NCBI GenBank assembly: GCA_021779855.1
Contig: JAJXZW010000017.1
Span: 1 to 33,869, forward strand
Source of the DNA: Actinomycetes bacterium
GTDB taxonomy: Bacteria > Actinomycetota > Acidimicrobiia > Acidimicrobiales > RAAP-2
Length of the DNA stretch: 33,869 nt
Direction: 5' to 3'
Below are positions 1 to 33,869 of the stretch, piece by piece. Within the stretch, counting starts at the first letter, position 1; every line of letters starts with the position of its first letter. The notes beneath the pieces were generated by a model. It worked only from the letters and a program-made list of their open reading frames with translations. It did no database searches and was not told the DNA's origin. The position numbers and the translations under genes were made by a program.

Positions 1-554
1 GGGCCGACCGCGGCGACGGGCTCGTCGCACCGCTGGCCGGCAGCGTCGGAGGCAACCGCGAGCACGGCCGGGCGCCCGGGCGGGCCGTAGGCGGCGCGCA
101 GGGCGTCGGCGGTGTCGGAGCCGAGCGTCGCGCCCGACACCGCGCGTCGGTACCAGCCGCCGACCGAGGTGGCGAGGCCGTCGAGGTCGCTGCCCAGCAG
201 CGGGTCGAGCGCGCGGTGGCGGTCGGGGAAGTCGCCCACGACCGCCACCACCGGCGAGTGGGCGCGTCGCGCGTTGTGCAGGTTGCTCCAGCCGTTGGCG
301 AGCCCCGGCCCCAGGTGGAGCAGGGCCGCGCCGGGCCGGCCGGTCACGCGCGCGAAGCCGTCGGCGGCGCCGGTGGCGACCGGCTCGGCCAGGACCAGCA
401 CCGGGCGCACGCCGGGATCGTCGTCGAGCGCCGCGACGAGGTGCATCTCGGAGGTGCCGGGGTTGGCGAAGCACGCCCCGACGCCCCCGGCGCGCAGCGT
501 CTCCCACAGTGCGTTGGCGCCCAGTCGCGTGGCCGTCTCCTCGTCCGCGCGCAC
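1..554 (-). CDS. TPP-dependent enzyme, acetolactate-synthase-like, N-terminal part
   Basis: This is the first ~184 codons of a thiamine-diphosphate-dependent enzyme; the rest lies beyond the window. The visible part is a PYR domain: a PGTSE motif near residues 32-36, the cofactor-activating Glu in LAEP (residue 57) followed by ATGAADGFAR, and a GPG-(A/L)-N-G-xxN-xxxA segment. The PGTSE motif resembles benzoylformate-decarboxylase and IlvB-like family members, but the reaction cannot be assigned without the C-terminal PP domain. The GTG start overlaps the stop of the upstream helicase gene (TAGTG), so translation is probably coupled. The family is confident; the substrate is unknown. Confidence 0.85.
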   Translation of the reverse strand, partial: MRADEETATRLGANALWETLRAGGVGACFANPGTSEMHLVAALDDDPGVRPVLVLAEPVATGAADGFARVTGRPGAALLHLGPGLANGWSNLHNARRAHSPVVAVVGDFPDRHRALDPLLGSDLDGLATSVGGWYRRAVSGATLGSDTADALRAAYGPPGRPAVLAVASDAAGQRCDEPVAAVG

Positions 555-2167
555 TATACCCGGGGCCCGGGCGCCCCCCCGGCCTCCTCCAGGCGACGCA
601 CCGACTCTTCGAGCTCGGCCCGGATCGCGCGCAGGCGCGCCCGGCGCGCCTCGCCCTCGAGGGGCGCCTCGCGCGCGGCGATGTCGGCGATCGCCTCCTC
701 GACCGGGGTGAGGAACCGGCTCGGGGAGCGGTCCGCGAAGCGCGGGTCGTTGCGCCCGCGGCTCCAGGTCACCAGGAGCGACGACTCGGCTCGGCTGAGG
801 GCGACGTAGGCGAGGCGCCGCTCCTCCTCGAGCTGGGTCGGGGTCGTCGCGCCGTAGTGGGGGAGCTGGCCCTCGGTCCAGCCGACGGTGGCCACGTGGG
901 CGAACTCGAGGCCCTTCGCCCGGTGGATCGTCGAGAGGGCCACGGCGTCGCGCTCGCTCTCGTCGGGCCGGCGCCCCCCCTCGGTCCCGAGGTCCGAGGC
1001 GGGGGAGTGCTCGGGTCCCCGGCGCTCGAAGGGCACCCCGGCCGCCTCGAGGGCGGCGCCGACGACCTCGAGCTGGGCGTTGGTGCGCGCGAGCACCGCC
1101 ATCGAGCGCCACGGGCTCTGCGCGTGGTGGCGGGCGACGAGCCACGCCACGACGGCGCGGGCCTCCGCCTCGTCGGTGTCGAAGGCGCGCACGACGGGCA
1201 CCTCGCCGTCGTCCTTGGCGGGCTCGATGGTGCGGACCCCCGGCTCGAGCAGCGTCGAGGCGACCGCGACGATGTGCGCGGTGGAGCGGTGGTTGCGGGT
1301 GAGGTCGAGCACGACCGTGTCGGGCCAGGTCTCGACGATCTCGCGCATGAGCGAGGGGCTCGCCCCGTTGAACCCGTAGATCGACTGGTTGGGGTCGCCC
1401 ACGCAGAACAGGTCCGGGTCGTCGCCGGCCATCTGGCGCAGGAGGGAGAACTGCAGGGGGTTCATGTCCTGGGTCTCGTCGACGAAGAGGGCCCGGTAGC
1501 GGTGCCGGAAGGCGGCGCGCACGTCGGGCTCGTCGCGCAACAGGGCGACGGCCTCGGCCAGGAGCAGGTCGAAGTCGAGCGCGCCGCGGCTCCTGCACAG
1601 CCCGACGTAGCGGTCGATGAGCTCGGCGGTGATCGCGGGCGCCAGGGGCGCCTCGCGCCGGGTGCGCCGCACCGCCTTGGCGTAGCCGGCGCCCCCGAGG
1701 CCCTGGCTCAGGGCCCAGCCGATCTCGAGCTCGACGCGGGGCAGCTGCCACTCCTCGAGGTCGACCACGCCGGCCTCGCGGACCTGGGTGGCGAGGGCGC
1801 TCACCAGCCGCCGACGGTGGGGCTCGAGGGCGAGGGGGCGCAGGTGGTGGTCCTCGCGGTAGCGCGAGACGAGTGAGAGGGCCGCGCGGTGGAAGGTGCC
1901 CGCGGCGACGTCGCGCACCCCGGCGCGCCAGAGGCGCCTTCGCAGCTCGTCGCCGGCCTTGCGGGTGAAGGTCATGGCCAGGACCTGGTCGGGGGCCAGC
2001 TCGCCGTCGAGCACGCGCCGCTCGATTCGCAGGGTCAGCACGTGGGTCTTGCCCGACCCGGCGGTGGCACGCACGACGAGCCGCCGCGCGTTGGAGGTCA
2101 CCGCCTCGCGCTGTTCCGGGGTGAGCCCGAGCAGCCTCTCAGCCCCGAAGGTCGCCGCGTCGCTCAT
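554..2167 (-). CDS. UvrD/Rep-type superfamily 1A DNA helicase
   Basis: This is an ATP-dependent 3'-5' DNA helicase of the UvrD/Rep/PcrA type, a family acting in repair and removal of blocked replication intermediates. The motifs appear in order in 537 residues: Walker A AGSGKT (36-41), Ia MTFTRKAGDEL (65-75), Walker B DETQD (230-234), III GDPNQSIYGFNGA (257-269), IV LTRNHRST (289-296), V STIHRAKGLEF (412-422) and VI YVALSRA (454-460). It is shorter than full UvrD (about 700 aa), with reduced 1B/2B insertions and no C-terminal extension. The ATG start has GAGGA 4 nt upstream. A TAGCGT box lies 10 nt before the start, in a 73-bp divergent region shared with the hydrolase gene. Confidence 0.93.
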   Translation of the reverse strand: MSDAATFGAERLLGLTPEQREAVTSNARRLVVRATAGSGKTHVLTLRIERRVLDGELAPDQVLAMTFTRKAGDELRRRLWRAGVRDVAAGTFHRAALSLVSRYREDHHLRPLALEPHRRRLVSALATQVREAGVVDLEEWQLPRVELEIGWALSQGLGGAGYAKAVRRTRREAPLAPAITAELIDRYVGLCRSRGALDFDLLLAEAVALLRDEPDVRAAFRHRYRALFVDETQDMNPLQFSLLRQMAGDDPDLFCVGDPNQSIYGFNGASPSLMREIVETWPDTVVLDLTRNHRSTAHIVAVASTLLEPGVRTIEPAKDDGEVPVVRAFDTDEAEARAVVAWLVARHHAQSPWRSMAVLARTNAQLEVVGAALEAAGVPFERRGPEHSPASDLGTEGGRRPDESERDAVALSTIHRAKGLEFAHVATVGWTEGQLPHYGATTPTQLEEERRLAYVALSRAESSLLVTWSRGRNDPRFADRSPSRFLTPVEEAIADIAAREAPLEGEARRARLRAIRAELEESVRRLEEAGGAPGPRV

Positions 2168-2228
2168 CGTGTCCTCGACGCTATCGGCGGGCCGTGACCT
2201 CCACCCGGGTGGCCGGCCCCCCCGTCAC

Positions 2229-2240
2229 TAACCTGAGGGC
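2229..2240 (+). promoter_or_regulatory. Putative leaderless -10 box for the hydrolase gene
   Basis: TAACCT at 2229-2234 ends 6 nt before the GTG start, which would place transcription initiation at or next to the start codon. No convincing -35 hexamer is visible. The same spacing recurs at several other genes of the window. Confidence 0.45.
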
Positions 2241-2990
2241 GTGCTGCGCGCCCTCGGCCCCGACCTGTTCGCCGAGACCTACGGCGAGGGGACCCTGCGG
2301 GTGGTCTGGCTCCACGGCTGGGCGCGCCGGGGCCAGGACTTCGCGGCGGCGGCGACCGAGCTGGCGCACCGCGGGGTGCGCTCGATCGCGCTCGACCTGC
2401 CGGGCTTCGGCGCCTCGGCGCCGCCGGTGCGCGCCGGGGGCGCCCGGGAGTACGCCGAGCTCGTCGGGCCCTCGCTCGAGACGGCCCTCGAGGGGCCGGT
2501 CGTCCTGGTCGGTCACTCCTTCGGGGGCACCGTCGCCACGGTGATCGCGGCGCGTCGGCCCGAACTCGTGCGGGCTCTCGTCCTCACCGGCGCGCCGGTG
2601 CTGCGCACCCCGCGCGCCGCCCGCGCGCCCCTCTCGTACCGGGTGGTTCGCTGGGCGGCGCGGCGGGGACTGGTCGGCGAGGCCCGCCTGGAGCGGTCCC
2701 GCCAGCGTCACGGCTCGACCGACTACCGCCGCGCGAGCGGGGTGATGCGCGAGGTGCTCGTCGCGGCGGTCAACGAGTCCTACGAGGACGAGCTCGCGCG
2801 CCTAAGCGTGCCGGTGCGTCTCGTGTGGGGCGCCCAGGACAGCGAGATCCCCGTGGCGGTCGCCGAGCGGGCCGCGGAGATCGTCGGCGCGGGGGCCGAC
2901 TTGCGCGTCCTCGGCGGCGTCGGTCACCTCGTTCCGACCGAGGCCCCCGGGGCCCTCGTCGAGGTGGTCGAGGGGGCACTCGGACCGTGA
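2241..2990 (+). CDS. Alpha/beta-fold hydrolase
   Basis: This is a 249-residue alpha/beta hydrolase with a complete catalytic triad. The nucleophile elbow is GHSFGG (Ser93), the acid is Asp200 in WGAQD, and the base is His229 in GGVGHL. The oxyanion-hole segment is LHGW near residues 24-27. The substrate cannot be predicted from sequence. The GTG start follows a TAACCT box by 6 nt with no Shine-Dalgarno, so the transcript is probably leaderless. Its stop overlaps the GTG of the MurF-type ligase (GTGA), suggesting an operon with the cell-wall ligases; a wall-related esterase role is possible but only inferred from that. Confidence 0.88.
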   Translation: MLRALGPDLFAETYGEGTLRVVWLHGWARRGQDFAAAATELAHRGVRSIALDLPGFGASAPPVRAGGAREYAELVGPSLETALEGPVVLVGHSFGGTVATVIAARRPELVRALVLTGAPVLRTPRAARAPLSYRVVRWAARRGLVGEARLERSRQRHGSTDYRRASGVMREVLVAAVNESYEDELARLSVPVRLVWGAQDSEIPVAVAERAAEIVGAGADLRVLGGVGHLVPTEAPGALVEVVEGALGP

Positions 2991-4567
2991 GCCCGGCCCT
3001 CGCCGTCGTTACGGCGGCCGCCCTCACGCTCGCCTGGGTCGCCCAGATGGCCCGCTGGCTGCGGGTCCTGCAGCGCGAGCACTACGACGCGCGCGCGATG
3101 AGCCGGTTCCTCGGGCGATGGACCTCGCCGCCGGCCCCGTCGGCGCGGGCCCTGGGCTCGCGCGGGCCCACGAAACGGCTGCCGCGACGTCCCTTCACCC
3201 TGAGCCACGCGCTGATCCTCGTGGTGGCGATGAGCCTATTGCTGCGAGCCGACGGGCTGCTCGTCGCGGCCACCGTCGTCTACGGGGCCCTCTGTCCGGT
3301 GGGGCTCGCGCTGCGCGGGCGCACCGGTGCGCTGGTCTTCACCCAGCGGCTCACGACGACCGCGGTCGTGGCCGCGGTGGTCTCGGTCGCGATCGCCGCG
3401 GTGAGCCTCGCCACGTCCCGCCCGTACCTGGGCGCGGTGGTGGCGGTGTGGGCGGTCCCCCCGGTCCTCGACCTCGTGACCCGCCTGCTCAAGCCGCTCG
3501 AGGAGCGCCGCGCCCGGCGCTTCGTCGAGCGCGCGGCGCGGCGGCTCGCCGCGGTGCATCCGCGCGTGGTGGGGATCACCGGCTCCTACGGCAAGACCTC
3601 GACCAAGAACCACCTCGCCCAGCTGATCCAGGGCACGCGCGCGGTGGTGGCCACCCCGCGCAGCTACAACAACCGGGCCGGCCTCTCGCGGGCCATCAAC
3701 GACGGCCTCGTCGAGGGGACCGAGGTCTTCGTCGCCGAGATGGGCACCTACGGACCGGGGGAGATCCGCGAGCTCTGCCGCTGGTTCCCGCCCGAGGTCT
3801 CGGTCGTCACGGCCATCGGGCCGGTGCACCTCGAGAGGATGGGCAGCCTCGACGTCATCGAGACGGCCAAGCGCGAGATCACCGAGCGGGCGACGACGGT
3901 GGTGCTCAACGTCGACGACCCGCGCCTCGCGGGGTGGGTCGCGCCGCTGCGGGTGGCGGGCAAGCGGGTCGTCACCGCCGCCAGCGCCGGCCCCGCCGAC
4001 GTGCGCGTCGCGCACGAGGGCGACCAGTGGCGCGTCGTGGTCGGGGGCGAGGAGGTCGCCTGCTCGCCGGTGCCGGTGGGCGTACGGGCCACCAACGTGG
4101 CCTGCGCGATCGGCGCGGCCCTCGCGCTCGAGGTGCCGCTCGAGGCCGTGGTCGCGGGGCTCGCGCGCCTCGCGCCGGTCGAGCACCGCCAGGGGGTCGC
4201 TCGGGCGGCCTCGGGCGTGGTCGTGATTGACGACACCTTCAACGCGAACCCGGCGAGCGCGATGAGCGCCCTCGAGTCGTTGCGCGAGGTCGAGGGACCG
4301 GGCCGCCGGGTGGTCGTAACCCCGGGGCTGGTGGAGCTGGGACGCGAGCAGCACACCGAGAACCTGCGCCTCGGGCGGCGCATCGCCGCCCTGGGCGCCG
4401 AGCTGGTGGTCGTCCAGCGTACCAACGTGGTGGCGCTCGCCCTCGGGTACGAGCGCCCGCTGCGCCGCTTCGACCGACGGGACCAGGCGGTCGAGTGGGT
4501 GCGCGCGAACCTGGGCGAGGGCGACGCCGTCTTGTACTTGAACGACCTGCCCGACCACTACCCTTGA
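2987..4567 (+). CDS. murF: Membrane-anchored MurF-type Mur ligase
   Basis: This is a Mur ligase family protein most like UDP-MurNAc-tripeptide:D-alanyl-D-alanine ligase, which adds the terminal dipeptide to the peptidoglycan precursor using ATP. Of 526 residues, roughly 1-170 hold hydrophobic membrane segments (about 2-20, 72-105, 122-145 and 147-165). The ATP-binding loop GITGSYGKTSTKN follows (196-208), then SYNNRAG (226-232), EMGTYGPGEI (251-260), IGPVHLERMGS (277-287), NVDD (308-311) and DDTFNANPAS near residue 420. The usual soluble MurF N-terminal substrate domain seems replaced by the membrane part. The GTG start at 2987 overlaps the hydrolase stop by 4 nt, and a D-Ala-D-Ala ligase gene follows 30 nt later, which supports the function. 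Confidence 0.82.
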   Translation: MSPALAVVTAAALTLAWVAQMARWLRVLQREHYDARAMSRFLGRWTSPPAPSARALGSRGPTKRLPRRPFTLSHALILVVAMSLLLRADGLLVAATVVYGALCPVGLALRGRTGALVFTQRLTTTAVVAAVVSVAIAAVSLATSRPYLGAVVAVWAVPPVLDLVTRLLKPLEERRARRFVERAARRLAAVHPRVVGITGSYGKTSTKNHLAQLIQGTRAVVATPRSYNNRAGLSRAINDGLVEGTEVFVAEMGTYGPGEIRELCRWFPPEVSVVTAIGPVHLERMGSLDVIETAKREITERATTVVLNVDDPRLAGWVAPLRVAGKRVVTAASAGPADVRVAHEGDQWRVVVGGEEVACSPVPVGVRATNVACAIGAALALEVPLEAVVAGLARLAPVEHRQGVARAASGVVVIDDTFNANPASAMSALESLREVEGPGRRVVVTPGLVELGREQHTENLRLGRRIAALGAELVVVQRTNVVALALGYERPLRRFDRRDQAVEWVRANLGEGDAVLYLNDLPDHYP

Positions 4568-4597
4568 TGACTTGATGAACTCGAGACGGGACCGGCC

Positions 4598-5704
4598 GTG
4601 ACCATCGCGGTGCTCTTCGGGGGGCCGGCCCCCGAGCACGACATCTCCATCCTGACCGGGCTGCAGGCCCTGCGCGAGCTGTCGCGCACCGGGCGTGACC
4701 CGCTCGGGGTCTACTGGACCAAGACCGGGGCGTTCCTCGCCGTCGCGCCCGACGCCGAGGCCGAGGACTTCCTCGAGGGGTCCCCCAAGGGGTCAACCGA
4801 GCTGGCGCTTCGCCCGGGGCCCGACGGGGGGCTCTTCAGCGTCGGCGGGCGGCTCAAGGGCGAGCGCCGCCTCGAGGTCGAGGCGGTCGTCGTGGCGACT
4901 CACGGCGCGCCGGGCGAGGACGGGACCCTACAGGGCCTGCTCGACCTCGCCGGGCTGGCCTACACCGGCCCGAGCGTCGCGGGCGCGGCGATCGGCATGG
5001 ACAAGTGGGTCTTCGGCGCCCTCGCCGCTGCGGCTGGCCTGCCCACGCTGCCCCGGGCGCTGCTCGACCCCGACACCGACGCCCTGCCCTTCGACGGCCC
5101 CTACATCGTCAAGCCGCGCTTCGGCGGCTCCTCGATCGGGATCGACGTGGTCGCCGACCTCGCCACGGCCAGGGCGCGTCGGATCGCCAACCCCCACCTC
5201 GCCGCCGGCGCCGTCGTCGAGCCTTACCGGGGGGACCTGCGTGACGTCCAGATCGCCCTGCGCACCCATCCTCGGCTCGAGCTCTCCGCGATCGAGCGGC
5301 CCCTGCGGCGCGACGGCGGAGCCGAGATCCTCGACTACCGCGACAAGTACGTCGGGGGTGAGGGGATGGTGAGTGCGCCGCGCGAGCTGCCGGCCGTCCT
5401 CGCACCCGGTCAGCGCGAGGAGGTGGAGCGCTGCGCGCGGACCATCGCCTCGGTGGCCCTGGTGCGCGGCGTGGCCCGGGTGGACTTCCTCGCCAACGAC
5501 GACGAGCTCTACCTCAACGAGATCAACACCATCCCCGGGTCGCTCGCGAAGTACCTCTTCGTCGAGCCCCCCCTGGCCTTCGCCGACCTACTGGGTGACC
5601 TGGTGGCGGAGGCGCGCGTGCGCCCAACTCATCGCTACAGCGTCGCGGGCGCCGACGGTACGGTCCTGCGTTCGGCGGGCTCCATCGCGGCCAAACTCGC
5701 GTAG
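4598..5704 (+). CDS. ddl: D-alanine--D-alanine ligase
   Basis: This ATP-grasp ligase joins two D-alanines to make the dipeptide used by the neighbouring MurF. The 368-residue protein starts with the conserved N-terminus VLFGGPAPEHDIS (5-17). The ATP-grasp loop KPRFGGSSIGI lies near 170-180, the loop carrying the conserved Tyr (LDYRDKYVGGEGM) near 245-257, and the metal/substrate motif NEINTIPGS near 306-314. The GTG start is 30 nt after the murF stop. The 3' end runs 117 nt into the convergent regulator gene on the other strand. D-Ala rather than D-lactate specificity is assumed by default. Confidence 0.92.
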   Translation: MTIAVLFGGPAPEHDISILTGLQALRELSRTGRDPLGVYWTKTGAFLAVAPDAEAEDFLEGSPKGSTELALRPGPDGGLFSVGGRLKGERRLEVEAVVVATHGAPGEDGTLQGLLDLAGLAYTGPSVAGAAIGMDKWVFGALAAAAGLPTLPRALLDPDTDALPFDGPYIVKPRFGGSSIGIDVVADLATARARRIANPHLAAGAVVEPYRGDLRDVQIALRTHPRLELSAIERPLRRDGGAEILDYRDKYVGGEGMVSAPRELPAVLAPGQREEVERCARTIASVALVRGVARVDFLANDDELYLNEINTIPGSLAKYLFVEPPLAFADLLGDLVAEARVRPTHRYSVAGADGTVLRSAGSIAAKLA

Positions 5705-7252
5705 GCGCGGCACGGCCGCCAGCGCCTCGCGCAGCGCGTCGCTGTAGGGGTCGACGAGGAGGCCCTGCTCGAGCGCCCAGAACGCCCGCTCGTACTCGGC
5801 TCGGCCCCGGGCGTGGTGGCACAGCGCCAGGGCGGCCCACTCCCCGTCGCGAGCGAGTCGGGCGGCGTGGCCCTCGGCGAGGAACCACTCGAAGCCGCGC
5901 AGCGCGCTGGCGAGCGGCTCGCCCTGGACGAGGCGCAGCGCGCGCTGGGCCAGCGCGGCCGACTCGGCGCCGGTGGCCTCCCGGGCGCGCGCGACGAGCC
6001 CGGTGAACTCCTCGAGGTCCGAGCCGATCCCGTGGGTCACGTAGAGCCCGGCTGAGGTCACCGGGTGGAGCCGGGGGCCCCGGGCGTCGCCACCGAGGCT
6101 GCGCCGCACCGCGCTCGCGGTGTTGGCGAGCGTGCGAGTCGAGGCGTCGGCGTCGGCGTGGCCGAGTACGCGCGTACGCAGCCGCTCACCGGTCACCGGC
6201 TCGTGGTGGTGCAGGGCGAGGTAGGCCGTCATCTCCACGCAGCGCCGCCGCAGCGTCTCGACGAAGGGCTCGACGAGCCCGGTGACCCGCGGCGCGGCCC
6301 GCAGCAGCTCGACGCGCGGGCCCAACGAGTCGCCGGAGTCCTCGAGCGTGAGCTCGGCCCGGTGCTCGATGGTGACGGCGCTCGCGAGCAGGTCGTCGTC
6401 GAGGCGGGCCGCGTCGCCGAGGTAGAGGACGACGGCCCTCCGCAGGGCGCGCGTCGCCAGGGCGTGCAAGAGCTCGTCCTCTCGTCGCGCGACCACGAGC
6501 CGCTCCGGGCCGAGGCTGACGGCGAGGGCGACGGCGTCCTCGACGCCCCGGCCCGGGACGAGGGCCAGCCGGCCGCCCTCGCGCGCGAAGGCGACGCGCA
6601 CGCCCTCGGGCCCCTCGCCGAGCACGCAGGCCACGAGGGGGAAGAGGGGCTCGTCGGGGCCGGCGTCGAGCGGCCCGGCGGGGACGACGACCACGCCGTC
6701 GCGGTCCCGCCCGCAGCGCGCCGCCACACGTCGGACCGTCTCGGGGTCCCGGGCGCGCAGGAGAGCGATCGACTCCTCGACGTCGAGGCCGTCGGCCCCC
6801 TCGTCGCGCAGGGTGTCGTCGCGGCGCTTGGCGGCGAGCGCGAGCGGGACGGCGCCCAGCCCGGCCCCGACGGGGATCCGGGGTCCCGGGGGGCGGGGGG
6901 CGCGCGCGGCGGTGGCGACCACGGTCGGCGTCGGGGTTGCGCTCGGGGGGTGGGTGGGCGCCGCGACGAGGGCGACCGCTCCGACCACGAGCCCGGCGAG
7001 CCAGGCGCTCGCGCCCGGTCCGACGGGGCGACCCTGGCGCAGGCGCACCGCGTTGCGCCCGACCTGGACGACGAAGCCGATCCACAATCCGGCCAGGGCG
7101 ACGAGCGTGACCCGGACCAAGGCCTCGTGGGCGGTGCCGGGCGAGCGCCAGCGGGCCACCACGACGTAGGGCAGGAGCGCCACGTAGAGAGCCAGAGCGC
7201 CGCGGGGGACCCACGCGGCCGCCCGGCTCAGCCGGCGGGGGTCAGTTGCCAC
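5588..7252 (-). CDS. Membrane-anchored BTAD-domain transcriptional regulator
   Basis: This 554-residue protein has three hydrophobic segments near its N-terminus (about 13-34, 45-67 and 84-102). A Pro/Thr-rich stretch and a central region without recognisable motifs follow. The C-terminal part (about 400-520) resembles the winged-helix plus bacterial transcriptional activation (BTAD) unit of SARP/AfsR regulators: MTAYLALHHHEPVTGERL, then a helical repeat-like stretch ending in LLVDPYSDALREALAA. The GTG at 7252 was chosen because it overlaps the end of the upstream gene by 25 nt and precedes the first membrane segment. The last ~39 codons lie antisense to the end of ddl. The target genes are unknown; membrane anchoring suggests it senses an envelope signal, which is inference. 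Confidence 0.7.
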   Translation of the reverse strand: MATDPRRLSRAAAWVPRGALALYVALLPYVVVARWRSPGTAHEALVRVTLVALAGLWIGFVVQVGRNAVRLRQGRPVGPGASAWLAGLVVGAVALVAAPTHPPSATPTPTVVATAARAPRPPGPRIPVGAGLGAVPLALAAKRRDDTLRDEGADGLDVEESIALLRARDPETVRRVAARCGRDRDGVVVVPAGPLDAGPDEPLFPLVACVLGEGPEGVRVAFAREGGRLALVPGRGVEDAVALAVSLGPERLVVARREDELLHALATRALRRAVVLYLGDAARLDDDLLASAVTIEHRAELTLEDSGDSLGPRVELLRAAPRVTGLVEPFVETLRRRCVEMTAYLALHHHEPVTGERLRTRVLGHADADASTRTLANTASAVRRSLGGDARGPRLHPVTSAGLYVTHGIGSDLEEFTGLVARAREATGAESAALAQRALRLVQGEPLASALRGFEWFLAEGHAARLARDGEWAALALCHHARGRAEYERAFWALEQGLLVDPYSDALREALAAVPRLREFGRDGARRTQDRTVGARDAVAMSWAHARLRHQVTQ

Positions 7253-7842
7253 GTCACCGCCTGGCCCGTCGGGTCGGCCAGCGCGAGCTCGCACGAGGTC
7301 GAGCCCACCGCGAAGCTCCCCGCGACCGTCGTCGCCTGCCCGTCGCAGGTGAGGGTCGCCGAAAGGGGCGCGCTCGAGGCCAGGGTCCAGGTGCGCGGGC
7401 CGGCCACCGGCACGACGACGCTGGACAGCCCCGCGCCGAGCTGTCCGGCGACGGGCTCGCTCGTCGCGGAGGCGCCCACGGAGGCGGTGGCGCTCGAGGC
7501 GGTCGAGCTCGACGAGGCGGCGGTACTCGGCGCGGGGCCCGTCCGGTCCGGCTCCGTCGAGGTCGCGGCGCTCGTCGTGGTCGTGGTCGTGGTCGTCGTC
7601 GCCGCGTCCGTGGGGACCGGGGTCGCCCGGCGCCCCGGCACCCGGTGGGGGTGCGCCGGGGGGAAGGTCGAGGCCGTCGTCACCACCGAGGGCGCGCTCG
7701 AACGCCCGCTCCCCGGCGGCGTCGCCGACGGGTCGCCGGCCCGGTTCGTCGACCCGAGGGTCAGTACCAGCACGATCAGCAGCAGGGGACTCGACCACAG
7801 GACCCACGCCGATGCGGCGGGCAGTCGGCGGCGGCGGGTCAT
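7228..7842 (-). CDS. Ser/Thr-rich membrane-anchored or secreted protein, unknown function
   Basis: This 204-residue protein has Arg-rich residues 2-6, then a hydrophobic segment (about 10-30) that could be a signal anchor. A low-complexity extracellular linker rich in Ser, Thr, Ala and Pro follows and includes nine consecutive Thr (82-90). The C-terminal 70 residues look like a small beta-rich domain with two Cys (in LTCDG and TSCEL) that could form a disulfide. I chose the ATG at 7842 because GGGGA lies just upstream and the N-terminus then fits an anchor; longer starts at ~7872 are possible. It lies between a sigma-like gene and the membrane BTAD regulator, probably in one transcript. I recognise no family. 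Confidence 0.65.
   Translation of the reverse strand: MTRRRRLPAASAWVLWSSPLLLIVLVLTLGSTNRAGDPSATPPGSGRSSAPSVVTTASTFPPAHPHRVPGRRATPVPTDAATTTTTTTTTSAATSTEPDRTGPAPSTAASSSSTASSATASVGASATSEPVAGQLGAGLSSVVVPVAGPRTWTLASSAPLSATLTCDGQATTVAGSFAVGSTSCELALADPTGQAVTWQLTPAG
7573..7602 (-). repeat. Short ACC/ACG codon run encoding poly-Thr
   Basis: On the minus strand this stretch repeats ACGACC-type hexamers and encodes the Thr run of the Ser/Thr-rich protein. It is a low-complexity linker that could vary in length by slippage. Confidence 0.6.
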
Positions 7843-7900
7843 AAGGTCCCCGCAGGGTACGTGACTCATCACTCATTCCACTGGGTTCTCTCACAACGGC

Positions 7901-8596
7901 TCATAGGAGGTGGTGCTGGGCGAAGTGGCGCAGTTCGCCCTGGAGGGTCTGGGGGTGGGAGTGGTCGGCGGCCGCTAGCTCGCGCAGGCTGCGTCCCTCG
8001 AAGACGCGCGCGTAGGTGAGTCGCGCGAGCCGGGCGTGCGGACCGGTCGCGAGGTCGCTCAGGCGGGTGAGCAGGGGCGAGGACTCGGCGGCGGGACGCT
8101 CGAGGTCGAGCCGGCCCACGTCACGCGCGGCCTTCTCCTTGAGCAGCCACCGACGAAGCCGGCCCCGCAGCGCGGAGAGGAGGTCGGGTGCCGCGTAGGG
8201 GCGGGACTGGCCGGCCCAGTCGAGGACCAGCTCGCCGAGTAGCGAGACCGCGATCGCAACCGTTTCGGAGGGCTCGTCCACGATCCCCTCGCCGAAGCGG
8301 AGCTGGCGACACACGCCGACGAGCCCGGGGAGCAGGGTCTGGACGAGCGCGCGCTGGATCGAGCGGTCCCGGGCCTCCTCGAGGAGGGCCCGCACGACGG
8401 CGGCGCGCTCGAGGACGGTGCGGGCGGAGCGAGACTCGCACAGCGTGACGACGTCGAAGAGGTCCGTGCATCCCTCCAGGGTGAGGCCGGGGTGCCGGTC
8501 GGCGAGGCGCCGGCAGGCCGCCCGGGCGGCGGGGTCGCGGCCGGTGTGTCGCCACTCGGCGCGCATCTCGGAGAGCAGGTCGTGGTGGTGGTTCAT
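7901..8596 (-). CDS. Hypothetical protein, sigma-factor-like helical protein
   Basis: This 231-residue, mostly helical protein is not confidently assigned. The middle (ALVQTLLPGLVGVCRQLRFGEG) recalls the core helices of sigma-70 region 2. The C-terminus (YARVFEGRSLRELAAADHSHPQTLQGELRHF) looks like a helix-turn-helix comparable to region 4, but the usual signature residues are weak. The ATG at 8596 was chosen over longer starts because GGTGGAG lies about 7 nt upstream. It is first in a minus-strand unit with the Ser/Thr-rich protein and the membrane BTAD regulator, 58 bp apart, which supports a regulatory role. It may be a degenerate sigma factor or an unrelated helical protein. Confidence 0.55.
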   Translation of the reverse strand: MNHHHDLLSEMRAEWRHTGRDPAARAACRRLADRHPGLTLEGCTDLFDVVTLCESRSARTVLERAAVVRALLEEARDRSIQRALVQTLLPGLVGVCRQLRFGEGIVDEPSETVAIAVSLLGELVLDWAGQSRPYAAPDLLSALRGRLRRWLLKEKAARDVGRLDLERPAAESSPLLTRLSDLATGPHARLARLTYARVFEGRSLRELAAADHSHPQTLQGELRHFAQHHLL

Positions 8597-8718
8597 GGAC
8601 TCACTCCACCGCGGGCCACGCACCACGGGGCGACCCCGTCGGCTCCCCCGTGCGCGCCACGTCCCACGCCGACCAGGGTGACCCTGCCCGTTCACAGCGC
8701 GGCGCACAGCGCGGGTCG

Positions 8719-8730
8719 TAGGCTGCGCCC
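8719..8730 (+). promoter_or_regulatory. Putative leaderless -10 box (TAGGCT)
   Basis: TAGGCT at 8719-8724 ends 6 nt before the GTG at 8731; no Shine-Dalgarno is present in between. It probably drives a leaderless transcript of the small acidic protein gene. Confidence 0.45.
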
Positions 8731-9096
8731 GTGGACATCGAGGCCTTCTACGAGCAGAACGAGGCGCGGCGCGAGAGCGCCGAGCTGGAGTACGGCGACG
8801 AGTGGACCGACGCCGCCGGCAACCGCTACGAGCTCGCGTGGGTCGAGGACACCGGCGAGCTCTACCTCATGGTCGAGCCCGACGCCGTGGTGACCGAGGA
8901 CATGTTCGGCGACTTCCTCCTGTCGGACGAGCCGGTGGGCGAGCTCCAGGTCGTGGTCGTGGCGACGGTCCGCTCCGAGGATGACCTCGAGGACCGGCTC
9001 GCCGGATGGGAGAGCCACATGGGCGAGGCCAACTCGCTGCGCTGGTTGCACGAGCGCCTGTCGACGACGGTCGATGACCTCGACGACGTGGACTGA
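8731..9096 (+). CDS. Small acidic protein, unknown function
   Basis: This 121-residue, strongly acidic soluble protein is rich in Glu and Asp and ends in TTVDDLDDVD. It has no signal peptide, membrane segment or motif I can name. The pattern (hydrophobic strands such as YELAWV, LYLMVEP and LQVVVVATV between charged helices) suggests a small alpha/beta fold. The GTG start follows TAGGCT by 6 nt. It is monocistronic, between divergent and convergent neighbours. Confidence 0.7.
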   Translation: MDIEAFYEQNEARRESAELEYGDEWTDAAGNRYELAWVEDTGELYLMVEPDAVVTEDMFGDFLLSDEPVGELQVVVVATVRSEDDLEDRLAGWESHMGEANSLRWLHERLSTTVDDLDDVD

Positions 9097-9103
9097 GCGT
9101 CGA

Positions 9104-9478
9104 CTAGAGGTAGGGCGTCGAGGAGTCGGCGATCGAGCACATGCGCGTGAGCGTCGCCACGAGGTTCTCGAGTGGCACGCGCTCGGCCTCGTTGATCGTG
9201 GTCATGAGTGGGTTCCAACTGCCGTCCGACGACGTGGCGCGCGCGGCCGCCGGGGTGCCCTTCAACAGCACGGCCACGGCCCGCGAGCGCAGCGTCGCGC
9301 GTCGCGCCCCCGAGAGGCCGGGCGCGTCCGAGCGGGCCTGCAGGGCGAGGGCCCGGTGGACGTAGACGCAGCTCGCGCGCGCGTCGGCCACCGCGCCCCC
9401 GGTGCCGCAGGCCGACAGGCCGAGCGCGGCGGCGGAGAGGGCGACGGCGACGAGGGCGGCGCGGCCTAGGCGAGCCAC
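9104..9478 (-). CDS. Small predicted lipoprotein
   Basis: This 124-residue protein has a lipoprotein signal: a short Arg-containing start, a hydrophobic core (AALVAVALSAAALG) and the lipobox LSAC with the lipidated Cys at residue 24. The mature part is about 100 residues with two further Cys (in ASCVYV and RMCSIA) that may pair. No family is recognised. The GTG at 9478 was chosen because it gives a proper signal peptide and overlaps the stop of the upstream gene by 13 nt, implying co-expression with that conserved protein. Confidence 0.72.
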   Translation of the reverse strand: MARLGRAALVAVALSAAALGLSACGTGGAVADARASCVYVHRALALQARSDAPGLSGARRATLRSRAVAVLLKGTPAAARATSSDGSWNPLMTTINEAERVPLENLVATLTRMCSIADSSTPYL

Positions 9479-10023
9479 GAGTCCGCGGACTGGAGCAGGA
9501 AGTCGCTCACGCTGCGTCCGCGTTCGAATATGTCGCACAGTGGGTCCTCGCCCTTGGCGACTTGGCTCAGCGAGATCGCCCGCCGGGCCACGATCGAGAT
9601 GCGTCGCTCGGAGCCCTCGGTGGGCGACTCGAAGGAGTCGGTGGCCGTCACCTCGAGGGGCATCTCCAGCCCCCCGATTGGCGCCAGGTCGATCGCGAGG
9701 CGCAGCAGGTCCGGGCCGTGGGGCATGGGCGGGAGGCTCCAGGTCAGCACGAGCGGGAAGTGGTACTCGTCGGGCGGGTCCACGTCGTCGGGCAGGCCCA
9801 TCACGGCGTCCTCGAAGGCGAGCAGGGTGCGCGGGTCCACGTCGAGCTCGATGTGCAGGTCGACCGGTCCGCCGCAGCCGTCCTCGGGGTGCAGGTCCAC
9901 CTCCCAGGCCTGGCGCAGGGAGTAGGTCTCGACGAAGTGGCGCTCGTCGTGAACGTGGAAGCCGTGGGTGACCGCGTGGTCCTTGAGGTCGGCGACGAAA
10001 CCGGCGACGTCGATGGCGGCCAT
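9466..10023 (-). CDS. Conserved cytoplasmic protein of unknown function
   Basis: This 185-residue soluble protein has no motif I can assign. It contains His- and acid-rich stretches (HDERHF, DLHPEDGCGGPVDLHIELDVDP), then a strand-rich middle (FPLVLTWSLPP, LEMPLEVTATD), and ends QSADSWLA. The ATG at 10023 is supported by a TAACCT box (10036-10031, minus strand) ending 7 nt upstream, the spacing typical of leaderless starts here. The gene overlaps the lipoprotein gene downstream. Confidence 0.72.
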   Translation of the reverse strand: MAAIDVAGFVADLKDHAVTHGFHVHDERHFVETYSLRQAWEVDLHPEDGCGGPVDLHIELDVDPRTLLAFEDAVMGLPDDVDPPDEYHFPLVLTWSLPPMPHGPDLLRLAIDLAPIGGLEMPLEVTATDSFESPTEGSERRISIVARRAISLSQVAKGEDPLCDIFERGRSVSDFLLQSADSWLA

Positions 10024-10062
10024 CGACCCCAGGTTAGTCGCCGGCTGGAATAGCGTTGGCCC

Positions 10063-10794
10063 GTGCGCGACACACTGCTCGACCCGTTGCGCGCGTGCGC
10101 GCGCGAGATTGCCCAGGTCGTGCGCCCGGGCGAGCGGGCTGGCTACTCGGGACTGCGCGAGACCCAGTACCATCTCGACGTCGCCGCCGACGAGGTCGCG
10201 GTGCGCGTGCTGACCGGCGCCGGCTTTCGTGTGGTGAGCGAGGAGTCCGGGGTCACCGGCGTCGGCGACTACACGGTCGTCGTCGACCCGATTGACGGCT
10301 CGACCAACTGCGACCACGGCATCCCCTTCTACGCGACCAGCCTGGCCGTGGTGGGCGCCGGCGAGGTCGTCGCGGGCCTCGTCGTCAACCAGGCCACCGG
10401 CACCACCTACGAGGCCGAGCGGGGTCAGGGCGCCACCCGTGACGGGACACCGATCGCCCCGAGCACGGTCGTCGCCCTCGGCCGTGCGGTGGTGTCCTTC
10501 TCGGGCCTGCCCGCACGCCACCTCGGGTGGGCCCAGTACCGCGCGCTCGGTGCCGCCGCCCTCGAGGTCTGCCTGGTCGCCGATGGGTCGCTCGACCTGT
10601 TCAGCGTCGCTCGCCGCTCGACGCTGCGTCCGTGGGACTACCTCGCGGGGCTGCTCGTAGCGCGCGAGGCCGGTGCCGTCGTCGCGGAGTGGGATGCCCG
10701 GGAGCTGGTGACGACCGAGCCCGTCGCCCGCCGACCCCTGGTGGCCTCGACGGCCGCCCTCCTCGACGAGTTTCTCGCCCTGGGCGTGCCCTGA
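10063..10794 (+). CDS. Inositol monophosphatase family phosphatase
   Basis: This is a metal-dependent phosphatase of the FIG/IMPase superfamily, acting on small sugar or inositol phosphates, histidinol-phosphate or PAP. The 243-residue protein has the metal-site Glu in SEESG (near 65-69), the signature DPIDGSTN (76-83) and the C-terminal WDYLAGLLVAREAG (about 192-205), which supplies the third metal-binding Asp. The exact substrate is not readable. The GTG start lies 6 nt after a TAGCGT box (10051-10056). The divergent gene at 10023 shares the 39-bp spacer. Confidence 0.9.
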   Translation: MRDTLLDPLRACAREIAQVVRPGERAGYSGLRETQYHLDVAADEVAVRVLTGAGFRVVSEESGVTGVGDYTVVVDPIDGSTNCDHGIPFYATSLAVVGAGEVVAGLVVNQATGTTYEAERGQGATRDGTPIAPSTVVALGRAVVSFSGLPARHLGWAQYRALGAAALEVCLVADGSLDLFSVARRSTLRPWDYLAGLLVAREAGAVVAEWDARELVTTEPVARRPLVASTAALLDEFLALGVP

Positions 10795-10826
10795 CCACGG
10801 CGCGGGCCTGCCGGTCCTAGGCTCTC

Positions 10827-12548
10827 GTGATTCTCGACACGACCGACGCCCCCGCTCCCGCCGTGGACGGCGTCCCCGCCGAACCGGGCGAGCCGGCGAC
10901 GACGGCGATCCGACTCGCCTGGACGTTGGTGGGCTTCGCCCTGCTCTCGACGGGGGTGAACAACTGGGGGGCCTGGTCGACGTGGCCGGGCTTCGCGGTG
11001 GTGAGCCCCTGCCTGACCCTGGCCGGGGCGGTGGTGATGGCCCTCGCCTGGACAGCACCGGCGCGCCATTGGGTGGCCTTCGAGTCCGTCGTCTTCGTCG
11101 CGGCGCTCGTGGCGGTGGTCGCGGTGAACGCGCCGCTGCTCGCGGCGAGCGCGCACTTCTCGACCGACGCGGCCGCGTTCAACCAGCGCGCGGCCGTGCT
11201 CGCCCTGCACGGTGTCGACCCCTACCGGGTGGCCTTCCACGGCACCGGGGTCCAGCTCGACCCGGCCGCCGACTACTGGACCTACACGCTCAACGGTGGG
11301 CACGTCGACCACCTGTCGTACCCCGCGGGCTCGTTCTTGTTCGTCGTGCCCTTCGTCGCCCTGGGGCTGACCCACCTCACGACCGACTGGGTCGACCTCG
11401 CCGCGTGGCTCGCGTCGGCGGTCGCGCTCTACTGGCTCTCCCCGCGGCGGGTGCGCTGGCTGGCGCCCCTGTTGGTGCTGGCGACGATGTTCACACCGCT
11501 CTTCACCTTCGGCGACACCGACGCCCTCTACGTCCCCTTCTTGATCCTCGCCGCGTGGCACCGCGAGCGCTTCGTCGACGCGTCGGCGCCACGGGCCCTG
11601 CGCTGGCTCGCTCCATTGGCTCTGGGGGTGGCCTGCTCGATCAAGCAGACGCCGTGGTTCACGGTGCCGTTCTTCGCGATGGGGGTCGGTTACGCGGCTG
11701 CCGCGGCCGGTCGGCGGGCCGGGCCGGCCGTCGTCCGCTACCTCGCGCTCGCGGCGGTGCCCTTCGCGGTGCTCAACCTGCCCTACGCGCTGTGGGACCC
11801 TCGGGCCTGGCTCCACGGCGTCCTCCTGCCGCTGCGCTCACCGCTCGTCCCCGACGGCCAGGGGCTCGTCTCGCTCGTCACCCACGGCGTCGTGCACGTG
11901 CTGCACCCCGGCGACCTCCAGCTCGCCGGGGTGGTCCTGGTGGCGCTCCTGGTCGTGGCCTACCTGCGCTGGCCCGATCGACTCGAGCGGACGTGGCTGT
12001 TCGTACTGCCGCTCGTCCTCTTCGTGCCGAGCCGATCGCTCTCGACCTACCTCGTGGACTTCACGCCGGCCGCCGTCGCCGGGGTCCTGAGCGGTGGTCC
12101 GACCCCCCGGGGCCCCCGGCTAGCGAGGCGGGTGGCCCGCCCGGCGCTCGCCGTCGGCGCGCTCGGCGCCGCGGCGTTCGTGGTGGTGGCCTTCACCGCC
12201 TCGCCGCTCTCGGTGCGGGTCGACCGAGTCGTCGCCATCGATCACGCCCAGTTCCTCGGGCCGGTGACCCTCACCCTCGTCAACGACGGGACGAGCGCCC
12301 TGCACGTGCACGTCATCGCCGAGGTGGGCGCGGGCCACCCCGTCGGCTTCTGGCGTCCCCGCTCGGGGAACGGGGTCGTCGGGGCCCACGTGACCGAGCG
12401 CGTCACCTTCGTCCCGCCTCGCTTCCTCCTTGCCCCACGCCGCGGTGAGTCCTGGCTGATCGAGGTGATGAGCGCGTCACCGGCCCTCGTCGTGACTACG
12501 CCGCCCCTACCGTGGCGGCGTGGACCCCGAGTTGGCCGATCGGGGTGA
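10827..12548 (+). CDS. Polytopic membrane protein, GT-C glycosyltransferase-like
   Basis: This 573-residue integral membrane protein has about ten or more hydrophobic helices. The first extracytoplasmic loop after helix 3 contains FSTDAAAFNQRAAVLALHGVDPYRV, the acidic-loop plus substrate-loop layout of GT-C lipid-linked glycosyl/mannosyltransferases (GT87/DUF2029-like). A C-terminal soluble portion (about 470-560) with beta-like strands follows the last helix. The donor and acceptor are unknown. The GTG start has TAGGCT only 3 nt upstream, closer than for other genes here, so the true start could be a few codons downstream. It ends 36 bp before tRNA-Val. Confidence 0.7.
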   Translation: MILDTTDAPAPAVDGVPAEPGEPATTAIRLAWTLVGFALLSTGVNNWGAWSTWPGFAVVSPCLTLAGAVVMALAWTAPARHWVAFESVVFVAALVAVVAVNAPLLAASAHFSTDAAAFNQRAAVLALHGVDPYRVAFHGTGVQLDPAADYWTYTLNGGHVDHLSYPAGSFLFVVPFVALGLTHLTTDWVDLAAWLASAVALYWLSPRRVRWLAPLLVLATMFTPLFTFGDTDALYVPFLILAAWHRERFVDASAPRALRWLAPLALGVACSIKQTPWFTVPFFAMGVGYAAAAAGRRAGPAVVRYLALAAVPFAVLNLPYALWDPRAWLHGVLLPLRSPLVPDGQGLVSLVTHGVVHVLHPGDLQLAGVVLVALLVVAYLRWPDRLERTWLFVLPLVLFVPSRSLSTYLVDFTPAAVAGVLSGGPTPRGPRLARRVARPALAVGALGAAAFVVVAFTASPLSVRVDRVVAIDHAQFLGPVTLTLVNDGTSALHVHVIAEVGAGHPVGFWRPRSGNGVVGAHVTERVTFVPPRFLLAPRRGESWLIEVMSASPALVVTTPPLPWRRGPRVGRSG

Positions 12549-12560
12549 GTGCGCTAACCT
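12532..12560 (+). promoter_or_regulatory. Promoter of tRNA-Val
   Basis: TTGGCC at 12532-12537 and TAACCT at 12555-12560 are separated by 17 bp, a good sigma-70-type arrangement. Transcription would begin near 12567, about 18 nt before the mature tRNA. The -35 box lies inside the end of the preceding membrane-protein gene. Confidence 0.65.
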
Positions 12561-12584
12561 GCTGACTCGGCCGGCGCCGTGCGC

Positions 12585-12658
12585 GGGCGTTTAGCTCAGT
12601 TGGTTAGAGCAGCTGACTTACACTCAGCAGGTCGGGGGTTCGAGTCCCTCAGCGCCCA
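12585..12658 (+). tRNA. tRNA-Val (anticodon TAC)
   Basis: All arms of the cloverleaf fold: acceptor GGGCGTT/AGCGCCC with one G-T pair, D arm GCTC/GAGC, anticodon stem GCTGA/TCAGC with the loop CTTACAC, and T arm GGGGG/CCCTC with TTCGAGT. The anticodon is TAC at 12619-12621, reading valine GUA codons. The discriminator is A; the 3' CCA is not encoded (ACT follows), so it must be added enzymatically. Confidence 0.97.
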
Positions 12659-12715
12659 CTCGTTGTCAGATTCACGACGTTGCTCCCGGCGAGCTCGTGA
12701 CTCTGGCATCCGCTC

Positions 12716-12723
12716 GCAATGAC
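12716..12723. repeat. Left target-site duplication of the ISL3-type element
   Basis: GCAATGAC directly precedes the left inverted repeat and is repeated exactly after the right one (14169-14176). Eight base pairs is the duplication size usual for ISL3-family elements. Confidence 0.92.
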
Positions 12724-12746
12724 GGCTCTTCCGGAATCAGCGGGGT
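12724..12746 (+). repeat. Left terminal inverted repeat of the IS
   Basis: The repeat runs from GGCTCTTCC to GCGGGGT and pairs with 14146-14168 at 20 of 23 positions (mismatches at positions 3, 9 and 14). It lies 18 bp downstream of the transposase stop. Confidence 0.9.
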
Positions 12747-12763
12747 AGCCCTCATCTGGCCGG

Positions 12764-14075
12764 TCACGTCACCACGATCGAGTGCAGTAGTCGGAAGTTG
12801 GGCTTGCCCACGTAGAGCAGCGCGCGGATCCGGAAGTTCCGGAAGTTCGTGAACCCGAAGGCGACCCGCTTGACGCGCTTGATGAGGTTGTTCATTCCCT
12901 CGGTGGGACCATTCGAGACCCGGGCCTCGTGCCAGGCGAGGATGGGGTCGAACCAGTTCTTCAGGGTCCGCGCGAAGCGGCGGACCTCGTAGGGGGCGCT
13001 GCGCGCACCGGCTCGCTCGACGACTTCGAGCAGGAGCCTCTCGGCCTCGTCGATGGTCGTCAGCTCGTAGAAGCGGGCCATCGCCTCTTTGACGGCGTAG
13101 GCGAAGGCCACCTCGCCGTCGGGGTCACCGAGGGCCAGGAGGTCACCCAGGCGGGCCTGGAGAGCCGCGTCACCGCGGGTCACCCCCATGACGAGGAGCT
13201 TGCGGGCCCGATAGAGCGGGTCGTCACGGCGACCGCGGTGACCGGTCGCTTGTTGTTGGACCGGCGGCGCACCTCTCGGGGCCAAGGTGGCGTGGCGCAT
13301 GACGTGGAAGCGGTCGACGACCCTCGTCGCTGCGGGGGTGACGACCTTGAAGACGGCGTTGTAGGTCGCCGACATGTCGAGACAGCCGTAGCGGAGGTTG
13401 TCCTTGACGTGGTGGGGCTGGGCGCCGAGCCAGGCGGCGACCTCGGTGATCCCTGGTGGGCACCACGTCGATCAGCTGGTGGTTGGCCACGTCGCAGATC
13501 GTGGTCGACCAGCTCTTGTGCCTATAGGGCCCCGCGCGGGTGAAGAGCGTCTCGTCGAGCCCGATCGCGTTGGTCGCCTTCAGCCGCTTGGTGTCGGCTC
13601 TCATCAGGGCCTCGCCGTAACGGACGGTGGCGGCGTTGACGAGGTCCCAGGAGCAGTCGAGTTCGTGGGCCACGTGGCTGATCGCCCGCCCGGTGCCCAT
13701 CTGCTCGACCACCCACTTGGCGGCCCGGGTCGTCAGGCGGCAACCTTGCGCGGCGATCCGGTGGTCAGAGAGGGTGAAGGTGGCGACCGGACAGGCGGCG
13801 TTCACGCAGCTGAGGCGGTGCTTCTTCCAGCGAATCGTCATCGGCACCCCGCCAAAGGGCAGGTCCACGTAGGTGACGACGGGACGGTCCTTCACCCGGG
13901 CCCGCTCCCCACAACGCTGACACCGCCCGTCCACGACCACCTGCTCAATCGTGATCTCGCCGGCCGGGCCGCGTCGACAATAGGACAGGACCCGCACGTC
14001 TTTCAGGCCCACCAGGTGCGCGACGATCGCACTAGGGTCGGTGAACACAGGGGCGTGGAGGATCTTCTTTTTCAC
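12764..14075 (-). pseudogene. ISL3-family transposase, frameshifted
   Basis: The transposase runs from a GTG at 14075 through an N-terminal zinc-binding region (CQRCGE and CVNAACP Cys pairs), a helix-turn-helix-like region and the first part of the DDE domain (GLDETLF, then STTICDVANHQLIDVVPTR). The frame then shifts at about 13449-13454. The other frame continues through VAAWLG, RFHVMRHA, GHRGRRDDPLYRARKLL, NGPTEGMNNLIKRVKR and GFTNFRNFRIRALLY to the stop at 12764. The first frame, read on, ends at 13224. A second irregularity at 13260-13285 reads PRGAPP where family members have an EVRRR-like segment, which is present in another frame. Both sites suggest decay or sequencing errors; ISL3 transposases are normally one frame. 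Confidence 0.88.
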
Positions 14076-14085
14076 ACAAACAAGG

Positions 14086-14107
14086 CTGAAGCGCCCCTGT
14101 GCTTCAG
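14086..14107. repeat. Hairpin upstream of the transposase start
   Basis: CTGAAGC (14086-14092) and GCTTCAG (14101-14107) form a perfect 7-bp stem with an 8-nt loop just upstream of the transposase GTG, inside the IS. It could block transposase translation from transcripts entering from outside, a device known from other insertion sequences; here this is inference. Confidence 0.5.
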
Positions 14108-14145
14108 ACGTGGATGCTCGCCGGGCGTTGCTCAGCGGGCGTCGG

Positions 14146-14168
14146 ACCCCGCTGGTTCCTGAAGAACC
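14146..14168 (-). repeat. Right terminal inverted repeat of the IS
   Basis: It is the partner of 12724-12746, reading ACCCCGCTGG to AAGAACC on the plus strand. The element ends at 14168, directly followed by the second GCAATGAC. Confidence 0.9.
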
Positions 14169-14176
14169 GCAATGAC
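14169..14176. repeat. Right target-site duplication of the ISL3-type element
   Basis: GCAATGAC is an exact copy of 12716-12723. From here to the stop of the epimerase gene (14420) there are about 240 bp in which I see no gene, RNA or repeat. Confidence 0.92.
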
Positions 14177-14419
14177 ACCGTCACCGCCACGTTCGAACCC
14201 GCGGGGTCGGCTCCCGGCTACCGCCCGGTGAGCGGAATCCGTGGTCACTCGTCTGCGGGTAGACCCCTCAACTGCCGCCGTGACCTGCCCCGCTGAGTTC
14301 CGACGGCGCGCGGGGGCGTTCGTCGGCGCCGGCCCTGAACGAGCGCGCCGACAAGCCGGGGGGAAGTGTGGACGACGACGCGCGGGCGGCGGGGTCAACG
14401 TTCGGGCGTCCGGCACCGC

Positions 14420-15490
14420 TCAGGCTGGCGCAAGTGGCTCGGGCGGACGCCAGCGCACCCGGGTCGCTCGCTCCGCCTTGACGTAGCCGTGGTCCACGAA
14501 CCAGCGGGCGGAGTCGTAGAGCGCGACGTTCGCCGGGCGAGAAACGTAGCCGAGTTCGGTGCGCGCCCTCGCGTCGTCGAAGGTCATGGTTGTCGACGCC
14601 ATCTGCGCGGCCTCGAGGGGGACCCGCGGCTCACGGCGTAGGAGGTCGCCTTCGATGAACTGCGAGAGCCGTCCGGCGACCGTCGAAAAGGCGGACGGGA
14701 ACCGTCGTTCGGCTGGGGGCAGACCCGTGACGGTCGAGAGGATGTTGAGGAGGGCGGCCATGGAGATGTTGTCCCCGCCACAGATGTAGCTGCGGCCCTG
14801 CGCGCCCTTCTCCAGGGCCAGCAAGTGTCCCTGGGCCAGGTCGTCGACGTGGGCCACGTTCATCGCGGTGTCCACGAAGCCCGGGATCCGTCCGTTCAGA
14901 TAGTCGAGGACGACCTTGCCCGAGGGCGTGGGGCGATGGTCGAAGGGTCCGTGCGGCATCGTCGGCAGCACCAGGACTACCGGTGCGCCCTGGGCCGCGA
15001 GTCGCAGCACCTCGTGCTCGGCCACGTACTTGGTCTGTTTGTAGTTGCCGTACAGGTGTGACAGGTCGGCGACGTCGTCCTCGTTGGAGGGCCGGCCCTC
15101 CTTGGTCCTCCACAGTCCGAGGGTGGCCACGGTTGAGGTGTAGACGATCCGTTCGACGCCGGCGCCCGTGGCGGCGCTGATCACGTTACGGCTGCCGGTG
15201 ACGTTGATGGCGTAGAAGCTCGAGGGGTCCTTGGGCCAGAAGCCGAACTTGGCGGCCAGGTGGAAGCAGAAGCGGGCGCCGTCGAAGACGCCGTTGAGGT
15301 GCTCCGCGATGGTGACGTCGACCTCACGGCACTCCACGTCGAGGCCCTCGAGGTTCGAACGGGCGGCCCCGGGCTCCAACAGCGCGACGACGTGCGCCCC
15401 GCGCTCCAGCAGGGCCCGCGTCACCGCCGAGCCGATGAATCCGGCCGCGCCGGTGACTACGACGCGGTCGCCGGGACTGAGCGAGATCAC
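14420..15490 (-). CDS. NAD-dependent epimerase/dehydratase, HpnA-like
   Basis: This is an extended short-chain dehydrogenase of 356 residues. It has the Rossmann motif TGAAGFIGSAV near 12-22 and the catalytic YxxxK (YKQTK, about 147-151). It strongly resembles the hopanoid-associated sugar epimerase family (HpnA): GxNYKQTKYxAE, LPTMPHGPFDHRPTPSGKVVLDYLNGRIPG, VDTAMNVAHVDDLAQGHLLALEKG and SYICGGDNIS are arranged as I recall that family. Known HpnA members modify hopanoid-linked sugars or side chains. Its GTG overlaps the stop of the aminotransferase by 4 nt, so the two are coupled. No squalene-hopene cyclase lies in the window, so the hopanoid role is inferred. Confidence 0.82.
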   Translation of the reverse strand: MISLSPGDRVVVTGAAGFIGSAVTRALLERGAHVVALLEPGAARSNLEGLDVECREVDVTIAEHLNGVFDGARFCFHLAAKFGFWPKDPSSFYAINVTGSRNVISAATGAGVERIVYTSTVATLGLWRTKEGRPSNEDDVADLSHLYGNYKQTKYVAEHEVLRLAAQGAPVVLVLPTMPHGPFDHRPTPSGKVVLDYLNGRIPGFVDTAMNVAHVDDLAQGHLLALEKGAQGRSYICGGDNISMAALLNILSTVTGLPPAERRFPSAFSTVAGRLSQFIEGDLLRREPRVPLEAAQMASTTMTFDDARARTELGYVSRPANVALYDSARWFVDHGYVKAERATRVRWRPPEPLAPA

Positions 15491-16896
15491 GACGGGACCT
15501 TTGCGCGCGACGTGCGGGTGCGCTTCAGCGCCCCGCGGGCCATGGTCAGACCGAAGTCCATCAGCCAGCCGCTTCCTCTCTCGGCGGCGCCGAGCAGCTC
15601 GTCCAGGGCGTCGACGAACAGGTCGATCTCGCTCTCGCCCGCGATCAGGGGCGGCAGCAGCTTGATCACGTTCACGTTGTCGGCCGCCACCTGGGTCAAG
15701 ATGGAGTAGCGCTGGAACAAGGGGACGACCAGGGTCTGGGAGAACATGGCGGTGCGGGCGGCCTCGACCGCCCGCCAGCGCCAACGGGCCGCGCGCGACG
15801 ACGGCGGGCCGAAGGCGACGCCGATCATCTGCCCCCGGCCGCGCACCTCGTGGAGGAACTCGTGGCGGGCGGCGACCGCTTCCAGCTTCGCTCGCCACAG
15901 GTCGCCCATGGCGGCGGCGTGCTCGACCACGTTCTCGTCGTCGAAGACGGACAGCGTGGCCAGTCCCGCGACCATCGCCAGCTGATTGCCCTTGAAGGTC
16001 GTCGACTGGACCATCGCGCGGTCCATCGAGCTGAAGACGCTGCGAAAGATGCGGTCGCTGGCGAGCATGGCGGCGACGGGCACGTAGCCACCGGAGAGGG
16101 CCTTGGAGACGGTGATGATGTCGGGTCGGAGCCCGTAGTGCTCGAAGGCGTAGAACCGGCCGGTGCGCCCGAGGCCCGTTTGGACCTCGTCGCAGATCAA
16201 CAGCGCGCCGGCCTCGTGGGTCGCCGCTTCCAGCGCCCGCCAGCGCTCGCCGTCGAGCTCGTAGACGCCCTTGCCCTGGATGGGCTCGACGATGACGGCC
16301 GCGACGTCACCGCGTCGGAGCTCCCGGGTCAGGGCCTCGAGGTCACCGAAGGGGATCTCCGTCGCGCCGGGCAGCAGTGCGCCGAAGCCGGTCTTGAACT
16401 CGGCGGAGCCGTTGAGCGCGAGGGCTCCGGTGGTGAGTCCGTGGAAGGCGTGGGCGTGGTAGCAGATCCGATTCCTTGCGGTGCTGGCCCGGGCGAACTT
16501 TATGGCGGACTCGACGGCCTCGGAACCCGAGTTGCAGAAGAACACGCGCTCGATCTGCGCGGGGCTGCGCGTTACCAGTTGTTCGGCCAGTAGCCCGGGC
16601 AACAGGGCGCAGTCCATCTGCGCCATGTTGGGCAGGTCGGCGTCTATGGCCTGGCGTAGCGCGTCCTTGATGACGGGATGACTCCGCCCGAGGGCGAAGA
16701 CGCCGAAGCCGCTCAGCATGTCGAGGTAGCGCTTGCCCTCGTCGTCGTAGAGGTAGCAACCCTCGCCGCGTTCGTAGAAGCGATCGAAGCCGAGAGTCTT
16801 GACGACCTTGGTCAACTGGGGGTTCAGGTACTGCGAGTGGAGCGTGAAGTTCTCACCGTGGCGCCGCTCGATCAGGTCCGCGAGGTTAAAGGGCAT
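15487..16896 (-). CDS. Class III PLP aminotransferase, HpnO-like
   Basis: This is a pyridoxal-phosphate class III (ornithine/acetylornithine-type) aminotransferase of 469 residues. It shows NSGSEAVESAIKFAR (phosphate contacts), HAFHGLTTGALALNG, VEPIQGKG, CDEVQTGLGRTG and the Schiff-base lysine in SKALSGGY (near 265). The N-terminal segment NPQLTKVVKTLGFDRFYERGEGCYLYDDEG resembles hopanoid-biosynthesis HpnO, which installs the amino group of aminobacteriohopanetriol; pairing with an HpnA-like gene fits. The alternative is another class III aminotransferase of unknown substrate. The ATG at 16896 has a near-consensus AAAGGAG 6 nt upstream, one of the few strong ribosome sites here. A 123-bp divergent region separates it from the DMT gene. 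Confidence 0.8.
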   Translation of the reverse strand: MPFNLADLIERRHGENFTLHSQYLNPQLTKVVKTLGFDRFYERGEGCYLYDDEGKRYLDMLSGFGVFALGRSHPVIKDALRQAIDADLPNMAQMDCALLPGLLAEQLVTRSPAQIERVFFCNSGSEAVESAIKFARASTARNRICYHAHAFHGLTTGALALNGSAEFKTGFGALLPGATEIPFGDLEALTRELRRGDVAAVIVEPIQGKGVYELDGERWRALEAATHEAGALLICDEVQTGLGRTGRFYAFEHYGLRPDIITVSKALSGGYVPVAAMLASDRIFRSVFSSMDRAMVQSTTFKGNQLAMVAGLATLSVFDDENVVEHAAAMGDLWRAKLEAVAARHEFLHEVRGRGQMIGVAFGPPSSRAARWRWRAVEAARTAMFSQTLVVPLFQRYSILTQVAADNVNVIKLLPPLIAGESEIDLFVDALDELLGAAERGSGWLMDFGLTMARGALKRTRTSRAKVPS

Positions 16897-17007
16897 GGCT
16901 CTCCTTTGACTCCCCACCTCAATCTAGGTCGGCTCTCGGACGGCGGCGATGGCCCCGCGGGCCTCCTCTTGTCGCCCCGCAGCCGTGCCCGTCGGTGGGC
17001 GAGAACT

Positions 17008-17019
17008 TAGGCTCGGGGG
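17008..17019 (+). promoter_or_regulatory. Putative leaderless -10 box (TAGGCT)
   Basis: TAGGCT at 17008-17013 ends 6 nt before the GTG at 17020, matching the spacing at other genes of the window. Confidence 0.45.
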
Positions 17020-17940
17020 GTGGTCATCGTCACGGCGCTCCTCGCCGCCTTCGCGAACGCCGTCGGGAGCGTGTGCCAGCGGCTGGGGGTCGAGGACGCG
17101 CCGACGTCGAGGGGACCGTCGATGGGCCTCGTCCGCCACATGGTGCGCCGTGCCGTGTGGATCGTGGGTTTCGTGATCATGGCGCTGGGCTTCGCGTCCC
17201 AGGCGGTGGCGTTGCACCTGGGCGGACTCAACGTCGTCCAGCCACTGATGGTGAGTGAGCTGGTCATCTTGGTTCTGGTGCTCTGGCTGTGGTACGCCAC
17301 GTCGCTGCGCGCACGTGACCTGGCGTCGGCGGGAGCGACGGCGGTCGGCCTGGGCGTCTTCTTGTTCGTGGCGGCGCCGAGCAACGGTGCCCAGGTGCCC
17401 GACCACGCCCTCTGGCTCGCCGTGGGCGCCACCGCGGTGCTCGTCGCCGCCTCCTTCGTCGCCCTCGGCGCGCGCGGTCCGAGCTGGTGGCGCGCCCTGG
17501 CCCTGGGTGCCGCGGCGTCGGTCGGGTTCGCGCTCGTGTCCGCGATCACCAAGTCGATGACGGACCTGCTGGTTACCGGGTGGAGCGCGCTCTTTGGCTC
17601 GTGGCAGCTCTACGCGCTGGCGATCGTCGGCCTGGCCTCGTTCCTCATCATGCAGAGCGCGTTCCAGGTGGGGCCGTTCACCGCGTCACAGTCGTCACTG
17701 ATCCTGGTGAACCCCTTCGTCTCGATCGCCATCGGTCACGTCCTGTTCGGCGAGGGCCTTCGGGGCGGTCCCGTCGCCGTCTCCCTGGAGGCGCTGTCGC
17801 TGGTGGTGATGGTGCTCGGCGTGCTGGGACTCTCGATGTCGCCGCTCGTCGCGGGGGTCCACGAGGGCGCGCCCACCGCGCACCTCCTCAAGGGACGCGG
17901 CCGCTACGCGCGCCGGCGCGACCGACTGTCGAGTCCGTAG
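17020..17940 (+). CDS. DMT-superfamily (EamA/NIPA-like) membrane protein
   Basis: This 306-residue polytopic protein has about nine hydrophobic helices, small-residue packing and a conserved-looking end of the second half (QVGPFTASQSSLILVNPFVSIAIGHVLFGEGL). That layout is typical of drug/metabolite transporters and the related NIPA-like group. N-terminal ALLAAFANAVGSVCQRLGVE resembles the first helix of that family. The substrate is not predictable; lipid-precursor or amine export is conceivable beside the HpnA/HpnO-like pair, but this is only context. The C-terminus is a basic cytoplasmic tail (KGRGRYARRRDR). The start follows a TAGGCT box by 6 nt. Confidence 0.75.
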   Translation: MVIVTALLAAFANAVGSVCQRLGVEDAPTSRGPSMGLVRHMVRRAVWIVGFVIMALGFASQAVALHLGGLNVVQPLMVSELVILVLVLWLWYATSLRARDLASAGATAVGLGVFLFVAAPSNGAQVPDHALWLAVGATAVLVAASFVALGARGPSWWRALALGAAASVGFALVSAITKSMTDLLVTGWSALFGSWQLYALAIVGLASFLIMQSAFQVGPFTASQSSLILVNPFVSIAIGHVLFGEGLRGGPVAVSLEALSLVVMVLGVLGLSMSPLVAGVHEGAPTAHLLKGRGRYARRRDRLSSP

Positions 17941-18004
17941 TCGGGGACACCCGTGGCGTCGCTCGGGGCCGCCGCGGCCCGGTCGACGGCTATAACTGAC
18001 GCTC

Positions 18005-19117
18005 ATGAGCCCCCGCGCGGTCCCGACGCCGTTCGTGCCGATCGATCGGCCGGTGCGAGCCGCCTTCGTGGGCCTTGGTCGGATCTACGACCTGAACGTG
18101 CGCGGCTACCGGGACAACGGCGACGTTCGCGTCGTGGCCCTGGTGGACCCGAACCCGCAGCGCCTCGCGCAACGTCAGTCCGACTGGCCTGAGGCGCGCA
18201 CCTTCGCCTCGGTCGAGGAGTTGGCCGCCAGTGACCTTGCGGTCGACGCCGTGGAGGTCCTGCTGCCGGTCGCGCTGCACGAGTCGGGCGCGGTCCAGTG
18301 CCTGGAGCAGGGCTGGCACGTCAACCTGCAGAAGCCCTTCACGAACGACCTGGCCAGCGCCCGGCGGGTCATGGACGCGGCGCACGACCACCGCCGCCAG
18401 TTGCGGGTGATGGAGAACTACCTCTTCTACGAGCCGCTGCTCCGGCTGAAGGCGGCGGTCGACTCCGGGGCGCTCGGGACGATCAGTGGCTACCACCTGA
18501 AGATGGTCGCGAGTGGCCGTGGGGGGTGGGAGGTGCCGGGCGACACGTACCGGTGGCAGTTCGAGCAGGCGCGCCGTGGTCGCGGGGTGCTCCTCTTCGA
18601 CGACGGATGGCACAAGCTCTCGACGGCGATCTGGCTGTTCGGCCCGGTCAAGGAGGTGCGCGCCTGGGTGGGCGCCACGGAGGTCGTGGAGGGACTGGCG
18701 ATCGACGCGCCCACGACGGTCGTCTGGGAGCACGTCAACGGCGTGCGCGGCGTCTGGGACATCACGCTCGCGGTCGACATGTACCTGCGCTCGGACTACT
18801 ACACCAACGACGAACGCTGGGAGGTGACGGGACGACGGGGATTCGCCCGAGTGAATCGCTGCACCGGCCGGGGCCTGCAGCAGCCGAGCCTCGAGATGTA
18901 CCTCGACGGCGAGATGCGCGCGTACCACGCGCTCGACGACGACTGGGCCAGCAGCTTCCGCGACTCGGGGCGTCACTGGCTGCGATGGCTGCGCACCGGC
19001 GAGGGGCCGCTCCTGTGGGGGCCGGAGGACGCGCTCGACGTACTGCGCTTCGCGCTGGCCGCCTACGAGAGCGACGCCAACGGCGGCGTGGGTGTCGATC
19101 CGAGGCTCCTCGCCTGA
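18005..19117 (+). CDS. Gfo/Idh/MocA-family oxidoreductase
   Basis: This is an NAD(P)-dependent sugar or cyclitol dehydrogenase-type protein of 370 residues. The Rossmann start is AAFVGLGRIYDLNVRGYRDN (about 19-38), followed by VVALVDPNPQRL. The family EKP motif reads QKP (HVNLQKPFTND), keeping the Lys but replacing the Glu. The C-terminal beta-sheet domain (from residue ~130) contains LLFDDGWHKLSTAIWLFG, where the family's catalytic G-x-x-x-D-x-x-x-H type region falls. The ATG is preceded by TATAACT ending 7 nt upstream. Part of the gene is duplicated at 21073-21583. The substrate is unknown. Confidence 0.85.
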   Translation: MSPRAVPTPFVPIDRPVRAAFVGLGRIYDLNVRGYRDNGDVRVVALVDPNPQRLAQRQSDWPEARTFASVEELAASDLAVDAVEVLLPVALHESGAVQCLEQGWHVNLQKPFTNDLASARRVMDAAHDHRRQLRVMENYLFYEPLLRLKAAVDSGALGTISGYHLKMVASGRGGWEVPGDTYRWQFEQARRGRGVLLFDDGWHKLSTAIWLFGPVKEVRAWVGATEVVEGLAIDAPTTVVWEHVNGVRGVWDITLAVDMYLRSDYYTNDERWEVTGRRGFARVNRCTGRGLQQPSLEMYLDGEMRAYHALDDDWASSFRDSGRHWLRWLRTGEGPLLWGPEDALDVLRFALAAYESDANGGVGVDPRLLA

Positions 19118-19182
19118 CTCCGCCCGCGGCGAGCGAGACCTCGGGGGACCTTCGGAGCGTGCGCGATCGGGGCGCGCCGCGG
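18335..19182 (+). repeat. Source segment of the partial oxidoreductase duplication
   Basis: Positions 18335-18605 and 18942 to about 19182 reappear at 21073-21343 and 21344 to about 21583. By eye the coding parts are identical. The 3' non-coding flank shows only a substitution or two and a one-base indel. Confidence 0.93.
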
Positions 19183-19284
19183 CCGGTTCCACGCCGGCGG
19201 CAAGGTCCCCCGCTTCGCTCCGTCCCCTCCGGGCCCCCGTGGGGGCGACCTGGACATCGACCCGCCGGCTCGTTGGGCGCTCCC

Positions 19285-19310
19285 GGGCAGGCTGACGCGG
19301 CAGCCTGCCC
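19285..19310. terminator. Perfect 10-bp hairpin, possible terminator
   Basis: GGGCAGGCTG (19285-19294) pairs exactly with CAGCCTGCCC (19301-19310) around the loop ACGCGG. There is no T-tract after it, so it is either a non-canonical terminator of the oxidoreductase transcript or a structural element at a rearrangement site. Confidence 0.45.
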
Positions 19311-19442
19311 CAGGGCCACGACCAGCACTATCGTTCGCGCAGCGGCTCAGGTTGTGGCCGGGTGAGCAGCGGCGACCGGTGACCCGTCGTGCCAGACGTC
19401 TTGTCCTCGGTTAACCCACGCGAATGCGGGGAGGACCATAAG

Positions 19443-19461
19443 TATACTTTCTGTCTGACAG
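19443..19461 (+). promoter_or_regulatory. TATACT box and CTGTCTGACAG palindrome
   Basis: TATACT at 19443-19448 is the best -10 hexamer of the window and stands in unusually AT-rich DNA. CTGTC-T-GACAG at 19451-19461, at the expected start of transcription, could be an operator. The first secreted-protein gene begins at 19497. No clear -35 box is seen. Confidence 0.45.
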
Positions 19462-19496
19462 TGCCACGTTGATGTTCGGCACAGGGCAGGGGGGCC

Positions 19497-20036
19497 ATGA
19501 GGCGTTTGGTCTGGCTGGCGCTGGCAGCGCTCCTCGGCGCGGGCCTACTCAGTTCTCCGGTGTCGTCGGGCGCGCCTGCCGGCGCCCTCGCAGCGGCTTA
19601 CGGAGCCCCGACGATCTGGTTCGGACGCTGGGTGGACACCTGCGGCTCGCTAGACATCAACCAGAACGCCGGCTACCTCTTTACGTGGGGGCCTGTGAGC
19701 GGGAGGTTCAAGTACTTCGGTCGCGCCGTGGACGGCGGGATCAGCAGCTGGGGAGACGGCGTCTACGCGCCGAGTCCTGCCAACTCTTTCTACCCAGCGG
19801 GGACCTTCTACGACATCTCGTTCCTGGGACAGAACCCAATTTGGCGTGGCTTCTACCGCGGGACGATCTACTGGGCCCCCTCGGACTGCCAGAAGCTCAC
19901 GTACTCACGGACGTCTGATCGGCTGCAGCATTGGAACTGCTCGCCCGATACCAAGCCATTCGAGTACGCCCCGTGGCCCGCCAACCGTAACGGGCAGTTC
20001 GTGGGGAATTGCTCGCCGATCTGGCGTGCGCCGTAG
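19497..20036 (+). CDS. Small secreted protein, unknown function (first of pair)
   Basis: This 179-residue protein has an N-terminal signal peptide (MRRLVWLALAALLGAGLLSS, with a likely cleavage region before residue 35). The mature part is rich in Trp, Tyr, Phe and Gly and has four Cys (in DTCGSL, SDCQKL, WNCSPD and GNCSPI), which could form two disulfides. It resembles a compact extracellular beta-domain; I recognise no family. The ATG has a purine-rich AGGGGGG run upstream. Codon use is less GC-biased than that of neighbours (for example AAT, TTT, TCA and GTA occur), hinting at transfer. A second secreted-protein gene follows 42 bp later. Confidence 0.72.
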   Translation: MRRLVWLALAALLGAGLLSSPVSSGAPAGALAAAYGAPTIWFGRWVDTCGSLDINQNAGYLFTWGPVSGRFKYFGRAVDGGISSWGDGVYAPSPANSFYPAGTFYDISFLGQNPIWRGFYRGTIYWAPSDCQKLTYSRTSDRLQHWNCSPDTKPFEYAPWPANRNGQFVGNCSPIWRAP

Positions 20037-20078
20037 CTCTCTGACCGGTGCGGAGCCCAAGAGGAGGAATATCGCGAC

Positions 20079-20831
20079 ATGAGGACGAAAATAGTCCGGG
20101 TGCTGGCCTGCTGCCTGATCGCGGCGGCCCTTGCGCCGGTGGCAACCACGCTGGCCGCCGCGGCCGCAGGCGCGGCCCCCGGGACGTGCGCACGCTACCC
20201 CTTGTGGGCTGACCAACAGAACCAGGGCCTTACGAGGAACGGCTCGGCTGCCGGAGTGAGGAAGGCCGTGGTGGACTTCCAAATCCTACGCGCCAAGGAC
20301 TCCTGCCCGTTGGGGGTGCTCGAGATCCGGGGCGCCACCGCTACCCGCACGGCGGTCAGCTCCTCCGATCTGGTTGTCTTGCCTGTCCCGCCGCAAGGAG
20401 GTACCGCCCACGCCACGCGCCTCGTCGTCCAGAACGAGTGCGGCCAGCCCGTCTTCGCCCCACTGATCGTGAACAGCTCACCCGCTCGTCTGGCGTTCCG
20501 ACAGGCCTGCCAGGCCACGTCCTTGACGGTCGTGGCCCTGCCAAGCGCCACCGGTACAGCCGTGCGGGAGCCCACCGACACGTGCGTCTGGGTGGGCCTG
20601 GACATCCTGAGGGCACAGAACTCCACCGCCCGGGCTGTCCGTCTGGACATAAACCTGCAGACGCTCAACGTTTCCCAGCCGGACAGCGGTGACGGCTATG
20701 TGTTCGTCCGAGCGGTCTTCACGCTCTACGACGGCGCAGCCACGGCCGTCCAGTCCGAGGCGGACGCGCCCGCCGCGCCGGGCGACCACGCTCCCACACC
20801 GCAAATGCAGGGGAGCTGTGTAGCCCCGTAA
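20079..20831 (+). CDS. Secreted protein, unknown function (second of pair)
   Basis: This 250-residue protein has a clear signal peptide: MRTKIVRVLACCLIAAALAP, then an Ala-rich region with likely cleavage around residues 30-35. The mature protein has several Cys (in GTCARY, DSCPLG, NECGQP, RQACQA, DTCVWV and GSCVAP), an even number that could form three disulfides. A repeated VDFQILRAKDSCPLG / VGLDILRAQNS pattern suggests an internal duplication of a beta-strand unit. I recognise no family. AGGAGG lies about 11 nt before the ATG, a longer spacing than usual. It probably shares a transcript with the preceding secreted protein. Confidence 0.72.
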   Translation: MRTKIVRVLACCLIAAALAPVATTLAAAAAGAAPGTCARYPLWADQQNQGLTRNGSAAGVRKAVVDFQILRAKDSCPLGVLEIRGATATRTAVSSSDLVVLPVPPQGGTAHATRLVVQNECGQPVFAPLIVNSSPARLAFRQACQATSLTVVALPSATGTAVREPTDTCVWVGLDILRAQNSTARAVRLDINLQTLNVSQPDSGDGYVFVRAVFTLYDGAATAVQSEADAPAAPGDHAPTPQMQGSCVAP

Positions 20832-21072
20832 CTAGGCCAGCCAACAGGAATAGGCAGGGCCGGATGAGGTCAACGTTGACGCGTCGGTTGCCGACCCGGT
20901 CCGGCGGCTTCGTGGTGGCGAGAGCGGGGTGCGAGGAAGCGGTGGGTGCGCAAGATCGCCGAACATGATGACGGGTCAAATCGTGCGGCGAACGTCAGGG
21001 CTGAGAAGCCGGTCCCGCTCGGCGCGTGGTGAAACTCGCCGGCGTGGTGGAAGTCGCCAGTCGTTCGCCGGT
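20832..21072 (+). other. Spacer between secreted pair and oxidoreductase copy
   Basis: This 241-bp stretch holds no supported gene. It contains the perfect 12-bp palindrome GTCAACGTTGAC (20869-20880). Its end, just before 21073, is the breakpoint where the oxidoreductase copy begins. Confidence 0.5.
20869..20880. repeat. 12-bp perfect palindrome GTCAACGTTGAC
   Basis: This even, gap-free palindrome lies 38 bp after the second secreted-protein gene. It could be a protein-binding site or a short recombination-related repeat; nothing in the context decides. Confidence 0.4.
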
Positions 21073-21583
21073 CCCTTCACGAACGACCTGGCCAGCGCCC
21101 GGCGGGTCATGGACGCGGCGCACGACCACCGCCGCCAGTTGCGGGTGATGGAGAACTACCTCTTCTACGAGCCGCTGCTCCGGCTGAAGGCGGCGGTCGA
21201 CTCCGGGGCGCTCGGGACGATCAGTGGCTACCACCTGAAGATGGTCGCGAGTGGCCGTGGGGGGTGGGAGGTGCCGGGCGACACGTACCGGTGGCAGTTC
21301 GAGCAGGCGCGCCGTGGTCGCGGGGTGCTCCTCTTCGACGACGACTGGGCCAGCAGCTTCCGCGACTCGGGGCGTCACTGGCTGCGATGGCTGCGCACCG
21401 GCGAGGGGCCGCTCCTGTGGGGGCCGGAGGACGCGCTCGACGTACTGCGCTTCGCGCTGGCCGCCTACGAGAGCGACGCCAACGGCGGCGTGGGTGTCGA
21501 TCCGAGGCTCCTCGCCTGACTCCGGCCGCGGCGAGCGAGACCTCAGGGACCTTCGGAGCGTGCGCGATCGGGGCGCGCCGCGG
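21073..21583 (+). pseudogene. Partial, internally deleted copy of the Gfo/Idh/MocA gene
   Basis: The copy starts abruptly at the codons for the PFTNDL region and lacks the Rossmann domain. It jumps from position 18605 of the source to 18942, removing exactly 336 bp (112 codons) between two TCGACGACG repeats (18597-18605 and 18933-18941). The frame is kept, and it continues to the same stop (21517-21519) plus about 64 bp of flank. The remaining parts look identical to the source. With neither the NAD-binding domain nor most of the C-terminal sheet, it cannot be functional. An open frame extends upstream to 20929 but has no resemblance to the true N-terminus. Confidence 0.93.
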
Positions 21584-21858
21584 CGCGCGGGGGGTGGTCG
21601 ATCCGACCCCTTCGTCTCGAGCACTCATCGCCAAGAACCGAGGGGTGCGGGGGCGCGCGAAGTCCAAGGTGGGCTCCTCGACGCCATCGCGCTCTGTCGC
21701 CCGTTCGTGCCCGAGGGTTCAGTCGGGATGCCCGTCACGGTGGGGCAGACTCGCGCGGCGGCCGTCGGCTAAGTCCGGGTCCCGGTGGGTTCGGAACGCT
21801 GCGCGTGTCGCCTCGTCGGGCCCTGGCGTGTCGCGATCCCGACGCCGTCGGAGCGCGC
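21584..21858 (+). other. Intergenic region, nothing recognised
   Basis: Open frames here are short and overlap in several phases without ribosome sites. I see no RNA gene. The region leads into the promoter and leader of the metal transporter. Confidence 0.5.
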
Positions 21859-21864
21859 TAGGAT
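21859..21864 (+). promoter_or_regulatory. Candidate -10 box of the metal-transporter leader
   Basis: TAGGAT at 21859-21864 lies 28 nt before the small leader ORF. If it is used, the transcript has a leader of nearly 290 nt before the transporter start. No good -35 is visible. Confidence 0.4.
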
Positions 21865-21891
21865 TCGAGGCTGAGCACGAAGGAGGTGACG

Positions 21892-21957
21892 ATGCGCAGC
21901 GAACCCCCGAGTAGTAGGTCCGCCGGCCCGTCCCTCCTGGTGCTGCGCGAGATCTAG
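21892..21957 (+). CDS. Putative 21-codon leader peptide of the metal transporter
   Basis: A 21-residue ORF begins MRSEPPSS and ends LLVLREI. It is preceded by a near-perfect ribosome site (AAGGAGGTGAC, AGGAGG at 21881-21886), which is exceptional in this window. It carries an early Glu-Pro-Pro and a Ser/Arg/Pro-rich middle. Such acidic-proline leaders are known to destabilise ribosomes in low Mg2+ in MgtL-type leader peptides; similarity here is in composition only. It is followed by structured RNA and a second small ORF before the NRAMP-family gene. Its function as a leader is inferred from position, strong initiation and length. Confidence 0.5.
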   Translation: MRSEPPSSRSAGPSLLVLREI

Positions 21958-21994
21958 TCCAGAGCATCTCCAGCCGCATCCGGGACGGCCGGCG
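21921..21994 (+). promoter_or_regulatory. Long-range RNA stem in the transporter leader
   Basis: CGCCGGCCCGTCCC (21921-21934) can pair with GGGACGGCCGGCG (21982-21994): 13 pairs with one bulged C, looping out the end and stop of the 21-codon ORF. CCTCCT at 21933-21938 overlaps the first arm and could instead pair with AGGAGG of the leader ORF ribosome site, so two exclusive structures are possible. A further GCGCC-CTT-GGCGC hairpin follows around 22000-22012. Confidence 0.45.
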
Positions 21995-22046
21995 TTGGCG
22001 CGCCCTTGGCGCACGCGTTCACGCCCTCAGAGCCTCCGGAGCAACC

Positions 22047-22160
22047 ATGTCTTTCCTTCCCTTTTCTCGCCGTACCGCACGATCGCGATCCGCCGCTCGT
22101 GTTCGCACAATCCTTCGCACGCCCGTGGCGGCTGCCTGTTCGCGGGTGCTGCGCCGGTGA
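22047..22160 (+). CDS. Second small upstream ORF, overlapping the transporter start
   Basis: The 37-residue ORF MSFLPFSRR...SRVLRR is very basic. It has GGAG 7 nt before its ATG, and its TGA overlaps the GTG of the transporter (GTGA). Translation through it would bring ribosomes to the transporter start, so it may be a coupling ORF rather than a functional peptide. The support is the ribosome site and the exact overlap; there is no homology evidence. Confidence 0.4.
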   Translation: MSFLPFSRRTARSRSAARVRTILRTPVAAACSRVLRR

Positions 22161-23785
22161 GCGCGCGCGACCACGTCACCGAGTCCGCGGTGCTTGACTC
22201 CGCCCACGTCGGCGATATCACGGGGGCCTTCGGATCCATTCCCGCGCACGACCACGGTCCCCGCCGGGGACTGTCCGCGCGGGCCAAGACGCTGCTCGCG
22301 ATCATCGGGCCGGGCCTGATCGTCATGGTGGGGGATAACGACGCGGGGGCCTTCTCCACCTACACCCAAGCGGGGCAGAACTACGGGGTGCGCCTGTTGT
22401 GGACCCTGGTGTTGCTGGTGCCCGTGCTCTACGTGAACCAAGAGATGGTGCTGCGCCTGGGAGCGGTCACCGGGGTCGGCCACGCCCGACTGATCCTCGA
22501 GCGGTTCGGTCGCTTCTGGGGGTCCTTCAGCGTGATCGACCTCTTCATCCTCAACGCCCTGACCATCGTCACCGAGTTCATCGGGATCACGCTGGCAGCG
22601 GGCTATCTCGGGATTCCGAAGTGGCTGGCGGTCACGCTGGCCGCCGTCGTCATCGTGGCCGCGGCGTCGACCGGCTCTCTCCGGCGGTTCGAGCGGGTGT
22701 GCATGGCCCTGGTCGCCGGGTCGTTCCTGCTCGTGCCGGTCGTCCTCGCTGTCCACCCCCCGGCCAGCGCGGTCGCGAAGGGATTCCTGGTTCCGGGGAT
22801 GCCCCCGCACGCCCCGCTCTCGACGGTGATGCTGCTCATCATCGCCATCGTGGGCACGACCGTGGCACCCTGGCAGCTCTTCTTCCAGCAGTCCTACGTG
22901 ATCGACAAGCGGATAACACCGAGGTTTATCGGTTACGAGCGCGTCGACCTCTGGCTGGGCATCGTCATCGTGGTGATCGGGGCTGCCGCCATGTTCGGGT
23001 TCTCCGACGCGGCGTTCTCCGGGACGGCGGGCGCCGGACACTTCACCAGCGCCGCCGGCGTCGCCGCGGGTCTGGCGCACCGGGCGGGTCACGTGGTTGG
23101 CGACCTGTTCGCCCTGGCGCTCCTCGACGCGTCGATCATCGGTGCCTCGGCCGTCGGCCTGTCGACGGCCTACGCGGCGGCCGACGTCGCGGGCCGGAAT
23201 CACTCGCTGCACCGCTCCGTCGCCACCGCCAAGGGCTTCTACGCCACCTACGGGCTCCTCATCGTGGTCTCGGCGACTCTGGTCGTGATTCCCGGGGTCC
23301 CGCTGGGGCTGCTGACCGAGGGCGTGCAGACCCTCGCGGGCGTCCTCCTGCCCAGCGCCACGGTGTTCCTGCTGCTGCTGTGCAACGACCGTCAGATCCT
23401 CGGGCCCTGGGTGAACTCCTCCGCCAAGAACGCGTTCGCGGGGGCCGTCGTCTGGATCCTCGTCATCTTGTCGGTGGTCCTAACCGCGAGCGTGCTCTTC
23501 CCCGACATCAGTGGGCGACAGATCGAGATGATCCTGCTCGTCGGGGCCCTCCTCGGCGTCCTCCTCGCCGTGGTCATCGGACGCGTCGCCGCTCTCCCGG
23601 CGGGGGCTGCGGTGCCGTCGCGCGACGACAGGCTCAACTGGAGGATGCCGAGGTCGGCGCTGGCGGACCGGCCGTCTCTGACACCTCAGGTGAGGGTGGG
23701 CCTCGTCGTGCTGCGCGGCTACCTGCTCGTGGCCTTCCTGCTCGTCATCGTCAAGGTCGTCGAGGTCGCGGCCACGAGCCGATGA
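22157..23785 (+). CDS. NRAMP-family divalent metal transporter
   Basis: This 542-residue polytopic protein has about eleven membrane helices and is of the NRAMP (MntH/SLC11-related) family. Helix 1 holds GPGLIVMVGDNDAGAFSTYTQAG, where classical members have the metal-binding DPGN. Helix 6 holds VGTTVAPWQLFFQQS, where classical members have the metal-ligand Met in an MPH motif. The loss of that Met groups it with the divergent branch that includes Mg2+ and other non-classical transporters; the ion is therefore uncertain. The GTG start overlaps the stop of a basic 37-codon ORF, and a longer in-frame extension is possible but unsupported. A leader of almost 300 nt with a strongly initiated small ORF precedes it, suggesting post-transcriptional control. 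Confidence 0.87.
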   Translation: MSARDHVTESAVLDSAHVGDITGAFGSIPAHDHGPRRGLSARAKTLLAIIGPGLIVMVGDNDAGAFSTYTQAGQNYGVRLLWTLVLLVPVLYVNQEMVLRLGAVTGVGHARLILERFGRFWGSFSVIDLFILNALTIVTEFIGITLAAGYLGIPKWLAVTLAAVVIVAAASTGSLRRFERVCMALVAGSFLLVPVVLAVHPPASAVAKGFLVPGMPPHAPLSTVMLLIIAIVGTTVAPWQLFFQQSYVIDKRITPRFIGYERVDLWLGIVIVVIGAAAMFGFSDAAFSGTAGAGHFTSAAGVAAGLAHRAGHVVGDLFALALLDASIIGASAVGLSTAYAAADVAGRNHSLHRSVATAKGFYATYGLLIVVSATLVVIPGVPLGLLTEGVQTLAGVLLPSATVFLLLLCNDRQILGPWVNSSAKNAFAGAVVWILVILSVVLTASVLFPDISGRQIEMILLVGALLGVLLAVVIGRVAALPAGAAVPSRDDRLNWRMPRSALADRPSLTPQVRVGLVVLRGYLLVAFLLVIVKVVEVAATSR

Positions 23786-23836
23786 CCGCAGGGGCGACCG
23801 TGGCCGGGCGCGGCCCCGGGCCCGCGCGCCCGGGGC

Positions 23837-24223
23837 TCAGTCGGACGAGCGGTTGAGGGCCACGGCGGCGCGCACCAGCGCGGTGAAGGCCCGGGCGTTG
23901 AGGCGCCCGCCCTCGCGCAGGTCGATGGCCCGGCGCACCTTGCCCTCCAGGCTCGAGGTGAACAGCCCCGTGGGGTCGGAGAGGGACGCCCCGCGCGCGA
24001 AGGTGAGCTTCACGGCCGCCTTGTACGTCTCGCCGGTGCAGACGATCCCGTCGTGGCTCCAGACCGGCACGTTCCACTTCCACTCCTCGACGACGTCGGG
24101 GTCCGCGCGGTGGATGAGCTCGCGCGCGTGCGCGAGCGCCTCGCCGCGCCAGTCGCCCAACTCCGCGATACGAGCGTCGATGCGCTCGCCGGGCGTCGCG
24201 CCGGGGGTCGGGCTCTTGTTCAT
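23837..24223 (-). CDS. DUF1801 family protein
   Basis: This 128-residue protein shows the DUF1801 (YdhG-like) pattern: IAELGDWRGEALAHARELI, DPDVVEEWKWNVPVWSHDGIVCTGETYKAAVKLTFARGASL, and a C-terminal SLEGKVRRAIDLREG followed by FTALVRAAVALN. The family's biochemical role is not established. The ATG at 24223 is preceded by TAGCAC ending 6 nt upstream, a variant of the leaderless box. It is convergent with the transporter gene. Confidence 0.85.
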   Translation of the reverse strand: MNKSPTPGATPGERIDARIAELGDWRGEALAHARELIHRADPDVVEEWKWNVPVWSHDGIVCTGETYKAAVKLTFARGASLSDPTGLFTSSLEGKVRRAIDLREGGRLNARAFTALVRAAVALNRSSD

Positions 24224-24305
24224 AACACGGTGCTAGCACAGGCCACCGCCGCGGGGCCGTGGGCCCGTGCCCCGGCGGTGCGACGCCCGTGGGCGCCCCG
24301 AGACG

Positions 24306-24995
24306 CTAGAGCTCGGCGTCGAGCTCGACCCCGTGAACGAGGTCGGTCTCGGCCTCGACCGCGGTCTCCTCGGGCGAGCCGACGCCGACGGCGCCGGTGA
24401 GGATCTCCATGAAGAACGCGGCGACGGCGGTGGGTGCCATGGTGCGCCGGGTCGACACCGGTAGGACGAACTGACCCACCGACGCGGCCCAGAACATGAG
24501 AACGACCATCTCGGCCGTCGTCCCGTCGAAGGTCCAGCCGCGCTGGTGCGCGAGCTCGGCCGCCGCGAGCCACCGGTCGAACTGGGCGTCGAGCTGGCTG
24601 CGGAAGCGCGTCGACTGGCCCTTGTTGTCGAAGATGTTGATGAAGGTGCGGATGAGCGAGTAGCGCGCGTCGGCCCGCCCCAACGACCAGGCGGCGGTCA
24701 TCTGGTCCCGGACCGTGGCGTAGAAGACGTTGGGGTCGCCGACGTCGAGGGCGCGTTCGATCGCGGCGATCCGCTCCTCGAAGGCGCCCACCAGGTCCTC
24801 GTAGCGCTGGCGGTCGGCCTCGGCGAGGCAGTCGGCGAAGGAGGTGAAGTAGTAGTAGAAGGTCGAGGGTGCGATGTGGGCCCGCTCGCAGAGCACCGAG
24901 ACCGACAGGGCGTCCTTGTTCGTCTCGGTGAGCAGGATCTTGGCGACGTTGAGGATGTGCTCGCGAGTCTTGGAGTTGGGGTTGCCCTCGGCCAT
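24306..24995 (-). CDS. TetR/AcrR-family transcriptional regulator
   Basis: This 229-residue protein has an N-terminal TetR DNA-binding domain (about 10-57): KTREHILNVAKILL, then the helix-turn-helix SVSVLCERAHIAPSTFYYYFTSFADCLAEA. A helical ligand-binding C-terminal domain follows. The ligand is unknown. The ATG at 24995 was chosen as the start because it begins MAEGNPNSKTREHIL with the usual short lead into helix 1. A palindrome at 25037-25049, near a TAGAGT box at 25030-25025, may be its own operator. No obvious target gene is adjacent, so it may act autogenously or on distant fatty-acid or efflux genes. Confidence 0.9.
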   Translation of the reverse strand: MAEGNPNSKTREHILNVAKILLTETNKDALSVSVLCERAHIAPSTFYYYFTSFADCLAEADRQRYEDLVGAFEERIAAIERALDVGDPNVFYATVRDQMTAAWSLGRADARYSLIRTFINIFDNKGQSTRFRSQLDAQFDRWLAAAELAHQRGWTFDGTTAEMVVLMFWAASVGQFVLPVSTRRTMAPTAVAAFFMEILTGAVGVGSPEETAVEAETDLVHGVELDAEL

Positions 24996-25024
24996 GGCTC
25001 TCTCGTTCGGTCGGCGGTCTCGGA

Positions 25025-25049
25025 ACTCTACCCAGAGTGTGTCGCACAC
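25025..25049 (-). promoter_or_regulatory. TetR gene promoter with candidate operator GTGTG-TCG-CACAC
   Basis: GTGTG (25037-25041) and CACAC (25045-25049) form an inverted repeat just upstream of TAGAGT (25030-25025, minus strand), between the positions of the -10 and -35 elements of the TetR gene. A repressor bound here would block transcription. It sits at the 3' end of the glycosylase-side spacer. Confidence 0.5.
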
Positions 25050-25062
25050 CCGACCGTGCGGG

Positions 25063-25662
25063 TTACGAAAAAATGTTTTCCGCTCGGGTGGCCTTCAGTA
25101 TCGCCGTGCGGGGGCCACGCGGGGCCGCGGGGCGTGCGCACACCACGAAGCGCCACGGTCGCTCGACCTCGCGACTGATGCCCACGCGCGGAGTCGCCTC
25201 GACGTCGGCGCCCGCGAGACCTCGCGCGTCGCGGGCGAAGTAGACCCGGGCGTCGCGCGCGCAGCAGTCGAGGCCCGAGTCGGTGCCGGTCACCCCTAGG
25301 GCGCGGGTCAGGAGGCCGGGCCCGCGCAGGTGGCCCGACTCGGGTACCAGGAGCTCGGCCGCGCGCACCAGCACGGCGCTCGCCGCGCCCCGGGGTCCGG
25401 TCACCACGTTCGCGCACCAGTGCACGCCGTAGCTCCTGTAGACGTAGAGCACGCCCGGTGGTCCGAACATGACCGCGCAGCGCGGCGTCGGCCCCCGGAA
25501 GGCGTGCGACGCCGGATCGTCGGGCCCGCCGTAGGCCTCGGTCTCGACCACGCGGGCCACCCGACGGGTCGCGCCGTCGGCGACGACGAGGAGCGTCCCG
25601 AGGAGGGCCCGCGCCACGACCTCGGGGGAGCGGGCGAAGAAGCTACGGCCCAGCCGGCGCAC
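25063..25662 (-). CDS. DNA-3-methyladenine glycosylase (AAG/MPG family)
   Basis: This base-excision repair glycosylase removes alkylated purines. The 199-residue protein matches the AAG fold family, with the catalytic Glu42 and intercalating Tyr44 in ETEAYGGPDDPASHA. It continues through PGVLYVYRSYGVHWCANVVT and RGPGLLTRALGVTGTDSG. The length is usual for the bacterial family. The GTG at 25662 lies 8 nt after the stop of the aldo/keto reductase gene on the same strand, so the two probably share a transcript. The C-terminal end is unusually A-rich (GAAAAAATG on the plus strand) but the frame is intact. Confidence 0.92.
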   Translation of the reverse strand: MRRLGRSFFARSPEVVARALLGTLLVVADGATRRVARVVETEAYGGPDDPASHAFRGPTPRCAVMFGPPGVLYVYRSYGVHWCANVVTGPRGAASAVLVRAAELLVPESGHLRGPGLLTRALGVTGTDSGLDCCARDARVYFARDARGLAGADVEATPRVGISREVERPWRFVVCARPAAPRGPRTAILKATRAENIFS

Positions 25663-25670
25663 CGTACGCC

Positions 25671-26642
<972 letters not shown>

Positions 26643-26694
26643 GGTTCGAACCTAGCGCCGGTCCCTACAGTGGGGGGCCGGACGAGGAGGCACC

Positions 26695-27717
26695 GTGGAG
26701 AACCGACGCGTCGTACTGGCCGAGCGGCCGCGAGGGAGGCTCGGCGCGTCGACGACGCGCCTGGAGTCGGGCGAGCGACCGGCGTGCGCCGAGGGCGAGG
26801 CCCTCATCCGGGTGGGGATGCTCTCGATCGACGCGACGATCCGCACGTGGATGGACGACGCCCCGGGCTACCTGCCCCCTATCGAGCTGGGTGGGGTCGT
26901 GCGCGGCGCCGGCGCCGGGGTGGTGGTCGAGTCGCGCACGCCGCGCTACGCCGTGGGCGACGTGGTGGTCGGCATGACCGGCTGGCAGGAGTGGACGCTG
27001 GCCACCGACGAGGTGCGCTTCTCGGTCGTGCCCGTCGGGCTCGGGCTCGACCTGGCGACCGTGATGAACGTGCTGGGGGTCACCGGGGTGACGGCCTGGG
27101 TCGGCGTGCGCGAGGTGGGCGGACTGCGCGAGGGTGACACCGTGGTCGTCTCGGCTGCCGGCGGGGCCACCGGCTCGGTGGCCGGCCAACTCGCCCGCGA
27201 GGGCGGTGCGCGCACGGTCATCGGCATCGCCGGGGGCCCCGAGAAGTGCCAGGAGGTCGTCGAGACCTACCGCTTCGACGCCTGCCTCGACTACCGCGAG
27301 GCGAACCTCGCGGCCCGCTTGCGCGAGGCCTGCCCCCAGGGCGTGGACCTCTACTTCGACAACGTCGGGGGCGCCGTCCTCGACGCCGTCTTGGCCAACC
27401 TGGCGATGCACGCGCGCGTGGCGCTGTGCGGGGCGATCGCCCAGTACGACGGGGCCGAGCGCCAGGGCCTCCTCAACACGGCGGCCCTCATCACCCGGCG
27501 CGGGACGATGCGCGGCTTCATCGTTCTCGACTACCTAGAGCACTTCGCCCGGGTCCAGGGGGAGCTCGCGGCCATGGTGCGCGCGGGCCGCCTCGCCCAC
27601 CGCGAGCACCTCGTCGAGGGGCTCGACCGGGCCCCCGACGCCCTCTCGATGCTGCTGCGCGGGGAGAACCACGGCAAGACGCTGGTCGTGGTCGACCCCG
27701 CGGTGACCCTGGCCTAA
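26695..27717 (+). CDS. NADP-dependent MDR oxidoreductase, CurA-like
   Basis: This 340-residue protein belongs to the zinc-independent medium-chain dehydrogenase/reductase group that includes CurA and prostaglandin/leukotriene reductases, which reduce alpha,beta-unsaturated carbonyls. The N-terminal half has IRTWMDDAPGYLPPIELGGVVRG. The nucleotide-binding part has VVVSAAGGATGSVAGQLA, followed by GVDLYFDNVGG and ITRRGTMRGFIVLDY, which are typical of the group. The GTG start has GAGGAGG 5 nt upstream, so this gene is not leaderless. It is divergent from an aldo/keto reductase, giving a small carbonyl-detoxification neighbourhood. The exact substrate is unknown. Confidence 0.9.
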   Translation: MENRRVVLAERPRGRLGASTTRLESGERPACAEGEALIRVGMLSIDATIRTWMDDAPGYLPPIELGGVVRGAGAGVVVESRTPRYAVGDVVVGMTGWQEWTLATDEVRFSVVPVGLGLDLATVMNVLGVTGVTAWVGVREVGGLREGDTVVVSAAGGATGSVAGQLAREGGARTVIGIAGGPEKCQEVVETYRFDACLDYREANLAARLREACPQGVDLYFDNVGGAVLDAVLANLAMHARVALCGAIAQYDGAERQGLLNTAALITRRGTMRGFIVLDYLEHFARVQGELAAMVRAGRLAHREHLVEGLDRAPDALSMLLRGENHGKTLVVVDPAVTLA

Positions 27718-27872
27718 GGCGCGCCCGAGGCGGCGGCGCTCGACCTGGTACCTCGCGTCCCCGGCGTCGACGATGACGATCCCGACGAGGGCGGTCGTCC
27801 CGAGGGTCACGTCGGTCGCGTCGGAGAGGCGCGCGGACGACGAGAACGCCCCGACTCCCGGGCGCGACTCGG

Positions 27873-28136
27873 TTACCCGTCGCCCAGGTCGTCGGGGAAG
27901 ACGGCCGGTGCCTCGCACCAGGCCCGCCACGCCGCCCAGGCCGGGTCCCGCTGGCCCGCGAGGACCAGCAGCTGCTGGGGCATCGCTCCGATGGCGTAGC
28001 CCATGGTGGTCGGGCTGTCGCGGCGCGCCACGACGAAGTCGAGGTCGCTCAGCACCGCGGCCATGATCGCGGCCTGGCTCTCGGGGACGCGGTCGGCGAA
28101 CTCCTCCCAGCCCTGGGGCACCTGAGCGCCGCGCAT
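27873..28136 (-). CDS. Small protein of unknown function
   Basis: This 87-residue soluble protein (MRGAQVPQGWEEFADRVPES...) has no motif I recognise. The ATG has GAGGAGG about 6 nt upstream, and the codon pattern is consistent with coding. The amphipathic helices AAIMAAVLSDLDFVVARR and MPQQLLVLAGQRDPAWAAW suggest a helical fold. It follows the EEP hydrolase-region hairpin and is probably separately expressed. About 150 bp between its stop and the CurA-like gene hold nothing I can support. Confidence 0.6.
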   Translation of the reverse strand: MRGAQVPQGWEEFADRVPESQAAIMAAVLSDLDFVVARRDSPTTMGYAIGAMPQQLLVLAGQRDPAWAAWRAWCEAPAVFPDDLGDG

Positions 28137-28168
28137 GACGCCTCCTCGCGCCGACCCGAGTGCACGCT

Positions 28169-28186
28169 AGCGGGCGCTCGCCCGCT
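28169..28186. terminator. 7-bp hairpin at the end of the EEP-family gene
   Basis: AGCGGGC (28169-28175) and GCCCGCT (28180-28186) form a perfect stem with a 4-nt loop; it overlaps the stop codon of the minus-strand hydrolase gene. There is no T-run, so termination is only a suggestion. Confidence 0.35.
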
Positions 28187-28991
28187 ACCCGGACGGCCCC
28201 AGGTCGACCTCGCAGACGAGGGCGAGGTGGTCGCTGCCGCCGTCGACGGTCCAGCTACGGGTCGAGCGCCACGGCCCGCGCCCGAGGACGTGGTCGATCT
28301 GGCTGTGGGGCCGGTACGCCGGCCAGGTGCGCCCGCGCGCCAGCGTGCGCCAGTCGGGCAGCAGGGCCCGTAGGAGCGGACGCCAGCAGTTGAAGTCTCC
28401 GGCGAGCAACACGGGCAGTTGGGGGTCGAGGTCGGCGAGCAGAGCGTTCACGCGCCGGTACAGCACGGGTGAACCGTGGGAGAGGTGCGCGCCGTGCAGG
28501 GCGACGGCGTGGAACGGGCGGTCGCCGAGTGAGAGGCGCGCCAGGATGAGGGCCCGCTCGACCTTCTCGCGCGCCATGCGCCCGAGCGGGACGACCTCGG
28601 CCGACTCGAGGGGCAGCCGGGTCACGAGCGCCAGCCCCCAGTCGCCCGGCTCGAGCCGGCCGGCCCGCGCGGAGTGCGCGCTCTGGGGCCGGCTGAGCGT
28701 CCGGTGCTCGTCGAAGAGCAGGACCCGCTCGCCGGTGAAGTGGGCGCCGAGGGGCTGCCAGCCCGGGCCCCCGGCCCCGTCGTGGGCCCGCCGGCCGTGC
28801 GCGAGGGGCGCGAAGACGCCTCGGCCCCCGGTGCGCGCGAGGAGCGCCTCGAACATGTCCTCGTCCTCGCCCCGCCAGGTCTCGGGCAGGACGATGAGGT
28901 CGGCGTCGAGCCCGACGACCGTGTCGAGCGCGGCCGTGGGACGCCCCCACCCGTCGACGCCCGCGTGGAGGTTGAAGGTCGCCACGCGCAC
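28185..28991 (-). CDS. Endonuclease/exonuclease/phosphatase family hydrolase
   Basis: This 268-residue metal-dependent hydrolase is of the DNase I-like EEP fold. It begins VRVATFNLHAG with the metal-site Asn. LPETW carries the metal-binding Glu, followed by VALHGAHLSHGS, the active-site AGDFNCW, QIDHVLG and a C-terminal GGSDHLALV with the catalytic His. Members cleave nucleic acids, phospholipids or other phosphodiesters, and the substrate cannot be told. Two GTG starts (28991 and 28985) are possible. I prefer 28991 because TAGGGT ends 7 nt upstream. It is divergent from the PhzF gene, 48 bp apart. Confidence 0.88.
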   Translation of the reverse strand: MRVATFNLHAGVDGWGRPTAALDTVVGLDADLIVLPETWRGEDEDMFEALLARTGGRGVFAPLAHGRRAHDGAGGPGWQPLGAHFTGERVLLFDEHRTLSRPQSAHSARAGRLEPGDWGLALVTRLPLESAEVVPLGRMAREKVERALILARLSLGDRPFHAVALHGAHLSHGSPVLYRRVNALLADLDPQLPVLLAGDFNCWRPLLRALLPDWRTLARGRTWPAYRPHSQIDHVLGRGPWRSTRSWTVDGGSDHLALVCEVDLGPSG

Positions 28992-29039
28992 CCGTTGAAC
29001 CCTACCGACGAAGGGAGGGCCTGTGGCAGGCTGGGGGAC

Positions 29040-29846
29040 ATGGAGTCGGTCGACGTCGCCTTCGGGCACCGGCTGTGGTGGGTCGACGCGTTCGTCGGCG
29101 ACACCGAGCGGGGCAACCCGGCCGTCGTCGTGCTGCTCGAGCACCCCCTCGCCGACCACGCGATGCAGGCGATGGCCGCCGAGCTCGGCGTCTCGGAGAC
29201 GGCATTCGTGCGCCGCGTGGGCGACCAGTGGTCCCTGCGGTGGTTCACCCCGACTGTCGAGGTCGACCTGTGCGGACACGCCACCCTGGCCACCTTGCAC
29301 GTGGTGCTGGCCGAGCTGGAGGCGCCCGGCGGGGAGCTCTACTTCGCCACCCGCTCGGGCACCCTCAGCGGACGCCGGCTCCGTGAGGGCCTGCTCGCGA
29401 TCGACCTGCCGCGCAGCTACCTCGAGCCGCTCGACCCCGCGGTCCTCGGCGACGCGGTGGGGGAGGTGGCCGAGGCCTTCCAGGCGGGCGCCTCGACGGT
29501 GCTCGCCGTCGTCGAGGACTACGACGCGCTGTGCGCGCTCAGCGTGGACCCGATGGCCCTCTTCCTGGCGCCGGCGACCATCGTCATCGCGGCCTGCCCC
29601 GGGGGGCCCGGCGCGGACGTGTCGATCCGGGTCTTCGCCCCGCGCCTGGGCATCGCCGAGGACCCCGTGACCGGCAGCGCCCTGTGCGCGGTCGCGCCGT
29701 GGTGGATGGAGCGCGTCGGCGCCCCGACGGTGACGGTTCGCCAGGTCAGCGCGCGCGGCGGGGTGATGCACGCGCGCCTCTTCGAGCGCACGGTGGAGGT
29801 CGCCGGCCTCGCGCGCACCTTCTTCCACGGCGAGGTCCGCCCGTGA
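29040..29846 (+). CDS. PhzF-family isomerase/epimerase-like protein
   Basis: This 268-residue protein is of the PhzF/diaminopimelate-epimerase-fold family. It has the N-terminal VDAFVGDTERGNPAVVV, the catalytic Glu53 in SETAF, the signature DLCGHATLA and the second-half EDPVTGSALCAVAPWW. The characterised member isomerises a phenazine precursor, but most homologues, like this one outside any phenazine cluster, have unknown substrates. The ATG at 29040 has a CAGGCT box 7 nt upstream. The stop overlaps the next GTG by 4 nt, beginning a four-gene operon. Confidence 0.9.
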   Translation: MESVDVAFGHRLWWVDAFVGDTERGNPAVVVLLEHPLADHAMQAMAAELGVSETAFVRRVGDQWSLRWFTPTVEVDLCGHATLATLHVVLAELEAPGGELYFATRSGTLSGRRLREGLLAIDLPRSYLEPLDPAVLGDAVGEVAEAFQAGASTVLAVVEDYDALCALSVDPMALFLAPATIVIAACPGGPGADVSIRVFAPRLGIAEDPVTGSALCAVAPWWMERVGAPTVTVRQVSARGGVMHARLFERTVEVAGLARTFFHGEVRP

Positions 29847-30514
29847 GGGACCCGCTGGGCCCCGGCCCGCGCACCCGGGTGCGGCGACTGCCCGAGAAGG
29901 CCCGCTACGACGCCGCCACGGTCCACGAGGTCCTCGACGGGGCGCTCGTGGTGCACCTGGCCGCGCTCGTCGAGGGCCGGGCCGTGGCCCTGCCGACGCT
30001 GGCCGCGCGCGACGGCGACGTCCTCTACGTGCACGCGAGCCGCTCGAACGCCGTCCTGGCCGCCGTGGTGCGCGACGGCGAGGCGTGGCTCACCGCGACC
30101 CTCGTCGACGGGCTGCGCCTGGCCCGCAGCGGCTTCGAGTCCTCGATCGCCTACCGGTCGGTGGTCGTGGTGGGCGCGGCGCGCGAGGTCGAGGGCGAGG
30201 AGAAGGCCCGCGCGCTCGAGCTCGTGGTCGACCGGGTCGTCCCGGGCCGGTCCCGTGAGGTCCGCCCGGCGAGCGACCGCGAGCTCGCGCTCACCCGGGT
30301 CGTGGCGATCGCCATCGACGAGGCGTCCGCGAAGGTGTCCGCGGGCCCCACCGAGGACGGGCCCGAGGACCTGGCACTGCCGGTCTGGGCCGGCACCGTC
30401 CCCCTGCGCACCGGTTGGGGCGAGCCCGCGGCGGACCGTCGCGGCGCGCTCGGCGACGCCCGCCTCGCCGAGGACCTGCCGCCCTCCGTGCGGGCCCTCC
30501 TCGGGCGGCCGTGA
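29843..30514 (+). CDS. Pyridoxamine 5'-phosphate oxidase-like flavin-binding protein
   Basis: This 223-residue protein is of the split-barrel FMN-binding group (Pyridox_ox_2-like). It has RLPEKARYDAATVHEVLDGALVVHLAA, VLYVHASRSNAVLAAV, a TLVDGLRLARSGFESSIAYRSVVVVG core and a C-terminal VWAGTVPLRTGWG. Such proteins bind flavin or heme and often act in antibiotic or oxidative-stress related redox; the substrate is unknown. The GTG overlaps the PhzF stop (GTGA), and its own stop overlaps the Nudix start the same way, so it is translated as part of a chain. Confidence 0.87.
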   Translation: MRDPLGPGPRTRVRRLPEKARYDAATVHEVLDGALVVHLAALVEGRAVALPTLAARDGDVLYVHASRSNAVLAAVVRDGEAWLTATLVDGLRLARSGFESSIAYRSVVVVGAAREVEGEEKARALELVVDRVVPGRSREVRPASDRELALTRVVAIAIDEASAKVSAGPTEDGPEDLALPVWAGTVPLRTGWGEPAADRRGALGDARLAEDLPPSVRALLGRP

Positions 30515-31047
30515 GCGACGCGCTGCGCGCCGCCATCGGCGCGATCGACCCGGTCGACGAGCGCGAGGCGCTCTCGATCGAGCGGACCCTCGAGCGGCTG
30601 AACCGGCCGCCCGACCCCTTCGACGAGACGGCCGACGCCCACCACCTCACGGCGTCGGCCTTCGTCGTGTCGGCCCGCGGGGTCGTCTTGCACCGGCACC
30701 GGCGACTGGGCCTGTGGGTCCAGCCGGGGGGCCACGTCGACCCGGGCGAGACGCCCGAGGCGGCGTGCGTGCGCGAGGTGAGCGAGGAGACCGGGCTGGC
30801 GGCGGTCCACCTCGAGCCGCCGCTGCTCTTCCACGTCGACGTCCACCCCGGTCCCCGGGGCCACACCCACTACGACCTGCGCTACGTGCTGGTCAGTCCG
30901 CCCGAGGACCCCCGTCCGTCGGCCGGCGAGAGCCCCCTCGTCTTCTGGTTCGACCGGGCCGGCGCGCGGGCGCGCGCCGAGGCCGACCTCGTCCCGGCGC
31001 TCGAGAAGCTCTTCGCGTCCCTGGAGCGCCTCGTGGTGCGAGACTGA
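30511..31047 (+). CDS. NUDIX hydrolase
   Basis: This 178-residue hydrolase cleaves nucleoside-diphosphate-linked compounds. The Nudix box GX5EX7REUXEEXGU is complete at residues 74-96, with the metal-binding REVSEE core at 88-93. An N-terminal helical extension of about 45 residues precedes it. FWFDRAGARARAEADL near the end is typical of this Nudix subgroup. The particular nucleotide substrate is not evident. The GTG start overlaps the previous stop by 4 nt; the DUF164 gene begins 5 nt after its stop. Confidence 0.92.
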   Translation: MSDALRAAIGAIDPVDEREALSIERTLERLNRPPDPFDETADAHHLTASAFVVSARGVVLHRHRRLGLWVQPGGHVDPGETPEAACVREVSEETGLAAVHLEPPLLFHVDVHPGPRGHTHYDLRYVLVSPPEDPRPSAGESPLVFWFDRAGARARAEADLVPALEKLFASLERLVVRD

Positions 31048-31051
31048 GCGC

Positions 31052-31756
31052 GTGCCCAGCGAGGACCTGCGCGCCCTGATGGAGGCGGACCGGTGGCTCG
31101 AGCGGCTCGCCGGCCAGCGCGCCACCCTGCTCGAGCGCGTCGAGCTCGCCCGGGTCGAGGAGGACCTGCGCGAGCGCCTCGGGGCGCTGCGCGCCGCCGA
31201 GGCGAGCCTCGAGCCCCTCACTCGCGCCTACGACGAGGCCTCGGCCGAGTCGTCGCGCCTGCGCGAGCGCCGCGACCGACTGGCCTCGCGCCTCGAGGCG
31301 TCGCGTGACGCGCGCGAGAGCGCGGCGCTCGCGAGCGAGCTCGACCAGGTGCGAGAGGTCCTGGGCGCGGCCGAGGACCGCGAGCTCGAGGCCCTGGTCG
31401 AGGTGGAGCCCGCCGCCGAGGCGGCGGCCGCCCTGCGTCGCGAGGCCCAGCCACTCGCCGCCCGCCGCGCGACGCTGATCGCCACGGTGGCCGCCCTGGA
31501 GGCGTCGCTCGACGAGGAGATCGCGGCCCAGCGCGTCGCCCGCGAGGCGGCCGCCTCGATCGTGGCGCCCGGGCTGCGCGCGCGCTACGAGGCGGCGCTC
31601 GCGCGCGCGGGCGGCGCGGGCGCGGCCCCGGTCGTCGAGGGTCGCTGCGAGGGATGTCGGATCGCGCTCAGCCCGCTCGAGTTCGACCGGTGGCGCCACG
31701 CGCCCGAGGGGACCTACCCCGAGTGCCCCTCGTGCGGCCGGCTGCTCCTGCCGTAG
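31052..31756 (+). CDS. DUF164 C4-type zinc-ribbon coiled-coil protein
   Basis: This 234-residue protein has a long Ala/Arg/Glu-rich coiled coil (about 5-175) and a C-terminal zinc ribbon: CEGC and, after about 25 residues, CPSCGRLLLP. That architecture is the DUF164 family, common in Actinobacteria and other bacteria. Its role is not firmly established, though nucleic-acid-associated functions are proposed. The GTG start is 5 nt after the Nudix stop, making it the last gene of the PhzF operon. A strong hairpin follows 31 bp after the stop. Confidence 0.9.
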   Translation: MPSEDLRALMEADRWLERLAGQRATLLERVELARVEEDLRERLGALRAAEASLEPLTRAYDEASAESSRLRERRDRLASRLEASRDARESAALASELDQVREVLGAAEDRELEALVEVEPAAEAAAALRREAQPLAARRATLIATVAALEASLDEEIAAQRVAREAAASIVAPGLRARYEAALARAGGAGAAPVVEGRCEGCRIALSPLEFDRWRHAPEGTYPECPSCGRLLLP

Positions 31757-31786
31757 GCACACCCTTTCACCAGGTCGCACACAACG

Positions 31787-31822
31787 GAGCCCGCCCGGCC
31801 CCCGAAGGGGTCAGGCGGGCTC
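31787..31822 (+). terminator. Intrinsic terminator after the PhzF-DUF164 operon
   Basis: GAGCCCGCC (31787-31795) pairs perfectly with GGCGGGCTC (31814-31822); the 18-nt loop contains a smaller CCCC/GGGG stem. TCGATGTTTG follows, a weak T-rich tail, as usual in high-GC genomes. Confidence 0.72.
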
Positions 31823-31914
31823 TCGATGTTTGGCCCCCCCAGCCAATGCCACGAAGATAGCGGGTGGCCTCCCGCTAGCGTGGGACGAAACACCGTGCAA
31901 TCACCGCATTGTGC

Positions 31915-31922
31915 GAACGTTC
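31915..31922. promoter_or_regulatory. GAACGTTC palindrome upstream of the second aldo/keto reductase
   Basis: GAACGTTC lies 13 nt before the ATG at 31936, just 5' of the ribosome site GAGGAGG. It could be an operator. It lacks the 4-nt gap of actinobacterial LexA boxes, so SOS control is not supported. Confidence 0.3.
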
Positions 31923-31935
31923 ACGAGGAGGGCGC

Positions 31936-32916
31936 ATGGAGCGTCGCACACTGGGACAGGGCCTCGAGGTGTCGGCCCAGGGGCTGGGCTGCATGGGGAT
32001 GAGCGAGTTCTACGGCCCCGGCGACGAGGCTGAGTCGATCGCCACCATCCACGAGGCGATCGACCTCGGGGTCACCTTCCTCGACACGGCCGACATGTAC
32101 GGCCCGTTCACCAACGAGCGCCTGGTGGGGCGCGCCCTCGCCGGGCGCCGCGACGAGGTCGTGCTCGCGACCAAGTTCGGCAACCAGCGCGCCGCCGACG
32201 GCACGTACCTGCGGGTCAACGGCACGCCCGAGTACGTGGTGGCGGCGTGCGACGCCTCGCTCGCGCGCCTCGGTGTCGAGGTGATCGACCTCTACTACCA
32301 GCACCGGGTCGACCGCACCGTGCCGATCGAGGAGACCTGGGGGGCGATGGCGTCGCTCGTCGAGGCGGGCAAGGTGCGCCACCTGGGCATCTCCGAGGCG
32401 TCGGTCGCCACGATCGAGCGGGCCCACGCCGTGCACCCGATGACCGCGGTGCAGATGGAGTACTCGCTGTGGACCCGCGACCCCGAGGACGGCGTGCTCG
32501 GGGCCTGTCGGCGCCTGGGCATCGGCTTCGTCGCCTACAGCCCCCTCGGGCGGGGGTTCCTCACCTCCGAGGAGGCCAACCGGGTCGGCGGCGAGGGGGA
32601 CTTCCGCGCGAACAACCCGCGCTTCGTCGGCACCGCGGGCGAGGCCAACCGCGTCTTCGTCGAGCGCCTCGGGCGGGTCGCGGCGCGCACCGGCGCGACG
32701 GTGGCCCAGCTGGCGCTCGTGTGGGTCCTCGCGCGCGGAAGCGACGTCGTGCCGATCCCGGGCACCAAGCGGCGCCGGTGGCTGCGCGAGAACGTCGCGG
32801 CGTCCGCGCTCGAGCTCAGCGCGGACGACCTCGCCGAGATCGACGCCGCCGTGCCGCGCGAGGAGGTCGTGGGCGCGCGCTACCCCGAGGCCTCGATGGG
32901 GGGGCTCAACGGCTGA
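31936..32916 (+). CDS. Aldo/keto reductase (second)
   Basis: This 326-residue aldo/keto reductase has the complete tetrad: Asp50 and Tyr55 (FLDTADMYG), Lys80 (LATKFG) and His123 (YYQHRVD). The N-terminal [12 protein letters not shown] and the C-terminal [17 protein letters not shown] are typical of the AKR13-like group, which reduces aldehydes and some phenylacetaldehyde- or perillyl-type substrates. The specific substrate is unknown. The ATG has GAGGAGG 6 nt upstream. The stop overlaps the convergent ABC gene by 11 nt. It differs clearly from the AKR at 25671, so they are not recent duplicates. Confidence 0.92.
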
Positions 32917-33869
32917 GCGGGGCGAGGCGGCCCTCGCGCAGCTCGACGACCTCGTCGCACCACCCCGCGACGGTCGGGTCGTGGGTGGCCACCACGACGC
33001 CCGCGCCCGAGCGTTCGAGCGCGCCGAGCACGAGCGCTGTCGCGTGCGGGTCCAGCCCGGCCGTGGGCTCGTCGAGGAGGACGAGGTCGGGCCCGCCCGC
33101 CAAGGCGCGCGCCAGCGCGACCCGCGCCGTCTCGCCCCGCGAGAGCCCCTCGACGCGCTCGACGCCCGACAGTTGGAGGCCGAGCTCGCCGCAGAGGCGC
33201 AGCCCCGCCTCGGCGACGGGCCGTCCGAGGGCGACGACGTCGCGGGCGTAGCCCGTCACGAGCCCCGGTTCGCTCGGCACGTAGGCGACGCGCCGGCGCA
33301 GGTCGTCCTCGTCGAGGTCGGTGAGGTCCACTCCGCCCACGAGGATCGTCCCGGCGTCGGGGTGGTCGAGTCGGGCGAGCAGGCGTAAGAGGGTCGACTT
33401 GCCCACCCCCGAGGGCCCCACCACCGCGACGCGCGCCCCGGGGCCGACGCGAAGCGACGCCCCGGCGAGCACCGTCCGGCCCGCCTCGTGGTAGTCGAGG
33501 CCGTGGGCCTCGATCCCGGGGCGTGCGGGCACGGCGAGCCGCCCGCTCGGGTGGGGCCGGTCGAGCGCTTCGAGCCGCTCGGCCGAGGCGACGACGTCGG
33601 TCGTGCCCGCCAGGGCCGCGTCGATCGCGACGAGCAGCTCGAGCGCGGCTGTCCCCAGCGTGACCGCGACGACCCACCAGAGCACGGCGCCCACCGGGTG
33701 CACGGCGACGACGGCGATCGCCGCCGCGCCGGCGACCCCGAGCAGGCCGTAGCGGGCCGCCAGGGGCGCGCGCCGGGCGGCCTCGGCCCGGTCGAGGGGG
33801 ACCAGGGCGCGCGCGAGGCGCGCTTCGACGACCTCGGCGCGCCCGAGGGCGGCGAGGGCCGGACCCGCG
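32906..33869 (-). CDS. ABC exporter subunit, CydC-like, C-terminal part
   Basis: This is the last 320 codons of a fused membrane/ATPase ABC transporter; the N-terminus lies beyond the window. The visible membrane-domain end includes [44 protein letters not shown]. The ATPase then has Walker [10 protein letters not shown], a Q-loop region ([11 protein letters not shown], without the usual Gln), the signature [15 protein letters not shown], Walker [13 protein letters not shown] and the H-loop ATHD. This layout resembles CydC of the thiol exporter needed for cytochrome bd assembly. No cydA/B/D is in view, so another exporter is possible. The signature LSRGE deviates from LSGGQ and the Q-loop Gln is replaced. 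Confidence 0.83.

What the first reader, a model, noticed from the sequence alone, without database searches (positions are those of the whole stretch)
21859..22160. Leader of an NRAMP-family transporter with two small ORFs and a possible RNA switch
Seen: a candidate promoter at 21859, then AGGAGG (21881-21886) driving a 21-codon ORF starting MRSEPP. A 13-pair stem (21921-21934 with 21982-21994) encloses its stop. CCTCCT (21933-21938) overlaps that stem and could instead mask the ORF's own ribosome site. A basic 37-codon ORF follows whose TGA overlaps the transporter GTG. Known: MgtL-type leaders with acidic/proline codons destabilise ribosomes in low Mg2+ and so control Mg2+ uptake genes. Inference: the leader reports metal status through translation of the first ORF. 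I recognise none of the known Mg2+ or Mn2+ riboswitch consensus motifs.
Basis: partly seen in the sequence, partly recalled or inferred. Interest (0 to 1): 0.62.

Follow-up and report, generated by a model that had tools for sequence, protein, structure and literature searches.

The report
Leader peptide switch for magnesium transporter
In front of a bacterial NRAMP-type gene, probably a magnesium transporter, lies a tiny translated leader gene whose second half pairs with RNA that can hide the next ribosome site, so that ribosome progress over a few proline and serine codons probably sets how much transporter is made; similar leaders occur in other bacteria and I found no description of them.

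Summary
In detail: SD, 21-codon ORF1 (MRSEPPSS...), a 13-pair stem around its stop, a 37-codon ORF2 whose TGA overlaps the transporter GTG. The transporter's best solved relative is the Mg2+ transporter EleNRMT. The motif serine is AGU in 128 of 128 scored. In the paralogs the leader's second half (A) pairs with the 5' arm (B) of a hairpin that hides the transporter SD (C); A:B and B:C exclude each other and both covary above all 500 shuffles by score. The window's stem is the counterpart of A:B; B can pair with ORF2's SD. Homologous NRMTs often carry the M-box Mg2+ riboswitch; 132 PPS-type loci have none, but related DPGS/SDSP leaders do stand beside one. Best reading: an MgtL-like translation-dependent attenuator, probably Mg2+-sensing. 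Polarity is inferred; equilibrium folding of the paralogs does not support 'early stall = ON'. No Mg2+ response was measured.

The parts
21859..21864 (+). possible -10 box TAGGAT
   Evidence: sequence; weak enrichment of TANNNT upstream of related leaders; no complete sigma-70 site found
21880..21887 (+). Shine-Dalgarno sequence of ORF1 (AAGGAGGT)
   Evidence: SD at the same place in relatives
21892..21957 (+). ORF1, leader peptide MRSEPPSSRSAGPSLLVLREI
   Evidence: coding signature shown for the KPPST paralogs
21901..21912 (+). conserved Glu-Pro-Pro-Ser codons; Ser is AGT (21910-21912)
   Evidence: motif in relatives; AGT in 128 of 128 scored motif serines
21921..21934 (+). segment A (antisequestor arm inside ORF1)
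   Evidence: 13-pair stem; duplex energy equalled by 7 of 200 shuffles; counterpart A:B covaries in paralogs
21982..21994 (+). segment B, partner of A after the ORF1 stop
21976..21983 (+). segment B', predicted partner of the ORF2 SD when A is covered by a ribosome
   Evidence: pair probabilities 0.85-0.99 under that constraint
22035..22042 (+). segment C containing the SD of ORF2 (GGAG 22038-22041)
22047..22160 (+). ORF2, 37-codon basic ORF overlapping the transporter start (GTGA)
   Evidence: small ORFs overlapping the NRMT start also in L002, L063, L078, L080, L081, i.e. 6 of 11 window-clade loci
22157..23785 (+). NRAMP-related Mg2+-transporter-like gene (NRMT)
   Evidence: Pfam PF01566; best PDB match EleNRMT 7qia, E 3.3e-47; binding-site residues

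Best explanation
The region is a translation-dependent attenuator in front of an NRAMP-related Mg2+ transporter operon (ORF1 leader, ORF2, NRMT). Ribosomes translate ORF1. If they pass the early Glu-Pro-Pro-Ser(AGU) codons and run over segment A, segment B is released, pairs with the SD of ORF2, and ORF2 and the coupled transporter are off. If they stall or drop off at those codons, as on MgtL in low Mg2+, A pairs with B, the SD stays free and the transporter is made. Shown by comparison: the conserved leader ORF, the covarying and mutually exclusive A:B and B:C structures in paralogs of the genus, their counterparts in the window by folding only, and the M-box in front of homologous genes where this leader type is absent. 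Inferred: that Mg2+ is the signal, that early stalling or drop-off is the sensor, and that stalling switches the gene on.
For: Leader ORF with SD and [EKDQNR]P[PHRG]S in 40 of 115 NRMT loci outside the KPPST group (shuffles 0.1, reverse strand 0) and 83 of 86 inside it (0.15, 0; that group was picked by its nucleotide motif). KPPST codons 2-6: 3286 synonymous against 487 nonsynonymous pairwise codon differences, entropy 0.03/0.09/0.54 at codon positions 1/2/3. Start codon 82 CTG, 3 ATG, 1 TTG of 86. Such sites in 89 of 99 genomes of the genus, one each except one genome with two; reversed pattern 0. A:B: 18 double-change cells against 6.8 in shuffles, covariation 0.225 against 0.178, 0 of 500 as high for both. 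B:C: 36 against 20.1 and 0.192 against 0.148, 0 of 500 for both. RNAalifold finds the core of A:B unaided. Own A fits own B better than the mean with other loci's B in 50 of 62. Window: SD of ORF2 pairs 21976-21983 at 0.92-0.99 when A is covered, not when the ribosome sits at EPPS; accessibility 0.07 against 0.43. M-box in 11 of 20, 2 of 18 and 4 of 20 chosen NRMT loci, 0 of 99 genomes of the genus, none of 132 PPS-type loci. EleNRMT is the best solved relative. MgtL logic: PMC11282234, passages.
Against: No Mg2+ response measured. At equilibrium the KPPST sequestor forms in nearly all states: mean SD accessibility 0.22 with the ribosome at Pro-Pro, 0.27 with A covered, 0.51 with the ribosome at the stop (higher than at Pro-Pro in 57 of 62); Pro-Pro exceeds A-covered in only 33 of 62, so 'early stall = ON' needs co-transcriptional kinetics. 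Of 11 window-clade loci (stall against A covered): L001 0.43/0.07, L002 0.38/0.25, L061 0.48/0.20, L064 0.58/0.27, L079 0.43/0.24 follow the model; L062 0.31/0.53 goes against it; L003, L063, L078, L080, L081 differ by 0.08 or less. Even with a ribosome at EPPS the window SD is only 0.07-0.33 unpaired at 22038-22041, through weak local pairing. L002's A:B is no better than shuffles (64 of 200), and L002 and L062 fit another locus's B at least as well. For B:C the number of pairs with a double change is not exceptional (8; 107 of 500 shuffles as high; one slid control has 9); RNAalifold does not propose B:C. Shuffles do not correct for relatedness. Most relatives have Lys, not an acidic residue, before Pro-Pro. 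The window protein has Ala65 where the NRMT motif has Gly. The M-box is not strictly exclusive with proline leaders: L041 and L042 (EPGS, DPGS; among the 40) carry one, as do L036, L196 and L277 with MSP.DSPYP. 119 of 281 loci show neither PPS-type leader nor M-box by these tests.
Confidence: 0.55

Rival explanations
1. Same parts, opposite wiring: the SD is hidden by default and is opened by a ribosome that reaches the ORF1 stop and covers the anti-SD strand. Completion of the leader, not abortion, switches the transporter on; in low Mg2+ melting of the hairpin at the leader's own SD, or a pause at the stop, would raise that occupancy.
For: In the KPPST group an anti-SD lies directly after the leader stop and the SD is paired in 46 of 62 minimum-energy folds. 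SD accessibility with a ribosome at the stop exceeds that with one at Pro-Pro in 57 of 62. The leader SD pairs with its proline codons, 94 per cent of cells paired.
Against: It gives A:B no role, yet A:B covaries at least as well as B:C. In the window a ribosome at the stop gives less access (0.33) than one at EPPS (0.43). The leader-SD hairpin has weak covariation (54 of 500 shuffles as high for double-change cells; one slid control scores higher) and the window's ORF1 SD is not a perfect complement of its proline codons.
Confidence: 0.22
2. A real translation-dependent attenuator, but its signal is not Mg2+: it senses proline or serine tRNA charging, EF-P activity or general translation rate.
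For: Pro-Pro codons and an invariant AGU codon; an EF-P effect through proline codons of mgtL and mgtP is described in PMC6460261 (passages).
Against: The leaders stand in front of a gene family many of whose other members carry the Mg2+ riboswitch. In a KPPST operon (L012) the upstream gene has MgtE_N and CBS domains.
Confidence: 0.2
3. The conserved stretch is an RNA element (an unknown riboswitch or protein site) and the open frame is incidental.
For: Nucleotide conservation beyond codon needs, such as CGTTC before the SD and AGT in 128 of 128.
Against: In codons 2-6 third positions vary while first and second hardly do; the frame is open in 83 of 85 against 53 and 25 in the other frames; start codons interchange CTG/TTG/ATG; leaders of other sequence keep SD + short ORF.
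Confidence: 0.05

Closest known systems
MgtL leader of enteric mgtA (and MgtP of mgtCBR)
   Same: Short leader ORF before a Mg2+ transporter gene; early acidic/proline codons (EPDP there, EPPS here); alternative stem-loops chosen by ribosome progress (PMC11282234 and PMC6460261, passages).
   Different: Downstream gene is an NRAMP relative, not a P-type ATPase; output looks like SD sequestration rather than Rho-dependent termination (inference); 86 relatives lack the acidic residue; an AGU Ser codon in all scored motifs; Actinomycetota.
M-box (ykoK) Mg2+ riboswitch before nrmT genes
   Same: Same gene family and the same place upstream; NrmT was recognised through it, mostly in Clostridia and Deltaproteobacteria (PMC4072509, passages).
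   Different: No RF00380 match in the window or in 99 genomes of the genus; a leader ORF is there instead.
EleNRMT, Mg2+ transporter of Eggerthella lenta
   Same: Best solved relative of the window protein; shares the TxxA motif, so the transition-metal methionine is absent (motif from PMC8806188, passages).
   Different: Ala65 instead of Gly in the first motif, as in 11 of 11 loci of the window clade and 75 of 80 named loci.

Membership tests
MgtL-type Mg2+ leader peptide | short translated ORF with SD in the leader of a Mg2+ transporter gene | tested here: met
   (translation inferred from conservation; substrate inferred from homology)
MgtL-type Mg2+ leader peptide | early acidic/proline destabilising codons | tested here: inconclusive
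   EPPS in the window; KPPS without acid in 86 relatives
MgtL-type Mg2+ leader peptide | mutually exclusive stems chosen by ribosome position | tested here: inconclusive
   two exclusive, covarying stems in paralogs, folding only in the window; that ribosome position chooses between them is supported in the window but not by equilibrium folding of the paralogs
MgtL-type Mg2+ leader peptide | downstream gene is mgtA (P-type ATPase) | tested here: not met
   NRAMP family PF01566
MgtL-type Mg2+ leader peptide | Rho-dependent termination as output | not testable with these tools
   no transcript data
MgtL-type Mg2+ leader peptide | induction in low Mg2+ | not testable with these tools
   needs reporter data
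M-box riboswitch RF00380 | match to the covariance model | tested here: not met
   window at gathering score, L001 at E up to 0.5, 0 of 99 genus genomes
yybP-ykoY Mn2+ riboswitch | match to the covariance model | tested here: not met
   no match at gathering score in the window or at E up to 0.5 in L001
NRMT (NRAMP-related Mg2+ transporter) | closest to EleNRMT among solved NRAMPs | tested here: met
   E 3.3e-47 against 2.1e-16 for the next
NRMT (NRAMP-related Mg2+ transporter) | DxxG motif in helix 1 | tested here: not met
   DxxA (D62, A65); of 21 M-box loci checked 13 are of this DxxA type, three of them with the M-box confirmed by Rfam
NRMT (NRAMP-related Mg2+ transporter) | TxxA motif in helix 6, no binding-site Met | tested here: met
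   T234, A237
NRMT (NRAMP-related Mg2+ transporter) | Mg2+ transport | not testable with these tools
   needs transport assay

The most novel reading that the evidence does not exclude
NRAMP-type Mg2+ transporters across Actinomycetota and Pseudomonadota are governed by one functional class of very short leader peptides (EPPS/KPPST, MDCSSPGHSRP, MSPSDSPYP, MPDSDSYP, MDPDPSWRRR and others) that read Mg2+ through ribosome stalling or drop-off at early proline or acidic codons around a near-universal AGU serine codon, and that can replace or accompany the M-box riboswitch.
Probability: 0.35. Interest if true: 0.85.

Novelty: new variant of a known kind. Interest (0 to 1): 0.7.

Why it matters
In the papers I saw, MgtL-type sensing is described for enteric bacteria. 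A conserved leader-peptide attenuator in front of a different Mg2+ transporter family, standing where homologous genes have the M-box, would show that sensing Mg2+ by the translating ribosome itself is widespread and interchangeable with an RNA aptamer. It offers many natural variants to find out which codons make a ribosome Mg2+-sensitive; the AGU codon is a concrete and testable lead.

Tried and rejected
Rejected: known riboswitch. Rejected: ORF1 as a chance ORF. Considered and weakened: 'CCTCCT masks the ORF1 SD' as the main switch (paralog counterpart weak). A promoter at 21859 could not be confirmed. Equilibrium folding did not give the expected polarity in the KPPST group; this is reported as evidence against. 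The fixed motif hits only 4 of the 80 named NRMT loci (shuffles 0.1). Many of these have other short SD leaders; they were counted with a criterion chosen after looking (AGT within codons 3-10 plus an early proline: 44 of 80, shuffles 0.35), and 36 of 80 fail it. Pfam and NCBIfam gave no meaningful family for the ten leaders and small ORFs tested (one Pfam match at E 0.2, far below its cut-off).

Rows dropped or added: four regex hits (122 of 201) judged by eye to be chance (L049, L092, L093, L199); L031 (same site as L144); fifteen leaders added by eye before the counts; for the PPS/M-box table the leaders of L036, L196, L041, L042 and L043 were set aside as another type, which matters because these do stand beside an M-box. 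Several matches at contig ends were not fetched; upstream DNA held ranges from 1 base (L065) to 1500. The M-box regex finds 13 of 17 Rfam hits and 0 false of 41, so M-box counts outside the scanned loci are lower bounds.

Literature: ten full-text searches of the open PMC library listed no paper that by title or abstract describes such leaders before NRMT genes; most listed papers were not opened (for example PMC4974804 and PMC11552253: listing only); subscription papers are not covered.

Full report
1. Observation. ORF1 (21892-21957) follows AAGGAGGT and reads MRSEPPSSRSAGPSLLVLREI. The stem 21921-21934:21982-21994 has 13 pairs and one bulged C. ORF2 (22047-22160) has an SD (GGAG, 22038-22041) and its TGA overlaps the GTG of the transporter gene (GTGA); I see no SD of its own before that GTG. 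A -10-like TAGGAT at 21859 exists, but promoter evidence is weak.

2. The transporter. The 542-codon product is an NRAMP-family protein. Its best solved match by far is EleNRMT of Eggerthella lenta (E 3.3e-47; next 2.1e-16), a transporter of Mg2+ and Mn2+ (PMC8806188, passages). It keeps the Asp of helix 1 (D62), the TxxA motif of helix 6 (T234, A237) and the Gln (Q391), but has Ala65 where the published NRMT motif has Gly. That DxxA variant marks a clade: 11 of 11 loci of the window group and 75 of 80 named loci, against DxxG in 85 of 85 scored KPPST-group loci and 98 of 99 scored others. Mg2+ is the likely, not proven, substrate.

3. Relatives. NRMT matches were sought in 61 relatives (47 with a match), 296 genomes of the phylum (74 at E 1e-30), 99 of the genus (92 at E 1e-100) and 298 of the order (77 at E 1e-100). 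With the regions this gave 201 loci after dropping L031; matches at contig ends were in part not fetched. The window's genome has the window copy and a paralog on contig 24 with the KPPST leader. In that paralog group the upstream gene, examined in L012, has MgtE_N and CBS domains.

4. ORF1 is a conserved leader. In 86 loci, nearly all of the window's own genus, the leader reads (M)KPPS..., 24-25 codons in 60 of 86, starting with CTG in 82, ATG in 3 and TTG in 1, behind an SD mostly of AAGGGGG type. In codons 2-6 the third position varies (entropy 0.54) and the first two hardly (0.03, 0.09); pairwise codon differences are 3286 synonymous and 487 nonsynonymous; the frame is open for 16 codons in 83 of 85 distinct leaders against 53 and 25 in the other frames. 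A nucleotide pattern for this site occurs in 89 of 99 genomes of the genus, once each except one genome with two, with no hit of the reversed pattern. The window's leader belongs to a sister set: MRTEPPSRWSAG... (L002), MRTEPPSRWSVG... (L061), MRTEPPSRRSVG... (L062), VRQPPSTWRSP... (L003), MKSDPPSTWRL... (L078), MSSKPPSTRP... (L064), VRSEPPSTTPH... (L185) and others. The criterion SD plus M.{0,9}[EKDQNR]P[PHRG]S holds for 40 of 115 loci outside the KPPST set and 83 of 86 inside it (CTG starts allowed there; that set was picked by its nucleotide motif); shuffled upstream sequences give 0.1 and 0.15 loci, the reverse strand 0. The expression was written after seeing these data; on 80 named loci fetched later it hits 4 (shuffles 0.1).

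5. An unexpected codon constraint. The serine of the motif is AGT in 86 of 86 KPPST leaders and 42 of 42 others scored (of 47; the other 5 do not match P[PHRG]S), whereas AGT makes up 6.7 per cent of serine codons in the first 900 bases of the transporter genes. The search was on amino acids, so this is not built in. It is not universal among all NRMT leaders: L284 (MPDPEPGPCTTRR...) has no AGT in codons 3-10. I have no proven reason for it. A decoding step that depends on a weak G-U wobble pair next to proline would be one; a contact of the RNA another.

6. The RNA switch. In the KPPST group an anti-SD lies directly after the leader stop and closes a long hairpin over the SD of the transporter; the SD is paired in 46 of 62 minimum-energy folds. 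The 5' arm (B) of this hairpin is also complementary to the second half of the leader ORF (A): own A:B duplexes average -24.2 kcal/mol against -21.2 with other loci's B and -19.5 with shuffled A (below the cross mean in 50 of 62, below the shuffle mean in 56 of 62). On an alignment of 39 of these loci (A1; chosen for length and a TQLR-like motif) both helices covary: A:B has 18 double-change cells against 6.8 in shuffles, B:C 36 against 20.1, with 0 of 500 shuffles as high for these and for the covariation scores; the scores fall when partners are slid. Less impressive measures: pairs with a double change, A:B 6 (11 of 500 as high), B:C 8 (107 of 500; one slid control has 9). The shuffles do not correct for relatedness. 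RNAalifold proposes the core of A:B and the small 5' hairpin, not B:C. A:B and B:C share B and cannot coexist. The small hairpin, leader SD with proline codons, is less certain: 94 per cent paired but weak covariation on the 39; over 86 loci the central pair shows 75 G-C, 4 A-U, 4 A-C and 3 G-U (Fisher p 0.001, relatedness not corrected).

7. The window itself. Its stem is the counterpart of A:B: it begins at the S-A-G codons after EPPS, as at S-A/V-G in L002, L061 and L062. Duplex energies are low against shuffles of A for L001 (7 of 200 as low), L061 (1) and L062 (9), not for L002 (64); L001 and L061 fit their own B best, L002 and L062 do not. With A covered by a ribosome, the SD of ORF2 pairs with 21976-21981 at probability 0.92-0.99; with a ribosome at EPPS it does not pair there, but is still only 0.07-0.33 unpaired because of weak pairing such as with 22049-22056. 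In the second calculation accessibility is 0.43 (stall) against 0.07 (A covered); L002 (0.38/0.25), L061 (0.48/0.20), L064 (0.58/0.27) and L079 (0.43/0.24) agree, L062 (0.31/0.53) disagrees, L003, L063, L078, L080 and L081 hardly differ. Small ORFs overlapping the transporter start occur in L002, L063, L078, L080 and L081 besides the window, 6 of the 11 clade loci listed. So in the window the SD under control would be that of ORF2, with the transporter coupled to it.

8. Signal. M-box riboswitches (RF00380) precede NRMT genes in 11 of 20 loci, 2 of 18 and 4 of 20 scanned with Rfam; sources were chosen, not random. None occurs in 99 genomes of the window's genus (two control genomes ring). Joining Rfam and a regex, 132 loci with a PPS-, PRS- or PHS-type leader have no M-box, 30 have an M-box without that type, 119 have neither. 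The exclusion is not absolute for proline leaders in general: EPGS/DPGS leaders in L041 and L042 and MSP.DSPYP leaders in L036, L196 and L277 stand beside an M-box. M-boxes occur before both DxxG and DxxA types. That NRMT genes can be M-box regulated is known (PMC4072509, passages). The presence of this leader where homologous genes have a Mg2+ aptamer is the main argument that it reads Mg2+. It is indirect.

9. Mechanism. The closest precedent is MgtL: at high Mg2+ the leader is translated to the end and a Rho-dependent terminator is accessible; at low Mg2+ ribosomes drop off at EPDP, the RNA refolds and mgtA is transcribed (PMC11282234, passages); stem-loops B and C and an EF-P effect are described in PMC6460261 (passages). 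The anatomy here has the same logic: early codons decide whether the ribosome reaches A. The direction is my inference. Equilibrium folding of the KPPST group leaves the SD hidden in most states and opens it mainly when the ribosome sits at the stop (0.51 against 0.22). Early-stall activation therefore needs A:B to form before C is transcribed. The opposite wiring is kept as the first rival.

10. Breadth. Among 80 named NRMT loci, 44 have a short SD ORF with AGT in codons 3-10 and an early proline (shuffles 0.35, reverse strand 0; criterion chosen after inspection): MDCSSPGHSRP-like in Streptomyces and Kitasatospora, MSP[SG]DSPYP in Mycobacterium, MPDSDSYP in Paraburkholderia and Trinickia, MDPDPSWRRR in Pelomonas. 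Of ten leaders and small ORFs tested none has a meaningful match in Pfam or NCBIfam. In two plasmids with such leaders (VNDGHSPSTGTAFARS in L283, MPDPEPGPCTTRRAFSQNAARFA in L284) no gene is listed there (that gene table is incomplete). Whether these share one mechanism is open and forms the novel case.

11. Verdict. It works like MgtL; by downstream gene it is not a member of that family. Mg2+ as the signal and the direction of the switch remain to be tested.

Noticed in passing
window 20929-21519: A partial, internally deleted copy of the oxidoreductase-like ORF at 18005-19117 lies just upstream of the leader (seen by eye; the family name Gfo/Idh/MocA is from memory).
   Followed up: no
G000:C24:11999-13543 and G000:C51:3667-4746: Two further NRAMP relatives in the same genome (47 and 38 per cent identity); the first has the KPPST leader.
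   Followed up: partly
L087, L088, L089, L091, L093, L164, L178 upstream of NRMT: A recurrent stretch of the type GGAG...CTGA(A/G)CGC(C/G)GA lies between M-box and transporter and could be another leader ORF (xAD...) (by eye).
   Followed up: no
L230, L233, L245, L208; L036, L196, L277: Between leader and transporter lies another small ORF that looks conserved within betaproteobacteria (M.F.LLLS..P...R.HYD in L230, L233, L245; a looser match in L208) and within the mycobacteria-like loci (M.FVV..R...T.QERAN.YV.RM); possible small partner proteins of the transporter.
   Followed up: partly
L041-L043 (NRMT loci of other Actinomycetota): Leaders MDSEPGS/MESDPGS/MESDPGH with acidic-proline start follow an M-box (Rfam in L041 and L042, regex in L043), so both devices can stand in series.
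   Followed up: partly
plasmids, 41 records: NRMT genes of this kind occur on plasmids of Burkholderia, Rhodococcus, Streptomyces and others, which may help explain their spread.
   Followed up: no
L007 3234-3368: Group II intron domain match (RF02003) downstream of an NRMT gene.
   Followed up: no
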